Assembly (NCBI GenBank): GCA_016869595.1
Contig: VGDT01000001.1
Span: 62,001 to 126,000 of the forward strand
Reading direction: 5' to 3'
Length of the DNA stretch: 64,000 nucleotides
Source of the DNA: Alphaproteobacteria bacterium
GTDB taxonomy: Bacteria > Pseudomonadota > Alphaproteobacteria > Rhizobiales > Beijerinckiaceae
Below are positions 1-64,000 of the stretch, one piece after another. A program made the position numbers and the translations under genes. Position 1 is the first letter of the stretch. Each line of letters starts with the position of its first letter. The notes beneath the pieces were generated by a model that ran no database searches, had not been told where the DNA came from, and saw only the letters and a program-made list of their open reading frames with translations.

Positions 1-44
1 GTTAGAGCGCCCTAATTAGACGAAAAAACCCTTTTGGGCGCGAG

Positions 45-905
45 ATGGCTACCGACTATCAGACTTTGGATAGGCTGCTCGAACAGCTTGAGGCCTTGTT
101 TCACGCTGCGGAACGCGGGGATGCCAGTTGGCGCGACGTCTGGGGGCTCAAGAAGCAAATACACGAATTTTTTCGGGATGTACGATATCCGACACCCCAA
201 GATCGCGTCACTGCGTGGGAGCGTTTTCGCGAGATTGTGGACGAGATGAAGGAACAAAAAGAAGAAGCGGACCGGCACCGCGAGGAACGGGCGCGAGAGT
301 CTGACAAGTGCTTGAAGCGCATCAAAACGCTTGCCGATAACGTAATGAATTACGATCCGACCGGTGCAGAAGTATTCATTAACGTCCTGGGCCTCGGGCT
401 CATTCCCAATCTGGCGGCAGTCGCGACGACCGGCCACGACCCATTTTTTTCGACGCAACTAGAAATTCTCCAGGCGCGATCTTCCCTCATGCGCGAAGCC
501 TGGGCCGATTTTCAGGAAAACAAAGACATTCTGATGCGAAATGACCGAGCTGCGGCGCATGACGCGTTGCAAGAGGCGCAGGAAGACTTGAACAATGATT
601 GGCGCGATTACAAAGAGAAAAAGCAGCGCCATTATGAGGAAAAGCGCACCCAGTGGCGCGAGCGAATTGAAAAAAATATTGAGAAAGAGATTGCGAGCGT
701 CAGCCGCATGAAGGAAGCTCTCGAAAACAAAAAGGATTTTCGTGCGCGCTGCGTAGAACGTCGAGCGACCGCGCGTTCAGACAGCTTTCGGGACGAAATG
801 CAGGCAAAAATTGACGCTGTCGACGATGAAATCTATGATGTTGAGGAAGCTATCCAAAAGCATGAAGGCTATATCGAGGACTTCCGCAAGAAGTTAGACG
901 AGTAA
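45..905 (+). CDS. Coiled-coil hypothetical protein
   Basis: I do not recognise this 286-residue protein. It is rich in Lys, Glu and Arg. Residues about 65-105 and 155-285 are long charged stretches likely to form coiled coils (for example KEKKQRHYEEK and DEIYDVEEAIQKHEGY). They flank a short hydrophobic segment near residues 110-125 (VFINVLGLGLIPNLAAVA) that could be a membrane-associated helix. There is no signal peptide. Base use is more AT-rich than the neighbours (runs such as gaaaaaaatattgagaaaga). It lies beside a broken phosphoglucomutase end, which suggests an accessory insertion. A structural or toxin-immunity-type role is possible but nothing in the sequence decides it. Confidence 0.7.
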   Translation: MATDYQTLDRLLEQLEALFHAAERGDASWRDVWGLKKQIHEFFRDVRYPTPQDRVTAWERFREIVDEMKEQKEEADRHREERARESDKCLKRIKTLADNVMNYDPTGAEVFINVLGLGLIPNLAAVATTGHDPFFSTQLEILQARSSLMREAWADFQENKDILMRNDRAAAHDALQEAQEDLNNDWRDYKEKKQRHYEEKRTQWRERIEKNIEKEIASVSRMKEALENKKDFRARCVERRATARSDSFRDEMQAKIDAVDDEIYDVEEAIQKHEGYIEDFRKKLDE

Positions 906-1000
906 CAGTGAGATATCAGCCTTTCTGTCTCGCAACAACAGGAACTCTTTTGGGCGTGAACTCGAGTCGAAGAGCACTCGGCTGTGCCGCGCCGTTTAGA

Positions 1001-1198
1001 CTATGTGATGACGCTCGGCGCGGCGCGTTGCGTATAGCGTTCGATCGCGGCGAGTTCGCGCGACAGCGTCACGAGGTCGGCGAGCGCCGCCTGAGTCTCC
1101 GGATATTGCTGCACGGGGTCGGGTTCGTAAGGCTCGATGTAGACGCGCAGTGTCGCGCAAGATGTGCCGGTGCCGACAGCCGATAGACCACCCGCCAA
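1001..1198 (-). pseudogene. pgm: C-terminal remnant of phosphoglucomutase
   Basis: Read on the minus strand, this stretch gives about 60 residues that match the extreme C-terminus of alpha-D-glucose phosphate-specific phosphoglucomutase: GTGTSCATLRVYIE, then YEPDP, a TQAALADL helix and the terminal RAAPSVIT followed by a stop. Intact enzymes are about 540 residues, so roughly the first 480 are missing. The reading frame continues upstream to a stop at 1247-1249 without recognisable homology. The usual RLSGTGT core is altered (GLSAVGTGT). The only available start is TTG, so this is best read as a dead fragment. The identification is by eye from the family's C-terminal signature. Confidence 0.75.
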
Positions 1199-1498
1199 AT
1201 AAATTTCGTGCTGAGCGGGCGCGTTAACCGCCGGAACGGGCGTAAGTTAACTAGGATTGCTCGAAGCTTAAGCCGAGGCAGGGCGCCGGCGCCGGAGCCG
1301 AGCCGAGGGTGAGAGAAAAGGTATTCTGATCCAATGAGATAGGAGATTGCATCAAATTTTACGCATTTCGATAGCGCAAAATTATACTTACCAATGATCT
1401 AAGCAAATCTAAACGCATTCGCGTAAAATGCGGCAGAAATACTTTCACGGACAGCAAAACAAGAAAACTAACTTCGCCTCATGTCACGGAGGCGGGTT
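1199..1498. other. AT-rich intergenic region upstream of the transglutaminase-like gene
   Basis: About 300 bases without a supported gene. The part from about 1325 to 1460 is clearly more AT-rich than the rest of the window and probably holds the promoter of the following gene. I see no convincing sigma-70 boxes, RNA gene or long hairpin. The left part is the former coding space of the truncated phosphoglucomutase or the junction of whatever removed it. Confidence 0.5.
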
Positions 1499-2122
1499 AT
1501 GTTGGGCATCGTTAGCAAGGCGGTTGTAGCTCTCGGAATGGCGGGCATGGCGCTCATCGCCGTCAACGCAAAAAGTTTCGCCGGACCAGAAACCGCGACT
1601 TTCGCTGCGCTTGGCGCCGAAACGAGCGTGCCCTACGGCTGGGTGGATTTCTGCCAACGCTATCGAGGCGAATGCCAGGACGACGAAACAGACGCGCAGG
1701 ACATTGAACTCACCGCCGCCGTCTTTCGCAAGATCGCGAATATCAACGCGTGGGTGAACAAGAACATCGACCCCGTCGCGGACACGGACCACTGGAGCTC
1801 TCTCGATAAGTGGGACTATCCCAATGACGGCAAGGGCGATTGCGAGGATTTCGCGCTGCTGAAACGCCGCATGCTGATCGAGGAAGGCTTTCCGCGCCAG
1901 GCGCTGTTGATTACCGTCGTGAAGGAAAAAAACGGCGACGGCCATTCCGTCCTCACGGTCAAGACCAACCGCGGCGAATTCGTGCTCGACAATCTCTCGG
2001 ATGAGATGCGGCCGTGGACGCGCGTTCCCTACCGTTTCGTCAAGCGACAGTCGCAGCACAATCAGAACGCTTGGGTCGCCATCGACCCGCCGACGAGCGC
2101 GCCCCTCTATGTGTCGCGGTGA
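1499..2122 (+). CDS. Bacterial transglutaminase-like cysteine protease (BTLCP)
   Basis: Secreted cysteine-protease-like protein of the BTLCP family (DUF920, PF06035). The transglutaminase triad is visible: Cys in GDCEDFALLKR, His in GDGHSVLTV and Asp in FVLDNLSD. An N-terminal hydrophobic segment (VVALGMAGMALIAVNA) is a signal peptide or anchor, so it acts in the periplasm. The start at 1499 is preferred over the ATG at 1481 because ACGGAGG lies 8 bases upstream of it. Family members often accompany type I secretion or cyclic-di-GMP-controlled adhesins (LapG); no adhesin or LapD is next to this one, so its substrate is unknown. It ends 9 bases before the convergent carbonic anhydrase gene. 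Confidence 0.85.
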   Translation: MLGIVSKAVVALGMAGMALIAVNAKSFAGPETATFAALGAETSVPYGWVDFCQRYRGECQDDETDAQDIELTAAVFRKIANINAWVNKNIDPVADTDHWSSLDKWDYPNDGKGDCEDFALLKRRMLIEEGFPRQALLITVVKEKNGDGHSVLTVKTNRGEFVLDNLSDEMRPWTRVPYRFVKRQSQHNQNAWVAIDPPTSAPLYVSR

Positions 2123-2131
2123 GACCGGCGC

Positions 2132-2662
2132 TCAGGGGATAAGCGTCAGCCCCGTCGCGTAACGTTGGCCGTTCTCGACATAATGTTTCGCCGATTCGAG
2201 ATGCCGGTCCCGCGCCTTCTCGTCGAGCGTGCGGATCGCCTTGGCCGGCGAGCCGACGATCAGCGAATAGTCGGGAAATTCCTTGGCTTCGGTCACCAGC
2301 GCATTGGCGCCGACGAGGCAGTTCGCGCCGATCTTAGCGCCATTGAGAATCGTCGCGCCCATGCCGATGAGCGTCGCTTCGCCAATCGTGCAGCTGTGCA
2401 GAATGACGCCATGCCCGATCGTGCAATCCGCCCCGATGACGAGCGGAAAGCCCATGTCCGTATGAAGAATGCTGTTTTCCTGAATATTGGTGCGGGCGCC
2501 GACCGTGATCCATTCATTGTCGCCGCGCAGAACGCAGCCGAACCAAATATTGGCGTCTTCCTCAAGTTCGACGCGGCCGATGACGTGCGCGCCGGGCGCC
2601 ACATAGAACCGGCCCTTGGCCGGCAGGCGCGGCGCGATTCCGTCGATCGTGTAAAGCGGCAT
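2132..2662 (-). CDS. Gamma-class carbonic anhydrase family protein
   Basis: A 176-residue left-handed beta-helix protein of the gamma carbonic anhydrase/YrdA/PaaY type. Hexapeptide repeats run from about residue 20 to 130 (for example IGRVELEEDANIWFG, IGADCTIGHGVILHSC, IGANCLVGANALV). The metal-site histidines are present in ILHTDMG and in GHGVILH, so zinc or cobalt binding is plausible. It is a cytoplasmic trimer in known relatives; carbonic anhydrase activity is family knowledge and not shown for this subgroup. The start at 2662 has CAGGGAGG about 8 bases upstream and removes an unrelated 30-residue extension. It is divergent from the heparinase-like gene, with 176 bases between the starts. 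Confidence 0.88.
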   Translation of the reverse strand: MPLYTIDGIAPRLPAKGRFYVAPGAHVIGRVELEEDANIWFGCVLRGDNEWITVGARTNIQENSILHTDMGFPLVIGADCTIGHGVILHSCTIGEATLIGMGATILNGAKIGANCLVGANALVTEAKEFPDYSLIVGSPAKAIRTLDEKARDRHLESAKHYVENGQRYATGLTLIP

Positions 2663-2838
2663 TGGCGAAGCCTCCCTGAAATGAGGCGCGACATTGCCAT
2701 TTCCAGCCTTTTGCATGCAATGGCGGCCAAGCCGCGATCGGCGCGGTCCCATTCGGAAGCCACGGAAGTTTAGACTATAAGCGGGCGCTGGGGTTTGGTA
2801 ATGCCGGGTGGCGCGCCGCCGGCGGGGCTCTGTCGCGC

Positions 2839-4596
2839 GTGACAGCCGCTATCGGAGGACGCCCACTGAGCGCCAGAATGTTGCGGGATCGGGTGCGGCT
2901 TGTCGGCGCCTCCGCCGCGCGGGCGGCGGGGGCCTTCGCGCGAGGCGCCGCCGCGCCCTACCACCTCGTGAAATCGATGGCGATTGCGCCGCCGGAGCGG
3001 CTGCGCATCGCGCCGCCCGACATAAGAACCACCGACTCGACCGTCGCCGACCAGATTTACGCCGGCTATTTCTCCTTCGAAGGGAAAACTGTGCAGGCGA
3101 GGGGCGTCTCGCCCTTTCTTGCGGCGCCGCCTTCCGAGGGGTGGCGGCGTTCCCTTGCAGGATTTTCCTGGCTGCGGCACTTGCAGGCTTCGGACAAGCG
3201 GGTGGCGCTCGCCACGGCCCAGGCGCTTGTCGGCGACTTTCTTTCGCTTCCGAAACTTCCGGCCGACGATCCGGCGATGGAGCCCGCCGTCGTGGCCCGG
3301 CGACTGCTCTCCTTCCTGTCGCAATCGCCAATGCTGCTCGATGGCGCGGAGGCGGATTTTTACGACGCATTCATGCTGGCGCTCGCGCGCAACGCCCGGC
3401 TGCTGTGGCGGGCGCTCGCGGGCGACGGGGCGCGGGGCGCCGATCGCGCCCTTTGCGTCGTCGCGCTGGCCGAATTCGCGGTTTGCGCCGACACCGGACG
3501 CAAAATCGCGCCGCATGTGTCGCGCGCGCTGAGCGTTGAGCTCGACCGTGAAATCCTCACCGACGGCGGCCATGTCAGCCGCAACCCGCAGGTTGCGGTC
3601 GATCTGCTCCTCGATCTATTGCCGCTGCGGCAGGTGATCGCAGCGCGTGGCCTGCAAACGCCCCCCGCGGTCCTGCGCGCCATTGACCGGATGATGCCCA
3701 TGTTGCGGATGCTGCAACATGGCGACGGCTCGCTGGGGCTATTTAACGGCATGGGCGCGACGGCGCTGGATCGGCTGGCGAACGTGCTCGCTTATGAGGA
3801 CACGCGCGGCGCGCCGCCGGTCAACGCGCCCTATGCCGGCTATCAGCGCATGGAGGCGCGGGACGCGCTCGTCATTGTCGACGCCGGCGGGCCCCCGCCT
3901 TTCGAGTTTTCTCTCTCTGCGCACGCCGGCTGTCTGTCTTTCGAATTCTCGATCGGAATCGAGCGGGTTGTCGTCAACTGCGGGGCGCCGTCGCCGCCAC
4001 ATCTCGACGCGCGCGAACTTGCCCGCGCCACCGCCGCGCATTCGACGCTTGTCATCGGCGATCGCTCCAGCGCGCGCATCGCGCCACAGAGCGCGCCGCA
4101 CTGGCGCGCAGGCCGCGTCCTTGCTGGACCACGCAACATTGAGGTCGAGCGCCGCCGCCCGGAAGGCGAGACGACGCTCGTCCTGTCGCATGACGGCTAT
4201 GCGCGAGATTTCGGCTTGATCCACGAACGCGAATTGACGCTTGTCGCCGATGGCGTCGCGTTCTTTGGCGTTGATCGGCTCGTCGCCGCCGAAGGCGGCC
4301 GAAGACACGCGCAGACCAGCGATTTCGCCCTCCGCTTCCACATTCATCCGCGCGTGCGCGTTGCGTCGGGCGCCGACGGAACGGTCGAACTTATTCTCGC
4401 CAACGGCGAAACGCTCTTCTTTGAAGCTCAGGGCGCAACGCCCGAAATCGAAGACAGTATTTTCTTCGCCGCGCTAGGCGGCGCGCGCAATTGCGCACAG
4501 ATCGTTGTGCGAGGGACGGCGGCCGCTGGCGCCGAGATCGCTTGGAGCTTTCGTCGGCGGCCAGGCGAGCAGGTTCCTCCCGGTCGCAAGGTATGA
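2839..4596 (+). CDS. Heparinase II/III family protein
   Basis: A 585-residue protein (GTG start; an ATG at 2878 is an alternative) with the two-part layout of heparinase II/III-like proteins. An N-terminal alpha/alpha toroid spans about residues 90-340, with conserved pieces such as SFLSQSPMLLDGAE and LTDGGHVSRNPQ. A C-terminal beta-sandwich domain (PF07940) starts near residue 350 (YAGYQRMEARDALVIVDAG) and includes a HSTLVIGDRSSARI motif. Such proteins cleave acidic polysaccharides by beta-elimination in characterised cases. This alphaproteobacterial subgroup, regularly found just upstream of purH, has no established substrate that I know of. No signal peptide is obvious. It ends 29 bases before purH, so co-transcription is likely. 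Confidence 0.82.
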   Translation: MTAAIGGRPLSARMLRDRVRLVGASAARAAGAFARGAAAPYHLVKSMAIAPPERLRIAPPDIRTTDSTVADQIYAGYFSFEGKTVQARGVSPFLAAPPSEGWRRSLAGFSWLRHLQASDKRVALATAQALVGDFLSLPKLPADDPAMEPAVVARRLLSFLSQSPMLLDGAEADFYDAFMLALARNARLLWRALAGDGARGADRALCVVALAEFAVCADTGRKIAPHVSRALSVELDREILTDGGHVSRNPQVAVDLLLDLLPLRQVIAARGLQTPPAVLRAIDRMMPMLRMLQHGDGSLGLFNGMGATALDRLANVLAYEDTRGAPPVNAPYAGYQRMEARDALVIVDAGGPPPFEFSLSAHAGCLSFEFSIGIERVVVNCGAPSPPHLDARELARATAAHSTLVIGDRSSARIAPQSAPHWRAGRVLAGPRNIEVERRRPEGETTLVLSHDGYARDFGLIHERELTLVADGVAFFGVDRLVAAEGGRRHAQTSDFALRFHIHPRVRVASGADGTVELILANGETLFFEAQGATPEIEDSIFFAALGGARNCAQIVVRGTAAAGAEIAWSFRRRPGEQVPPGRKV

Positions 4597-4625
4597 TAAG
4601 CGCGGCGCGATTTTAGGAGAATGCA

Positions 4626-6218
4626 ATGCCGGTCGACTTGCGCCGCGTGGCGCGTGCGCTGATTTCCGTTTCCGACAAAACAGGCCTCGTCGACTTCGCG
4701 CGCGCGCTGACGACGCATGGCGTCGAGCTTGTCTCCACCGGCGGGACGCGCAAGGCGCTTGCCGAGGCGGGGCTTGCTGTGCGCGACGTCGCCGATCTCA
4801 CCCAATTTCCGGAAATGATGGACGGAAGGCTGAAGACGCTGCACCCGAAGGTGCATGGCGGACTTTTGGCGATTCGCGAGAATCCGGAACATGAGGCGGC
4901 GATGCTCGCGCATGACATCCGGCCCATCGATCTGCTCGTCGTCAATCTCTATCCTTTTGAATCGACGCTCTCGAAAGGCGCGCCTTTCGAGCAATGCATC
5001 GAAAACATCGATATCGGCGGGCCGGCGATGATCCGCGCCGCGTCGAAGAATCACGACGATGTCGCTGTCGTCGTCGATCCGAATGATTACCAAGCCCTGA
5101 TTGAAGAACTCGCTGCGACAAAGGGTTCGACGCGACTCGCGACGCGTCGGCGGCTGGCGCAGAAGGCCTTCGCGCGCACGGCCGCCTATGACGCGGCGAT
5201 CTCCAATTGGCTGGCGCAGGAGCTTGGCGAAGCCTCGCCGCCGCTACGCGCCTTTGGCGGGCGTCTCGCCGAGCCGATGCGTTATGGCGAAAACCCGCAT
5301 CAATCCGCGGGATTCTATCTCAACGGCGAGAATCGCCCTGGCGTCGCCACGGCGCGCCAGATTCAGGGCAAGCAGCTCTCATATAACAACGTCAACGATA
5401 CCGACGCCGCCTTCGAATGCGTGGCGGAATTCGATCCGGCGCGCACGGCCGCCGTCGTCATCGTCAAACACGCCAATCCTTGCGGCGTCGCCGAAGGCGC
5501 GATGCTGGCGCAAGCCTATGAAAAGGCGCTGCGCTGCGACCCCGTTTCCGCCTTCGGCGGCATCGTCGCGCTCAATCGCAAGCTCGATGCGGAGGCGGCG
5601 CGCGAGATCGTCAAGATATTCACCGAGGTGATCATCGCGCCTGACGCTGACGAGGAGTCGGTCGAGATCATCGGCGCCAAGAAGAATTTACGTCTGCTGT
5701 TGACTGGCGGCCTGCCCGATGCTCGCGCGCAGGGTTTGACCTATCGATCCGTCTCCGGCGGTTTTCTCGCGCAATCGCGCGACAACGCCGTTGTCGACGA
5801 CATGACTCTGCAAGTCGTGACGAAGCGACAGCCCACGGCGCAAGAACTTGCGGATCTCAAATTCGCGTTCCGTGTGGTGAAACATGTCAAGTCGAACGCG
5901 ATCGTTTACGCGAAGAATGCCGCCACAGTGGGCATCGGCGCCGGACAGATGTCGCGTGTCGATTCCTCGCGCATCGCCGCGCATAAGGCGCAGGAAGCCG
6001 CGCGCGCCGCAGGGCTAACGGAAAGTCTCGCCAAAGGAGCCGTCGTCGCCTCCGACGCCTTTTTTCCTTTCGCCGACGGACTGCTGGCGGCTGCGGAAGC
6101 AGGGGCCACCGCCGTCATTCAGCCCGGCGGCTCGATCAACGATAAAGATGTCATCGCCGCAGCGGATGAGCAGGGCCTCGCAATGATTTTCACCGGCGTG
6201 CGCCACTTCCGACACTAG
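4626..6218 (+). CDS. purH: Bifunctional AICAR formyltransferase/IMP cyclohydrolase
   Basis: PurH performs the last two steps of de novo IMP synthesis. At 530 residues it has the normal family length. The N-terminal IMP cyclohydrolase domain begins [20 protein letters not shown] and contains the STGGTRKAL and [16 protein letters not shown] signatures. The C-terminal AICAR transformylase domain contains the KQLSYNN motif, the [11 protein letters not shown] catalytic segment and the terminal [15 protein letters not shown] and [16 protein letters not shown] ribosome site lies about 7 bases before the ATG. It follows the heparinase-like gene closely, an arrangement conserved in related bacteria. 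Confidence 0.97.
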
Positions 6219-6275
6219 CAATGCTCGAGGCGCTACGGCTAAACTGACGCGCTGATGCGGAAAGGGAGTTCAAAA

Positions 6276-6596
6276 ATGCGTAATTCTTTGAAGCTGACGT
6301 TGGGCCTCGCCTTGATTTGCGCGCTTGTCTCGAGCCAGGCTCTCGCCAAACAGCGCAAGCCTGCTGCGACTGGCCAGGTCACCGCAACGCAGGGCGACGA
6401 TTTCCCGATTGCGCTGCCGCACAACCTCACGACCGGCAAAGATTGGCTCGACGACGGCGCGGCTTCGGCGGCGCAGGGAAATCTGGGGCCAAACCGTTAC
6501 GCCAACGATAATTACTTCCTCGAGCAACAGGATTTCACGCTTCAAGATCCGCAGCGCTACAATGAGATCGGCCAGTTTTTTGATTACGACTGGTGA
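6276..6596 (+). CDS. Small secreted hypothetical protein
   Basis: A 106-residue protein with a clear signal peptide (RNSLKLTLGLALICALVSSQALA, cleavage after ALA). The mature part is polar and acidic and ends in a Tyr/Phe/Asp-rich tail (NEIGQFFDYDW). The ATG at 6276 is chosen because AAAGGGAG lies about 8 bases upstream; an upstream ATG at 6255 has no such site. It is probably periplasmic. I do not recognise a family. It is followed within 20 bases by a perfect palindromic terminator. Confidence 0.75.
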   Translation: MRNSLKLTLGLALICALVSSQALAKQRKPAATGQVTATQGDDFPIALPHNLTTGKDWLDDGAASAAQGNLGPNRYANDNYFLEQQDFTLQDPQRYNEIGQFFDYDW

Positions 6597-6616
6597 GCCG
6601 CGCTCGTTTGTGAATG

Positions 6617-6644
6617 AAAAAGGCCGGCGCGCGCCGGCCTTTTT
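6617..6644. terminator. Perfect bidirectional rho-independent terminator
   Basis: A 28-base perfect palindrome: five A, a GC-only inverted repeat of GGCCGGCGC with GCGCCGGCC, then five T. It lies between the convergent genes ending at 6596 and 6666, so it can terminate both. Confidence 0.92.
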
Positions 6645-6665
6645 CTGACGTTTGGATATGTTGCG

Positions 6666-6929
6666 TTAGCACACGGGCACGGAGCGATAGCCGACCACAT
6701 CGCCCCAGCGATTGAAGATCGGACGGCGCTCGTAATAGCAGTCCGGGCCGCTTGCGGCCGCGGCCGCCATGGCGCCCAAAGCGAGCGCGCCGCCGACGGC
6801 GTAGGGCCCCCAGCCATAGCCATGATGATGCCATTTGGACCAGGCGAATGCGGGGGTGGCGCTTGCCGTCGCTCCGACCATGATGGCGGCGGCGAGGCTC
6901 ATAGAAACAAACTTTTTCAACATGGACAT
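6666..6929 (-). CDS. Small secreted Gly/Ala/His-rich protein
   Basis: An 87-residue protein. A signal peptide (LKKFVSMSLAAAIMVGATASATPAFA) is followed by a short mature part with a WHHHGYGWGPY segment, an alanine/glycine-rich hydrophobic stretch (GGALALGAMAAAAA) and a C-terminal region with two Cys (PDCYYERRP and the terminal PVC). This composition is common in small rhizobial exported proteins of unknown role. A GGAGAG site precedes the ATG at 6929 by about 6 bases. The hydrophobic stretch may keep it in the membrane. Confidence 0.8.
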   Translation of the reverse strand: MSMLKKFVSMSLAAAIMVGATASATPAFAWSKWHHHGYGWGPYAVGGALALGAMAAAAASGPDCYYERRPIFNRWGDVVGYRSVPVC

Positions 6930-7025
6930 GGCTCTCTCCTCAATTTGGCGATGTTCACTCTGCGAGCATCTACACTTTAGGAAGAGACTCTCACGATGTT
7001 CGTGCGCCGGCGCACACGGCGCGTG

Positions 7026-8096
7026 TTACGCTTCGCTTTGCGCAAGCAGCTTTTGCTGGCGGTCTGTCGTCAGCGCATCGATGATCTCGTCGAACTCGCC
7101 TTCCATGACGCGATCGAGCTTATAAAGCGTGAGATTGATGCGATGGTCGGTGACGCGCCCTTGCGGAAAATTATAGGTGCGGATGCGCTCCGAGCGGTCG
7201 CCTGAGCCGACCTGCTGCTTGCGGTCCTCCGAGCGCTCCCTGTCGAGCCTTTGTCGCTCAGCGTCGTAAAGACGCGAACGGAGCACGTTCATAGCCTTCG
7301 CCTTGTTGCGATGCTGAGAGCGCTCTTCCTGCATCATCACCACGATGCCCGATGGAATATGGGTGATGCGGATCGCGGACTCGGTCTTGTTGACGTGCTG
7401 GCCGCCGGCGCCCTGCGAGCGCATCGTATCGATCTGCAGGTCCTTGTCGTCGATGACGACGTCGACGTCCTCGGCTTGTGGCAGCACCGCCACGGTTGCG
7501 GCCGACGTATGGATGCGTCCCTGCGTCTCGGTTTCCGGCACGCGTTGGACGCGATGCACGCCCGACTCGAATTTCAGCCGTCCGTAGACGCCCCGGCCAA
7601 CGATCTCGGCGACGATCTCTTTGAATCCGCCGAGCGCGCCGGGGCTTTCTGATACGATTTCGACGCGCCAGCCTTTGAGCGCCGCATATTTTTGATAGGC
7701 GCGGAAAAGATCGCCGGCGAAAAGCGCCGCCTCGTCGCCGCCCGTACCGGCGCGCACTTCGAGAATGACGCCCTTCTCATCCGCTTCGTCCTTGGGGAGA
7801 AGCGCAAGTCGTAGCGCGCTTTCCGCCGCCTCCAGATGTTCGAGCGCGGCGTCCGTCTCGCTTTCGGCAAGGGCGCGCATTTCGGCGTCGATCGAGGCGT
7901 CGGCGAGCATGGCGGAAAGATCGTCGGCTTCCTTCTGCGCCGCGCGGTAGGCGCGGATCCTTTCGACGACGTCGTCGAGCGATGCGCGTTCGCGCGACAG
8001 CGCGACGAACGCCTGTCCGTCGGCGCCGATGGCGAGCTTGTCGCCGATTTCGTCATAACGGCGCAGGATGAGGTCGAGTTTGTCTTGAGCGAACAT
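7026..8096 (-). CDS. prfA: Peptide chain release factor 1
   Basis: RF1 releases the finished protein at UAA and UAG codons. The 356-residue length is normal. The peptidyl-tRNA hydrolysis motif [18 protein letters not shown] and the C-terminal [18 protein letters not shown] segment are intact. The start at 8096 gives the conserved [16 protein letters not shown] beginning; the frame is open further upstream but that part is not family-like. It lies 52 bases downstream of ptsP on the same strand and is probably co-transcribed with it. The methyltransferase gene prmC, which often follows prfA in this group, is not next to it here. Confidence 0.97.
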
Positions 8097-8148
8097 GGAA
8101 GTTTCTTGAGAAGTAGTAACGGCGGCGGCGCGAAGAAAGAGAGCCTCG

Positions 8149-10413
8149 CTACAAAGGCACGCCGCGCGCGATCGCATAATCGCGCAATTGCTCGCGCACC
8201 GAAGCGCTGCCGTCATCGGAAGCGAGCAGCGATGCGAGATAAACCTGGGCCTCTTCGAGATTGAGATTGAGGATCATCGTCTTCACCGGACCGATGGCGG
8301 AAGCCGCCATTGACAGCGAGCGATAGCCGATCGCGAGCAGCGCCAGCGCCTCAAGCGGGCGCCCGCCCATTTCGCCGCAGAGCGTCACTGGCGCGTTGTG
8401 CCGCGCGCCGGCCGTGACGATGCGTTCAAGCGCGCGCAGCACTGGCGGCGAGAGATTGTCATAGCGCTTCGAAACGCGCGTGTTGTCGCGATCCGCCGCG
8501 TACATGTATTGCACCAGGTCGTTGGAGCCAACCGACAGGAAATCCGCGCGTTCGGCAATAAGATCGATTTCCCACAGCAGCGATGGCACTTCCACCATGG
8601 CGCCGAGCTCTAGGCGCCTTGGCGGCTGATGACGATGACGTTTGATATGTTCGAGTTCGCGTAGGGCGATCGACTTCGCCGCGTCGAATTCGGCGACATT
8701 CGCGATCATCGGAAACATGATCCGCAGATCGCGATGGGCGCCCGCCTTCAGCATTGCGCGCAGTTGCATCCGCAAGAGGCCCGGCCGGTCGAGCCCGATG
8801 CGGATCGCGCGCCAACCGAGCGCGGGATTCTCCTCTTCGATCTTCGCCATATAGGGAAGGATTTTGTCGGAGCCGATGTCGAGCGTGCGAAAGGTGATCG
8901 GCTTCTCCGGCGCGGCGTCGAGCACGGCTTTATAAAAGCGATATTGTTCGTCCATACGCGGAAACCGCGGCGCGAGCATGAATTGCAGCTCAGTGCGGAA
9001 TAATCCGATCGACTGTGCGCCGGTCTCATGCAAATGCGGCATGTCGATCGCGAGGCCGGCGTTCATGTGCAGAGAGATTTCGACGCCGTCCTTGGTGATC
9101 GCCGCCACGTCGCGGAGCTTGGCGTATTGCTCCTGGCGACGCGCCCGCAGCCGCGCTTTTTCGGCGTAGGCGCTCTGCACGTCGGGCTGCGGCCGAATGT
9201 GCACTTCGCCGGTGGTGCCGTCGACGATAATCGGATCGCCGGTTTCGACGATGTCGATGACGCCGGGGACAAGCCCTACGGTGGCGATGCCGAGCGCCCG
9301 CGCGACGATCGCCACATGGCTCGTCGGGCCGCCTTCCTCCAGCACCAGGCCGCGCAGCCGCTTGTGGTCATAGTCGAGCAGCGCGGCCGGTCCCATCGTT
9401 CGTGCGACGATGATGGCGTTTTCCGGCACGCTGTCGCGATCGGCGACATAGCTCTGACCCGTCAGCTGATGTAGCAGCCGGTTGGCGATGTCGTCGAGAT
9501 CGTGCAGGCGGTCGCGAAGATACGGATCGGTCTGACGCTGCATGCGCGCGCGGGCGTCGTTCTGAACGCGCTCGACCGCCGCCTCCGCCGTCAGGCCGGT
9601 CATCACTGCTTCACGCAGACGGCGCACCCAGCCGCGGTCATAGGCCACCATCCGCACGGTTTCGAGGATCTCGCGCGGCTCTCCGGCGGCGATCCGATCG
9701 CTATGCGCGACGAGCTCGTCGATCGACTGGCGCATCGCGTCGATCGCATGTTCGAGCCTGGCGAGTTCCGTCGGCATGTCCTCGGCGACAAGCTGCTTGA
9801 TGACGACGCGCGGTTCGTGCAGCAGCACGTGCCCGAGGCCGACGCCTTCGGCCATCGGCGCGCCCCGGAGCGACGCCGGACGGTAGAGAGCAAGGTCGCG
9901 CGGATCTTCGATCGCCTGCAATTCGCCGGAGGCGATGAGCTCAGCGAGCAGCATCGCCGTCGTTTGCAGCGCCTCGATCTCTTCTTCCGAATAGACGCGG
10001 CGCACCTTGTTCTGGACGACGAGAACGCCGAGCGTATTGCCGCCGCGCAGGATGGGCACGCCGAGGAATGAGTGATAGGCCTCTTCGCCGGTCTCAGGCT
10101 TATAGGAGAATGCGGGGTGATCTTGCGCTTCGGAAAGGGCGACAGGCTCGGCGCTTTTCGCGATGAGGCCGACGAGACCCTCGCCCGCATGCATCGTGGT
10201 TAAATGGACGGCTTCGCGGTTGAGGCCCTCAGTCGCGTAAAGCTCCAAGCGCTGGTCGGCGCGCAGCACATAAACGGAACAAACTTCCGCGACCATATTC
10301 GCGGCGATCTGGACCACGATCTTGTCGAGCCGCGCCTGCGCGCTGATCGGCTCCGCGCTGATTTCGCGGAGTCGGCGCAACAGGAGGCGCGGTCCGCCGA
10401 GAGCGCTTCGCAT
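8149..10413 (-). CDS. ptsP: Phosphoenolpyruvate-protein phosphotransferase PtsP (EI-Ntr)
   Basis: First enzyme of the nitrogen-related phosphotransferase system: it takes phosphate from PEP and passes it to NPr. It has 754 residues from the ATG at 10413, the usual length. An N-terminal GAF domain (about residues 20-160, a glutamine sensor in known relatives) precedes the EI domain. The phosphohistidine is in [15 protein letters not shown]. The C-terminal PEP-binding barrel shows [10 protein letters not shown], the VEVPSLLW segment, [12 protein letters not shown] and the catalytic Cys in [11 protein letters not shown]. It is transcribed with prfA and is divergent from the EAL-domain gene. Confidence 0.95.
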
Positions 10414-10727
10414 CCAATCAGTTCCCGTTTTCCCAGAGTTTCGCGGGTGGCCTACCGCAAAAAAACCGCCATGCGCCTGTAGATTGCGACAGTGGCCCTC
10501 AAGCAGCGTATATTGGCGCCGCTGGCGCTCCGCAAGCGCGGCCAAGAAACGCAGCGACGCAAGGAACATACCGCTATTGCAAAGCTTGGCGAATCGGCTT
10601 GCGGGCCGGGGTTGAAGCCTCTACCAGTTGGCCATCGGAGATCGGCGATGACAGCCTACGCGCTAGGCGCCCGGCATTGGCCGCGCAAGACGCGTTCTCC
10701 GAGCCTGCGGCATCGAGAAGAGAATTC
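10414..10727. other. Divergent intergenic region between ptsP and the EAL gene
   Basis: About 310 bases between two divergent starts. It should hold the promoters of the ptsP-prfA unit and of the EAL-domain gene. The plus frame is open from 10599, but the likely start of the right-hand gene is the GTG at 10728. I see no clear operator, hairpin or RNA gene. Confidence 0.4.
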
Positions 10728-13595
10728 GTGCGCCTGAAAAAATATCTGATCGCTCTCTTTTTGTTCGTCGCATCCGCTCAGGCCGTCGCCATGGAGTCGG
10801 TACGGGTGCCGCAGGGCGCCCGGGCGATCGATCTCACGGGCGTGGTGGAGAAGCATTCCTCGCAGGGCGACCGACTGCAGGTTTCGACTGCGCCGGGTTC
10901 CGACGGCATCGTCCGCCGTATCGAGGTTGGCGCGAAAGAGGCCGGCAGCCAGCCGAACTGGATCGTTTTCGCGCTCACCAACGACACGGACGAGCAGATC
11001 GAACGCCTCATCGTCGCGCCGCATTATCGGCTGCAGGGCTCGGGCGTCATCTGGCCGGATCTCGGTTCGGCGCGAATCACCGCCATCACGGCGAGCCAGG
11101 GCTTTCCGCCGGAGGTTGAGGACGCGTCCGACGCCGACGTTTTCCGGCTGACGCTCGACCCGGGAACGACGGTCACCTATGTCGCGGAACTTCGCACGCC
11201 CAACCTGCCGCAGCTCTATCTCTGGGAGCCCGCGGCCTATAAGGACAAGGTGACGAGCCTGACGCTGTACAAGGGCATCGTCATCGGCATCGCTGGCCTG
11301 CTGGCGCTGTTTCTAACGATCGTCTTCGTGGTGAAGGGCGCCGTCATCTTCCCCGCGGCGGCGGCGCTCGCCTGGGCGGTGCTCGCCTATGTGTGCATCG
11401 ATTTCGGCTTCTGGGACAAAATCTTCGGCTTCGACGTCAACGCCAACAGGATCTGGCGCGCCGGCGCAGAAACCGTCCTCTCCGCAACGCTTGTCGTCTT
11501 TCTCTTCGCCTATCTGAACCTCAACCGCTGGCATGTGCGCGCCTGGCATGTCGCGGCGCTGTGGCTCTTGATCCTGCTGGATCTCGTCGGCCTTGCGGTG
11601 TTCGACGCCCCGGTCGCGGCCGGCGTCGCGCGCATCTCGCTCGCGACCGTCGCCGTCGTCGGCTTCGTGCTGATCCTCTATCTCGCGACGCACGGGTTCG
11701 ATCGGGCCATCATGCTGATCCCGACGTGGTTCCTGCTGGCCGTCTGGGTGGCGACGGCGGGATTTGCCGTCGCCGGCTGGATCACCAACGACCTCGTTTC
11801 TCCTGCTCTTGTCGGCGGCCTGGTGCTCATCGTGATGCTCATCGGCTTCACCGTGATGCAGAACGCCTTCGCCGCTGGAGGGCTCTCTCATGGCGCGATC
11901 AGCGATGTCGAGCGCAAGGCCCTTGCGCTCACCGGCGCCAATGAGATCGTGTTCGACTGGGACGTTCCCTCGGACCACATTTACGTCAGCCCGGAAGCCG
12001 AAGCCGCGCTCGGCCTCGATCGCGGCGGGCTCGAGGGCGCCGCCTCCTCTTGGCTCGATCTGCTGCACCCCTTCGAGCAGGATCGCTATCGCGCCTGTCT
12101 CGACGCCATTCTCGAGCAGCGGCGCGGCCGCATTAACCAGGAGTTCCGCCTGCGCGCCGCGGACGGACACTATCTCTGCTATCGGCTGCGGGCGCGGCCA
12201 GTCGTGGGGCCGGACGGCGAAGTGATCCGCGTCGTCGGCACGCTCAATGATGTGACGGACGAACGCAACGCACAGGAGCGTCTGCTGCATGACGCCGTGC
12301 ACGACAATCTCACTGGCCTGCCGAACCGTGAATTGTTCTTCGACCGGCTGGAGGCCGCGCTTGTTCTCGCGCGCATGGAAAAGGATGTGCGCCCCACGGT
12401 CCTCGTCATCGACATTGACCGCTTCAAGCAGATCAATGAGCAGGTCGGCATGGCCATGGGCGACAGCATCCTGCTCACCGTCGCGCATCGCCTCACGAAA
12501 CTGCTGCAGCCTCAAGACACTCTGGCGCGGCTTTCCGGCGATACATTCGCAATCATCCTGGTTTCGGAGACGAACGCGGATCATGTCATCTCGGTCGCCG
12601 ACTCGGTCCGCCGATCGCTTTCAACTCCAGTGCGCTTTACCGATTGTGAAATTGCGCTTTTCGCGTCGATCGGCATCGCCCTTTACGATCAGCAGGTCCA
12701 TCCCGGCGCCCGCGATATGTTGGAGGACGCCGAAATCGCCATGCGCTACGCCAAGCGCTCCGGCGGCAACCGCATTGAAGTCTTTCGTCCGGCGATGCGC
12801 ACGCAGCGTTCCGACCGGCTCACTCTTGAAGCCGATCTGCGCCGGGCGCTGGAGCGGAGAGAGATCAAAGTATTCTTCCAGCCGATTGTTCGGCTCGAGG
12901 ATCGCACCATCGCCGGCTTTGAGGCGCTGCTGCGGTGGGACCATTTGCGGCTGGGTCGGCTTGAGCCTTCCGAATTCATGCCCGTCGCCGAGCAGACCGG
13001 CCTGATCATCGACCTTGGACTTCTTGCGCTGGAGCGCACCGCGCGCGAACTCGCGGCCTGGCAGCGTGCGCTCGCGGTAGATCCGCCGATTTTTGCCTCC
13101 GTCAACATCTCGTCGCGGCAGCTATTGCGCCATGACCTTCTGCGCGACGTCAAAAGCGTGTTGATGCGCAACGACATCATCAAGGGCAGCTTGAAGCTGG
13201 AACTGAGTGAGAGCCTGGTGATGGAAAATCCCGAATATGCGGCGCAGATGCTCACGCGCATCAAGGAGATCGGGGCGGGCCTTTGCCTCGACGATTTCGG
13301 CGCCGGCTATTCTTCGCTTGCCTATTTGCAGCGCTTCCCCTTCGACACGATCAAGATTGACCGTTCTTTCATTAAGCAATCCGGTAGGGGCCCGCGCCCG
13401 ATCATTTTGCGCTCAATCGTCGCGCTGGCTCAGGACCTCGGCCTGGATGTCGTCGCCGAAGGCGCGGAGACCGAGGCCGATGCGATCGAACTTTATCAGC
13501 TCGGCTGCGGTTACGCGCAGGGCTACGCCTTTGGGCGCCCGATCAGCTCGCGGGACGCCCGCCGACTCGTCGGGGCCGCGCCGGAAGCGGCTTAG
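10728..13595 (+). CDS. Membrane sensor with PAS, degenerate GGDEF and intact EAL domains
   Basis: Likely cyclic-di-GMP phosphodiesterase of about 955 residues. In order: signal peptide (LIALFLFVASAQAVAM), a periplasmic beta-rich domain of about 180 residues resembling 7TMR-DISM sensors, about seven membrane helices (starting IVIGIAGLLALFLTIVFVV), a PAS domain (about 400-510), GGDEF and EAL. The cyclase motif reads SGDTF where GGDEF is expected, so synthesis activity is probably lost. The EAL site keeps its key residues: EALLRW, VNISSRQL, LELSES, DDFGAGYSSL, IKIDRSFI and VAEGAE. The GTG at 10728 has GAGAAGAG before it and places the signal peptide at the N-terminus. It ends 4 bases before the next gene. 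Confidence 0.88.
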   Translation: MRLKKYLIALFLFVASAQAVAMESVRVPQGARAIDLTGVVEKHSSQGDRLQVSTAPGSDGIVRRIEVGAKEAGSQPNWIVFALTNDTDEQIERLIVAPHYRLQGSGVIWPDLGSARITAITASQGFPPEVEDASDADVFRLTLDPGTTVTYVAELRTPNLPQLYLWEPAAYKDKVTSLTLYKGIVIGIAGLLALFLTIVFVVKGAVIFPAAAALAWAVLAYVCIDFGFWDKIFGFDVNANRIWRAGAETVLSATLVVFLFAYLNLNRWHVRAWHVAALWLLILLDLVGLAVFDAPVAAGVARISLATVAVVGFVLILYLATHGFDRAIMLIPTWFLLAVWVATAGFAVAGWITNDLVSPALVGGLVLIVMLIGFTVMQNAFAAGGLSHGAISDVERKALALTGANEIVFDWDVPSDHIYVSPEAEAALGLDRGGLEGAASSWLDLLHPFEQDRYRACLDAILEQRRGRINQEFRLRAADGHYLCYRLRARPVVGPDGEVIRVVGTLNDVTDERNAQERLLHDAVHDNLTGLPNRELFFDRLEAALVLARMEKDVRPTVLVIDIDRFKQINEQVGMAMGDSILLTVAHRLTKLLQPQDTLARLSGDTFAIILVSETNADHVISVADSVRRSLSTPVRFTDCEIALFASIGIALYDQQVHPGARDMLEDAEIAMRYAKRSGGNRIEVFRPAMRTQRSDRLTLEADLRRALERREIKVFFQPIVRLEDRTIAGFEALLRWDHLRLGRLEPSEFMPVAEQTGLIIDLGLLALERTARELAAWQRALAVDPPIFASVNISSRQLLRHDLLRDVKSVLMRNDIIKGSLKLELSESLVMENPEYAAQMLTRIKEIGAGLCLDDFGAGYSSLAYLQRFPFDTIKIDRSFIKQSGRGPRPIILRSIVALAQDLGLDVVAEGAETEADAIELYQLGCGYAQGYAFGRPISSRDARRLVGAAPEAA

Positions 13596-13599
13596 CGCG

Positions 13600-14193
13600 A
13601 TGACGCCGAAGCTCGAATTCTGGTTCGAGTTCGCAAGCACCTATTCTTATATCGCCGCCGAAGAGATCGAGGATAAGGCAAGCGCTGCAGGCGTCGAGGT
13701 GGTATGGCGACCGTTCCTTCTCGGGCCGATTTTCGCGACACAGGGCTGGCCAGATTCGCCCTTCAATCTCTATCCGGCGAAAGGCGCTTATATGTGGCGC
13801 GACGTAGAGCGTCTCTGCCAACGCAAGGGCATCGCATGGCGCAGGCCGAGCGTCTTTCCGCGTAACGGTCTTTTGGCCTCTCGGATCGCAACGGCATTGG
13901 ACGCGTCGGAGAAACTTCATGCTTTCATTCGGTCCGTTTATCGCGCCAATTTCTCCTTTGACCTCGACATATCGGAACCTTCCGTTCTGAAAGAGATTTT
14001 GCGGAGCATTTCTCTCGATGAAGAGGCGATTTTCGAGCGTGCGAATGACGACTCGGTGAAGCAATTGCTCAGAGCGCGCACAGATGAGGCCAAGAGTCGG
14101 GGCGTATTTGGCGCGCCGAGCTTTTTTGCAAAAGAGGAACTATTCTGGGGTAGCGATCGGTTGGAACAAGCTATCGACTCTTTAAGAACATGA
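13600..14193 (+). CDS. 2-hydroxychromene-2-carboxylate isomerase-like DsbA-family protein
   Basis: A 197-residue thioredoxin-fold protein of the HCCA isomerase/kappa-GST type. It starts LEFWFEFASTYSYIAAE, where the usual FDF.SPYSYLA active-site loop has Ser/Thr and no CXXC. It continues with the VVWRPFLLGPIF motif and ends with the conserved GVFGAPSFFAKEELFWGSDRL. The reference enzyme isomerises hydroxychromene carboxylate with glutathione in naphthalene breakdown. Most bacterial homologues, including this one, have no such pathway nearby, so a general glutathione-dependent role is more likely. It starts 4 bases after the EAL gene and may be co-transcribed. Confidence 0.85.
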   Translation: MTPKLEFWFEFASTYSYIAAEEIEDKASAAGVEVVWRPFLLGPIFATQGWPDSPFNLYPAKGAYMWRDVERLCQRKGIAWRRPSVFPRNGLLASRIATALDASEKLHAFIRSVYRANFSFDLDISEPSVLKEILRSISLDEEAIFERANDDSVKQLLRARTDEAKSRGVFGAPSFFAKEELFWGSDRLEQAIDSLRT

Positions 14194-16320
<2,127 letters not shown>

Positions 16321-16337
16321 CAGTCAGCTGCTTCTAG

Positions 16338-16448
16338 CCGTCATGGCCGGGCTTGGCCCGGCCATCCACGCGAATGGGTTCCGCGCTTGTTCGTCGGTTA
16401 TCGCGATGTCACGGCGTGGATGCCCGGCTCAAGGCCGGGCATGACAGC
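16338..16448. repeat. Intergenic inverted-repeat element, type A
   Basis: Two arms of about 34 bases (16338-16371 and 16414-16448) are imperfect reverse complements of each other. Each arm is itself palindromic: GGCCGGGC/GCCCGGCC in the left, GCCCGGC/GCCGGGC in the right. About 40 bases separate them. It lies between the convergent ends of ligA and the hydroxylase gene. The shape fits the REP/BIME-like repeats common in rhizobial genomes; it may also act as a transcription or mRNA-end barrier. Confidence 0.8.
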
Positions 16449-16462
16449 TGAAAGGTCGCGCC

Positions 16463-17110
16463 TTAAACCGCCCTTGTTCCTGGCGTGTCGCCCTTCTGAT
16501 AGGCCGTGCCGAACACATAGTCCCACCAGATCGCGTGGACGCCGAAGCCTTTCTCGGCGTCGCGGAAATGATGCAGCATGTGCAGGCGCTTCACCATGCG
16601 GCCAAAGTCCGTCTTCGGCTGGCCATGATGCGTCCAGTAATGCACGCAATCATAGATCACATAGCCACTGATGAAGCCGGCAAGCACCGGCCAGGCGAAT
16701 GTCGCGCCGAAGATCAGCCGGGCGCATAAGAGCGCGATCAGCATGATCGGTCCCGAGAGCAGCGGCGGCATGACGAGCCGCAGCGGATCATTGGGATAGA
16801 TGTGATGCACGCCGTGAATGAGAAACTGAAAACGCGGCCCGAGCCCGAAGGGCAGCGCAAACACCGTATGGAAGAGATAGCGGTGGCCGAAATATTCGGT
16901 GAGCGTCCAGCCGAGATAACCGATCACGAGGCCAACTAAGACGAGCGTCAGGCTGTTGAGCGTGAGCGAATAGATCAACAGTCCGAGAATGATCGGGCAA
17001 TAGATGATCACTGGCGTCAAATGATGCACACGGGAGAGCTTATCGAGGAGATCGCTCTCGAAAAGGCGGGGCGAAGCGTCGAGCGCCTGGGCTTTTGCGT
17101 CCTGCGTCAT
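16463..17110 (-). CDS. FA2H/Scs7-like fatty acid hydroxylase (sterol desaturase superfamily)
   Basis: A 215-residue integral membrane di-iron oxygenase. The histidine clusters are complete: HRYLFH (76-81), HGVHH (99-103), HYWTHH (157-162) and HMLHH (177-181). There are about four membrane helices, for example near residues 34-60. The HGVHHIYPNDPLRLVMPP stretch closely resembles the FA2H/Scs7 enzymes that 2-hydroxylate the N-acyl chain of ceramides, more than sterol C4 oxidases or carotenoid hydroxylases. It is the last gene of a four-gene operon, 3 bases after the DES1-like gene. By family and context it probably hydroxylates the fatty-acyl part of a sphingolipid; a free fatty acid or another lipid is possible. 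Confidence 0.82.
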   Translation of the reverse strand: MTQDAKAQALDASPRLFESDLLDKLSRVHHLTPVIIYCPIILGLLIYSLTLNSLTLVLVGLVIGYLGWTLTEYFGHRYLFHTVFALPFGLGPRFQFLIHGVHHIYPNDPLRLVMPPLLSGPIMLIALLCARLIFGATFAWPVLAGFISGYVIYDCVHYWTHHGQPKTDFGRMVKRLHMLHHFRDAEKGFGVHAIWWDYVFGTAYQKGDTPGTRAV

Positions 17111-17113
17111 GAC

Positions 17114-18106
17114 TTACTCCGCCGGCGCTATAACGGGCGCTTCGCGCGCGGCCTGCGTCACATTTTCCGACCGCGTCCCGAGCGAATAGGTCGGATCGAA
17201 GATGAATGTCACGAGCAGCGCGAACCAGGAGCGATGGCAACGCAGATCGTCGTAGAACTCGGGCGCCATCGCCTTTAAGTCCGGCAAACGGTTCCACGGA
17301 ATCTCGTGAAAATCGTGATGCTCGTTGTGATAGCCGATGTTGAGCGCAAGCGTGTTGAGCGGGCCGTAGTAATCGAAGGTCCCCTGGTCGGGGCCGAAGG
17401 CGAAATGCTCTTGCAGCCAGCGTGCGCTCAGAGGATGCAGGCCGCCGACGGAGAACCAGAAGGAGAAGAAGAGATAGAGCAGGGCGTTCGGCCCGAATGC
17501 CCAGAGCACGAAGAGATCGAAAAGGGCGATGACGCCGATATTGATATAGGTCCAGGTTCCCCAGATCGGCACCGTGCCCTTCAGGCGCGACAGTCGCGCA
17601 AGCTGAATGGCCGGGAAGAAGAAGAGCCAGACCGCCTTGCGCCATGCGCTATTGCCGACCCATTCGACCTCCCAGCGGCTCGGGATGTCGGCGTCATAGT
17701 CATAGGCCGACAAATGCGAATGATGCTTGATGTGGTAGCAGCGAAACCCCATCGCCGTCGGAAAGGCATTGGGAAGGTCGGCAAGGATCGCCGTCCACTT
17801 ATTGGCGAGCGGACTGTCGAAGACGCAATTGTGAATCGCGTCATGGATGATGACGAAATTGGCGTGATTGGCGAAAGCGCCGACGCAGATCGCCATCAAG
17901 AGCGACAGCCACCAATAGGAGAGGCCGAGCGAACCCAAAATCGCGGCAATCACGAGCTGACCGACGAAAATCGCCGCCGTGATCTTGAAGGTCACGGGGT
18001 CCTTGCCGAAAAGCTCGCGCACCTGCGGATATTTCTCGAGGATCAGCTTGCGCCGCTCGACATGCGTGCGGTCGGCGCCATTGGCGGTGACTGAAATGCC
18101 GTTCAT
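17114..18106 (-). CDS. DES1-like sphingolipid Delta4-desaturase
   Basis: A 330-residue membrane fatty acid desaturase that looks like eukaryotic dihydroceramide Delta4-desaturase. It has the three histidine boxes HDAIH (88-92), HIKHH (125-129) and HNEHH (260-264). It also has DES1-specific surroundings: RRKLILEKYPQV near the N-terminus, LHPLSARWLQEHF, and FDYYGPLNTLALNIGYHNEHHDF followed by an IP..LP segment. Membrane helices lie about 40-60, 62-85 and 185-222. DES1 oxidises dihydroceramide to ceramide with oxygen; that substrate is inferred here from similarity and from the adjacent SPT-like gene. Its ATG overlaps the TGA of the preceding gene (ATGA), indicating translational coupling. Confidence 0.85.
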   Translation of the reverse strand: MNGISVTANGADRTHVERRKLILEKYPQVRELFGKDPVTFKITAAIFVGQLVIAAILGSLGLSYWWLSLLMAICVGAFANHANFVIIHDAIHNCVFDSPLANKWTAILADLPNAFPTAMGFRCYHIKHHSHLSAYDYDADIPSRWEVEWVGNSAWRKAVWLFFFPAIQLARLSRLKGTVPIWGTWTYINIGVIALFDLFVLWAFGPNALLYLFFSFWFSVGGLHPLSARWLQEHFAFGPDQGTFDYYGPLNTLALNIGYHNEHHDFHEIPWNRLPDLKAMAPEFYDDLRCHRSWFALLVTFIFDPTYSLGTRSENVTQAAREAPVIAPAE

Positions 18107-19317
18107 GACGTTGCATCCTGTAGCTGAGTTGCCCTGACGCCGTCGCGCATACGCATCGCCTCGTCGCCGCCGCCGACCGTGAGGCGCTTTTCATAAATGC
18201 GATGAATCTTGTCGACCTTGCCGCCGAACATTTCAATCGGCCGCCGCATGTCGGCGTTGCTCTCCAATACCCAACCGGCTTCGAGATGCGGGACGGCGAA
18301 CTTGGCCCAGCGCCGCCGCATCTCCTCAATCAGCGCGAGAAAAATGGCGCCGCCGGTCGCGCTTTTCTGCAGCGTCTTTCGCGTGCCAAGCAGCAGCAGC
18401 CGCGCCGATTTGAACTGATGCGAGCGGTATCGCAAAATCGCGCGCAGCCAGCCGAAGGGAAAAAGCCGGCCGTTAAGATCAGCGAGAATCTCGTTCAGAT
18501 TGGGAAGCGCAATCGCGAAAGATTGCGGCGCGCCGTCAAGCTCGACGACAATGCCGAAATCCTCGGTCACGAGAAATTGCAGCGCGTCGGCGTCTGAATC
18601 GAATTCTTCCTTGGTGAAGGGCACGAAACCCCAATTGCCGCTCCAGCCGTCGTTGAACAGTTCGGCCATCAGAGCGGTCTCGCCCTGCTTCAAGGCTTTC
18701 ATGTTCAATGGCCTGAGCTTTAAACGATTGCGCCATTCACGGCGCGTCGAAATGCGCGCCGGCTTTTCGACTTCGTCGCTTGAGATTTCGAAGCGATAGG
18801 ACAGGAGGTCTTGCGCCTTTTCATAGCCGAGCGCTTCGATATGGCGCGACAGATAGGGCGGATGCCAGGGCATGAGGAACATCGGCGTGGCGGCAAAGCC
18901 GTCGACGAGAAGCCCGCATTCCCTGTTGATCGAAGGCGAGAAGGGTCCGTTGATCCGCTCAGCGCCCCTTGCGCGCAGCCAGTCCTCGGCGGCCTGCGTC
19001 AACGCGCGAACGACCTCGACATCGTCGATGGCGTCAAGTGTTCCGAACTGTGCGCTGGAGGCGCCGACTGGGGTGACGCCGGGCTTATAGACCTGCGCCA
19101 TGATGCGCCCGACCCATTGGCCGTCGCGGCGGGCGAGAAATTTTTGCTCTTCGACGAATTTGTAGTGCGGGTTGAGCTTATGCGCGAAGACCGTCCAACA
19201 CTGGACGTCCAGCGGCGGCGCAAAGCCTGGCGCGCCGGCATAGAGCAGCCGCGGCAGCTTGCAAAAGGTCGCAAAGCGCGAAAGGCCGTCGACCGGAAGA
19301 ATCTCGATCCGCGCCAT
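18103..19317 (-). CDS. GNAT-like acyltransferase, candidate bacterial ceramide synthase
   Basis: A 404-residue soluble protein with no signal peptide, of a proteobacterial family with an acyl-CoA N-acyltransferase fold. Family-typical pieces are FCKLPRLLYAGAPGFAPPL near the N-terminus, RINGPFSPSINRECGLLVDGF, a KLRPLNMKALKQGE segment and LLGTRKTLQKSATGGAIFLALIEE near the C-terminus. From memory, a GNAT-like protein of this general kind is the reported ceramide synthase of Caulobacter. Between SPT-like and DES1-like genes, N-acylation of sphinganine is the natural inference. The start at 19317 is an ATG; a TTG two codons upstream is possible. The stop overlaps the desaturase start by 4 bases. 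Confidence 0.72.
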   Translation of the reverse strand: MARIEILPVDGLSRFATFCKLPRLLYAGAPGFAPPLDVQCWTVFAHKLNPHYKFVEEQKFLARRDGQWVGRIMAQVYKPGVTPVGASSAQFGTLDAIDDVEVVRALTQAAEDWLRARGAERINGPFSPSINRECGLLVDGFAATPMFLMPWHPPYLSRHIEALGYEKAQDLLSYRFEISSDEVEKPARISTRREWRNRLKLRPLNMKALKQGETALMAELFNDGWSGNWGFVPFTKEEFDSDADALQFLVTEDFGIVVELDGAPQSFAIALPNLNEILADLNGRLFPFGWLRAILRYRSHQFKSARLLLLGTRKTLQKSATGGAIFLALIEEMRRRWAKFAVPHLEAGWVLESNADMRRPIEMFGGKVDKIHRIYEKRLTVGGGDEAMRMRDGVRATQLQDATS

Positions 19318-19381
19318 ATACAAGTCCTAGCGGCAGCCGGCCATTAATCGAAAGCGTCAAAGTGACGCGGAGAGGAGAGTC

Positions 19382-20620
19382 TTATCCGCCCGCCATCGCC
19401 GCGGCGACGATCTGATGCGCCTCTTCCGTCACCGGCGGCATGTCGCGCAGCGTCTGGATGACGCCCCTAATCTCCGCTTCGCTATGATTGGCGGAGAAGA
19501 AGAAGCGCAGTCTCGGCCCATCCTTCGGCACGCCGATGCGCACTACCGGCGGCACGTAATAGCCGTTCTCCAGCAAATGTTGCGACGCCCACATCGTCTC
19601 GACGTCGCTCGAGAACAAGATCGGCACGACGCCGCGGCCGATCGCCGGTCCGGTGGAGAAACCCGCCTCATGCGCGACCGTGCGGAAGAGCTCGGCGTTG
19701 CTCGCGAGCTTGGCGATGCGCCAGGTCTCCTCCTGCATCAACCGCAGGGCGGTGCGCGCGGCGGCGAGAATGACCGGCGACAGGCCGACGCTGTAGACGA
19801 AGCCCGGCAGCGTATAGCGGAACCAGTCGATGACCTGCTTCTTCCCGCAAACATAGCCGCCGCAGGACGCGAGAGTCTTCGACATGGTGCCGACGATGAG
19901 GTCGATGCGCGCCGGATCGACGCCCTGATGTTCGGCGAGGCCGCGGCCGGTCTCGCCGAGCACGCCGAGCGAATGCGCTTCGTCGACGAGCAGCCAGACT
20001 TTGTATTTCTCTTTGATCGCGAGGAGACGCGGCAGGTCGGCAGTGTCGCCGTCCATGCTGTAGACGCCTTCGACAACGATCAGAACGTTGCGGTATTCTT
20101 CGCGGTGGCGCGCCAGCAGATGATCGAGATGATCGAAGTCGTTGTGGCGGAATTTGACGACATGCGCCGGCGCGCCGTCGGCGCCGGCGACAATGCTGTT
20201 ATGGGCGAGCTCGTCGATGAAGATCGCGTCGTTCTTGCCGCTCATCAGCCAAGCGATCGTCGTGACATTGGAGAGATAACCCGAGACGAGCGTCAGCGCG
20301 CTCTCCATGCCAAGAAATTCGGCGATTTCCGCCTCGAAAGGCTTGTGCGTGGTGCGTTCGCCGCCAACGAGCCGTGAGGCCAAGGCGCCGATGCCGAGCC
20401 CGTCGATTTCGCGCTTCGCCTCTTCCCGGATCCGCGGATGATTCGCGAGGCCGAGATAGTCGTAGTTCGCGAAGCTGACGAAATGCTTGCCTTGCGCCTC
20501 GAATTCGGCCCGCAGCTTGTCGATCTGGGCGAAAAACGGATCGCTGAACTCCAGCAAGGCGTTGCCAGCGAAACGGAACCGCCTTGCCGCGTAGTCCTCT
20601 AAGCTCTTATGCTTCGTCAC
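19382..20620 (-). CDS. spt: Serine palmitoyltransferase-like alpha-oxoamine synthase
   Basis: A 412-residue PLP enzyme of the alpha-oxoamine synthase family (SPT, KBL, AONS, ALAS). The PLP lysine is K248 in GTMSKTLASCGG. DEAHS (213-217) binds the cofactor ring, H140 in ELAHNS stacks on it, and FANYDYLGLANHP is the family's N-terminal glycine-acyl site. The family condenses an amino acid with an acyl thioester and loses CO2. Sequence alone does not fix the substrate. Three downstream genes for ceramide-type chemistry make serine plus a long-chain acyl-ACP or acyl-CoA, giving 3-ketosphinganine, the best reading. GTG start; first gene of the operon, divergent from ccmA, 64 bases before the acyltransferase gene. 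Confidence 0.8.
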   Translation of the reverse strand: MTKHKSLEDYAARRFRFAGNALLEFSDPFFAQIDKLRAEFEAQGKHFVSFANYDYLGLANHPRIREEAKREIDGLGIGALASRLVGGERTTHKPFEAEIAEFLGMESALTLVSGYLSNVTTIAWLMSGKNDAIFIDELAHNSIVAGADGAPAHVVKFRHNDFDHLDHLLARHREEYRNVLIVVEGVYSMDGDTADLPRLLAIKEKYKVWLLVDEAHSLGVLGETGRGLAEHQGVDPARIDLIVGTMSKTLASCGGYVCGKKQVIDWFRYTLPGFVYSVGLSPVILAAARTALRLMQEETWRIAKLASNAELFRTVAHEAGFSTGPAIGRGVVPILFSSDVETMWASQHLLENGYYVPPVVRIGVPKDGPRLRFFFSANHSEAEIRGVIQTLRDMPPVTEEAHQIVAAAMAGG

Positions 20621-20826
20621 TTAATTCCGCAGTCCCTGAATAACGGGCGCGCCGCGCGCTATGAGCGAAAAACCTGGGCCCCAAGCGCCCGAGGAATGAT
20701 CCGGCTGCTTAGCATTCCCGCCCCGTCAGCGCCAGCGGGGCGGCGGGCGGGGGCCAGAAGCTTCCGGCCCGCGGCTGAGGCCGCCGAGGCTGGCGGATTC
20801 GCTTGCAAGGCCTTATCCCGTAGCCC

Positions 20827-21489
20827 ATGTCGCGCGATGCCCAATCCGATGAGCCGCCTCCCGAAGGCGCAATGCGTCTTTGCGTCGATGATCTCTGCGT
20901 CACACGCGGGGGCAGGCTCGTAATCGATCGGCTGAGCTTTTCGCTTTCGGCCGGTCAGGCGCTGGTGGTGACGGGCCCCAATGGCGTTGGAAAATCCACG
21001 CTCCTGCGCGCGCTGGCGGGGCTATTGCCTCGCGAGGGAGGTTCTGTCGCGCTTGCCAGCGGGCCGCCCGACGTCGAGCTGCCGCAGCAGGCGCATTACC
21101 TTGCGCATAGCGATGGAATGAAGTCGCCGTTGACCGTCGAGGAAAACCTGGATTTCTGGTCGCGCTATCTCGCTCAAAAGCCCGATCCGCGCAGCCGCAC
21201 GGTCGACGGCGCGCTCGCGATCGTCGGCCTCGGCCATATCGCCGCCGCGCCCGTTGGCGTGCTCTCCGCCGGCCAGAAACGGCGTGCGGCGCTCGCCCGT
21301 CTCCTTGTCGCCTTCCGGCCGCTCTGGCTGCTCGATGAGCCGCTGACGACGCTCGACCGAACTTCGCGCGAGAAATTTGCCGTCGCCATGCGCGAACATT
21401 GCGCGCGGGGCGGATTGATCGTCGCCGCGACGCATGAGCCGCTCGGGCTCGATGAGGCGAAGGAATTGGCTTTGGGGAGCGCAGCATGA
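20827..21489 (+). CDS. ccmA: Cytochrome c maturation ABC transporter ATP-binding protein CcmA
   Basis: ATPase subunit of the CcmABCDE haem-handling complex in cytochrome c maturation. The 220 residues include Walker A (VTGPNGVGKSTLLRAL), a short CcmA-type signature (LSAGQKRRAALARLL), Walker B (PLWLLDEPLTTLD) and the switch His in AATHEP. The AHSDGMKSPLTVEENLDFW segment is characteristic of CcmA. The likely true start may be a few codons in (MRLCVDDLCV). It is divergent from the SPT-like gene, with about 205 bases between them. A repeat element separates it from ccmB. Confidence 0.93.
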   Translation: MSRDAQSDEPPPEGAMRLCVDDLCVTRGGRLVIDRLSFSLSAGQALVVTGPNGVGKSTLLRALAGLLPREGGSVALASGPPDVELPQQAHYLAHSDGMKSPLTVEENLDFWSRYLAQKPDPRSRTVDGALAIVGLGHIAAAPVGVLSAGQKRRAALARLLVAFRPLWLLDEPLTTLDRTSREKFAVAMREHCARGGLIVAATHEPLGLDEAKELALGSAA

Positions 21490-21514
21490 CGCTTCGTTTT
21501 TCTCTCCGACTCCT

Positions 21515-21669
21515 TGCCCCGGCCCCTCACCTCACCTCTCCCCGCTCTCGCGGGGAGAGGGATAGCGGCGTTACGCCTCTACGACATGGCGAGTGCATGA
21601 TTTTTTTGCGCGACGCCGGCCGACTCCTCTCCCCGCTTGCGGGGAGAGGTACGGTGAGGGGCCAGGGGT
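21515..21669. repeat. Intergenic inverted-repeat element, type B (copy 1), between ccmA and ccmB
   Basis: Outer arms GCCCCGGCCCCTCACC and GGTGAGGGGCCAGGGG are near reverse complements. Inside are two smaller hairpins, CTCTCCCCGCTCTCGCGGGGAGAG and CTCTCCCCGCTTGCGGGGAGAG, about 70 bases apart. The same design recurs at 32091-32206. The element fills most of the 214-base gap between ccmA and ccmB, genes that usually overlap or nearly touch, so it looks inserted. Confidence 0.85.
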
Positions 21670-21703
21670 TTGGTCCGGGCGCGCCGATTAGTCGGAGCCT
21701 GGT

Positions 21704-22375
21704 TTGACTTCCCCGCTCTCCGCGCTCTTCCTGCGCGAGTGGCGCGTCGCGCGGCGACTCGGTGGCTCGGGCGCGATGGGCGTCGTCTTCTTCCTGACGC
21801 TTGTCGCGATCGTTCCCTTCGCCGTGGGGCCGGATCCCAATCTTCTCGCCCGCATCGGCCCGGCGATGCTGTGGATTGCCGCGCTGCTGGCGACGCTGCT
21901 CTGTCTCGATCGTCTGTTTCAGGCGGACGCCGAAGATGGCTCTCTCGACCTCTTCCACCTCGCCGAGACGCCGCTTGAGTTAGCTGTGCTCGTCAAATGC
22001 GCCGCTCATTGGGCGGCGACCGGCCTGCCGCTCATTCTTGCTGCGCCGTTCCTTGGACTGATGTTGCAACAGGAGCGCATGGCGCTTTTAGGCGTCGTCG
22101 CGACGCTCCTTGTCGGCACGCCCGCGCTCACTTTGATTGGCGCGATCGGCGCCGCGGCGACCGTCACGGTGCGACGGGGCGGCCTCTTGATGGCGCTGCT
22201 CGTTTTGCCGCTGACCATTCCGGTGCTGATCTTCGGCGTCTCCGCCGCGGAGGCGGCGAGCGGCGGAACCGTGCCCTTCTACGCGCCCTTTGCGATTCTC
22301 TGCGCGATCACGCTCGCGGCTCTCGCGCTTTGCCCATTCGCGGCCGCCGCGGCGCTGCGCTATCTCGGCGAGTAG
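21704..22375 (+). CDS. ccmB: Cytochrome c maturation transporter membrane subunit CcmB
   Basis: A 223-residue membrane protein with about six helices and the CcmB beginning LFLREWRVARRLGGSGAMGVVFFL. It is the permease partner of CcmA; together they use ATP to release holo-CcmE from CcmC. The central LDRLFQADAEDGSLDLFHLAETPLELAVLVK region is diagnostic of the family. The start is a TTG at 21704 because no ATG fits the conserved N-terminus. ccmC, ccmD and ccmG, which usually follow, are absent; the gene runs convergently into a DUF1036 gene 6 bases away. Confidence 0.92.
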   Translation: MTSPLSALFLREWRVARRLGGSGAMGVVFFLTLVAIVPFAVGPDPNLLARIGPAMLWIAALLATLLCLDRLFQADAEDGSLDLFHLAETPLELAVLVKCAAHWAATGLPLILAAPFLGLMLQQERMALLGVVATLLVGTPALTLIGAIGAAATVTVRRGGLLMALLVLPLTIPVLIFGVSAAEAASGGTVPFYAPFAILCAITLAALALCPFAAAAALRYLGE

Positions 22376-22381
22376 AAGCGC

Positions 22382-22822
22382 TCAATCGATGCATACGCGC
22401 CCGCTGCTCGAGCGGCCGGTGAGGCTCTGCGTGTGGTTGCCGCTGCGGCTCGTGACGTGAACGAAATCCTTCATCTGACCGCGACGCCCGAAGATGCACC
22501 GCTTGGCGTCGCCGATCTTGAATGCGCCCTGCGTTGTGCAGAAAGACGATTCGCCGCGCCATTCCTTGCCGCCGCCATGCGCGTAGAAAAAGTAGTTGTG
22601 CGGATCCGACGTCTCGCTGCGCAAGACGACTCGTTCGCAGCCCCCGCAGGCTCGAAGCTTCCACCAGCCCTCCGAGGTAAATCCGCCGCTCGGACTGACC
22701 CAGGCGGCCGCGACGGTGACTTGATCGGGCGTTCTGTTGCAGACGGTGAAATCCGCCTTCGCGAAAGGCGCAAAGACGCAACACGCAACGGCGAACATGA
22801 TCGAAAGATGCAAAGTATTCAT
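22382..22822 (-). CDS. DUF1036 secreted protein (copy 1)
   Basis: A 146-residue exported protein of the DUF1036 family. A signal peptide (IMFAVACCVFAPFAKA) is followed by FTVCNRTPDQVTVAAAWV, a GWWKLRACGGCERVVLRS motif (the typical GWW..I..G.C..V pattern), an NYFFYAHGGGKEW segment and several Cys that may form disulfides (VCNRT, ACGGC, SSFCTT, KRCIF, VCID). Function unknown; members are periplasmic or cell-surface proteins. The ATG at 22822 is chosen because TTTGGAGGAT lies just upstream. A second family member lies at 48235. Confidence 0.88.
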   Translation of the reverse strand: MNTLHLSIMFAVACCVFAPFAKADFTVCNRTPDQVTVAAAWVSPSGGFTSEGWWKLRACGGCERVVLRSETSDPHNYFFYAHGGGKEWRGESSFCTTQGAFKIGDAKRCIFGRRGQMKDFVHVTSRSGNHTQSLTGRSSSGRVCID

Positions 22823-23082
22823 TTTATCCTCCAAAGAATGACCTTCAAGAAAACTCGCGATAAGAGACGTCAGCGCGTGATGAAGCAACTGACGCGTTCT
22901 TGCGCCAGCATTCCACCGTCAGCCCGCGCGCGCGAAGGCGATGGCGAGCGCAAGGAGGAGCGCCACATGCAGGACGCGATTGCGCAATCTGGACATTTTT
23001 CGATTCCTTCAAAAACGCGCGCGCCCAAACTCACGCGCGGTAACATCATTATGAATGAAATAGCGTCCGGCGCCTCGTCCGG

Positions 23083-23514
23083 TTAGCTGAGAGAGGCACA
23101 AAGAAAGATGAGCGTCGCAGCGAAGCCGAGAGCGGCGCGCACGGCATGTAGACGCGCCCAGCTCTCGATCAGTTCGCGGCTTTCCGGCCCCGCTTGGCCC
23201 GCGTCTATCGCCAAGAGGCGCTTATTGATGGGCATGATTTTCAGCAGCGTATAAGGCCAGTTGGCGACGATGAGCGCGGCGCCGACGAGCCAAAGCCATT
23301 GACCGGTTTGCTGCCAGGCCCATGCGCCGAGGATGCCCCCAATCAACGCGAGCGGCGCCTGCATCGCGAAGCCGCGCTTATAGGCTGGCTTCCATTGCCT
23401 GAGCAGATTTTCGTCGTCGAGAGGCAATCGCGCCGGTTGTTCGGCGACAATGATGTAGAGCGCCGCGCCCGAGAAGACGGCTGCGACGATCAATGCGAGC
23501 TGGCCGACAATCAT
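23083..23514 (-). CDS. DUF1772 family membrane protein
   Basis: A 143-residue protein with four predicted membrane helices (about residues 2-25, 52-68, 74-90 and 124-142). The pattern of the anthrone-oxygenase-like DUF1772 family is present: [18 protein letters not shown] in the first loop, [18 protein letters not shown] and [17 protein letters not shown]. Some relatives are anthrone oxygenases in polyketide pathways, but most bacterial ones are uncharacterised. It stands alone between the DUF1036 and enoyl-CoA hydratase genes. Confidence 0.82.
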
Positions 23515-23580
23515 TCCATCGCTCCTTTACTGTAACGCAGCAGTTTCTTCTACGATGGATATTCCCTACCGGATTTTCGT

Positions 23581-24387
23581 TCACTCTTCCGTCCAAGTGG
23601 GCGAACGCTTTTCTAGAAAGGCGGCAACGCCTTCCTTCGCGTCCTCCGCGAGCATGTTGTCGACCATCACCGCGCTCGCCAGTTCATAGGCTTCAGTGAG
23701 CGGTTTCTCGCGCTGCGCGTAGAACGCCTTTTTTCCGAAGCGGATCGCTTGCGGAGATTTTCCGGCGATGAGTTGCGCCAGCGCCAAAGCCCCACTACGT
23801 GCGCCATCGGCAGAAATGCGGTTGACGAGGCCAATGCGCAGCGCTTCCTCGGCCCCGATAGGGACGCCCGTCAGCAGCATTTCCATCGCATGTTTCTGCG
23901 CCACGCTGCGTGAGACGGCGACGGCTGGCGTCGAACAGAAGAGGCCGATATCGACGCCCGGCGTGCAGAAGCGCGCTCGTGGCCCGGCGACGGCGAGATC
24001 GCAACTGGCGACAAGCTGGCAGCCGGCCGCCGTAGCGATTTCGTCAACAGCCGCGATGACCGGCTGAGGCAGCATCACGATTTTCTGCATCAGCGCCGAG
24101 CATGCGCGCATCGTCTCTTCAAAGAAAGCGCGGCCGCGGTCTGGATCGTTGCGATGCGCCGTCAGCTCTTTGAGATCGTGGCCGGCGCAAAAAGCCGGCC
24201 CTTCCGCCTGCAACACAGCGACGCGAACGTCGTCGCGGCCGGCAATCGCGTCGAGTTCGCCTGAAATGATCTCGATCATCGCAAGAGATAATGCGTTGCG
24301 CGAGGCAGGGCTGTTTAGCGTGAGGGTCGCCACGCCAGCCGCAGTCTCCAGCGTCACGCGCGCGCTTGTCTCGGCGTTGAGGGTCAT
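23581..24387 (-). CDS. Enoyl-CoA hydratase/isomerase family protein
   Basis: A 268-residue crotonase-fold protein. The oxyanion-hole segments are present (AFCAGHDLKELTAH and AAGCQLVASCDLAVAG), and the CoA-binding region starts LNSPASRNALSLAMIE. At the position of the first catalytic Glu of classical enoyl-CoA hydratases it reads LKELTAH, and the second site is in FCTPGVDIGLFCSTPAV, so hydratase activity is not assured. This subgroup (ECHDC3-like, with FCTPGVDIGLFCSTP) is of uncertain substrate. The start at 24387 gives the usual length. It lies 59 bases downstream of the PBP1A gene. Confidence 0.87.
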   Translation of the reverse strand: MTLNAETSARVTLETAAGVATLTLNSPASRNALSLAMIEIISGELDAIAGRDDVRVAVLQAEGPAFCAGHDLKELTAHRNDPDRGRAFFEETMRACSALMQKIVMLPQPVIAAVDEIATAAGCQLVASCDLAVAGPRARFCTPGVDIGLFCSTPAVAVSRSVAQKHAMEMLLTGVPIGAEEALRIGLVNRISADGARSGALALAQLIAGKSPQAIRFGKKAFYAQREKPLTEAYELASAVMVDNMLAEDAKEGVAAFLEKRSPTWTEE

Positions 24388-24446
24388 CGCTTCGAGATAT
24401 AAAGCCGGCTGACGGAAACCAAGGGTTTCCCCCACCGCCGTCTTGA

Positions 24447-26852
<2,406 letters not shown>

Positions 26853-27211
26853 GAAATATCACCCTTAGAGCAGCCGTCGCCGGGCGTCGGCTCGTGTTTC
26901 CAATGTCGAATTCCGTTTCGCGACGCTGCGGAACGGGCCCCTCCGGCGCGCCAACCGGTTCGGCCGGCTAAGATATAGTGAGCGCTCGCGCCTTTTGCGT
27001 CGCCCCTCTAACAAGGCCCGTTTGGCTCATTACACCATTTGGCGACTTCCAGCGTCCGTTCCTAGCGCCCTTGTAGCGGAGGTCGCCGGCTGGCGAAATT
27101 GACCGCGGAACAGGCGGCTTATCAGCAGCGTCGCGCCTGCTTCGCCTTAGACCGCTTGCGGCTCGAAGGGCCGAGCGTCTCACGCGCCTCGGTTTGCCCC
27201 AATTTTGTGTT
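26853..27211. other. Intergenic region between amiC and mrcA
   Basis: About 360 bases with no supported gene. The minus-strand frame across 26968-27279 is open but arginine-rich and unlike any protein I know. The region probably carries the mrcA promoter, so amiC and mrcA may be separate transcripts. No clear terminator, repeat or RNA is seen. Confidence 0.4.
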
Positions 27212-28456
27212 TTATTGTGGGCGCGGGGCGCCTGCAGGGGCCCGCGCTTCTCGGCTATGCGCGCTGAAATAAGCGTCAATCGCGTCTGCGGTTTTCTGCG
27301 CTGCGCGTTCGCGCCACTCTTGCGACGTCAGCCGGACGAGATCCTTGTCGCTCGAGAGATACCCCAGTTCGAGCAGCACGGAAGGCACGTCGAAGGCTTT
27401 GAGAACGACGAAGCCTGCGGAGCGGCTCGGATTCTTGTTGAGCGCGCCGACCTCCCTCCAAAACGAGATCAGCGAATGCGAAAATTGGCGGCTATAGGCG
27501 CGGGTCTCGCGCCGCGTCAGTTCGAACAATATGTCGCCGACCTCTTCGGCATCCGCCTTGCTCTCAAGACCGGCCGCTTGGTCGGCGAGATTTTCCTTCT
27601 CCGCCATTCGCGCCGCTATCGCATCCGACGCCCGCTCGGAGACCGTGTAGACGGTCGCCCCCTCGACTGCTGTCGCGGCGAGCGTGTCGGCGTGAACTGA
27701 AATGAACAGGGAGGCGTTGTTTTCACGGGCAATTCTGACCCGCTCGGCAAGCGGAAGAAACGTGTCGCGGTCACGGGTCAAAAGGACGCGCGCTCGGCCG
27801 GCGTCTTCGATCTTACGCCGCAGAGCGCGCGCGAACTCGATCACCACATCCTTTTCCAATTCCCCATTTTTGCCGGTCGCGCCCATGTCGACGCCGCCGT
27901 GACCGGGATCGATGACAACCATGGGCTTGTCGGTAGGCGACTGCGTGACCAGCGGCGCAGGCGACGGCGGATCGACGGGCTGAGGCCGCGCCTGTTCGGC
28001 GACGATCGCGGCGAAATGAGCGGCGCTGGTCGGCGCAAGCTCGATGACGAGGCGCGGGCCCCCGACGGCAACTTCGCTGTCCGCCTTGAGAATTTTCGCG
28101 GGGCCCGCGAGATCGATGACGACCCGCGACCGCCCCGGCGCAAACGTGCCATATCTATATGATTTTATGAGTTTGTCGCTCGTCGACAGGCCGGCGTTCG
28201 CCTCCATGCGGAAAAGCGTTTCGGGCAGGTCGACGATGATGCGCGGCGGATTTGCTACCGGGTGCGCCGCGACCGGCGGCAAGCCGGTAAGGTCGAAGAT
28301 GAGGCGGGAGCGATCGGAAAGGCCCTCGATGCGGGCGGCAAGCGCAGAGATTTCCTTGTGCTGCTCTTCAGCCGCGACAGGCCGTTCGGGCAGGGGCCAG
28401 GCCAAAAGAAGCCCGAAGGCCGCTGAAAGCAGCAGAGATGGCGGCCCTCGGCGCAA
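27212..28456 (-). CDS. amiC: N-acetylmuramoyl-L-alanine amidase, AmiC type
   Basis: Periplasmic zinc amidase that removes stem peptides from peptidoglycan during cell separation. A signal peptide (PPSLLLSAAFGLLLAWPLP) is followed by an AMIN domain (about 35-140) for septal targeting and an Amidase_3 domain from about 180. Zinc ligands appear in VVIDPGHGGVDMGATG (His), a downstream Glu (ELEKDVV) and FISVHADT (His). The catalytic Glu is in SVLLELGYLSS. The predicted start is the TTG at 28456, because GAGGAGG sits 6 bases upstream and it leaves a perfect signal peptide; a TTG at 28495 is an alternative. It lies upstream of mrcA and divergent from rne. Confidence 0.94.
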   Translation of the reverse strand: MRRGPPSLLLSAAFGLLLAWPLPERPVAAEEQHKEISALAARIEGLSDRSRLIFDLTGLPPVAAHPVANPPRIIVDLPETLFRMEANAGLSTSDKLIKSYRYGTFAPGRSRVVIDLAGPAKILKADSEVAVGGPRLVIELAPTSAAHFAAIVAEQARPQPVDPPSPAPLVTQSPTDKPMVVIDPGHGGVDMGATGKNGELEKDVVIEFARALRRKIEDAGRARVLLTRDRDTFLPLAERVRIARENNASLFISVHADTLAATAVEGATVYTVSERASDAIAARMAEKENLADQAAGLESKADAEEVGDILFELTRRETRAYSRQFSHSLISFWREVGALNKNPSRSAGFVVLKAFDVPSVLLELGYLSSDKDLVRLTSQEWRERAAQKTADAIDAYFSAHSREARAPAGAPRPQ

Positions 28457-29112
28457 AGCGGTCCTCCTCACAGCGGTCCTTAAATGGTCCGGCAAACGCC
28501 GATTTTGAAAGAGCGCCGTTAACGCATCGTTAGCTTATCTGAAAGTCGCGCCCCCGGGGGCATTCTTTCTCACAAAATTTTCAGTGAATAGCCGAGTCGG
28601 CGCTTGCGCCGCCCGGCGGCGATCGATATGTAGGGAGAAAGCTGCGGAATTCCGCGCCGCGATCATTGCCGCTCGACGCGGCCGTCAAAATCGAGCCAAC
28701 GGAATTTCGGGACAGCTGGCATCTTTCCGTTACGCCGCTTAGCTGGCCGTGACGTTTGGTCGCCGCCTTTAGGGCGTCGCGAAAGGTTTTTTGACGATCT
28801 CATGGCCGGGACCGTGATAGGCGCAAGAGCAGGCGTTTTCCCCGTGCGGCTGGTTCGCGCGGCGGGGCGCGGCTTCGCCAATTACATGGCCTCTCGGCTC
28901 GCTCGTCATTTCTCCATGACGAGGCGCGTCGCGCTTCTTCGTCCCGCCGGCCTCTACGCCGGCCAGCGTATCGCAGGCCTCAGGCCTGTCTCATTTCTCC
29001 CAACAAGCGTTCGCGCCTCAAGGCTGCGCCAAAGAGCGGTCGCCGAGTCTCGTTTCGGACTCAGGCTTGCCCCGTTGGCGTCGTTGCGCGCGACGCCGCA
29101 GAAGAGTCCCCC
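28457..29112. other. Long divergent region between amiC and rne; probable rne leader
   Basis: About 650 bases between divergent genes. The part near 28540-28600 is the most AT-rich and could hold promoters. RNase E genes are often preceded by a long untranslated leader used for autoregulation, and about 300 bases before the rne start could serve this way. A frame is open on the plus strand from 28802 and overlaps rne, but its arginine-rich product has no family character. I cannot define hairpins here with confidence. Confidence 0.4.
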
Positions 29113-32043
29113 ATGGCCAACAAGATGCTCATCGACGCCTCCCACCCGGAGGAGACCCGCGTAGTCGTTCTACGTGGAAACCGCGTTCAAGAATTCGATT
29201 TCGAGGCTGCTGACAAAAAACCGCTACGCGGCAACATTTACCTCGCGAAGGTCACGCGAGTGGAGCCGTCCCTTCAGGCCGCTTTCGTCGACTACGGCGG
29301 AAACCGTCACGGCTTTCTGGCCTTCGCCGAAATTCACCCCGACTATTACCAAATTCCCGTCGCCGACCGGCAGGCGCTGCTCGAGGAAGAGAGCCGCGTC
29401 CATCAGCAGGCCGAAGAGGAGGAGCGGGCCCCGCACGGCCGCGGACGCCGCTCGCGTCGCCGCCAATATGAGGGCGCTGAAAAACGCGCCAGCGCCGACG
29501 AGGCGGTAACGAGCGAGCTCATCGACGAAGCGGGCGAAACTCCGATCGTCGAGGACCAAGCCGAAACCGGTTTCGCGGATTCGGAAGCCGCGCCGGAACC
29601 CGCCGCGGGAGCCGGACCGAAAGCAGCCGTCGAGGCGGAGCGAGTCGCAGGGGCTAAGGCCAAGGCCGAAAGCCCCGAGTCCGGAAAGACTGAAGCCAGT
29701 AAGACCCAAGCAGCCGAGGCTCAGGTTGAAGAGGATGGCGAGGCGGAAGAGGGCGAACAGCCTGTCCTGTCGGCGCACGAACAGATTTCTGTCGATCCCG
29801 CTGGCTTCGGCTCGGTTGAGACCGGAGAAGCCGACGAGTTCGCCATCGACGCGCAGGAGCCGGATCATGAGCTGAAAGCGCGACGGCAGGACGAGCGCGA
29901 CGAGGCGCGTGAGCGCGCCCGCGAGGACGAGGCGGTCGAAGTTAGCGCCCGCGCCGAGCCGCCGGTCGAGTCGCACGACGAGGAAGAGCACGACGACGAG
30001 GAAGATCACGTCGAACATATCGGCGGCGACGCGATGGACGAAGCGCCTTATCGCACGCCACGTCCGCGCCGCCAGTATAAGATTCAGGAGGTCATCAAGC
30101 GCCGCCAGGTGCTCCTCGTTCAGGTCGTCAAGGAAGAGCGCGGCAACAAGGGCGCGGCGCTCACCACGTATCTTTCGCTTGCCGGCCGCTATTCGGTGCT
30201 CATGCCCAACACCGCGCGCGGGGGCGGCATTTCGCGCAAGATCACCGACGGCGCCGATCGAAAGCGGCTCAAAGAGATCGTTCATGATCTCGAAGTGCCG
30301 GAAGGCATGGGCGTCATTCTCCGTACGGCCGGCGCGACGCGCACCAAGCAGGAGGTCAAACGCGACTTCGAATATCTGCTGCGTTTGTGGGAGAGCGTGC
30401 GCGAATTGACGCTGCGCTCTTCGGCGCCGACGCTCGTCTATGAGGAAGGCTCGCTGATCAAGCGCGCCATTCGCGATCTCTATGGACGCGACGTCGAAGA
30501 AGTCGTGGTTTCCGGCGAAGAAGCCTATCGCGAAGCCAAAGACTTCATGCGCATGCTGATGCCAAGCCACGCCAAGAACGTGCGCTCGCATCGCGAGGCT
30601 TATCCAATCTTTGCCGAAAGCGGCGTCGAGGCGCAGCTCGACGCGATGTTCTCCAACCATGTTACGCTGAAATCGGGCGGCTATCTGGTCATCAATCAGA
30701 CCGAGGCGCTTGTCGCGATCGACGTCAACTCCGGGCGTTCAACGCGCGAGCATAATATCGAGGACACGGCGCTTCGCACCAACCTCGAGGCCGCGGACGA
30801 AGTCGCGCGGCAACTGCGGCTGCGCGATCTCGCCGGGCTGATCGTCGTCGATTTCATCGACATGGAGGAGAGCCGCAATAATCGCGCCGTCGAGCGACGC
30901 CTCAAGGACGCGCTGAAAAATGATCGCGCCCGCATTCAGGTCGGCCGCATCTCGCATTTCGGCCTGCTCGAAATGTCGCGTCAGCGTATACGCGCCGGTG
31001 TGGTTGAGGGCTCGACGGTGCTATGTTCGCATTGCGCCGGCGCCGGCCATGTGCGCTCAACCGCCTCCATCGCGCTGCATGTATTGCGTGTGCTGGAAGA
31101 GGCGCTGGTCAAGAGTTCGGCGCATGACGTAACGCTGCGGACCCGTGCTGTGGTGGCGCTCTACATCCTCAACCAGAAGCGGGCCCATCTGCAGGAACTG
31201 GAGCGCCGCTTCGGCGTCCACATTACGGTGGCCGCCGACAATACGCTCACCGGTGCGACATATCACGCGCTCGAGCGCGGAGAACTCGCCACTGGACCGC
31301 GCGTATCGCAGCGCGACGCGCCTTTGCGCGTCGATTCCGTTCGTGCGGAACCTCTCGAAGAGGAGGCGGCTGAAGAAGCGATCGCCGGCGAACCGGTCGA
31401 GGCTGAAATGGAAGGCGTCGAGGCAAGCGGCGAGCGGCGTGATGAGAATGGCGGCCCGCGCTTTGGCGCGGATGATGAAGGCGCGTCGCGCGGCCGTCGT
31501 CGCCGTCGTCGCCGCGGCCGTGGCGGCGGACCGGGCGGAGAACATTTGGCGCCCGGCGCCGAACAGCCTTCTGACGAAGGTCTCGCTATTATGGCGGCGA
31601 TCGAAGGCGCGCCGGCGCCCGCCGAGGAGCGGCCCGACCGCCGCGGCGCCAGACGCGGGGGTAATCGCGGTCCCGATCGCGGCCCGGGCCGTTGGCGGCG
31701 ATCCGCGCCCTTGCCTGAGGAATTCAGAGATCCTTCCGCCGTCTTCCCGCCTGAAGAAGGCAGCAAAGAATCGCAGGCGCTGATTTCTTCGGGCGACGCT
31801 CCTATGATGCCGGAGTTCTTTCCCGCGCCTCCAGTGAACGGCGCCGAGATCGCGCCGCCCGCCGAAGCGCGCGCGCGCGCGCCGGCCGCTGAGATCGTTC
31901 CGTCCGAGGCGCCGGCGCCTCAGCCTGCGCCGCAACCGGTTCCGCGACGCGAGCCGACGGAAGTGGTCATTACGGAGGCGGATCCCAACCGTCCGAAGAA
32001 GGGCGGCTGGTGGCAGCGGGTGCGCACGCCTTTCGGCGGGTAA
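29113..32043 (+). CDS. rne: Ribonuclease E
   Basis: Endonuclease of mRNA decay and rRNA/tRNA processing. The 976 residues begin ANKMLIDASHPEETRVVVL. The S1 domain starts near residue 37 and is interrupted by an acidic, low-complexity insert from about 88 to 320, resuming at YKIQEVIKRRQVLLVQVVKE; such inserts are typical of alphaproteobacteria, and this is a large one. The catalytic Asp residues are D537 (VAIDVNSGRST) and D580 (IVVDFIDMEE). The zinc-link cysteines are C638 and C641 (CSHCAGAG). The C-terminal third is a disordered scaffold with an arginine-rich RNA-binding patch (RGRRRRRRRGRGGG) and a terminal GGWWQRVRTPFGG motif conserved in this class. Confidence 0.97.
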   Translation: MANKMLIDASHPEETRVVVLRGNRVQEFDFEAADKKPLRGNIYLAKVTRVEPSLQAAFVDYGGNRHGFLAFAEIHPDYYQIPVADRQALLEEESRVHQQAEEEERAPHGRGRRSRRRQYEGAEKRASADEAVTSELIDEAGETPIVEDQAETGFADSEAAPEPAAGAGPKAAVEAERVAGAKAKAESPESGKTEASKTQAAEAQVEEDGEAEEGEQPVLSAHEQISVDPAGFGSVETGEADEFAIDAQEPDHELKARRQDERDEARERAREDEAVEVSARAEPPVESHDEEEHDDEEDHVEHIGGDAMDEAPYRTPRPRRQYKIQEVIKRRQVLLVQVVKEERGNKGAALTTYLSLAGRYSVLMPNTARGGGISRKITDGADRKRLKEIVHDLEVPEGMGVILRTAGATRTKQEVKRDFEYLLRLWESVRELTLRSSAPTLVYEEGSLIKRAIRDLYGRDVEEVVVSGEEAYREAKDFMRMLMPSHAKNVRSHREAYPIFAESGVEAQLDAMFSNHVTLKSGGYLVINQTEALVAIDVNSGRSTREHNIEDTALRTNLEAADEVARQLRLRDLAGLIVVDFIDMEESRNNRAVERRLKDALKNDRARIQVGRISHFGLLEMSRQRIRAGVVEGSTVLCSHCAGAGHVRSTASIALHVLRVLEEALVKSSAHDVTLRTRAVVALYILNQKRAHLQELERRFGVHITVAADNTLTGATYHALERGELATGPRVSQRDAPLRVDSVRAEPLEEEAAEEAIAGEPVEAEMEGVEASGERRDENGGPRFGADDEGASRGRRRRRRRGRGGGPGGEHLAPGAEQPSDEGLAIMAAIEGAPAPAEERPDRRGARRGGNRGPDRGPGRWRRSAPLPEEFRDPSAVFPPEEGSKESQALISSGDAPMMPEFFPAPPVNGAEIAPPAEARARAPAAEIVPSEAPAPQPAPQPVPRREPTEVVITEADPNRPKKGGWWQRVRTPFGG

Positions 32044-32090
32044 ATTCCCAAGGAGGCCTGTTGAGCAGGCGTTTATCGTAACGCCAAATG

Positions 32091-32206
32091 CCCCGGCCCC
32101 TCACCTTTTACCTCTCCCCCGCAAGCGGGGAGAGGGGTCATCTGCGCTACGCCTGCCGCCTCTTCTCCCTGCTCGCGGGGAGAAGTGAGATGAGGGGCTT
32201 GGGGTT
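32091..32206. repeat. Intergenic inverted-repeat element, type B (copy 2)
   Basis: Outer arms CCCCGGCCCCTCACC and TGAGGGGCTTGGGG are near reverse complements. Inner hairpins resemble those at 21515-21669: CTCTCCCCCGCAAGCGGGGAGAG and TTCTCCCTGCTCGCGGGGAGAA. A CATCTGCGCTACGCCT segment lies between them. It occupies the gap between the convergent ends of rne and the aminotransferase gene and could also form a terminator-like barrier. Confidence 0.85.
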
Positions 32207-32223
32207 TTTGTGGCCGAAAGACG

Positions 32224-33396
32224 CTATAGCCCGACGAGCCACGCCTCCAGTCGTTCGACTCCTTCCGCGACGTCCGCCTCTGGCCCAGCGTAAGAGATCC
32301 GCAGCGTTTTCGCGCCGCGCCGCGGATCGAAATCGACGCCGGGCGTCGTCGCGACGCCAGCTTCATGCAGCATCCTTCTGCAGAATCCGATCGAGTCGTC
32401 GGTGAACCGCGAGACATCGGCGTAAATGTAAAAGGCGCCATCTGGCGGCGCGAATTTATCCAACCCCAGTTGGGGAAGTCGGTCGAGCAGAAGCGCCCGG
32501 TTGCGCGCATAAGCGACGCGGTTCGCCGCCAATTCGTCGCTCGCGTCGAAAGCCGCGAGCGCCGCGCGCTGCGACAGCGTCGGCGCGCAGATCGCGAGCG
32601 ACTGTTGCAAGCGCTCGAGCGAACGCATGAGTTCTGGCGCAGCGACCAGCCAGCCGAGACGCCAGCCAGTCATCGCGTAATATTTCGAGAAGGAATTGAT
32701 GACGAGAGCGCGTTGCGAGAAGCGCAGCGCGCTCTCAGCCCGCATCTCATATTCGAGCCCGTGATAAATCTCGTCGGAGACAAAGACGATTCCGGCTTCG
32801 TCGCAGAAGGCGCAGATCCGCGCCAACTCTTCGCGCGCGATCATCGCGCCGGTCGGATTGGCAGGACTCATGAAGAGCGCGCCGTGGACCTTCCTGTCGC
32901 GATGAGCCGCTTCGAGCATCGCCGCGGTAGGCGCAAAGCGCGTCTCTTCATCGACATCGAGCGGCACTGGCTCTAGCCCGAGCGCGGAAAGAATATTCGC
33001 GTAAGCCGGATAGCCCGGCGCTGTCAGGGCGATCCTCGCTCCTGGATCGAAAGCCGCGAGAAAAGCGAGCAGAAAGCCGCCCGACGATCCGGTCGTAACG
33101 ATAATGCGGTCGGCCGGAACATCGACGCCATAGCGCTCGCCGTAGTGGCTTGCGATGCGAGACCGCAGCTCAGCGTCGCCGAGCGCCTCGCCATAGCCGA
33201 TGAATCCGTGGCGCAGCGATTCGGCGGCGGCCTCGCGCACGCGGCGCGGGGCGGCGACGCCAGGTTCGCCAAGCTCCAAATGGATGATATTGCGGCCAGC
33301 GCGCTCCAAGGCTTTTGCGTCGCGCAGCACGTCCATCGCCATGAAAGGCGCGACGCTGGAGCGGCGGGAGGGAAGCAAGGGTAACTTCATAGGCAT
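32224..33396 (-). CDS. Class I/II pyridoxal-phosphate aminotransferase
   Basis: A 390-residue fold-type I aminotransferase of the aspartate/aromatic family. The PLP lysine is in NSFSKYYAMTGWRLGW. Other conserved parts are the N-terminal LELGEPGVAAP, phosphate-binding TTGSSGGFLLAF, NPTGAMI, SDEIYHGLEYE and the carboxylate-binding Arg in LRISYAG near the C-terminus. The substrate cannot be told from the sequence. The start at 33396 or the ATG two codons later (33390) are equivalent choices. It stands alone, convergent with rne. Confidence 0.9.
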   Translation of the reverse strand: MPMKLPLLPSRRSSVAPFMAMDVLRDAKALERAGRNIIHLELGEPGVAAPRRVREAAAESLRHGFIGYGEALGDAELRSRIASHYGERYGVDVPADRIIVTTGSSGGFLLAFLAAFDPGARIALTAPGYPAYANILSALGLEPVPLDVDEETRFAPTAAMLEAAHRDRKVHGALFMSPANPTGAMIAREELARICAFCDEAGIVFVSDEIYHGLEYEMRAESALRFSQRALVINSFSKYYAMTGWRLGWLVAAPELMRSLERLQQSLAICAPTLSQRAALAAFDASDELAANRVAYARNRALLLDRLPQLGLDKFAPPDGAFYIYADVSRFTDDSIGFCRRMLHEAGVATTPGVDFDPRRGAKTLRISYAGPEADVAEGVERLEAWLVGL

Positions 33397-33511
33397 GTTT
33401 TATTGCCAATCTGGGTGAGGCGCACGGTCTCCTTGCCGCGCGCCATATTATCTTGAGCGGGACTCGCCGGATTTTCAGGAGCAGATGTGGCGCACGCCAC
33501 AAAGAGAAGAA

Positions 33512-34804
33512 ATGTATGAATTAAGCGCCGTAGAGCTGATACAGAGACTATCGATCGCTCTGGCGATCGGCCTGCTCATTGGTCTCGAGCGAGGCTGGAC
33601 GTCACGCGGCGAGGCGGAGGGCGAACGCGCCGCGGGTGTCCGCACCCATGGCCTCGTAGCTCTGCTCGGCGGCGTGTGGGGCGCAATCGTTCAGCCTTAC
33701 GGCGTTTCCGGCGTCGTCGCTTTGGCGATCGCCTTCGTTTTCGTCGGCGCGCTGATCGGCGTCTATCGCTATCGCGAAAACGTGCATGACGAGACATTTG
33801 GCGCGACGACGGCCGTCGCGGCTTTGCTGGCCTTCTCACTCGGGGCTTTTGCGGTGATCGGCGACATTCAGGCCGTCGCCGCCGCCGCGGTGGCGACGAC
33901 GGCGATCCTGGCGCTCAAGGCCCTTCTCCATGGCTTCATCGAGCGCATCACTTGGGATGAGCTGCGCTCCGGATTGGCGTTGCTCGCAATGAGCTTCATC
34001 TTGCTGCCGATTCTGCCCAACCGCGCCATCGACCCGTGGGATGCGGTGAACCCTTTTGAATTGTGGCTGATGACCGTGCTGATCGGCGCGATTTCCTTTG
34101 CGGGCTACGTCGCCGTGAAGGTGGTCGGCTACCGCCGCGGAGTCGCCGTCGCCGGCATGGCGGGAGGACTGGCGTCATCGACCGCCGCGACGGCGGCGAT
34201 GTCGCGGCTAGCGCGCGAAAACCCGTCGCAGATTGGCGCTTCGGCGGCAGGCGCAATCTTCGCGAATGCGATCATGGCGCCACGGATCATTGCAGTTATC
34301 GCCGTCATCAATCCAACGCTCGCTTGGAGTTTGGCGCCGCCGGTCGTCACGGGCGGCGCTCTTTTCGCGCTTGCCGGCGTCTTTCTGCTGCGGCGAGGCG
34401 GTAACGAGCGGCCAGCGGAATCGAGCGGCATCTCTGTCGGCAATCCGCTCGATCTCGTCGCGGTGCTGAAATTCGGCGCTCTGCTCGCGACGGTGATGGT
34501 CCTCTCGCGGCTCGCGACTCATTTCGCCGGAAGCGCCGGCGCTTATGCGCTCGCAGCCGTTTCCGGCATTGTGGACGTCGACGCGATCGGACTCACCATG
34601 GCGCGGCTTGGACCAACCGAGGTCGGCGCAAAGGCGGCTGCGGGGGCCGTCCTGCTGGCGCTGCTGTCGAACACGGCGTCGAAAGTCGCGATGGGCTGGA
34701 TCATCGGCGGCGCCGGAATGGGTCTCAGACTTACCGCTACTTCTGCACTCGCGGTCGCGGGCGCGCTCTTGGCCCTGTGGCTGGCGGATTTCGCCGACCC
34801 TTAG
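33512..34804 (+). CDS. MgtC/SapB N-terminal domain plus DUF4010 membrane protein
   Basis: A polytopic inner-membrane protein of about 430 residues with roughly 12 helices. Residues 1-140 carry the MgtC/SapB-type domain (LALAIGLLIGLERGW near the N-terminus and VRTHGLVALLGG). The rest is DUF4010 (for example VVGYRRGVAVAGMAGGLASSTAATAA and LALLSNTASKVAMGW). The function is unknown; magnesium or ion homeostasis is sometimes proposed for the MgtC part. The ATG at 33512 is used; an ATG at 33485 is preceded by AGGAG but adds a non-conserved tail. It ends 8 bases before the convergent trxA. Confidence 0.87.
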   Translation: MYELSAVELIQRLSIALAIGLLIGLERGWTSRGEAEGERAAGVRTHGLVALLGGVWGAIVQPYGVSGVVALAIAFVFVGALIGVYRYRENVHDETFGATTAVAALLAFSLGAFAVIGDIQAVAAAAVATTAILALKALLHGFIERITWDELRSGLALLAMSFILLPILPNRAIDPWDAVNPFELWLMTVLIGAISFAGYVAVKVVGYRRGVAVAGMAGGLASSTAATAAMSRLARENPSQIGASAAGAIFANAIMAPRIIAVIAVINPTLAWSLAPPVVTGGALFALAGVFLLRRGGNERPAESSGISVGNPLDLVAVLKFGALLATVMVLSRLATHFAGSAGAYALAAVSGIVDVDAIGLTMARLGPTEVGAKAAAGAVLLALLSNTASKVAMGWIIGGAGMGLRLTATSALAVAGALLALWLADFADP

Positions 34805-34812
34805 GCCTCAGT

Positions 34813-35133
34813 TTACACCGCCGCGGTGATCCACCGCGACAGTTCGCCCTTCGGCGCGGCGCCGACCTTTTGCGCGGCCGCCTTGCCGCCCTTGAACAAA
34901 ATGAGCGTGGGAATCGATCGTATGCCGAGCTTGCTTGCGACGGCGGGGTTCTCGTCGATGTTGAGCTTAACGACCTTGACCTTGCCCTTCATTTCCGCGG
35001 CGATCTCCTCGAGCGCCGGAGCAATCATGCGGCAGGGACCGCACCATTCCGCCCAAAAATCGACAACGACCGGCTCGGCTGATTTGAGCACTTCCTGTTC
35101 GAAAGTGGCGTCGGTAATCTTTTGCGTGGACAT
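34813..35133 (-). CDS. trxA: Thioredoxin
   Basis: A 106-residue cytoplasmic disulfide reductase. The active site is [17 protein letters not shown]. The family's buried Asp ([10 protein letters not shown]) and cis-proline loop ([13 protein letters not shown]) are intact. The start at 35133 gives the normal length; the frame is open upstream but not thioredoxin-like. addA and folC, often upstream in this class, are not here; instead about 550 non-coding bases separate it from the carboxylase gene. Confidence 0.97.
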
Positions 35134-35684
35134 GGCCGGCCTTTCATTGGGGCGTTCGATGAGGCGTGCGCGGAAGGTAGGAAGCGCGTCATTGCCCGTC
35201 AAGGCGACGGCATAAGCCACGCTAAGGCCCTTCGCAATTGGGGAAACTCGCGTTCTTTCGCCAAACTCGCCGAACGAGTTGACGAAACACAAAGAGCGGG
35301 GATGGCGTCCCGCCGCTCCCCGCTCTTTGGCACCCCGTCCTTAACCGAAAAGAAACGCCAAGCTCCGAAGTCTTAAGTCGCTCCGATAGCCTGTTCGCGG
35401 GCTCAATTTTCGAGCCTCCGGCGAACCGCGTTCTGTTCGGCGTCCTCCCCGACTTGGACCGTAGCTGGGCCTAATTCCTGCGACGCATTCGACGCTTAGG
35501 CTTTTACCCAACCAACCTGGCGAGCGCACACTATGACAAAACGGGCGGCCTGTCACTTCAAAAATGTGCAGTTTGGCGAATTTTGTGATGCGGCGCCGCT
35601 GATTTAGGCGGGGCCGACGCCGCGCCAAATTGGCGCAGCGCGATAGGTCGGCGGGGCCAGTCGGCTCACCGCTGTTGCAGCGGG
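35134..35684. other. Non-coding region upstream of trxA
   Basis: About 550 bases. It contains a strong hairpin at 35291-35328 and an AT-richer part near 35500-35600. I see no gene with family character on either strand. It should contain the trxA promoter and the end of the carboxylase transcript. Confidence 0.45.
35291..35328. terminator. Strong GC-rich hairpin, possible terminator
   Basis: Arms AAAGAGCGGGGA and CTCCCCGCTCTTT form a 12-base stem around a 13-14 base loop. The A and T ends make it usable in both directions, though the T tract is only three bases long. It probably ends the carboxylase transcript, which comes from the right, before trxA. Confidence 0.6.
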
Positions 35685-37220
35685 TCACAACGGAATGTTG
35701 TCGTGCTTCTTCCAAGGATTTTCCAACTCCTTGTGACGAAGCAGCGCGAGCGCGCGCGCGATTCGCTTGCGCGTCGAATGAGGCGTGATGACTTCGTCGA
35801 TGTAACCGCGCTCCGCGGCCACGAATGGCGACAGGAACCGGTCCTCATATTCCTTGGTGCGCTGAGCGATCTTCTCCGGATCGCCGAGGTCTGAGCGAAA
35901 GATGATTTCGACTGCGCCCTTCGCGCCCATGACGGCAATCTGCGCCGAAGGCCACGCATAGTTGACGTCGCCGCGAAGATGTTTTGACGCCATAACGTCA
36001 TAGGCGCCGCCGAACGCCTTGCGCGTGATGACGGTCACCTTCGGCACGGTCGCTTCGGCGTAAGCAAATAGCAGCTTCGCGCCATGCTTGATCAGACCGC
36101 CATATTCCTGCGCGGTGCCAGGGAGGAAGCCCGGAACGTCGACAAAGGTGACGATCGGAATATTGAAGCAATCGCAAAAGCGCACAAAACGCGCCGCCTT
36201 CTTTGACGCGTCGATGTCGAGCACGCCGGCGAGCACAAGGGGCTGATTGGCGACGAAGCCGACCGTGCGTCCTTCGATGCGGCCGAACCCGACGACGATG
36301 TTGCGCGCGTGCGCATCTTGAATCTCGAAGAAGTCGGACTCATCGACGACCTTATGGATGAGCTCCTTGATGTCGTAAGGCTTGTTCGGATTGTCGGGAA
36401 TGATCGTGTCGAGCGAATCGTCGAGGCGGTCCACTTCATCGAACGCCGGCCATTCCGGCGGCTCCTCCTGATTGGAGGAGGGCAGGAAATCGATAAGCCG
36501 TCGCATTTGCAGCAGCGCTTCGACGTCATTGTCGTAAGCGCGATCGGCGATCGAGCTCTTCGTCGTATGCACCGAGGCGCCGCCGAGTTGTTCCGCCGTC
36601 ACCGTCTCATTCGTCACCGTCTTCACGACATCAGGCCCGGTGACAAACATGTAGCTCGTGTCGCGCACCATGAAGATGAAATCGGTCATCGCGGGCGAAT
36701 AGACGTCGCCGCCGGCGCAAGGGCCCATGATCACCGAGATCTGCGGAATGACGCCGGAGGCCAGCACATTGCGCTGGAAGACTTCGCCATAGCCGCCGAG
36801 CGCCGCAACGCCTTCCTGAATGCGCGCGCCGCCAGCGTCGAACAGGCCGATGATCGGGGCGCGATTCTTTAGCGCCATATCCTGCAGCTTGGTGATCTTC
36901 TGCGCGTGAGTCTCCGAAAGCGAGCCGCCGAAAACCGTGAAGTCCTTGGCGAAGACGAAGACCGCGCGGCCGTTGACCGTGCCCCAGCCGGTGACGACGC
37001 CGTCGCCCGAAATCTTCTCGCCCTGATCCATGCCGAAATCGGCGCAGCGATGGGCGACGAACATATCGAATTCTTCGAAGGACCCGTGGTCGAGCAAGAG
37101 ATCGATGCGTTCGCGCGCAGTGAGCTTGCCACGGGCGTGCTGCGCTTCAATGCGCTTATGGCCGCCGCCGAGTCGCGCGGACGCGCGCCGCTGTTCGAGC
37201 CCCTCGAGAATATGTTTCAT
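35685..37220 (-). CDS. pccB: Propionyl-CoA carboxylase beta subunit (carboxyltransferase)
   Basis: Carboxyltransferase subunit of a biotin-dependent acyl-CoA carboxylase, 511 residues. It has the two crotonase-like halves. The acyl-CoA site includes [13 protein letters not shown] and [13 protein letters not shown] (the Asp that favours propionyl-CoA). The carboxybiotin half includes [26 protein letters not shown] and [16 protein letters not shown]. It would make (S)-methylmalonyl-CoA. The alpha subunit pccA and epimerase are not in the window. A methylmalonyl-CoA mutase small subunit lies 20 kb away (55085-56950) and belongs to the same pathway. GCCT/malonyl use cannot be excluded. Confidence 0.94.
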
Positions 37221-37260
37221 GTCCTGCCCTGTTACTGATTATGACTGTTGTGGGGCGCGC

Positions 37261-37923
37261 TTACAGCTTGCGTGAGCCAAGCCGCCAACGCACGATGTCA
37301 GCGCCGGTCAACATATAAAGCTTGTCGGGCGAAGTCCGCTCCGCGAGTTTCACGAGTTCGGTGCTTACGCCCATCATTGTCGCGTAGCGCGAAAGCGTCT
37401 GAAGCATGCCGCCCTCGTCCAAGTTGCGTTGGCGGACGAACCCGCCTTCGGCGACGTCGAAATTCGTCGAATAGTTGAACATGCGGTGCACGCCGACGCT
37501 GCTCTCCGGCGGGATCACACGCTTCCTGCCGCCCATCAGCGCGTAGACGCAGGCCGAGTAGCAACGGCCCGAAACGAGCGCCATCGTACGCGACTGATTC
37601 GCCGCGGGACGAGCGACGATCACCGCCATGCCCAGCTTGCGGATGGCCTGGCCGAGCTCCATCGAGGCGACGACCTTTCCGCCGGGCGAGTCGAGCAGCA
37701 CGATGCCGTGCAGATTGCCGCCGCGAGCATTTTCGCGCACGAAAGCGAGGAAAGCGTCCGGCGTCGCTTCGCCAATTTCGCCCTGCGCCGCAATCACCTG
37801 CGGGCAATTCACGCCGCAGCCGCCGGAATTCACCCCGACGACGCGAAAGCTCATCTCTTCGGCGCGCGCGGCCGAGGCGGAGGCGATGCAAAGCGCGAAC
37901 AGGGCGGTTGTGATTAGTCGCAT
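37261..37923 (-). CDS. ClpP-like periplasmic protein (COG3904 type)
   Basis: A 220-residue exported protein. A signal peptide (RLITTALFALCIASASAARA) is followed by a crotonase/ClpP-like fold. GIVLLDSPGGKVVASMELGQAIR forms the oxyanion loop. SGRCYSACVYALMGG contains a Ser in the position of the ClpP/SppA nucleophile. VGVHRM supplies a possible His. Proteolytic activity is inferred from the fold and not known for the family. The start at 37923 has a purine-rich GGGAGG-like site on the coding strand. It lies between tRNA-Val and pccB, all on the minus strand. Confidence 0.82.
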   Translation of the reverse strand: MRLITTALFALCIASASAARAEEMSFRVVGVNSGGCGVNCPQVIAAQGEIGEATPDAFLAFVRENARGGNLHGIVLLDSPGGKVVASMELGQAIRKLGMAVIVARPAANQSRTMALVSGRCYSACVYALMGGRKRVIPPESSVGVHRMFNYSTNFDVAEGGFVRQRNLDEGGMLQTLSRYATMMGVSTELVKLAERTSPDKLYMLTGADIVRWRLGSRKL

Positions 37924-38010
37924 CCGGGAGGCCTTCTTTTTTCCGAGTAGCCTAAAAGGAATTCCCGGGTCTTGGAACACGAAATCCGCGCCGCGTGATG
38001 ACGTCGCCGG

Positions 38011-38086
38011 TGGTGGGCGGTGACGGTCTCGAACCGCCGACCCTCTCGGTGTAAACGAGATGCTCTACCAACTGAGCTAACCGCCC
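38011..38086 (-). tRNA. tRNA-Val (anticodon UAC)
   Basis: The cloverleaf is complete on the minus strand. The acceptor stem GGGCGGT pairs with ACCGCCC, the D arm contains AGCTCAGTTGGTAGAGC, the anticodon stem TCTCG/CGAGA encloses loop TTTACAC with anticodon TAC, and the T arm contains GGTTCGAGACC. Discriminator A and an encoded CCA are present. It follows hupB, a position shared with many relatives. Confidence 0.97.
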
Positions 38087-38220
38087 AAACGACGCTGCGC
38101 GCATGCTGGGTTTTAAGGGCGGGGTTTGCGCGAGGCAAGCTGGCTCAAAGCTACGGCCGCCGGAGGTCCCGACGGCCGTTGTGATTTCAACCTTTGAAGC
38201 TCGCGCCGTCAAAGCGGGAT

Positions 38221-38502
38221 TTACTTGGCCTTATTGAGCGCGGTCTTCAGCGTGGCCCCGGGCTTGAAGCGGGCGCTCTTTGATGCGGGAATTTTGATCT
38301 CTTCGCCGGTCGCTGGATTGCGGCCCTTGCCGGCGGCGCGCTTCTTCACCGAAAAGGTGCCGAAGCCGACGAGTCGGACTTCGTCGCCCTTTTTGAGAGC
38401 CTTGGTGATGCCGTCGATGACGGCGTCGAGGGCGGCGGCCGCCGCTGCTTTCGAGGTCTCCGTCTCGTTCGCGACGTGCTCGACGAGTTCCAATTTGTTC
38501 AT
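38221..38502 (-). CDS. hupB: DNA-binding protein HU
   Basis: A 93-residue nucleoid protein. It begins MNKLELVEHVANETETSKAA. It has the core GDEVRLVGFGTFSVKKRAA and the DNA-arm motif GRNPATGEEIKIPASKSARFKPG, whose proline kinks DNA. It forms homodimers that bend DNA. The order clpX-lon-hupB-tRNA-Val is conserved in alphaproteobacteria. The start at 38502 is preceded by a GAAGGAGAAGGAA purine tract. Confidence 0.97.
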   Translation of the reverse strand: MNKLELVEHVANETETSKAAAAAALDAVIDGITKALKKGDEVRLVGFGTFSVKKRAAGKGRNPATGEEIKIPASKSARFKPGATLKTALNKAK

Positions 38503-38730
38503 GGCTTTTCCTTCTCCTTCGCTGCGAGCCGCCCGGCGTGAGAATGCGCGACCTCGAATCGGCATTGCGCAGCGAAGGCGAGTGTTGGTCTCGAATCGCA
38601 GGAAAAGCAAGGGATAGCGGACGTCAAAGGCGCAGAATCGTTGGATTTCCGGAGGAAATGGCGGTTACGACGCCAAATGCTCATGCATTCCGGGGGTTGC
38701 GGAGCGCACACCGGTAGGTTTGAAAAAGAA

Positions 38731-38754
38731 AGAGCCCCGCCGGGGCGGGGCTCT
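38731..38754 (-). terminator. Rho-independent terminator of lon
   Basis: A perfect 11-bp stem (AGAGCCCCGCC with GGCGGGGCTCT) with a 2-base gap between the arms. On the minus strand it is followed by TTCTTTTTC. It lies 27 bases beyond the lon stop. Confidence 0.88.
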
Positions 38755-38780
38755 TAAGTCTTTCGCAGAACGCCTGGCGG

Positions 38781-41210
<2,430 letters not shown>

Positions 41211-41322
41211 TCTTTTTGTCCTGTCCTCGACCGCGCCCCGCTAAAGCGGCGACGCGCAGACCGCAGGCGATTTTGGGTTTAAGGCCGCGATACGGTCGCC
41301 CGCCGTTTTCGCGCCAATAAAA

Positions 41323-41349
41323 GACCGCCGGCGATCACGCCCGACGGTC
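41323..41349 (-). terminator. Rho-independent terminator of clpX
   Basis: On the minus strand GACCGTCGGGCG, a TGAT loop and CGCCGGCGGTC form a nearly perfect stem followed by TTTTAT. It lies about 105 bases beyond the clpX stop and separates clpX from lon. Confidence 0.8.
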
Positions 41350-41453
41350 CCGTTAACGCAAATGGTATACGCGAACAATCGATTCAAGGCGCTGCGGCGC
41401 CCAAGCTCAATCCGGAAATCGGCGGCGTTTCGACCGCCCATCTATCGGCGCCG

Positions 41454-42719
41454 TCAGGCGCTTGCGCCGCTCTTTTCGCTGCGCTCGGCGTAGATGTAGA
41501 GCGGCCGGGCTTTACCCTCGACGACCTCCGGTCCAATGACAACTTGTTCGACCCCCTCCAAGCCTGGCAGATCGAACATCGTGTCTAGCAAGATTCCTTC
41601 CATGATCGAGCGAAGGCCGCGCGCGCCGGTGTGGCGTTCGATCGCCTTGCGAGCGACGGCCGAAAGGGCGTCGTCCTGGAAGGTGAGTTCGACGTTTTCC
41701 ATCTCAAAGAGCCGCTGATACTGCTTGACCAGCGCGTTCTTGGGCTCGGTGAGGATGCGCTTCAGGGCGTCCTCGTCGAGATCTTCAAGCGTCGCAATGA
41801 CCGGCAGACGGCCGACGAATTCGGGGATGAGCCCAAATTTTAGCAGGTCTTCGGGTTGCACCTGCCTAAAAATGTCGCCGGTGCGACGTTCGTCGGGCGC
41901 CTGCACAGTGGCGCCGAAGCCGATCGACGTGTTGCGGCCGCGAGAGGAAATGATCTTTTCCAGCCCCGCGAAAGCGCCGCCGCAGATGAAGAGAATGTTG
42001 GTCGTGTCGACCTGCAGGAACTCCTGCTGCGGATGCTTGCGTCCGCCCTGCGGCGGCACGGAGGCGACCGTGCCTTCCATGATTTTCAGGAGCGCCTGCT
42101 GAACGCCCTCGCCCGAAACGTCGCGGGTGATCGACGGGTTGTCTGACTTGCGCGAAATCTTGTCGATCTCGTCGACATAGACGATGCCGCGCTGGGCGCG
42201 CTCGACATTATAGTCGGACGCCTGCAGAAGCTTGAGAATGATATTCTCGACGTCCTCGCCGACGTAGCCCGCCTCGGTCAGGGTGGTGGCGTCGGCCATG
42301 GTGAAGGGCACGTCGAGGATGCGCGCCAGGGTTTGCGCCAGCATGGTCTTGCCGACGCCGGTCGGCCCGATCAGCAGAATATTGGACTTTGCGAGCTCTA
42401 CGTCGCCATGCTTCGTCGCGTGATTGAGACGCTTGTAGTGGTTATGGACCGCGACCGAGAGAACGCGCTTGGCCTGGGCCTGGCCGATGACATAGTCGTC
42501 CAGAACCTTACAAATCTCTCTTGGAGTCGGAATGCCGTCGCGCTGTTTGACCAGCGAGGATTTGTTTTCCTCGCGAATGATGTCCATGCACAATTCGACG
42601 CATTCGTCGCAGATGAACACCGTCGGTCCGGCGATAAGCTTGCGCACCTCATGCTGGCTCTTGCCGCAAAAGGAGCAGTAAAGCGTGTTTTTGGAATCGC
42701 CGCCGCCGACCTTGCTCAT
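41454..42719 (-). CDS. clpX: ATP-dependent Clp protease ATP-binding subunit ClpX
   Basis: AAA+ unfoldase that feeds substrates to ClpP, 421 residues. The N-terminal zinc domain has four Cys ([10 protein letters not shown] and CDECVELC). Walker A is [18 protein letters not shown] and Walker B is [11 protein letters not shown]. The pore loop GYVG ([11 protein letters not shown]), the RKSDNP segment, the ClpP-binding IGFGA loop and the C-terminal sensor-2 region [13 protein letters not shown] are all present. clpP, normally directly upstream, is missing from the window; a PPi-dependent phosphofructokinase is in its place. Confidence 0.98.
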
Positions 42720-42951
42720 ATTATTCTCCCATCGGGCCGGACTGCCGGGCGAATCGGCCCGAATGCTTGTGATACCGGCGCCAAACTAACAAAAGGTGAG
42801 AGCGGTTGGCGTTCCCGCTTCCATCCATCGTTTCGGTCGTCAGCGACGAGCGCCCGAGAACCATGACTGGTTAGTGTATTTTAGACGACGGCCAAATTGC
42901 AACCTTCGCCGGAGACTCCGTCGAAGCAAGAAGGGCGCCCGCGCTATCCGC

Positions 42952-44172
42952 TCATGCAGTAAGGATTTTGGGAACCCGATTGAGCCGCAACCGATAGGCG
43001 TCCGGCATGCCGCTTCCGAGCAGCGGGCGGAGATAGAGCCGGAAGGCGTCCGTGACGTCTGTGCCGCAGGGGCTAATGTATTCGTCCGGCATCACTTTTG
43101 TCTTGGCCGCGATCTCTTCGAGCGGCGTCAGCTGATAGTCGACTGAGTAAAAGCCGGTCCGGTGGATCGTCACCGACCCGTCGCGATCGCCCCAAATGGC
43201 GTATTGCACGGCCTTCTCGCCGACCTCGCGCGCCTCCCGCTGGTCGACGTCCGAGACGCAGCCGACGAAGCTCCTCTGAACATAGCCGAAAGTGTCGGCG
43301 CGCACCCGCTTGAATCCGAGCCGGTCCTTCACGAGGAGAGTGAGCTCGTCGGCAAGCGCGCCGCCGCCAAGGTGGACGTTGCCGTGGTCGTCCCGCTCGA
43401 CCGTCCTGGCGAGCTTTTCGGCGATCGGCGTATGGTTTTCGTCGCAGACGCCCTCGGAGACCGCAACGACGCAGCGGCCGTATTTCGTCATGGTCGCCTT
43501 CACGTCGGCGAGGAATTTGTCGACGATAAAGGCGCGCTCGGGAATGTAGATGAGGTGCGGGCCGTCGTCGGGGAATTTCTTGCCGAGCGCTGAGGCGGCG
43601 GTTAGAAACCCGGCGTGTCGCCCCATGACGATGGCGATATAGACGCCCGGCAGCGCCCAATTGTCGAGATTGGCGCCGGCGAAGGCCTGCGCCACCCAGC
43701 GCGCCGCCGAGGGAAAGCCCGGCGTATGGTCGTTGACCATCAGGTCATTGTCGATGGTTTTCGGAATATGGACGGTCCGCAGCGGATAGCCGGCGTTCTT
43801 TGCTTCCTGCGAGACGATGCGCACCGTGTCAGATGAGTCGTTGCCGCCGATATAGAAAAAACAGCCAATTCCGTGCGCCCGCAGAACGCGAAAGATTTCC
43901 TGACAATATTTGAGGTCCGGCTTATCGCGCGTGGAGCCGAGCGCTGAGGAGGGCGTGCAGGCGACGAGTTCGAGATTATGGGTCGTCTCCTGGGTGAGGT
44001 CGACGAAATCCTCATTGACGATGCCGCGAACGCCATGGAACGCGCCATAGATCCGCTCCACTTCGCGAAATTTGCGGGACTCCAGCACGGCGCCGACGAG
44101 CGACTGGTTGATGACGGCGGTGGGCCCTCCGCCCTGGGCGACGAGCACTTTGGAAAAATCGATGGCGGTCAC
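42952..44172 (-). CDS. pfp: Diphosphate-fructose-6-phosphate 1-phosphotransferase (PPi-PFK)
   Basis: Reversible phosphofructokinase using pyrophosphate, 406 residues. It begins VLVAQGGGPTAVINQSLVGAV. GGNDSSDT replaces the GGDGS of ATP enzymes, and PKTIDNDL carries the Lys (Gly in ATP-dependent forms) that marks PPi use. MGRHAGFLTA and the IYIPERAF segment match the PPi group found in methanotrophs and other bacteria. The start is the GTG at 44172, with AGGAG about 6 bases upstream. It replaces clpP upstream of clpX. In methylotrophs this enzyme can act in sugar phosphate metabolism and spare ATP. Confidence 0.92.
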   Translation of the reverse strand: MTAIDFSKVLVAQGGGPTAVINQSLVGAVLESRKFREVERIYGAFHGVRGIVNEDFVDLTQETTHNLELVACTPSSALGSTRDKPDLKYCQEIFRVLRAHGIGCFFYIGGNDSSDTVRIVSQEAKNAGYPLRTVHIPKTIDNDLMVNDHTPGFPSAARWVAQAFAGANLDNWALPGVYIAIVMGRHAGFLTAASALGKKFPDDGPHLIYIPERAFIVDKFLADVKATMTKYGRCVVAVSEGVCDENHTPIAEKLARTVERDDHGNVHLGGGALADELTLLVKDRLGFKRVRADTFGYVQRSFVGCVSDVDQREAREVGEKAVQYAIWGDRDGSVTIHRTGFYSVDYQLTPLEEIAAKTKVMPDEYISPCGTDVTDAFRLYLRPLLGSGMPDAYRLRLNRVPKILTA

Positions 44173-44289
44173 GACGAGCTCCTGGAAACGCAGGCAGCGG
44201 CAGATGTCCCGCCCGGCGCGGAACAACGGCGCTTCGCCAGCGCTGCGCTTATATTCTCAGGCAGGGGGCGGTTCAAATCGGCGTGAGGG

Positions 44290-44715
44290 CTATTCTGACG
44301 ACTTGCTCGCGCAGACCTTGGCGAAGAGCCCCTCGTAATAGGACGGCACCGCGGACCATTCGTCTTTTGGCGGATATGGCTTGGTGATCTTTCCTTCGCC
44401 CATCTGGCCCTGGCGCCAGCCGCCGCCCCCGGATCTGTATTTCCGACTGGCGCAATCGAACGACACTTTCTCGATTTCCGAGAGGCCTTTTTCGGCGAGG
44501 CCGAATGCGGCGGCTTTTGGCGAGGCGGCGTCGTAATCGGTGAGCGCGTCGATCGTGACGATTCCGTCGGCTGACGCGCTACGGGATCCGGCGTCCATGT
44601 AAATGGTCGAAAAATCGTCCTTGGAGACCGGCGCCCATTCGGCGCGAGCCGATGCGGAAGAAGCGAGCGCCGACATGAGAGCCGAGGCGCTGATCTTCCA
44701 CATGACGGTTTTCAT
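44290..44715 (-). CDS. Small secreted protein resembling surface-adhesin E-type domains
   Basis: A 141-residue exported protein. A signal peptide (KISASALMSALASSASARA) is followed by a single small beta-rich domain: EWAPVSKDD, IYMDAGSRS, a DYDAA segment, FDCASRKYR and a C-terminal VCAS. The pattern (W at the start, YxD, C in the middle and at the end) resembles the surface-adhesin protein E family (PF16747) of periplasmic proteins with unknown function; this is recognised by eye. It starts 5 bases after the secA stop, so it is probably translated from the secA message. The ATG at 44703 is an alternative. Confidence 0.75.
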   Translation of the reverse strand: MKTVMWKISASALMSALASSASARAEWAPVSKDDFSTIYMDAGSRSASADGIVTIDALTDYDAASPKAAAFGLAEKGLSEIEKVSFDCASRKYRSGGGGWRQGQMGEGKITKPYPPKDEWSAVPSYYEGLFAKVCASKSSE

Positions 44716-44720
44716 GCCGG

Positions 44721-47552
44721 CTAAACCAGCGCGCCGTGGCAATGCTTGTATTTTTTGCCCGAGCCGCAAGGGCAGGGCTCATTGCGGCCGACCTTGCCCC
44801 AGGAGCCGGGATTGGCGGGGTCGCGCGGCTGCGCGGCGGTCGCTTCGCCAACCGTCGCAAGGCCGCGTGCTGAGAAATCCGCCGTCGCCAAGCGCGCATT
44901 GAGGTCGTTGAGCGCGGTCTGCTGTCCGCCGCCGATCAGCGCCTCCGGATTTGGATGCGACATCTCCATCGGCGGCAATTCCGGCGGCGCGGATGGCGGC
45001 GCCTCGAATGACACTTCGACGCGCATCAATTGCGCAGTCACCGTTTCGTCCCAGCGCGTCATCAGAGTCTTGAAGAGCTCCAGCGCCTCGGACTTATACT
45101 CATTGAGCGGATCGCGCTGCGCCATGCCGCGCCAGCCGATCACCTGCCGAAGATGATCGAGCGCGACAAGATGTTCGCGCCACAGCGTATCGAGAGATTG
45201 CAGCACGACCTGCTTCTCGATCATACGCATCAGCGGCTCAGTGTTCTTTTCGACGCGCTCGCCGTAGGCCGTATCCGCCGCCTCCAGCAGGCGCTCCTTG
45301 ATCTCCTCGTCGGCGATGCCTTCTTCCTTCGCCCAGTTGGCGACAGGCAGATCGAGATTGAGTTTCGCCTTTACCTCCTCCGCAAGACCCTCGACGTCCC
45401 AGGCCTCGGCGTAGGCGTCATGCGGAATGTGTTGCGACACCATGGCGTCGACGATATCGGCGCGCATGTCGGCGACCTGCTCTTCGACGCTCTCCTCATT
45501 CATGATTTCGCGCCGGCGCTCGAACATCACCTTGCGCTGGTCGTTCATGACGTTGTCGAACTTGAGGATGTTCTTGCGGATGTCGAAGTTGCGCGCCTCG
45601 ACCTTATGCTGCGCCTTCTCGATCGCCTTGTTGATCCAGGTATGGACGATGGCTTCGCCTTCCTGCAATCCGAGCCTCACCAGCATCGAGTCCATGCGCT
45701 CCGAGCCGAAGATGCGCATGAGATCGTCTTGCAGCGACAGGAAGAATTTCGAGCGGCCCGGGTCGCCCTGACGTCCGGAGCGGCCGCGCAGCTGATTGTC
45801 GATGCGCCGGCTCTCGTGGCGCTCCGTGCCGACGATGTAGAGGCCGCCGGAAGCGATCGCCTTCTCCTTGAAGTCGGCGACTTCCTCGCGGATTTCCGCT
45901 TCCTTCTTGGCGCGCGCGTCGCCTTCGAGACCGGCGCATTCCTGCGTCACACGCATTTCGACATTGCCGCCGAGCTGAATGTCGGTGCCGCGGCCCGCCA
46001 TGTTGGTGGCGATGGTGATCGCGCCAGGCACGCCCGCTTCCGCTACGATATAGGCTTCCTGCTCGTGGAAGCGCGCGTTGAGCACTGCGAAGAGTTTCGA
46101 CGGCTTGCCCGAGCGCGCCGCGTCATAGAGTTTGGAAAGGCCCTTCGGATCGGCGAAGTCGATCATCTTATAGCCCTGCGACAGCAGGAACTCCGCCAAC
46201 TGCTCCGACTTTTCGATTGAGGTCGTGCCGACGAGCATCGGCTGCATCCGTCCGTTCGCGTCCTTGATCTCGGCGGCGATCGCGTTGAGCTTCTCTTTGA
46301 AGGAGCGATAGACCTCGTCGTCCTCATCGAGGCGGCAGACCGGACGGTTTGTCGGAATTTCGACGACGTCGAGCTTGTAGATTTCGGCGAATTCGTCCGC
46401 CTCTGTCGCCGCCGTGCCGGTCATGCCGGCGAGCTTGTCGTAGAGACGGAAATAATTCTGGAAGGTGATCGACGCGAGAGTGACGTTTTCAGGCTGAACC
46501 TGAACGCGCTCCTTTGCCTCGAGCGCCTGATGCAGGCCTTCCGAATAGCGGCGGCCCGGCATCATGCGGCCGGTGAATTCGTCGATGATCACCACTTCGT
46601 TGTTGCGGACGATGTAATCCTTATCTTTTTGAAAGAGCTTATGCGCGCGCAGCGCCTGATTGACGTGATGCACGAGCGTGACGTTGTGCGCTTCATAGAG
46701 CGCGCCTTCGGTCAGCGCTCCCGCCTCGACCAGCAGCTCCTCCATGTGCTCATTGCCAGCGTCGGTGAGATGAACCGTGCGCTGTTTCTCGTCGAGCTCG
46801 AAGTCGTCGGCGTTGAGCTTCGGGATGAGCCGGTCGATCGTGTTGTAGAGATCGGATTTATCGTCGATCGCGCCCGAGATGATAAGCGGCGTGCGCGCTT
46901 CGTCGACCAGGATCGAGTCCACTTCGTCGACGATCGCGAAATTATGTCCGCGCTGCACCATCTGCGAGAATTCATATTTCATATTGTCGCGCAGATAGTC
47001 GAAGCCGAATTCGTTATTAGTGCCGTAGGTGATGTCGCAGGCGTAGGCGGCCGCGCGGTCGTCGTCCATCAGATCGTGCACCACGACCCCGACGCTCATG
47101 CCGAGAAACTTGTAAATCTGGCCCATCCATTCGGCGTCGCGTTTGGCCAGATAGTCGTTCACCGTGACGACATGGACGCCCTTGCCGGCGAGCGCGTTGA
47201 GATAGACGGCGAGCGTGGCGACGAGAGTCTTGCCTTCGCCGGTGCGCATCTCCGAGATCGCGCCTTCATGCAGCACCATGCCGCCGATGAGCTGGACGTC
47301 GAAATGGCGTTGGCCAAGGGTGCGCTTGGCCGCCTCGCGCACGGTGGCGAAGGCCGGAACGAGCAGGTCGTCGAGCGTCTTGCCGGCGGCGAGCTCTTCG
47401 CGGAACTGCCGGGTGCGATCCCGCAGCTCCTCGTCGGTCAGCGCCTCGACTTGCGACTCCAGGGCATTGATCGCATTGACCTTCGGCGCATAGGTCTTGA
47501 GACGGCGATCATTGGCCGTGCCGAAAATCTTCTTGGCGAGTGCGCCGATCAT
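44721..47552 (-). CDS. secA: Preprotein translocase ATPase SecA
   Basis: Motor of Sec-dependent protein export, bound to SecYEG. It has 943 residues from the ATG at 47552 (the frame continues upstream but [12 protein letters not shown] is the conserved start). NBD1 has Walker A ([14 protein letters not shown]) and the DEVDS box ([21 protein letters not shown]). The preprotein cross-linking domain and NBD2 ([35 protein letters not shown]) are intact. The C-terminal zinc tail [17 protein letters not shown] binds SecB. A small secreted protein follows 5 bases after it. Confidence 0.98.
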
Positions 47553-47888
47553 TCTTGCGAACCTCTCTCCCGCGCAGCGTCTGCCGCCTTCTCGGCGCGC
47601 CGGGGGACGGCTGCCGGCGGAACGTCGCATAAAGCATGAATAACATCCGCCTGCGACATCGCCCCAATGGCGGCGGGGTGCCAAGATCGACGCGGCGTTT
47701 CCGCCGGAGAGATAAGAGCCGCCAGAAACCTTGTCAATGTAAGGGATTTCCGCACAACGCTATGTGGAACGGGACTGGCGCATCGCCTGAGGGTAAGCCA
47801 AATTGGACGTTGACGGCGATCAGCGCTGAGCCTAGCGTCGGCTCGCCATCCTATTTTAAGGCCGCATCTTCATCTGCGGCGCATTTAC
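47553..47888. other. Divergent region upstream of secA
   Basis: About 335 bases between divergent genes. It should hold the secA promoter on the left and the promoter of the small secreted protein on the right. An AT-richer patch lies at about 47730-47880. I see no gene, RNA or clear operator. Confidence 0.4.
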
Positions 47889-48194
47889 ATGGAGGCTCTT
47901 TTGACGAGACGTCATTATCCGCTGGTCGCCGCTTTGGGCGTCGCGATTTTTCTCAGCGGCTCGACGGCGCAGGCCCAGCGCCGAACCCCTTCCGAAGCCG
48001 CGGTCAGTCCGACGGAAAGCTTCGCCGGAAAGTCGCCTCCCAAGGAAGAAGCCGCGCCCCCGAGCGAGAAACCGATTTCCGGCGAGGAGGAGGCTCGGCC
48101 GGGGGTTGGCGAAGTTTCCAAGGAACCGCCCGTTCCGACCAAGGCGCGCTCCATCCGTTTGGATCCTAAGGCCCAGCCTACGCCAAAGCCCTGA
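47889..48194 (+). CDS. Small secreted proline/glutamate-rich protein
   Basis: A protein of about 100 residues with a signal peptide (YPLVAALGVAIFLSGSTAQA). The mature part is low-complexity, rich in Pro, Glu, Ser and Lys, and probably disordered. I do not recognise it. The ATG at 47889 has no ribosome site. The TTG at 47901, with GGAGG 5 bases upstream, may be the true start and gives a better signal peptide. It is followed by the DUF1036 gene after 40 bases and may share its transcript. Confidence 0.65.
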   Translation: MEALLTRRHYPLVAALGVAIFLSGSTAQAQRRTPSEAAVSPTESFAGKSPPKEEAAPPSEKPISGEEEARPGVGEVSKEPPVPTKARSIRLDPKAQPTPKP

Positions 48195-48234
48195 TTTCCA
48201 TCGCGTCCCGGCGCATTTTGCAAACGAGGGGACT

Positions 48235-48651
48235 ATGCGCAAATTTTTGATCTTATTGGCGATGCTGAGCTTCGTCTGCGGTCCGAACGCCGCTCAAGCT
48301 TGGTTTAAATTCCACAACAAGACCAACGCCACGGTGTGGGTGTCGTTTCTTTGGTATTCGCCTGGCTGTTCCGACGGCGGAGACTGGACGAAAAAGGGTT
48401 GGTGGAAATTGGACCCCGGCCAAACGAAGACGGTCTTTGGCCAGGATCTGCAGAGCGTCAACACCTATTATTATTGGTACGCCGAGTCGAACGACGGCGC
48501 GAAATGGAGCGGCCCTTTCAACATCTGCGTGCCGCAGAGCGCGTATCAGTGGTGCATCAACACCTGTTGCACGCCGACGTGCCGGACAGTCGGCTTCCGC
48601 GAGAAATATATCGGCAGCTACAATAATTACACGATCAATCTCGTCAAATAG
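48235..48651 (+). CDS. DUF1036 secreted protein (copy 2)
   Basis: A 138-residue exported protein. A signal peptide (RKFLILLAMLSFVCGPNAAQA) is followed by FKFHNKTNATVWVSFLWY, the family's KKGWWKLDPGQTKTVFG motif, an aromatic NTYYYWYAES segment and a cysteine-rich part (ICVPQSAYQWC and NTCCTPTC). The overall plan matches the DUF1036 protein at 22382-22822, but the cysteine pattern differs. Unknown function. The ATG at 48235 has ACGAGGGG just upstream. Confidence 0.87.
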   Translation: MRKFLILLAMLSFVCGPNAAQAWFKFHNKTNATVWVSFLWYSPGCSDGGDWTKKGWWKLDPGQTKTVFGQDLQSVNTYYYWYAESNDGAKWSGPFNICVPQSAYQWCINTCCTPTCRTVGFREKYIGSYNNYTINLVK

Positions 48652-48716
48652 CGCCCGCGCCGCCCACGATCGTCGGCGCGGTTGCGGCGCTGGCGACGTA
48701 TGCCCACAATATTGAG

Positions 48717-49703
48717 ATGATGAAGGCCATGGTCCTGCAGCGGCCTAATACGCCGCTGATCATGGAAGAGTTACAGCTCCCAGTTCCCGGAGCCGGCGAA
48801 TTGCGGTTCAAGGTCGAAGCTTGCGGCGTTTGCCGCACTGATCTTCATGTCGTCGACGGCGAACTCACGCAGCCGAAGCTTCCCATCATTCCCGGCCATG
48901 AAATCGTCGGGCGCGTCGATGCGATCGGTTCCGGCGTGATCGGTTTCCTGCTTGGACAGCGAGTCGGCGTTCCCTGGCTCGGCCATACCTGCGGGCATTG
49001 TCCCTACTGCATGAGCGCGCGCGAAAACCTATGCGACGATCCGCTCTTCACCGGCTACACGCGCGACGGCGGCTATGCGACACATGCGATCGCCGACGCC
49101 TCTTACTGCTTCCCGCTGCCAGAGAGCGGCGATCCGGCGGCGCTCGCACCGCTGTTGTGCGCGGGCCTCATCGGCTGGCGCACGTTGAAGATGGCGGGTC
49201 CGGCGGAAGCGATCGGCATTTACGGCTTCGGGGCCGCCGCACATATCATCGCTCAGGTCGCGATCGCTCAAGGCAAGCGCGTTCACGCCTTCGTGCGGCC
49301 GGGCGATCAGGCGGCGGCCGATTTTGCGCTATCGCTTGGCGCCGCGTCGGCGCAAGATTCTGACGCGCCCTCGCCGGAGCCGCTCGACGCCGCGTTGATC
49401 TTTGCGCCGGTCGGCGCGCTTGTCCCGCGCGCGCTCGCCGCGACGAAGAAGGGCGGCGCCGTTGTTTGCGGCGGCATTCATATGAGCGACATTCCGAGTT
49501 TTCCCTATGCGCTGCTCTGGGAGGAGCGACGGCTTCTGTCGGTAGCGAATCTCACGCGCGAAGATGCGCGCGAGTTTCTCGCGCTGGCTCCGACGCTGCC
49601 GTTGAAGATGCATACGATGCGATATCCGCTGACGCAGGCGAATGAGGCGCTCGCCGATCTGCGCGAAGGCCGGCTGCAGGGCGCGGCGGTGCTCATTCCG
49701 TAG
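48717..49703 (+). CDS. Zinc-dependent alcohol dehydrogenase
   Basis: A 328-residue medium-chain dehydrogenase. The catalytic zinc ligands are in VEACGVCRTDLHVVDGEL (Cys) and GHEIVG (His-Glu). The structural zinc has four Cys in GHTCGHCPYCMSARENLC. The Rossmann part starts IGIYGFGAAAHIIAQVA, with Ala where the usual GxGxxG has Gly, and is followed by HAFVRPGD. This matches the zinc-binding alcohol dehydrogenase family (AdhA-like, including drug-metabolising-type annotations). The substrate is unknown, probably a primary alcohol or aldehyde with NAD(P). It follows the DUF1036 gene by 65 bases. Confidence 0.9.
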   Translation: MMKAMVLQRPNTPLIMEELQLPVPGAGELRFKVEACGVCRTDLHVVDGELTQPKLPIIPGHEIVGRVDAIGSGVIGFLLGQRVGVPWLGHTCGHCPYCMSARENLCDDPLFTGYTRDGGYATHAIADASYCFPLPESGDPAALAPLLCAGLIGWRTLKMAGPAEAIGIYGFGAAAHIIAQVAIAQGKRVHAFVRPGDQAAADFALSLGAASAQDSDAPSPEPLDAALIFAPVGALVPRALAATKKGGAVVCGGIHMSDIPSFPYALLWEERRLLSVANLTREDAREFLALAPTLPLKMHTMRYPLTQANEALADLREGRLQGAAVLIP

Positions 49704-49719
49704 GCTCGTTCTGGTTCGT

Positions 49720-49820
49720 GTCATTCCTCGCAGGCTGAAAGCCTGACGGGAAATCCAGGAGCAAGATCACGCATGCCCAGCCTGGATTCCCGATCGCGCT
49801 TAGCGCGCGTCGGGAATGAC
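49720..49820. repeat. Intergenic inverted-repeat element, type C
   Basis: Outer arms GTCATTCC and GGAATGAC are exact reverse complements. They continue inward as CTGACGGGAA(A)TCCAGG and CCTGGATTCCCG with extra small hairpins (AGGCTGAAAGCCT, GCGCTTAGCGC). The right arm overlaps the last codons of the minus-strand ATPase gene, so the repeat supplies that protein's C-terminus (VIPDAR). The type is common in rhizobial genomes. Confidence 0.8.
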
Positions 49821-51326
49821 GTCGCAAGCTGGCGCTCGGAACGTGGAATCAAAAGCCTTTTCAATTTCAGCGGCGATAGTCGGCGCATCTTTTGACGCGT
49901 CGATCTTGAGCCATTCGATGTCGCCGGTCGCCTTTTCCATTTGCGCCTCGAGCACGAGACGCGTGGCGTCGGACACGTCATTGACGCGCGCGTCGACGCG
50001 CGCCAAGCGTCGCGCGAGATCGAGATCGAGCCAGACGCCGAGGAACGGCGCGCGCGCATGTTCGGCCGCGGCTCGTATCGCTTCGCGGTCTTCAGGACGA
50101 TCGAAGACGGCGTCGACGATGGCTGGCCAGCCGAGCGCGGCCGTTCGCGCCGCCTCCTCGAACATTTCGCCATAGACTTTCGCCGAAACGGCGCTGGCGT
50201 AGGCCTCCTGCGGGAGACGCGCGGTCGGCGCGACTCCAAAGAGCCGCTTGCGGATACGATCACTGTTGATCACGCGGGCGCCGGGCGGACATCCGATGTG
50301 TGGCGCGAGCGCCGCGGCGACGCTCGACTTGCCCGATCCGCTGAGGCCGCCGACTGCGATGACGGCGCCTTTGGCCGGCGTGAGCAGCGTCTCCGCAAGA
50401 TCGAAATAGAGGCGGGCGCGTTCAGCATTTTGTTGCGACGCCTCGACATGCGCGCGTATGGCGGCGCGCAGCGACATGAAAAAAGGGAGAAGCGGCAAGC
50501 CGTCGGTTTCGTCGTGCGCGTCGAGATAGCGGTTGAAGGCGACATTCGAGAAGTCGTAAGCGCCGACCCGCCAGAGATCCATCAGCAGGAAACCGACATC
50601 ATACAGCACGTCGATCGTTGCGATCTCGTCATCGAATTCGAGGCAGTCGAAGAGCGTCGGCGCGCCTTCGAACAGGCATATGTTGCGCAGCGTCAGATCG
50701 CCGTGGCACCGGCGCACCTTGCCCTGCGCCTTGCGCGAGTCGAGAAGCGCGCGCTTCGCATCGAGCGCCTGGCGAAGTCGTGCGACAAGCGCGTCGATCT
50801 GATCTGCGCTGGCAGCCGCCGCCTTGCGCAGACTCAAGGCTGTCTCATCAAGGATTCGGCGCATCGCCGCCGCGCCGCCGCGCATGTGGTCTGGCGCCGC
50901 ATCATCATGAGTCTTGGCGATTTGACGCGCGAGCGCCTCGACCATTTCGCGCGTCAGTCGCCCGTTCTTCGCAATCTGTTCGAAGAGATCGTCGTCGGCG
51001 AAACGCCGCATGACGACCACGGCGTCGACCATCACCCCCGCGCCATCAAGCGCCAGCCTCCCGTCCGGCTCGCGGGTGACGCGGCGCGAGCCGAGATAGA
51101 GTTGAGGCGCGAAGCGCTTGTTGAGCGTTGCTTCGCGCGCGCACATGTCAAAACGGCGCGCCGGCGTCGAGAAGTCGAGATAGGGGAAGCGCACCGCTTT
51201 CTTCAACTTATAGGCGTGCGTTCCGCAGAGCATGACGACGGAGATGTGAGTCGTGACGATCCGTTCCGCGCCGCCGTCGAGCGACGCAAGAAAGCGCACG
51301 ACTTCATCCTGCGCGCCAAAATCCAT
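49800..51326 (-). CDS. Aminoglycoside phosphotransferase-like/AAA ATPase fusion protein
   Basis: A 508-residue two-domain protein. Residues 1-310 resemble APH/choline kinases: KLKKAVRFPYLDFST near the N-terminus, the catalytic loop RRCHGDLTLRNICL and the metal-binding FDCLEFDDEIATIDVLYDVGF. Residues from about 320 form a zeta-toxin-like P-loop kinase with Walker A VGGLSGSGKSSVAAAL and a VINSDRIRKRLFG motif. Such fusions are widespread in proteobacteria and have no established substrate; antibiotic resistance should not be assumed. The last residues overlap a palindromic repeat. Confidence 0.88.
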   Translation of the reverse strand: MDFGAQDEVVRFLASLDGGAERIVTTHISVVMLCGTHAYKLKKAVRFPYLDFSTPARRFDMCAREATLNKRFAPQLYLGSRRVTREPDGRLALDGAGVMVDAVVVMRRFADDDLFEQIAKNGRLTREMVEALARQIAKTHDDAAPDHMRGGAAAMRRILDETALSLRKAAAASADQIDALVARLRQALDAKRALLDSRKAQGKVRRCHGDLTLRNICLFEGAPTLFDCLEFDDEIATIDVLYDVGFLLMDLWRVGAYDFSNVAFNRYLDAHDETDGLPLLPFFMSLRAAIRAHVEASQQNAERARLYFDLAETLLTPAKGAVIAVGGLSGSGKSSVAAALAPHIGCPPGARVINSDRIRKRLFGVAPTARLPQEAYASAVSAKVYGEMFEEAARTAALGWPAIVDAVFDRPEDREAIRAAAEHARAPFLGVWLDLDLARRLARVDARVNDVSDATRLVLEAQMEKATGDIEWLKIDASKDAPTIAAEIEKAFDSTFRAPACDVIPDAR

Positions 51327-51407
51327 AAAGCGCCTCGCCGAGCCTCGCTTATAGCCTGCCTGGGAGGGCCGTCCCAGGAGTAAGGCTCCCGTGGCTTTAA
51401 TCGACGC

Positions 51408-51656
51408 CTATTCCATGCCGAGCGCGGAAAGATAGAGGTCGAGGATCTCCTCTTCCTCCTGCCGCTTGTGCTTATCCAGGCGGCGAAGCGACACGATCTT
51501 GCGCATCACCTTGGGGTCGAACCCCGTGCCTTTCGCTTCCGCGTAGACATCCTTGATGTCGTCGCCAATCGCGCGCTTTTCCTCCTCGAGCTTCTCGATC
51601 CGCTCGATGAAGGCGCGCAAATGTCCGCCGTCGACGGCGTTGCTGTCCATGTGCAT
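51408..51656 (-). CDS. gapR: GapR family DNA-binding protein (DUF2312)
   Basis: An 82-residue nucleoid-associated protein. The family signature is nearly complete: [42 protein letters not shown] and [26 protein letters not shown]. In Caulobacter, GapR is a dimeric or tetrameric coiled-coil protein that binds AT-rich, overtwisted DNA ahead of replication forks and stimulates topoisomerases. The start at 51656 or 51650 (two codons later) fits the family length. It stands alone on the minus strand. Confidence 0.93.
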
Positions 51657-51839
51657 TTCCCGAGGCTGCGCCGGGCGGGCGGGGCGCGCGCCGGCTTGGC
51701 GGGAGCCTTGCGACAAAGGAGCCGCCTCCGTCAAGGCGGCGCGGCGACTAATCCCCGCATTCCGCATCCTAAGCGGCCCACTTGAAACCGCGCTTATGGC
51801 CGCCGATCTTTGGCGAGCTACCTGAAAGGCTTCGAGTTG

Positions 51840-52322
51840 ATGACCGAGCGCGAACCATTTTCAAGCCGCGAGCCGCCCATCAATCCAATCGGCGTGCGCG
51901 CCGCGCCTTACATTCCGCCGCAGGCGCTCGAAGGCGTTCGCACGCGCCGCATCATCGCCGTCATGCTCGACCTGATCCTTGTCTCCGGCATGTCGGCCGC
52001 GCTGTTCGTCGCGCTCTTCATTCTGAGCGCCGGGCTATCCGCTTTCATCCTGCCGCCCCTCTTTCCGATCGTCGCCTTTTTATACAATGGGCTGACTGTC
52101 TCGGGCCGGCGAATGGCGACGCCCGGCATGGCGTTCATGGACCTGGAGATGCGCACCATGGACGGAGATCCGGTGCCGTTTTTGCAGGCGGCGGTCCATG
52201 CCGTGCTGTTCTACATTACCTGGCTCTTCCCGCCGCTGCTGCTCGTTTCTCTGTTTACGAGCGACAAGCGCTGCCTGCACGACATTCTGGCGGATGTGAT
52301 CGTTTTGCGGCGGTCGTCTTAA
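51840..52322 (+). CDS. RDD family membrane protein
   Basis: A 160-residue membrane protein. The RDD pattern is visible: [16 protein letters not shown] (Arg and Asp of the first helix), [16 protein letters not shown], and a C-terminal [16 protein letters not shown] with the second Asp. Two to four helices are predicted. The role is unknown, possibly transport; some RDD proteins are ion antiporters. The ATG at 51840 is used; a TTG at 51810 would extend it. It lies upstream of bpt, a pairing seen in other alphaproteobacteria. Confidence 0.87.
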
Positions 52323-52408
52323 AATTTGCAACTTTCCCGCCGCAAATCTGGCCTTGGCGCGCTCCGCTCGGGCGCTCTAGATTAATTTCGAATCGGGAAT
52401 GATCGAGC

Positions 52409-53140
52409 GTGACCAAAGAGCCGCGCGACGCGCCGCAATTCTACCTGACCTCTCCGGCGCCTTGCCCCTATTTGCCGGGGCGCGAGGAGCGGAAGGTCTT
52501 TACCCATCTCATCGGGCTGCGTGCGCCGGCGCTCAATGACACGCTGACGCAATCAGGCTTTCGTCGCTCACAGACCATCGCCTATCGCCCGGCGTGCGAG
52601 CAGTGCCGAGCTTGCGTTTCCGTGCGGGTGAAGATCGACGAGTTCGCGCCCTCACGGGGGATGCGCCGCATTCTCCGGCGCAACGACGATCTTGTCGCCG
52701 AAACGCGTCCGGCGCGTGCGACGCATGAGCAATACGCCTTATTTCGCCGCTATGTCGGCGCACGCCATTCGGACGGCGGCATGGCCGACATGAGCATGGT
52801 CGACTATCAGATGATGATCGAAGACAGTCATGTCGACACGCGGCTCATCGAATATCGTCTCGCGACGGGGAATGGCGAGAAGGGTCCGTTGATGGCCTGT
52901 TGCCTGACCGACCGGCTCACTGATGGCCTGTCGATGGTCTATTCCTTCTATGAGCCTGAACTCGAGCACCGCTCGCTCGGGGCGTACATGATTCTGGATC
53001 ACGCCGAGCGCGCTCGAGGCTTCGGCCTGCCGCACGTCTATCTTGGCTATTGGGTCGAGGGCTCGCGTAAGATGGAATACAAGTCCCGCTTTCTGCCACA
53101 AGAGCGGCTCGGCATGAGCGGATGGATCCGGGTGGGTTGA
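52409..53140 (+). CDS. bpt: Leucyl/arginyl-tRNA-protein transferase Bpt
   Basis: A 243-residue N-end-rule enzyme that adds leucine from Leu-tRNA to N-terminal Asp or Glu, marking proteins for ClpS-ClpAP. It shows [24 protein letters not shown], the ATE1-like cysteine cluster [16 protein letters not shown], the RRNDDL helix and the C-terminal ATE domain ([40 protein letters not shown]). GTG start at 52409. It follows the RDD gene on the same strand. Confidence 0.95.
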
Positions 53141-53306
53141 GCTTGGGATTGGCGGGCGCTTCAGCGCCGTAGCTTCGCAGGCCACAAAATCGCCGGACTA
53201 TTCGCGCCTTGTTAACGCCGAAGATGCACAACTCGATCAAAAGAGTCGGCGCGGTCCTTTAGGCGGCGCCGTCTTTCGGCTTGACCGCCGGGGGCGTCTC
53301 CCGGCG

Positions 53307-54659
53307 ATGCGATTGGAGCGATCTGTGCGAGAATCCGCATTTCTGCAATTTATACGTGGCGTTGCGCTCGTTTTTGGCGCTGTCGCTCTCACCTCCGCCT
53401 CGGCCGCTTGGGATCAGGACGGACAGGCTGAGTGGGCGCAGCGCTATGACGCCGACGCCCGCCTGACCGTTTCCCGTTCGACAACCCCCATTCTCTCGAC
53501 TCAGACCGTGGCGGCCACCGAGGCTGCGATCGAGCGCATTCGTGAAATCGTCGCCAATGGCGGCTGGCCGCAGGCGCCCGCCGGTCAGCAGTTGCGGCTC
53601 GGCTCGAATAGTCCCGCAGTGTCCGTGTTGCGGCGTCGCCTGATCGTATCCGGCGACATCGGGGCTGAAACAGGCGCGAGCCCAGTTTTCGACTCTTATG
53701 TCGAGGCGGCGGTCCGCCGTTTTCAGGAGCGTCACGGCATTATCGCGACCGGCGTCGTCAACCAGCAGACCATCCAGGCTTTGAATGTGCCTGCTGAGAC
53801 CCGACTCCGGCAGCTCGAAACCAATCTTGTGCGTCTGCGCAGCTTCTCGCGCGACCTCGGCGCCCGCTACGTCACCGCCAACATCCCGGCCGCTTCAGTG
53901 GAGACGGTCGAGAACGGCGAAGTCATGACCCATCACATGGCCGGTGTCGGCAAGATCGACCGTCAATCGCCGGTAATGCAGACCAAAGCGATCCAGGTCA
54001 ATTTCAACCCGTTCTGGACCGTGCCGGCGTCTGTGATCCGCAAGGATCTGATTCCCAAGATGCAGGCGGATCCAAACTATCTCAACGCCAACCACATCCG
54101 CGTTTACAACAAGGACAATCAGGAGCTCCAGCCCGAACAGATCAACTGGCGCTCGCTCGATGCTCTGAATTTCCGCTTCCGCCAGGACATCGGCGGCGAC
54201 TTCAACTCGCTCGGCGTCGTGCGTATCGACATCGCCAATCCCTATGGCGTCTATATGCATGACACGCCCGCCAAGGGCGTTTTCGGCGACGATTTCCGCT
54301 TCGTCTCGTCAGGTTGCATCCGGCTTCAGAATGTTCGCGACTACGTCGCCTGGCTCTTAAAGGAGACGCCCGGCTGGGATCGCGATCATATTGATCAGGT
54401 CATCGCCTCCGGCGAGCGCGTGGACGTCAAGATCGCGCCGGCCGTTCCCGTCTATTGGGTCTACATCACGGGGTGGGCGACGCCTGACGGCGTCACCCAA
54501 TTCCGCGACGACATCTATCAGCGCGACGGGCTCGGGGTGCGCTCAGCCGGCGCTGATTCGGCCGCCCCGACGGTCGTCCAGGCCGCGCGTCCGATGCCTG
54601 CCGACGGGTTGCTCTCTGGCGACGACGACAGCTACTTCGAGGAACGCCCGCGGCGATAG
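53307..54659 (+). CDS. L,D-transpeptidase with peptidoglycan-binding domain (YcbB-like)
   Basis: A 450-residue exported peptidoglycan enzyme. An N-terminal signal segment (FIRGVALVFGAVALTSASAA) precedes a PG_binding_1 domain around residues 95-155 (SPAVSVLRRRLIVSGD and VEAAVRRFQERHGIIATGVVN). The YkuD catalytic domain is about 190-365 and contains YMHDTPAKGVFGDDFRFVSSGCIRL with the conserved His, Ser and nucleophilic Cys. It should form 3-3 cross-links between stem peptides in the periplasm. The disordered C-terminal tail is not conserved. It is transcribed alone, after a 166-base gap. Confidence 0.92.
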   Translation: MRLERSVRESAFLQFIRGVALVFGAVALTSASAAWDQDGQAEWAQRYDADARLTVSRSTTPILSTQTVAATEAAIERIREIVANGGWPQAPAGQQLRLGSNSPAVSVLRRRLIVSGDIGAETGASPVFDSYVEAAVRRFQERHGIIATGVVNQQTIQALNVPAETRLRQLETNLVRLRSFSRDLGARYVTANIPAASVETVENGEVMTHHMAGVGKIDRQSPVMQTKAIQVNFNPFWTVPASVIRKDLIPKMQADPNYLNANHIRVYNKDNQELQPEQINWRSLDALNFRFRQDIGGDFNSLGVVRIDIANPYGVYMHDTPAKGVFGDDFRFVSSGCIRLQNVRDYVAWLLKETPGWDRDHIDQVIASGERVDVKIAPAVPVYWVYITGWATPDGVTQFRDDIYQRDGLGVRSAGADSAAPTVVQAARPMPADGLLSGDDDSYFEERPRR

Positions 54660-54665
54660 CTGCGG

Positions 54666-55088
54666 CTAATGCGCCGCGCCGTCGCTACGCGACGCGCGCC
54701 AGGTTCCGCCGCAAAGGTCGGTTGACGACGACCAGGCGCCGGAGCCCTTGCCGCCCCGCAACGTTCCGTGGAAACGCACGACGCGCTCTCCGTTGCCTGT
54801 GAAGCGGGCGACGATCGTTCCTTCTTCGTCAACGTAGCCCCAGGACGAGACAGCCGGCCCCGGCGCGGATGCGATCTTGTTGTCGACGATGTCGAAAGTG
54901 GGCGGAATGAAGAGCTGGCACTCGCCGACCGTCGTGGCGGCTTCGATGTTCCACGTGCCGTTTGGATCGCCGACCGGGCCGGTCAGAGCCTGCTCGTTCT
55001 CCGGCTTCGCTTTTGGGCCGCGTGGCTGTTTCGCGTGCGCTCCCCCAGCCGCCACGCAGGCTGCAAGCGCCAACGCTAGAATTCTCAT
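54666..55088 (-). CDS. Small secreted beta-rich hypothetical protein
   Basis: A 140-residue exported protein. A signal peptide (RILALALAACVAAGGAHA) and a linker (QPRGPKAKPENEQ) precede a compact beta domain: GTWNIEAATTVGECQLF, a DIVDNKIAS strand, GYVDEEGTIVARF, RFHGTLRGGKGSGAWSSS and CGGTWRASRSDG. Two Cys (GECQ and LCGG) could form a disulfide. The layout resembles a common rhizobial family of small periplasmic proteins without known function. Its start overlaps the stop of the mutase gene (ATGA), so the two are translationally coupled although no functional link is evident. Confidence 0.75.
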   Translation of the reverse strand: MRILALALAACVAAGGAHAKQPRGPKAKPENEQALTGPVGDPNGTWNIEAATTVGECQLFIPPTFDIVDNKIASAPGPAVSSWGYVDEEGTIVARFTGNGERVVRFHGTLRGGKGSGAWSSSTDLCGGTWRASRSDGAAH

Positions 55089-56950
55089 TTGGCCTCCGAA
55101 AGCGCGCGCTGCAGCGCGCCATGCATATCGCAGCCCGCGTAAATAAATTCGGTTACGCCGGCGTGGCGAAGACGCTCCTCGAGCTCGCCCGGCCGTCCGG
55201 CTAGATAAAGCCTAGCGTCTGCGCCTTTGAGCGCAAGCGCCGCCGTTTCCGCCGCGTCTCCATAGATCCTGTCGGACGAACAGATGCAAGCGAGTTTGGC
55301 GCCGGACTCCCGGAAAGCATTAACGATTTCAGTCGTCGACTCGGTTTCGGGTCCGAAAACCGCTTCCACGCCACCGGCCTCGAAAAAGTTCTTGGCGAAA
55401 TTCGCCCGCGCCGTGAAGGCGGCTACCGAACCGAGATTGGCGAGGAAAATCTTGGGACGGGCGCCCGATTCCGCCGAATAGGCGTCCGATTCTTCGCGCA
55501 GGCGCTCGAAAGGCTCTGCAAGGCGATGCGGCGCGAGCGGAGCGATCTTTAGGGCGCCGACTGGCGGCCGAGCGATTTCAGCGGCGGCGTCATAGGGCGC
55601 CAGAACGTCGAGCGCGTCCTCGTGAATGTCAGGAAATTGGTTAGCGCCGATAAGCTTATCCTTGGAGCGGGCGACGTTCTTCGCGCGCAGCTCCGCGACC
55701 TCAGCGACGCGCGCCTGGAAGGCTCCTCTCTCCAGCGCCTTGGGAAGCCCGCCTTCGGCTTCGATCTGCTGAAAAAGCGCCCAGGCTTGCTGGCACAGCT
55801 CGTCGGTCAGCGCCTCGAAGCCGCCTGCGCCGTTCGTCGGGTCGTCGACTGCATCGATATGGGATTCGTCCTGCAGCACAAGCTGCGTATCGCGCGCCAA
55901 CCGTCGCGCGAATTCGTCCGGCGCGCCCAGCGCCTGAGTGAAGGGAAGGACGGAAATGGCGTCGGCCCCGCCGACCGCCGCTGAGAAGACGGCGAGCGTC
56001 CCGCGCAAAATATTGTTCCAGGGGTCGCGCCGCGACATCATGCGCCAGGCTGTCTCAGCGAAGACCAGCGCGGGCTGCGGCGCGAGGCCGCAGGCCTCCT
56101 CGACGCGCGCCCAAAGGCGCCGCGCCGCGCGGAATTTGGCGACCCCCAGCAATTCGTCCGCGTCCGCGCAGAATCGGAACGCGATCAGGCCCCGCGCCGC
56201 ATCGAGGTCGAAACCGCCGTCCGCTAACGCCCGTAGATAGGCGAGCGCGGAGGAAAGCGCGAACGCAAGCTCCTGCGACTCGGTCCCGCCTGCCGAATGC
56301 ACGACGCGCGCGTCCGCCACGGCGGCGGCGTAGAGGAAGCCTGCGTCGGCGGCGGCTTTCACATCCCTCGCGAAGCTCTTTGAGGCTTGTGCCCAAGGCT
56401 CGGCGGCGAACCCATGCCGCGCCTGCGCGCCGAGCGGATCGAAGCCCATCGAAACTCGGGTGATCGACGGCTCGATATGCTGCCGGTCGATGAACCGCAT
56501 AAGCGCCTGGGCGGCGCCGGGCGCGCGGGGGGAATAGTCCAGCGTCAGCGGAATGCCGTAGTCGAGACGAACATTGGCGAGCGTATGGGCGATCGCGTCA
56601 TCGTCGTCGCGGATGAGCCCCCCGCCATAGGCCCCAATCGAGCCGGCGAAGACGAGATGCAGTCCGTCCGCTCCCCCATCGAGGTCCTGCAGCGCCAGGC
56701 GGTTGGCGGCGTCGGCGTCCGAGACGTCGACACGCGCCAGGATGGCCCAGCGGCCCGGGTTCTTTCGCAAGGCGGAGAGGGGCGAACCCGCGGCGCGGGC
56801 GTAAAGCGGCTCAATAGAAAGACCATCATAGGTCTTGGAGACGAGCGTTTCGAAGGACGCGCCTTTGAGCGCCCGCGCGACGAGGGCGCGCCACTGCGCT
56901 TCCGTGGCCTGTGGAAAAACACCCGCCAACGCCGTCTCCTGTCCCGTCAT
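55085..56950 (-). CDS. mutA: Methylmalonyl-CoA mutase small (beta) subunit
   Basis: Non-catalytic partner of the adenosylcobalamin enzyme that converts methylmalonyl-CoA to succinyl-CoA. It has 621 residues from the ATG at 56950. The N-terminal barrel (for example FETLVSKTYDGLSIEPLY and VDDPTNGAGGFEALTDEL) is followed by a B12-like domain that, as expected for the small subunit, has no cobalt-binding DxHxxG (it reads SSDRIYGDAAETAALALKGA and ends VTEFIYAGCDM). The large subunit mutB, which normally follows at once, is not present; a small secreted protein follows instead. A PccB-type carboxylase for the preceding step is at 35685. Confidence 0.92.
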   Translation of the reverse strand: MTGQETALAGVFPQATEAQWRALVARALKGASFETLVSKTYDGLSIEPLYARAAGSPLSALRKNPGRWAILARVDVSDADAANRLALQDLDGGADGLHLVFAGSIGAYGGGLIRDDDDAIAHTLANVRLDYGIPLTLDYSPRAPGAAQALMRFIDRQHIEPSITRVSMGFDPLGAQARHGFAAEPWAQASKSFARDVKAAADAGFLYAAAVADARVVHSAGGTESQELAFALSSALAYLRALADGGFDLDAARGLIAFRFCADADELLGVAKFRAARRLWARVEEACGLAPQPALVFAETAWRMMSRRDPWNNILRGTLAVFSAAVGGADAISVLPFTQALGAPDEFARRLARDTQLVLQDESHIDAVDDPTNGAGGFEALTDELCQQAWALFQQIEAEGGLPKALERGAFQARVAEVAELRAKNVARSKDKLIGANQFPDIHEDALDVLAPYDAAAEIARPPVGALKIAPLAPHRLAEPFERLREESDAYSAESGARPKIFLANLGSVAAFTARANFAKNFFEAGGVEAVFGPETESTTEIVNAFRESGAKLACICSSDRIYGDAAETAALALKGADARLYLAGRPGELEERLRHAGVTEFIYAGCDMHGALQRALSEAK

Positions 56951-57272
56951 TTTCGCCGTCGCCCTCCCTTGTTTCGGGCGGCGTTTTCGCATGAAGCGCT
57001 CCGCCGGGCCACTGCAAATCCGCCAAGAGCGGAGCGTGAAATCCGCCAAGAGCGGAGCGGGCTTTATTTTCGGGGCCAAACGCCTTAACCAGTGCCGATC
57101 GCGCTCAAGGGCGAATTAACAGAGCGCTGGGGCGGAATAGCCGGAATATGAAGCGGGCGGTCCGGCCATGCGGCCCGAATTTCGAGGCGTCGGATCGGCG
57201 CCGCCGCGTCAATGCGCCGCGCGCGCGTCAGTTGTCGGACAGGCGGCGAAGACCCCTGAAACGGAGGAACTC

Positions 57273-57548
57273 GTGACAGACAATGTTCAGGAAAAGAGCC
57301 AGCTCGTCGACGAGATCGTCGAGGTGATCGCGGCGGAAGGCATGGTCGACAAAAGCAAGATCACTCCTGACGCGACGATTGAGAGCCTCGACCTCAAATC
57401 CGTGGACATCGTTATGATTCTCACGGCGCTTGAGGAGAAGTTCAACGTCTACATCCCGATGGACGGGTCGCTGCAAGAAGCCAAAGACGTCAAGAGCTTG
57501 ATCGAGGCGATCGCAGACCACATTCAGAAAGAACGCGAGAAGCAGTAA
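57273..57548 (+). CDS. Dedicated acyl carrier protein
   Basis: A 91-residue acidic ACP. The 4'-phosphopantetheine serine is Ser43 in IESLDLKSVDIVMIL; the usual DSL is KSV here, which suggests a specialised ACP distinct from housekeeping AcpP. Helix 3 reads EEKFNVYIPMDGSLQEAKDV. The GTG start at 57273 has GGAGG about 5 bases upstream. It is the first gene of a seven-gene operon, with the ketosynthase start directly after its stop. It is also not AcpXL-like in sequence. Inference: it carries the acyl chain built by the following enzymes. Confidence 0.9.
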   Translation: MTDNVQEKSQLVDEIVEVIAAEGMVDKSKITPDATIESLDLKSVDIVMILTALEEKFNVYIPMDGSLQEAKDVKSLIEAIADHIQKEREKQ

Positions 57549-58784
57549 ATGGCGTTCTCGCGAGCGCGCCCCGAGGGGCGGCGCGTCGTTATTTCCGGCA
57601 TGGGCGCGGTTTGCGCCTCGGGCGTCAGCGCGCAAAAGCTCTGGGAAGCTGCGCGCGACGGCGTAGCGCAGATTCGTCCGCTCAAGACTGAACGCCCTTA
57701 TGACGGCCGCATCAAAATTGCGGCTCAGGTGCCGGATTTCGTTCCGGCCGAATACATCGAGCCCGACGTTCTTCCCTTCTGCGATCCCTTTACGCAGTTT
57801 TGCATCGTCGCGGCCGACGAAGCGATGGCGCAGGCAGGATTTGAACGCAAAGATATCGCTGGGCCAAAGACCGCTGTGATCATCGGCTCCGGCATCGGCG
57901 GCATGACCACGATCGAGGACGGCATCTATCGATATTATGTCGAAGGAACGCGCCCCGAGATGTTGAGCGTCCCGAAGCTCATCCCCAGCGCAGCGCCCGC
58001 GACGATAGGCATGCGTTATTCCTGCCTTGGTCCGACATTCGCAGTCGGCAGCGCCTGCTCGTCGGCGTCGCAGGCGATCGGACTCGGCATGCAGATGATC
58101 AGACAGGGCCTTGTGGACAAGGCGATCGTCGGCGGCGCCGAGGCTTGCGTCATCAATGCGACGATCCGCGCGTGGGAAGGCCTTCGCGTGATGACCCCGA
58201 ATTTGTGCCGCCCCTTCTCCAAAGGCCGCAACGGCATGTCGCTTGGCGAAGGCGCGGCGGTTTTTATTCTTGAAACCGAAGAATCGGCCCGTGCGCGCGG
58301 CCACGAGCCTCTATGTGAACTTGCCGGCTACGGCACAACCAGCGACGCCAAGGATCCGGTGCGGCCCGACCTTGAAGGCGCGTCGAACTCGATCGCCTTG
58401 GCGCTCGAGGATGCAGGAATGGAACCGCGGGAGATTCACTACATAAACGCGCATGGCACCGCGACTCACGCCAATGACATCACCGAAGCCGAAGCCATTC
58501 TGCGCGTGTTTGGCGACTATGGACGGGTCGTGCCGGTCTCGTCGACAAAGCCCATCCACGGCCATGCGCTTGGCGCGAGCGGCGGGCTGGAGCTCGCGAT
58601 CACCATCAACGCGCTGCGCGAACAGATCGCGCCCCCCACCATCAACTTCCTGGAGCCGGACCCCAAGTGCCCGCTTGACGTTGTTCCGAATGTCGCGCGT
58701 AAGCATAAGATCGACGCCGCCATGTCGAATTCATTCGCTTTCGGGGGGATCAACGCCGTGTTGATCGTGCGCCATGCCGCTTGA
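57549..58784 (+). CDS. Beta-ketoacyl-ACP synthase (KAS I/II type)
   Basis: A 411-residue condensing enzyme that elongates acyl-ACP with malonyl-ACP. The catalytic triad is Cys170 (VGSACSSASQ), His302 (NAHGTATHAND) and His339 (KPIHGHALGASGG). GEGAAVFILETEESARARG is the usual FabF segment. It starts at the base after the ACP stop, and its last 11 bases overlap the next gene. A single ketosynthase without a chain-length factor argues against an aryl-polyene type system. Inference: chain extension on the adjacent ACP. Confidence 0.93.
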   Translation: MAFSRARPEGRRVVISGMGAVCASGVSAQKLWEAARDGVAQIRPLKTERPYDGRIKIAAQVPDFVPAEYIEPDVLPFCDPFTQFCIVAADEAMAQAGFERKDIAGPKTAVIIGSGIGGMTTIEDGIYRYYVEGTRPEMLSVPKLIPSAAPATIGMRYSCLGPTFAVGSACSSASQAIGLGMQMIRQGLVDKAIVGGAEACVINATIRAWEGLRVMTPNLCRPFSKGRNGMSLGEGAAVFILETEESARARGHEPLCELAGYGTTSDAKDPVRPDLEGASNSIALALEDAGMEPREIHYINAHGTATHANDITEAEAILRVFGDYGRVVPVSSTKPIHGHALGASGGLELAITINALREQIAPPTINFLEPDPKCPLDVVPNVARKHKIDAAMSNSFAFGGINAVLIVRHAA

Positions 58785-59169
58785 GCCGCCGCTCGCGCTC
58801 GGGCCTTTTCGGCTGCGCGTCGATCCAGCGCGCGCTGCAGCTTATGCGCGCGAAACCGGAGGGGACGTGGAGACCGTTCCGCTCGCCTATCCTGCGATCT
58901 GGCTCGCCGAGCCCTCGCTTTTTTCGGTCGTACGCGACCTCTGCGATGATCTCGATGTCGTGCCGGTGCATGAGTCTCAGAGCTTCTCCTATGACGCGCC
59001 TCTCGTTGCCGGAGAGAGCTATGATTTTAGCGTCACTGTAAGCCGTGAGGAAACGCCGCCGCGTCTGACGATGGTGGCGACGGTCGCAACGTCAGACGGA
59101 GAGACTTGCGCTCGAGTCGAAACAATGTTGCGGCTCGTGCCGCGCGCTGGATTTGGGAGCGTGTCGTGA
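58774..59169 (+). CDS. Hot-dog-fold protein, MaoC N-terminal/FAS1-type dehydratase half
   Basis: A 131-residue protein of the N-terminal MaoC-like (PF13452) kind. A PLAYPAIWLAEPSLF helix-loop stands in the place of the hot-dog helix, followed by the VHESQSFSYDAPLVAGESYDFSVTV and RLTMVATVAT strands. It lacks the catalytic Asp-His motif that the next gene carries, so the two probably pair as a heterodimeric hydratase/dehydratase. It overlaps the ketosynthase by 11 bases, and its stop overlaps the next start. Confidence 0.8.
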   Translation: MPLEPPLALGPFRLRVDPARAAAYARETGGDVETVPLAYPAIWLAEPSLFSVVRDLCDDLDVVPVHESQSFSYDAPLVAGESYDFSVTVSREETPPRLTMVATVATSDGETCARVETMLRLVPRAGFGSVS

Positions 59170-59570
59170 GCGGCGACATCAAAGTCGGCGACACAATTCC
59201 CGAGACCGTCATCGGCCCGTTCGACGCGCCTTCGCTCGCGCGCTACGCCGAAGTTTCGGGGGACGCCAATCCGCTGCATCTCGATGATGCGGTGGCGGCG
59301 GCGATCGGTTTTCCCGCGCCGCCGGTGCACGGGATGAAGCTTCTTGCCGCCTTTGAACCGATGCTGAGAGCGTGGCGCGACGATCTCATCATCTCTTCGC
59401 TTGCCGGAAGGTTTGTGCAACCGATTCTGCGCGGCGACACTGTTAGGCTGTCGGGGCGCGTTTTACGAGCGACGGATGATGAGATTTTTGTTCGTCTGAC
59501 CGCTTATGGCGCTGCGCGAGCTCCGGGCATCATTGGCGAAGCGACTCTGCGGCCAAAGGTGGGCGCATGA
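59166..59570 (+). CDS. MaoC-like (R)-specific hydratase/dehydratase
   Basis: A 134-residue hot-dog protein with the hydratase-2 motif: YAEVSGDANPLHLDDAVAAA contains the catalytic Asp33 and His38, followed by GFPAPPVHGM. It should dehydrate or hydrate a 3-hydroxyacyl thioester at C2-C3. The GTG start at 59166 overlaps the stop of the preceding half-protein, consistent with a two-subunit enzyme. The SDR gene follows after 21 bases. No enoyl reductase is in the operon. Confidence 0.9.
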   Translation: MSGDIKVGDTIPETVIGPFDAPSLARYAEVSGDANPLHLDDAVAAAIGFPAPPVHGMKLLAAFEPMLRAWRDDLIISSLAGRFVQPILRGDTVRLSGRVLRATDDEIFVRLTAYGAARAPGIIGEATLRPKVGA

Positions 59571-59591
59571 ACTTCCGGACGGGGCTTTCAC

Positions 59592-60452
59592 ATGGCTAAG
59601 AGCGCCGTTCGTGTCTTCATCACGGGGGCCTCCAGCGGCATTGGACGCGCGTTGGCGGTCGCATACGCCCGCGAAGGCGCGAGCCTTGTCTTGCTCGGCC
59701 GCGACGCTGAGCGGCTCGAAGCCGCAGCGCGCGCTTGTCTCGCGGCCGGCGCGCAAGAGGCGGAGACTCATATCGCCGACGTTCGCGATCGCGAATCCAT
59801 GGCGCGGATCATTCAATCTGCGCATGAAAAACGCCCGATCGACATTCTCGTCGCAAACGCCGGGGTCGCGACGGGCCTTTCGCCCGGCCAACTCCTCGAA
59901 ACCCCCGAGGCGGTCCGGGCGATGCTCAAGATCAACGTCGAGGGAGTCTTCAACACCGTCGAGCCTGCGATCCTGCCGATGTGCGCCCGAAAGAGCGGCA
60001 GGATCGCCATCGTCGGATCGATGGCCGGCGTGCGCGCGCTGCCCCATTCGCCGGCCTATTGTGCGGCGAAGGCGTGCGTTCACATGTGGGCGGACAGCCT
60101 GCGCGGCCAACTCGCGGCCTACGGCGTGCATGTCGCGCTGATCGTGCCCGGTTATGTGAAAACGCCAATGTCGGCGCGCACCATCGTGAAGACGCCCTTT
60201 TCGGCACGCACCATCGTAAAGACGTCCATGTCGGCGGGCGCCGAATCCTGGCAGCCCGGCGCCATGTCGGACGAGCGCGCCGCTCTGATCATCAAGCGCG
60301 GGCTGGAGCGCCGGCGTCCGGTGATCGCTTTCCCGCTCTTCATGTATGCGGCGATGCGCTTCTTCGCTCTGTTGCCGCCCGCTGTCGTCGATGGCATCAT
60401 GCGCCAGTTTCCTGCAGAAGTGCCGGAGACGCCGGAGCGAGAGATCTCGTGA
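59592..60452 (+). CDS. Short-chain dehydrogenase/reductase, candidate ketosphinganine or 3-ketoacyl reductase
   Basis: A 286-residue classical SDR. The NAD(P) site is TGASSGIGRALA, then NAG (89-91), with catalytic Ser143, Tyr156 and Lys160 (YCAAK). The C-terminal part has a hydrophobic membrane-association stretch (PLFMYAAMRFFALLPPAVV), as in eukaryotic 3-ketodihydrosphingosine reductase and related SDRs. Residues 189-218 are three tandem 10-residue repeats placed after the usual PGYVKTPMS substrate loop. In context it could reduce a 3-ketoacyl-ACP or 3-ketosphinganine. Its TGA overlaps the GTG of the glycosyltransferase gene. Confidence 0.88.
   Translation: MAKSAVRVFITGASSGIGRALAVAYAREGASLVLLGRDAERLEAAARACLAAGAQEAETHIADVRDRESMARIIQSAHEKRPIDILVANAGVATGLSPGQLLETPEAVRAMLKINVEGVFNTVEPAILPMCARKSGRIAIVGSMAGVRALPHSPAYCAAKACVHMWADSLRGQLAAYGVHVALIVPGYVKTPMSARTIVKTPFSARTIVKTSMSAGAESWQPGAMSDERAALIIKRGLERRRPVIAFPLFMYAAMRFFALLPPAVVDGIMRQFPAEVPETPEREIS
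60156..60245 (+). repeat. Three tandem 30-bp repeats inside the SDR gene
   Basis: The 30-base unit encodes VKTPMSARTI, then VKTPFSARTI, then a diverged VKTSMSAGAE. The reading frame is kept. The first unit corresponds to the normal SDR motif PG.V.T.M, so the other two are likely duplications. Confidence 0.88.
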
Positions 60453-61609
60453 CGGCCCTAGCTATTCTCGCCTGGGTCGCGGGCGTCTACTGGATCATCG
60501 CCTTCGTTTTGCTTGTCGTCTCAATCGCGGCGACCATCGCACAACCCTGGCTCGCGGTCCGCCGCGCCACGCGACGAGATCAGCCGCCAGTTTCCGTGGT
60601 TCTCCCGGTCAAGCTGATTGACGACCAATTTGATCGCACGCAAGAGTCTGCGCTTACGCAGCACTATCGCGATTTCGATGTGACGGTGTCGTCAACCGAC
60701 CTCGATGCGCCAGCCGTCCAGCGCATGCGCGCCATTCTTGCACGTCATCCGACCGTGCCTTCGCGGGTCGTTCTTTCGACCGCGAAATTCGCGGTCAGTC
60801 CGAAGGTCGATAATCTTTACGCGCCCTTCATACAGGCGTCACACGATGTCATCTTCATGAAGGACGCGAATGTGCTGCTTGAGCCGGATGCGTTGGCGCA
60901 ACACATGCGGGAACTGACGGACGATGTGGGGCTCGTCTGCGCCATCCCATATTGCGCGCGGCTCGAAAATTTTGCCGCTCATGTCGAGGCGGCGATCATC
61001 AACGGACCGCATGCGCGCATGCTGTTTCTCGCCTCGGCGTTAGGGCAGGGGCACGGCGTGGGGAAAATTATGCTGTTCAGGCGATCGGATTTCCTGCGTG
61101 CGGGCGGCTTCGACGCGATTTCCCATACGGTGGGGGAAGACAACGCCTTGGCGAAGGCGATGCGGCGGATTGGCAAGAGGCCGGTCTTTTCCCACAGGCC
61201 TGTCCGGCAGGAGCTTGGCGTTCGCAACTTTGCGGATGTTTATCATCGGCAATTGCGTTGGAGCGTCATTCGCCGAAACGACGAACTCATTTCCTTTCTC
61301 GCCGAGCCGATATGCCAAGCGCTTCCGGCGGTTATCGCTTCGGCCCTCGCGGCGCCTCTCGTCGGCCTCGCGCCTCTCGTCGCGGCGTCGGCGACGCTTA
61401 TTGTGTGGTTTACGCTCGAAACATTGCTTTCCATGGCCAAAGGATGGCAGTTATCTTGGGCTGCGCCTGCGGTCTTTGTGGTCCGCGAGGCGACGATGCT
61501 GGCGGTCTGGTTGAACGCCTGGGTCACCGACCGCGTGGTCTGGGCAAAGAGCAGCGTGAACGCGCGCACGGGGGCAAAACCCTCGCCGGTTCCGCATGAA
61601 GAAGGATAG
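60449..61609 (+). CDS. GT21 family glycosyltransferase, ceramide glucosyltransferase-like
   Basis: A 386-residue membrane glycosyltransferase. An N-terminal helix (about 5-31) anchors a GT-A domain. The GT21 signature is complete: Asp84 (SSTD), Asp139 (IFMKDANVLLEP), Asp231 (TVGEDNALAKAM) and QLRW (268-271). The PKVDNLYAPF and GKIMLFRRSDFL segments align by eye with ceramide glucosyltransferase. C-terminal helices follow about residue 290. HpnI of hopanoid synthesis is a related alternative, but no hopanoid genes are here. It would transfer a sugar from a nucleotide sugar to a lipid acceptor at the inner face of the membrane. GTG start overlapping the SDR stop. Confidence 0.87.
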   Translation: MTALAILAWVAGVYWIIAFVLLVVSIAATIAQPWLAVRRATRRDQPPVSVVLPVKLIDDQFDRTQESALTQHYRDFDVTVSSTDLDAPAVQRMRAILARHPTVPSRVVLSTAKFAVSPKVDNLYAPFIQASHDVIFMKDANVLLEPDALAQHMRELTDDVGLVCAIPYCARLENFAAHVEAAIINGPHARMLFLASALGQGHGVGKIMLFRRSDFLRAGGFDAISHTVGEDNALAKAMRRIGKRPVFSHRPVRQELGVRNFADVYHRQLRWSVIRRNDELISFLAEPICQALPAVIASALAAPLVGLAPLVAASATLIVWFTLETLLSMAKGWQLSWAAPAVFVVREATMLAVWLNAWVTDRVVWAKSSVNARTGAKPSPVPHEEG

Positions 61610-61614
61610 GCCGT

Positions 61615-62919
61615 TTGGTGCTGGGGCTTTTTCAATTCATCTTCGATGCGATCACGATTGTCTGCGCTTCGATCATGGTTGTAATCGGTATTGGCTATTT
61701 GATCGTCATCGGCCGTTTCTGTTACGACCAGCTGCGTGGCGTGCGAGATTCGGAAGCGCCCGCGACGCCTGACTCGCAGTTGCCGCGGGTCCTGCTGCAA
61801 ATTCCGGTATTCAACGAGCCGCTCGTAACCGAACAATCGTTGCGCTGCGTCGCGCTTCTCGACTGGCCCAAAGATAAGCTGCGCATTCAGCTTCTCGACG
61901 ATTCGACTGACGAGACGAGCGCGCGCGCCGATGTGGTGGCGGAAGAACTTCGCGCCGGCGGCGCCGTTATCGACCATGTGCGGCGGTCCGACCGCTCGGG
62001 ATTCAAAGCCGGCGCTTGCGCGCACGGCCTCACGATCACGGACGAACCCTTCGTCGCGATGCTCGACGCCGACTTCCGTCCGCCGCCCAATTGGCTGAAG
62101 CGGACGGTTCCGCTTTTTCTCACCGACGATCACGTCGGATTCGTGCAGTCACGCTGCGAGTTCCAGAACTTCGAGAAGAACTGGCTGACGCGTGCGCAGG
62201 GTCTCGTGCAGGACGGACATTACCTCGTCGAGCAGCGCTCGCGGGCACATGCGGGCTGGCTCTTTCAATTCAACGGCACGGGCGGCATCTGGCGGCGCGC
62301 CACGATCGACGACGCCGGCGGCTGGTCGGATTATTCGCTGTGCGAGGACCTCGATCTTACCGTTCGCGCGGCGCTCAATGGGTGGCATGGGCTGTTTGTG
62401 TCGGAGCCGCCGATTCCGGGTCAGGTGCCGGAGGGAATTCGCGATTTCAGACGTCAACAGAGGCGCTGGTCAAATGGTTTCGTGCAGGTCGCGCAAAGGA
62501 CCGTCTTGCCGATCTGGCGTTCGCCATGGAGTCTGACGCGTCGCGTGATGGCGATCTCCCTTATCGCCCATCAGATTTTCTTCCCGACAGCCGCCGTCGG
62601 GTTCATCGCGCTTGTTCTTGGCGCGATCCTGCACGGGTCTCTCGCGCCCTACGCGGACATGTTGGAGATTATCGGGATCATGACCCTGCTGGTGGCGCTC
62701 GGCGTCACGCTTCCGCCATACCTGGCGTTAAGGCGGGGGACCATCGTCGACTATGTTAAGACGGTCGCGTCCATTCCGCCGCTGATGATCTATCTCGCCT
62801 TCGCCAATGGCGCGAAGATTTTGCAGACTTTGCGCGGACGGAAATCGACATTTAAGCGCACGCCCAAGCTCGACCATGAAGCTGCGGCGCAAGAGCCAAT
62901 TGACGCTAAAGTAGAATGA
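61615..62919 (+). CDS. Membrane glycosyltransferase family 2 (cellulose synthase-like)
   Basis: A 434-residue processive-type GT2. An N-terminal helix (about 5-30) precedes the GT-A domain with IQLLDDSTDETS, AMLDADFRPP, the acceptor-site CEDLDLT and the QQRRWSNGF motif. Three or four C-terminal helices follow. This arrangement is shared with glucan and mannan synthases and with several lipid glycosyltransferases. As last gene of the operon, it could add a second sugar to the lipid made by the GT21 enzyme. The TTG at 61615 or GTG at 61618 is the start, 5-8 bases after the preceding stop. Confidence 0.87.
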   Translation: MVLGLFQFIFDAITIVCASIMVVIGIGYLIVIGRFCYDQLRGVRDSEAPATPDSQLPRVLLQIPVFNEPLVTEQSLRCVALLDWPKDKLRIQLLDDSTDETSARADVVAEELRAGGAVIDHVRRSDRSGFKAGACAHGLTITDEPFVAMLDADFRPPPNWLKRTVPLFLTDDHVGFVQSRCEFQNFEKNWLTRAQGLVQDGHYLVEQRSRAHAGWLFQFNGTGGIWRRATIDDAGGWSDYSLCEDLDLTVRAALNGWHGLFVSEPPIPGQVPEGIRDFRRQQRRWSNGFVQVAQRTVLPIWRSPWSLTRRVMAISLIAHQIFFPTAAVGFIALVLGAILHGSLAPYADMLEIIGIMTLLVALGVTLPPYLALRRGTIVDYVKTVASIPPLMIYLAFANGAKILQTLRGRKSTFKRTPKLDHEAAAQEPIDAKVE

Positions 62920-62934
62920 GCGAAGAGAGGCGCG

Positions 62935-63744
62935 CTACTCCAGCCGCGCCGGGGCTTCGAACGCGCCGCCGTCGGTGACGATCGTAAGCGTCGCATCGGC
63001 GGCCTTAGCCGGGGCGTCGCCAGAAAAGAGCTTAAGCTCGAAGCCCTCTCCGGCGCGCGTGCTCTCAATGAAAAGAGGCTCCTTTGCTTCCGCAAAGAGG
63101 TCCTTCGCCTTGCCAGGTCCGAGATAACGCAATCGCCATGACCCCTCCGCGCCGTTGCGCGACAGCGAGAAGCGCTTTTTCGCTTCGTCCGCGGTAAGCT
63201 TCTTTGGCACAAGCCTTTCCGCCTCGGCGATCGCTGCGGCGTGAGGCGAGGCGCCGACGCGCGGCAACTCCAAAGACAGTTCGGCGCGCGCCGGCAGACA
63301 AATCTTCCCGCATGAGGCGTAGTCGAGCACGAGATTGAGCGTCACTGGCGCGTTCGGATCACGCGGCGTCACCCTCAAAGGCAAAAGCACGCGCGAGTCA
63401 TAGCCGGCGACGACGGTCCCGGCCTCGTCGATATGCTTTGGCGCCGGAAAGGACGGCTCGACCACGGCGACATTGACGGACTTCGAAAAGTCGAATGCGG
63501 GCGCCGAGCCCGCCTCGCCCGGTTGGCGCCAGTAGGTGATTGTCTCTGGATCGAGTGTGATCTCGACCGCTGCGTGGTAGGCGCCTGCTTGTGGAGGCCC
63601 GGCGGATAGGAGCCGAGCGCGCGAGGCCGAGCCCTTAACGATAGCGGAAGCAAACACGGCGCTCTCGGCGGCCGTCTTCGTCGGATAACCCTGTGCGAGC
63701 GCTACGGCTAGCGTCGCGACGACAAACAGTTTTACACGCATCAT
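62935..63744 (-). CDS. DsbD-like periplasmic protein (DsbD N-terminal domain family)
   Basis: A 269-residue exported protein. A signal peptide (RVKLFVVATLAVALAQGYP) is followed by the DsbD alpha-like immunoglobulin-type domain: ITYWRQPGEAGSAPAFDF, a VLLPLRVTPRDPNAPVTL strand and the two-cysteine site DYASCGKICLPARAEL. Full-length DsbD has membrane and thioredoxin domains that are absent here, as in other alphaproteobacterial members. It probably exchanges disulfides in the periplasm with an unknown partner. It is divergent from yqgE, a neighbour pair conserved in this class, and converges on the GT2 gene. Confidence 0.87.
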   Translation of the reverse strand: MMRVKLFVVATLAVALAQGYPTKTAAESAVFASAIVKGSASRARLLSAGPPQAGAYHAAVEITLDPETITYWRQPGEAGSAPAFDFSKSVNVAVVEPSFPAPKHIDEAGTVVAGYDSRVLLPLRVTPRDPNAPVTLNLVLDYASCGKICLPARAELSLELPRVGASPHAAAIAEAERLVPKKLTADEAKKRFSLSRNGAEGSWRLRYLGPGKAKDLFAEAKEPLFIESTRAGEGFELKLFSGDAPAKAADATLTIVTDGGAFEAPARLE

Positions 63745-63835
63745 GGTTTGCGGCGGTTCGTCCTCTAGTGAAGGCAGTCAGTTACATAGTTTTGCGCCGC
63801 TTGTCCTCAGGGCTCGGCGAGCGTAGCATGACCCT

Positions 63836-64000
63836 ATGAGGCCAGCCGGTAAGAAGCAAGATTTCGCGGCGAGGGTGAACGAGCGCCGCAGCAGTCGTCC
63901 TGCTGGGCGGCGCTATCTCGACGGCCAATTGCTGATCGCAATGCCGAGCATGTTGGATCAGCGCTTCGCGCGGTCGGTGATCTATCTCTGCGCCCATTCC
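63836..64000 (+). CDS. yqgE: YqgE/AlgH family protein (partial, cut by the window end)
   Basis: The first 55 residues of a YqgE/AlgH (DUF179) protein; the rest lies beyond the window. The family start is clear: [29 protein letters not shown]. The N-terminal extension before it is basic and not conserved, so a GTG at 63875 is an alternative start. The function is unknown (AlgH has been tied to alginate regulation). Confidence 0.88.

Follow-up and report, generated by a model that had tools for sequence, protein, structure and literature searches.

Does a gene cluster in a Methylocystis-like genome encode a bacterial route to ceramides that carry modifications of the eukaryotic kind? Bacterial sphingolipid loci are already known, and ceramides bearing an added double bond and hydroxyl group are generally regarded as products of animal, plant, and fungal chemistry. 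The question is raised by positions 16463-20620 of the 64,000-nucleotide stretch of DNA that we analyzed (the window). Here, an SPT-like enzyme, a GNAT protein, a Lipid_DES (DES1-family) desaturase, and an FA2H/Scs7-like hydroxylase are encoded, all co-oriented on the minus strand.

The original prediction of four co-oriented genes with gaps of 64, -4, and 3 bases was confirmed, as the open reading frames (ORFs) were found at the coordinates and on the strand given in Table 1. The -4 lies between the GNAT and desaturase genes and the 3 between the desaturase and hydroxylase genes. The value of 64 between the SPT-like and GNAT genes holds for an alternative in-frame ATG at 19317, two codons after the TTG; counted from the TTG, the gap is 58 bases. 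Transcription of the four genes as a single message is inferred.

Table 1. Features of the operon and of the second cluster, in window coordinates; functions are predictions
Feature	Position	Strand	Length and start	Remarks
SPT-like alpha-oxoamine synthase	19382..20620	-	412 aa, GTG	predicted serine + acyl thioester condensation
bCerS-type GNAT	18103..19323	-	406 aa, TTG	predicted N-acylation
DES1-family sphingolipid desaturase	17114..18106	-	330 aa, ATG	predicted Delta4 desaturation
FA2H/Scs7-like hydroxylase	16463..17110	-	215 aa, ATG	predicted 2-hydroxylation of N-acyl chain
Acyl carrier protein (ACP)	57168..57548	+	ORF of 126 aa; actual start probably internal	PF00550 26.6 bits; first ORF of second cluster
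FabF-like beta-ketoacyl-ACP synthase (KAS)	57549..58784	+		PF00109 + PF02801; below fabF cut-off
131-aa ORF	58774..59169	+	131 aa	no Pfam/NCBIfam match at E 0.001
MaoC/HadB-like dehydratase	59106..59570	+	start uncertain	PF01575 52.9 bits; 54% to L045 copy
Short-chain dehydrogenase (SDR)	59592..60452	+		PF00106 159 bits; 51% to L045 copy
GT21-family glycosyltransferase	59981..61609	+	mechanical ORF; real start probably just after SDR stop	PF13506 153.6 bits; HpnI model 157.9 of 310 bits
GT2 membrane glycosyltransferase	61615..62919	+		PF13632 85.4 bits; marker of second cluster

The gene set recurs in relatives. The SPT and GNAT genes adjoin the desaturase gene in all 34 Beijerinckiaceae/Methylocystaceae loci with upstream sequence and are co-oriented with it in 33. 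The hydroxylase gene is nearby in 21 of 36 related loci and not nearby in 15, and all four genes occur together in 20 of the 36. Cultured Methylocystis that carry the operon include strain B8, M. rosea SV97, and M. silviterrae FS (loci L029, L030, and L033). Because of this recurrence, with the encoded proteins at 45-98% identity, a chance neighborhood was rejected. In a family sample of 199 genomes, the desaturase was found in 52 and the GNAT in 55, all 52 lying within the 55; the two genes are neighbors on one strand in 48 of the 52 and apart in 4. An order sample (n=297) contained the GNAT in 70 genomes, including all 12 with a PF08557 score of at least 29 bits. The other 58 of these 70 carry the GNAT without a clear desaturase, so the GNAT does not need the desaturase. 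Weak PF08557 matches (22-24 bits) in three genomes of a separate group, f42, were treated separately, as they probably represent a different kind of desaturase: neither an SPT-range protein nor a GNAT was found there. In a Phreatobacter-type genus, nine of nine genomes also carry an SPT that scores 458-472 bits with NF047599. The SPT survey that included the Phreatobacter-type and f42 genomes covered 24 handles for 23 genomes, L105 (G703) being the same genome as G160.

The GNAT sequence alone matched no Pfam family and nothing among PDB sequences at E 1. Its assignment rests on a Pfam-recognised homolog, a match to that homolog, and an AlphaFold2 model (pLDDT 83.8) whose best PDB matches are tandem GNATs (E 1.6e-12). 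Homologs are encoded in 11 of 16 canonical SPT loci (16 of 30 such loci were compared), and the eight not cut by a locus end are 36-40% identical to it over nearly full length; the Caulobacter protein itself was not compared. Both the tandem fold and the homology to GNATs near canonical SPT genes support the earlier assignment to the bacterial ceramide synthase (bCerS) kind, for which N-acylation is predicted.

The four operon genes alone do not include a 3-keto reductase. No CerR ortholog was found in the same genome: the best BLAST match reached 57 bits, versus 166-199 bits among three canonical CerRs (labelled by inspection and gene order), and HMMER with one canonical CerR gave a best match of 78.2 bits at 29% identity. 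A CerR hidden elsewhere in the genome was rejected, as these matches are generic and weak. Some other reductase is therefore needed. The window also holds a second cluster, at 57168-62919, that encodes an ACP, a KAS, a MaoC protein, an SDR, and two glycosyltransferases. Its KAS is 61% identical to a copy adjoining the SPT, GNAT, and desaturase genes in a related locus, L045, and the position of the 131-aa ORF suggests, by inference, a dehydratase partner. The GT2 marker is present in 14 of 14 operon genomes versus none of six family genomes without the desaturase and GNAT. In 12 of the 36 related loci this marker is found close to the operon, placing the cluster next to it; L035, with a match of 29%, was not scored as having the cluster.

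The SDR of this cluster is a candidate 3-ketosphinganine/3-ketoceramide reductase, or else a FabG-type reductase of a chain module. It may serve only in a fatty acid chain-building module, with the 3-ketoceramide remaining as such or being reduced by an enzyme encoded elsewhere, a possibility that we take seriously while leaning slightly against it. The KAS, MaoC, ACP, and SDR together do resemble such a module, and the SDR reached no specific reductase family: no NCBIfam model was over its cut-off among the best 25 matches listed, and the best 60 PDB matches listed were general SDRs only. However, with no CerR ortholog found, another reductase is called for, and the second cluster adjoins the operon in relatives. 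This uncertainty concerns one step and is compatible with the rest of the ceramide explanation.

The SPT-like protein matches Aminotran_1_2 (PF00155) with 164.5 bits (cut-off 19.7) and contains the GT-x-S-K PLP motif and DEAHS; GTFSKS is named as an SPT-characteristic motif in PMC10196870. A serine before the PLP lysine and a serine after DEAH are both present in 12 of 12 operon SPTs (the window's and those of 11 of the 36 related loci), in seven of seven verrucomicrobial/acidobacterial proteins, and in 34 of 34 canonical SPTs, versus none of five BioF/KBL/ALAS types. In the Sphingobacterium multivorum SPT, N52 is an asparagine that touches the serine hydroxyl via water. This position is a tyrosine in all 12 operon proteins, as it is in 2 of 34 canonical SPTs, and the amino acid substrate could therefore differ. 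The enzyme might use alanine, glycine, homoserine, or cysteate, in which case the later enzymes, acting as predicted, would yield an amide lipid of a non-standard kind, for example a 1-deoxyceramide. The S. multivorum SPT itself is reported to take alanine, glycine, and homoserine, and the PDB search also matched a cysteate acyltransferase (E 1e-44). Against this, the best PDB match is the Sphingobacterium SPT (E 2e-62), closer than the cysteate acyltransferase, and the equivalents of Ser81, His138, Asp210, His213, and Ser185 are retained in the operon proteins. Moreover, glycosyltransferases adjoin the operon in relatives, which suggests a C1 hydroxyl. We thus consider another amino acid unlikely and L-serine the most likely substrate.

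Assignment of the desaturase to the DES1 type is upheld by matches over the cut-off to FA_desaturase (PF00487, 82.4 bits; cut-off 29.7) and Lipid_DES (PF08557, 36.9 bits; cut-off 23), and its His boxes are conserved in the alignment. The PF08557 profile found no match in 14 control genomes, and the desaturase found none among PDB sequences at E 1; our desaturase tree was limited to bacterial sequences, without eukaryotic DES1. The enzyme could instead be a C4-hydroxylase, giving a phytoceramide in place of a Delta4-unsaturated ceramide. Eukaryotic DES2 is bifunctional, and its desaturase and C4-hydroxylase activities share the fold and the His boxes. To our knowledge, PF08557 does not separate the two activities. 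No sequence feature was found that points to C4 hydroxylation, however, and we regard this alternative as improbable, with Delta4 desaturation remaining the predicted activity.

The hydroxylase likewise proved FA2H/Scs7-like as predicted, with 59.1 bits for FA_hydroxylase (PF04116; cut-off 31) and an alignment to Scs7 in the PDB (4zr1) at E 1.3e-23. A Pfam search of its 215 residues found PF04116 only and no cytochrome b5 domain. This absence is not decisive, because an Arabidopsis homolog without such a domain still hydroxylates sphingolipid fatty acids, to judge from a title cited in PMC6460317.

The SPT-like protein stays below the cut-offs of all three NCBIfam SPT equivalogs, NF047599, NF047600, and NF047603 (293.6/500, 278.1/640, and 208.9/670 bits). 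Its best-scoring NCBIfam model is bioF (342.7 bits; cut-off 426), which also gives 338 bits with a canonical SPT. A tree of 48 rows, which included the same 12 operon and seven other-phylum SPTs and left out the fragment L104 and 10 of 30 canonical alphaproteobacterial SPTs, placed it on the SPT side (support 95/90). AU tests do not exclude its grouping with KBL (p 0.119) or BioF (p 0.331). The same genome encodes separate ALAS, BioF-like, and KBL-like genes (scanned as matched stretches, not whole proteins). A BioF/KBL-type enzyme in a gene set not meant for sphingolipids, with the desaturase and hydroxylase acting on another membrane lipid, as with an FA-hydroxylase-superfamily protein proposed as a hopanoid desaturase in another methanotroph, Methylovulum (PMC6460317), is left possible by the tree alone and by the leading bioF score, but we hold it to be very improbable and reject a KBL, BioF, or ALAS identity, given the genome's own genes of each type, the SPT active-site signature in 12 of 12 operon proteins, and the constant company of the bCerS-type GNAT and the desaturase. 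The original prediction of an SPT-like enzyme thus stands on active-site signature and gene context and finds no support in the curated SPT families; on the same two grounds, the protein is a putative serine palmitoyltransferase whose activity is inferred.

With each of the four family calls having passed one test and the genes traveling together, an operon for a ceramide-type lipid, as first proposed, is by far the best reading, its product being inferred. In the pathway that we propose, the SPT-like enzyme would condense the amino acid with an acyl thioester to form a 3-keto base, and the GNAT would add the N-acyl chain. A non-CerR reductase, possibly the SDR, would reduce the 3-keto group, after which the DES1-family enzyme would introduce the double bond at Delta4 and the acyl chain would be hydroxylated at C2 by the FA2H/Scs7-like enzyme. 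A sugar for the head group and a specialised acyl chain would probably come from the second cluster. We observed that the parts belong to these families, that their linkage is conserved, that the SPT active-site signature is present, and that the two clusters share their distribution; on these observations we consider it likely that the operon makes a ceramide-type sphingolipid in Methylocystis by this route, second cluster included. Substrates, step order, regiochemistry, reductase, and head group are inferred. A glycosylated, 2-hydroxy, Delta4-unsaturated ceramide is the best reading of the product, inferred without lipid data. One point against it is that, in the accessible portion of a lipidomics report on Methylosinus trichosporium OB3b, PG, PE and derivatives, MGDG, GADG, and ornithine lipids are listed and no ceramide is mentioned; the operon has not been shown in OB3b.

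The presence of DES1- and FA2H-family enzymes beside an SPT and a ceramide synthase predicts a very animal-like ceramide in methane-oxidising bacteria. More broadly, and only tentatively, type II methanotrophs and their relatives, among them L053, a MAG labelled USC-alpha, may make Delta4-unsaturated (sphingosine-type) glycosylceramides, 2-hydroxylated in Methylocystis, via a second bacterial route. This route would combine an SPT of a distinct lineage with bCerS, a reductase other than CerR, and enzymes of the DES1 and FA2H families. We found the DES family in loci from four bacterial phyla and the FA2H-like family in loci from three; if the proposal holds, ceramide-modifying enzymes regarded as 'eukaryotic' would thus be common across bacteria, and it could be tested where eukaryotic DES1 and FA2H come from and whether their roots are bacterial. 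Our literature search, with most subscription journals outside its coverage, found no report of methanotroph sphingolipids or of bacterial DES1/FA2H. Deleting one gene at this locus would put a bacterial Delta4-desaturase to the test. The locus also points towards an as yet unidentified reductase in a CerR-free pathway, and its lipid might serve as a biomarker for Methylocystis and related bacteria.

Among known systems, the Caulobacter ceramide/phosphosphingolipid locus comprises aasR, cerR, acpR, spt, and cerS (CC_1165-CC_1162 and CC_1154), as given in PMC11324152. Loci of this type resemble ours in having SPT-type and bCerS-type GNAT genes close together, in counting an ACP among the wider gene set, and often in encoding a distant relative of the operon's hydroxylase. 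They differ in that our operon encodes a DES1-family desaturase, an FA2H-like hydroxylase, and an SPT-like protein that falls outside the curated SPT families, that its linked cluster encodes glycosyltransferases, and that no CerR ortholog was found; the acyl-ACP synthetase aasR is not among the genes adjoining the operon. The original prediction held that Caulobacter-type loci do not combine the two modifying enzymes. This holds for the desaturase, with no match above 60 bits in the 16 canonical SPT loci. For the hydroxylase it is only part of the picture: 10 of the 16 loci conserve a distantly related protein (27-29% identical over the longer alignments of three compared). CC_0202 has been suggested as the Caulobacter acyl hydroxylase by a report cited in PMC11324152.

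With the eukaryotic Delta4-desaturase DES1 (DEGS1), the operon's desaturase shares both Pfam domains and the His boxes, differing in its place in a bacterial operon and in an activity that is inferred. Similarly, the hydroxylase aligns with yeast Scs7/FA2H, a ceramide 2-hydroxylase, over 190 residues, with four His clusters and the RLVMPP stretch conserved, but is short, without a cytochrome b5 domain found, and also of inferred activity. The SPTs of Sphingobacterium and sphingomonads (PDB 8guh, 2jg2) have the GT-x-S-K motif, DEAHS, and the catalytic His and Asp in common with the operon protein, which differs by its tyrosine at the N52 equivalent and by its sub-threshold curated scores. Finally, Verrucomicrobiota and one acidobacterial MAG (L066 and others) also hold all four families in one cluster, in a different gene order, desaturase-hydroxylase-SPT-CDP-alcohol phosphotransferase-GNAT. 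Their SPT and GNAT are about 35% and 32% identical to the window's, and a phospho-head-group gene replaces the glycosyltransferases.

All four co-oriented genes predicted at 16463-20620 were confirmed as open reading frames on the minus strand. The intergenic gaps are 3, -4 and 58 bases; the original prediction had given 64, -4 and 3, and its value of 64 holds only if the GNAT starts at an ATG two codons in. The source genome (152 contigs, 3.28 Mb) is Methylocystis-like by sequence, because Methylocystis strains and MAGs, 94-98% identical, supply most of the closest named desaturase (DES) loci among the matches listed.

Coordinates of the operon genes and of the second cluster
Feature	Position	Strand
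hydroxylase ORF	16463-17110	minus
desaturase ORF	17114-18106	minus
GNAT ORF	18103-19323	minus
SPT-like ORF	19382-20620	minus
second cluster	57168-62919	plus

The conserved operon is real. At least 80 named loci carry the best DES matches, which do not amount to a census, and 36 of the best 80 (L029-L064) belong to Beijerinckiaceae/Methylocystaceae. Two of these, L041 and L061, start at DES and were left out of the upstream count; SPT and GNAT genes lie beside DES in all 34 remaining loci and are co-oriented in 33, the exception being L056, where DES has the opposite orientation. A hydroxylase gene is nearby in 21 of the 36 relatives (in L047 on the opposite strand) and was not found near the operon in 15; all four genes occur in 20. 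Among the other 44 of the best 80 loci, the genes near DES include an SPT-like gene in 24, a GNAT in 18, a hydroxylase in 26 and all four in 17. SPT, CDP-alcohol phosphotransferase and GNAT genes lie downstream of DES in 17 loci (Verrucomicrobiota and the acidobacterial MAG L090), with the hydroxylase mostly in between, and these clusters suggest a phosphosphingolipid whose ceramide is modified in the same way. The order DES-hydroxylase-SPT-CDP-alcohol phosphotransferase-GNAT is seen in L066, L067, L068, L070, L090 and similar loci, and immediately upstream of the L066 cluster is a gene for an MMPL-family transporter. In 15 Bacteroidota loci, none of SPT, GNAT and hydroxylase was found near DES. 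For an SPT elsewhere in ten of these genomes, NF047599 scored 347-388 bits in eight and 300 in one, with no match at E 1e-60 in the last; such matches are only suggestive, because the cut-off is 500. Outside the family group, a truncated SPT-like gene (L104:3-1864, 41% identical) directly precedes DES in an alphaproteobacterial MAG.

Profile searches bear out the families predicted for both modifying enzymes. The FA2H/Scs7-like hydroxylase matches PF04116 (59.1 bits, cut-off 31) and, in a PDB sequence search, aligns over 190 residues with yeast Scs7 (E 1.3e-23), sharing four His clusters (HRxLFH, HGxHH, HxxxHH, HxxHH) and an RLVMPP stretch. The top rank of Scs7 alone is not specific, since it is the sole FA-hydroxylase entry among five PDB matches. 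The DES1-type desaturase scores 36.9 bits (cut-off 23) with PF08557, the domain of sphingolipid desaturases, and also carries PF00487; no PDB relative was found by sequence search at E 1.

No Pfam family was matched by the window GNAT in the profile search. It matches at E 5e-54 a verrucomicrobial homolog, near another DES, that Pfam recognises as GNAT (40.2 bits). Its AlphaFold2 model, from 27 aligned sequences (mean pLDDT 83.8), retrieves tandem GNATs at the top of the PDB matches (E 1.6e-12), with N-myristoyl transferases lower. As a canonical comparison set, we took 16 of 30 alphaproteobacterial loci around canonical-type SPT genes (17-20 kb each); homologs of the window GNAT lie within 11 of them, and the eight uncut by the locus end are 36-40% identical over nearly full length. 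These homologs and the model agree with a GNAT of the bacterial ceramide synthase (bCerS) kind.

The SPT-like protein contains PF00155 and reaches none of the NCBIfam cut-offs for SPT (all three models), bioF, KBL or ALAS. No NF047599 match of canonical strength (E 1e-130) was found in the source genome, whose three further superfamily members are an ALAS over cut-off and two paralogs below cut-off, with bioF and glycine C-acetyltransferase as their best models. Three clades, of operon proteins, verrucomicrobial/acidobacterial proteins and canonical SPTs, fall on one side of a 48-row tree, with long branches between them and five BioF/KBL/ALAS types on the other side (95/90). AU tests reject grouping of the operon clade with neither KBL (p 0.119) nor BioF (p 0.331). 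A Ser before the PLP lysine and a Ser after DEAH are present in 12/12 operon, 7/7 verrucomicrobial/acidobacterial and 34/34 canonical proteins, and in 0/5 BioF/KBL/ALAS types. These active-site residues are more telling for SPT identity than the tree, and on them and the gene context the SPT-like call rests, with the missed SPT cut-offs against it and a KBL or BioF grouping unrejected. The available text of PMC10196870 gives GTFSKS as the SPT-characteristic motif and describes an Asn in water-mediated contact with the serine hydroxyl. At that Asn site, Tyr occurs in 12/12 operon proteins and 2/34 canonical SPTs; it is residue 53 of the window protein and is also present in 7/7 verrucomicrobial/acidobacterial SPT-like proteins.

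A search with proteins of L045, a related locus, located a second cluster 37 kb from the operon. It encodes a FabF-like KAS, a MaoC dehydratase, an SDR and two glycosyltransferases (one GT21), along with an ACP and a 131-aa ORF without assignment. In 12 of 36 relatives its GT2 marker sits close to the operon; the marker is present in 14/14 examined operon genomes and in 0/6 family genomes where DES and GNAT were not found. Because of this proximity in relatives and the matching distribution, the pathway probably extends beyond the four-gene operon. Other Beijerinckiaceae have the second cluster next to the SPT-GNAT-DES operon, and the two share a distribution; in L053, a MAG labelled USC-alpha, SPT-GNAT-DES adjoins KAS/MaoC/SDR/GT2 genes, with no hydroxylase nearby.

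No ortholog of CerR, the canonical 3-keto reductase, was found in the source genome: the best BLAST score is 57 bits, against 166-199 among three canonical CerRs, and the best HMMER match has 78.2 bits at 29% identity. The second-cluster SDR is for this reason a candidate for the missing reductase; it may equally serve a chain-building module as keto-reductase. With the SDR taken as 3-keto reductase, as a candidate only, the pathway would comprise condensation by the SPT-like enzyme (inferred from its active-site signature), N-acylation by the GNAT (from homology), 3-keto reduction, Delta4 desaturation and 2-hydroxylation (from family), and glycosylation (from neighbouring genes in relatives). 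All of these steps are unmeasured.

Across 199 family genomes, GNAT occurs in 55 and DES in 52, every DES genome falling within the GNAT set; in 48 of the 52 the two genes sit side by side in one orientation, and in four (G716, G753, G871, G894) they are apart. All ten same-genus genomes listed carry both. Among 297 order genomes, 16 match PF08557 at E 0.001 and 70 carry GNAT, including 12/12 with PF08557 of at least 29 bits; of the four weak PF08557 genomes, G037 has GNAT and SPT and the other three have neither. By these counts, DES keeps company with GNAT and SPT, and GNAT is often present where DES is not; relatedness among the genomes means that the counts do not represent independent events. 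No SPT was found in the fetched neighbourhood of DES in a Phreatobacter-type genus (L105, L023-L025, L027, L028), and 9/9 examined genomes of this genus carry a canonical-range SPT and GNAT elsewhere.

Lipidomics of Methylosinus trichosporium OB3b is evidence against a ceramide product. The accessible text (PMC9239053) reports PG, PE and methylated PE for standard medium; for low-phosphate conditions it reports MGDG, GADG and ornithine lipid. It makes no mention of ceramide, and its only "sphingo" is an added standard. Presence of the operon in OB3b is not shown; it is present in M. sporium (L039). Amount or growth condition may account for the absence, or the study may have overlooked the lipid. 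Our literature search, within the texts accessible to it, found no sphingolipid or ceramide report for Methylocystis, Methylosinus or methanotrophs, and none of bacterial ceramide enzymes with DES1/FA2H. In the portions available, PMC6460317 cites a paper on a sphingolipid desaturase merely as background; for hopanoids it puts forward a protein of the FA-hydroxylase superfamily from the methanotroph Methylovulum. PMC12322946, likewise in the portions available, rules out its single ceramide as methane-related.

By its DES1 and FA2H families, the operon stands for a new form of bacterial sphingolipid synthesis, its product unproven. Caulobacter-type loci had been expected not to include both modifying enzymes; this held for the desaturase and was incomplete for the hydroxylase, of which a distant relative occurs in 10/16 canonical loci. 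This relative (254-267 aa) adjoins the bCerS-type GNAT at L152:8256-9050, L146:2031-2834 and L158:18081-18845, three canonical alphaproteobacterial loci. Three canonical loci inspected gene by gene have the order acyl-ACP synthetase, CerR, ACP, SPT, the first three labelled by inspection and from the Caulobacter order in the available text of PMC11324152. A Black Sea study, as far as its accessible text goes, works with an SPT-like clade, delimited by bCerS and CerR nearby, that extends beyond known SPT (PMC11334938), a precedent for divergent SPT-like proteins. Canonical SPT loci have no DES match above 60 bits (0/16), whereas the operon has a DES1-family gene.
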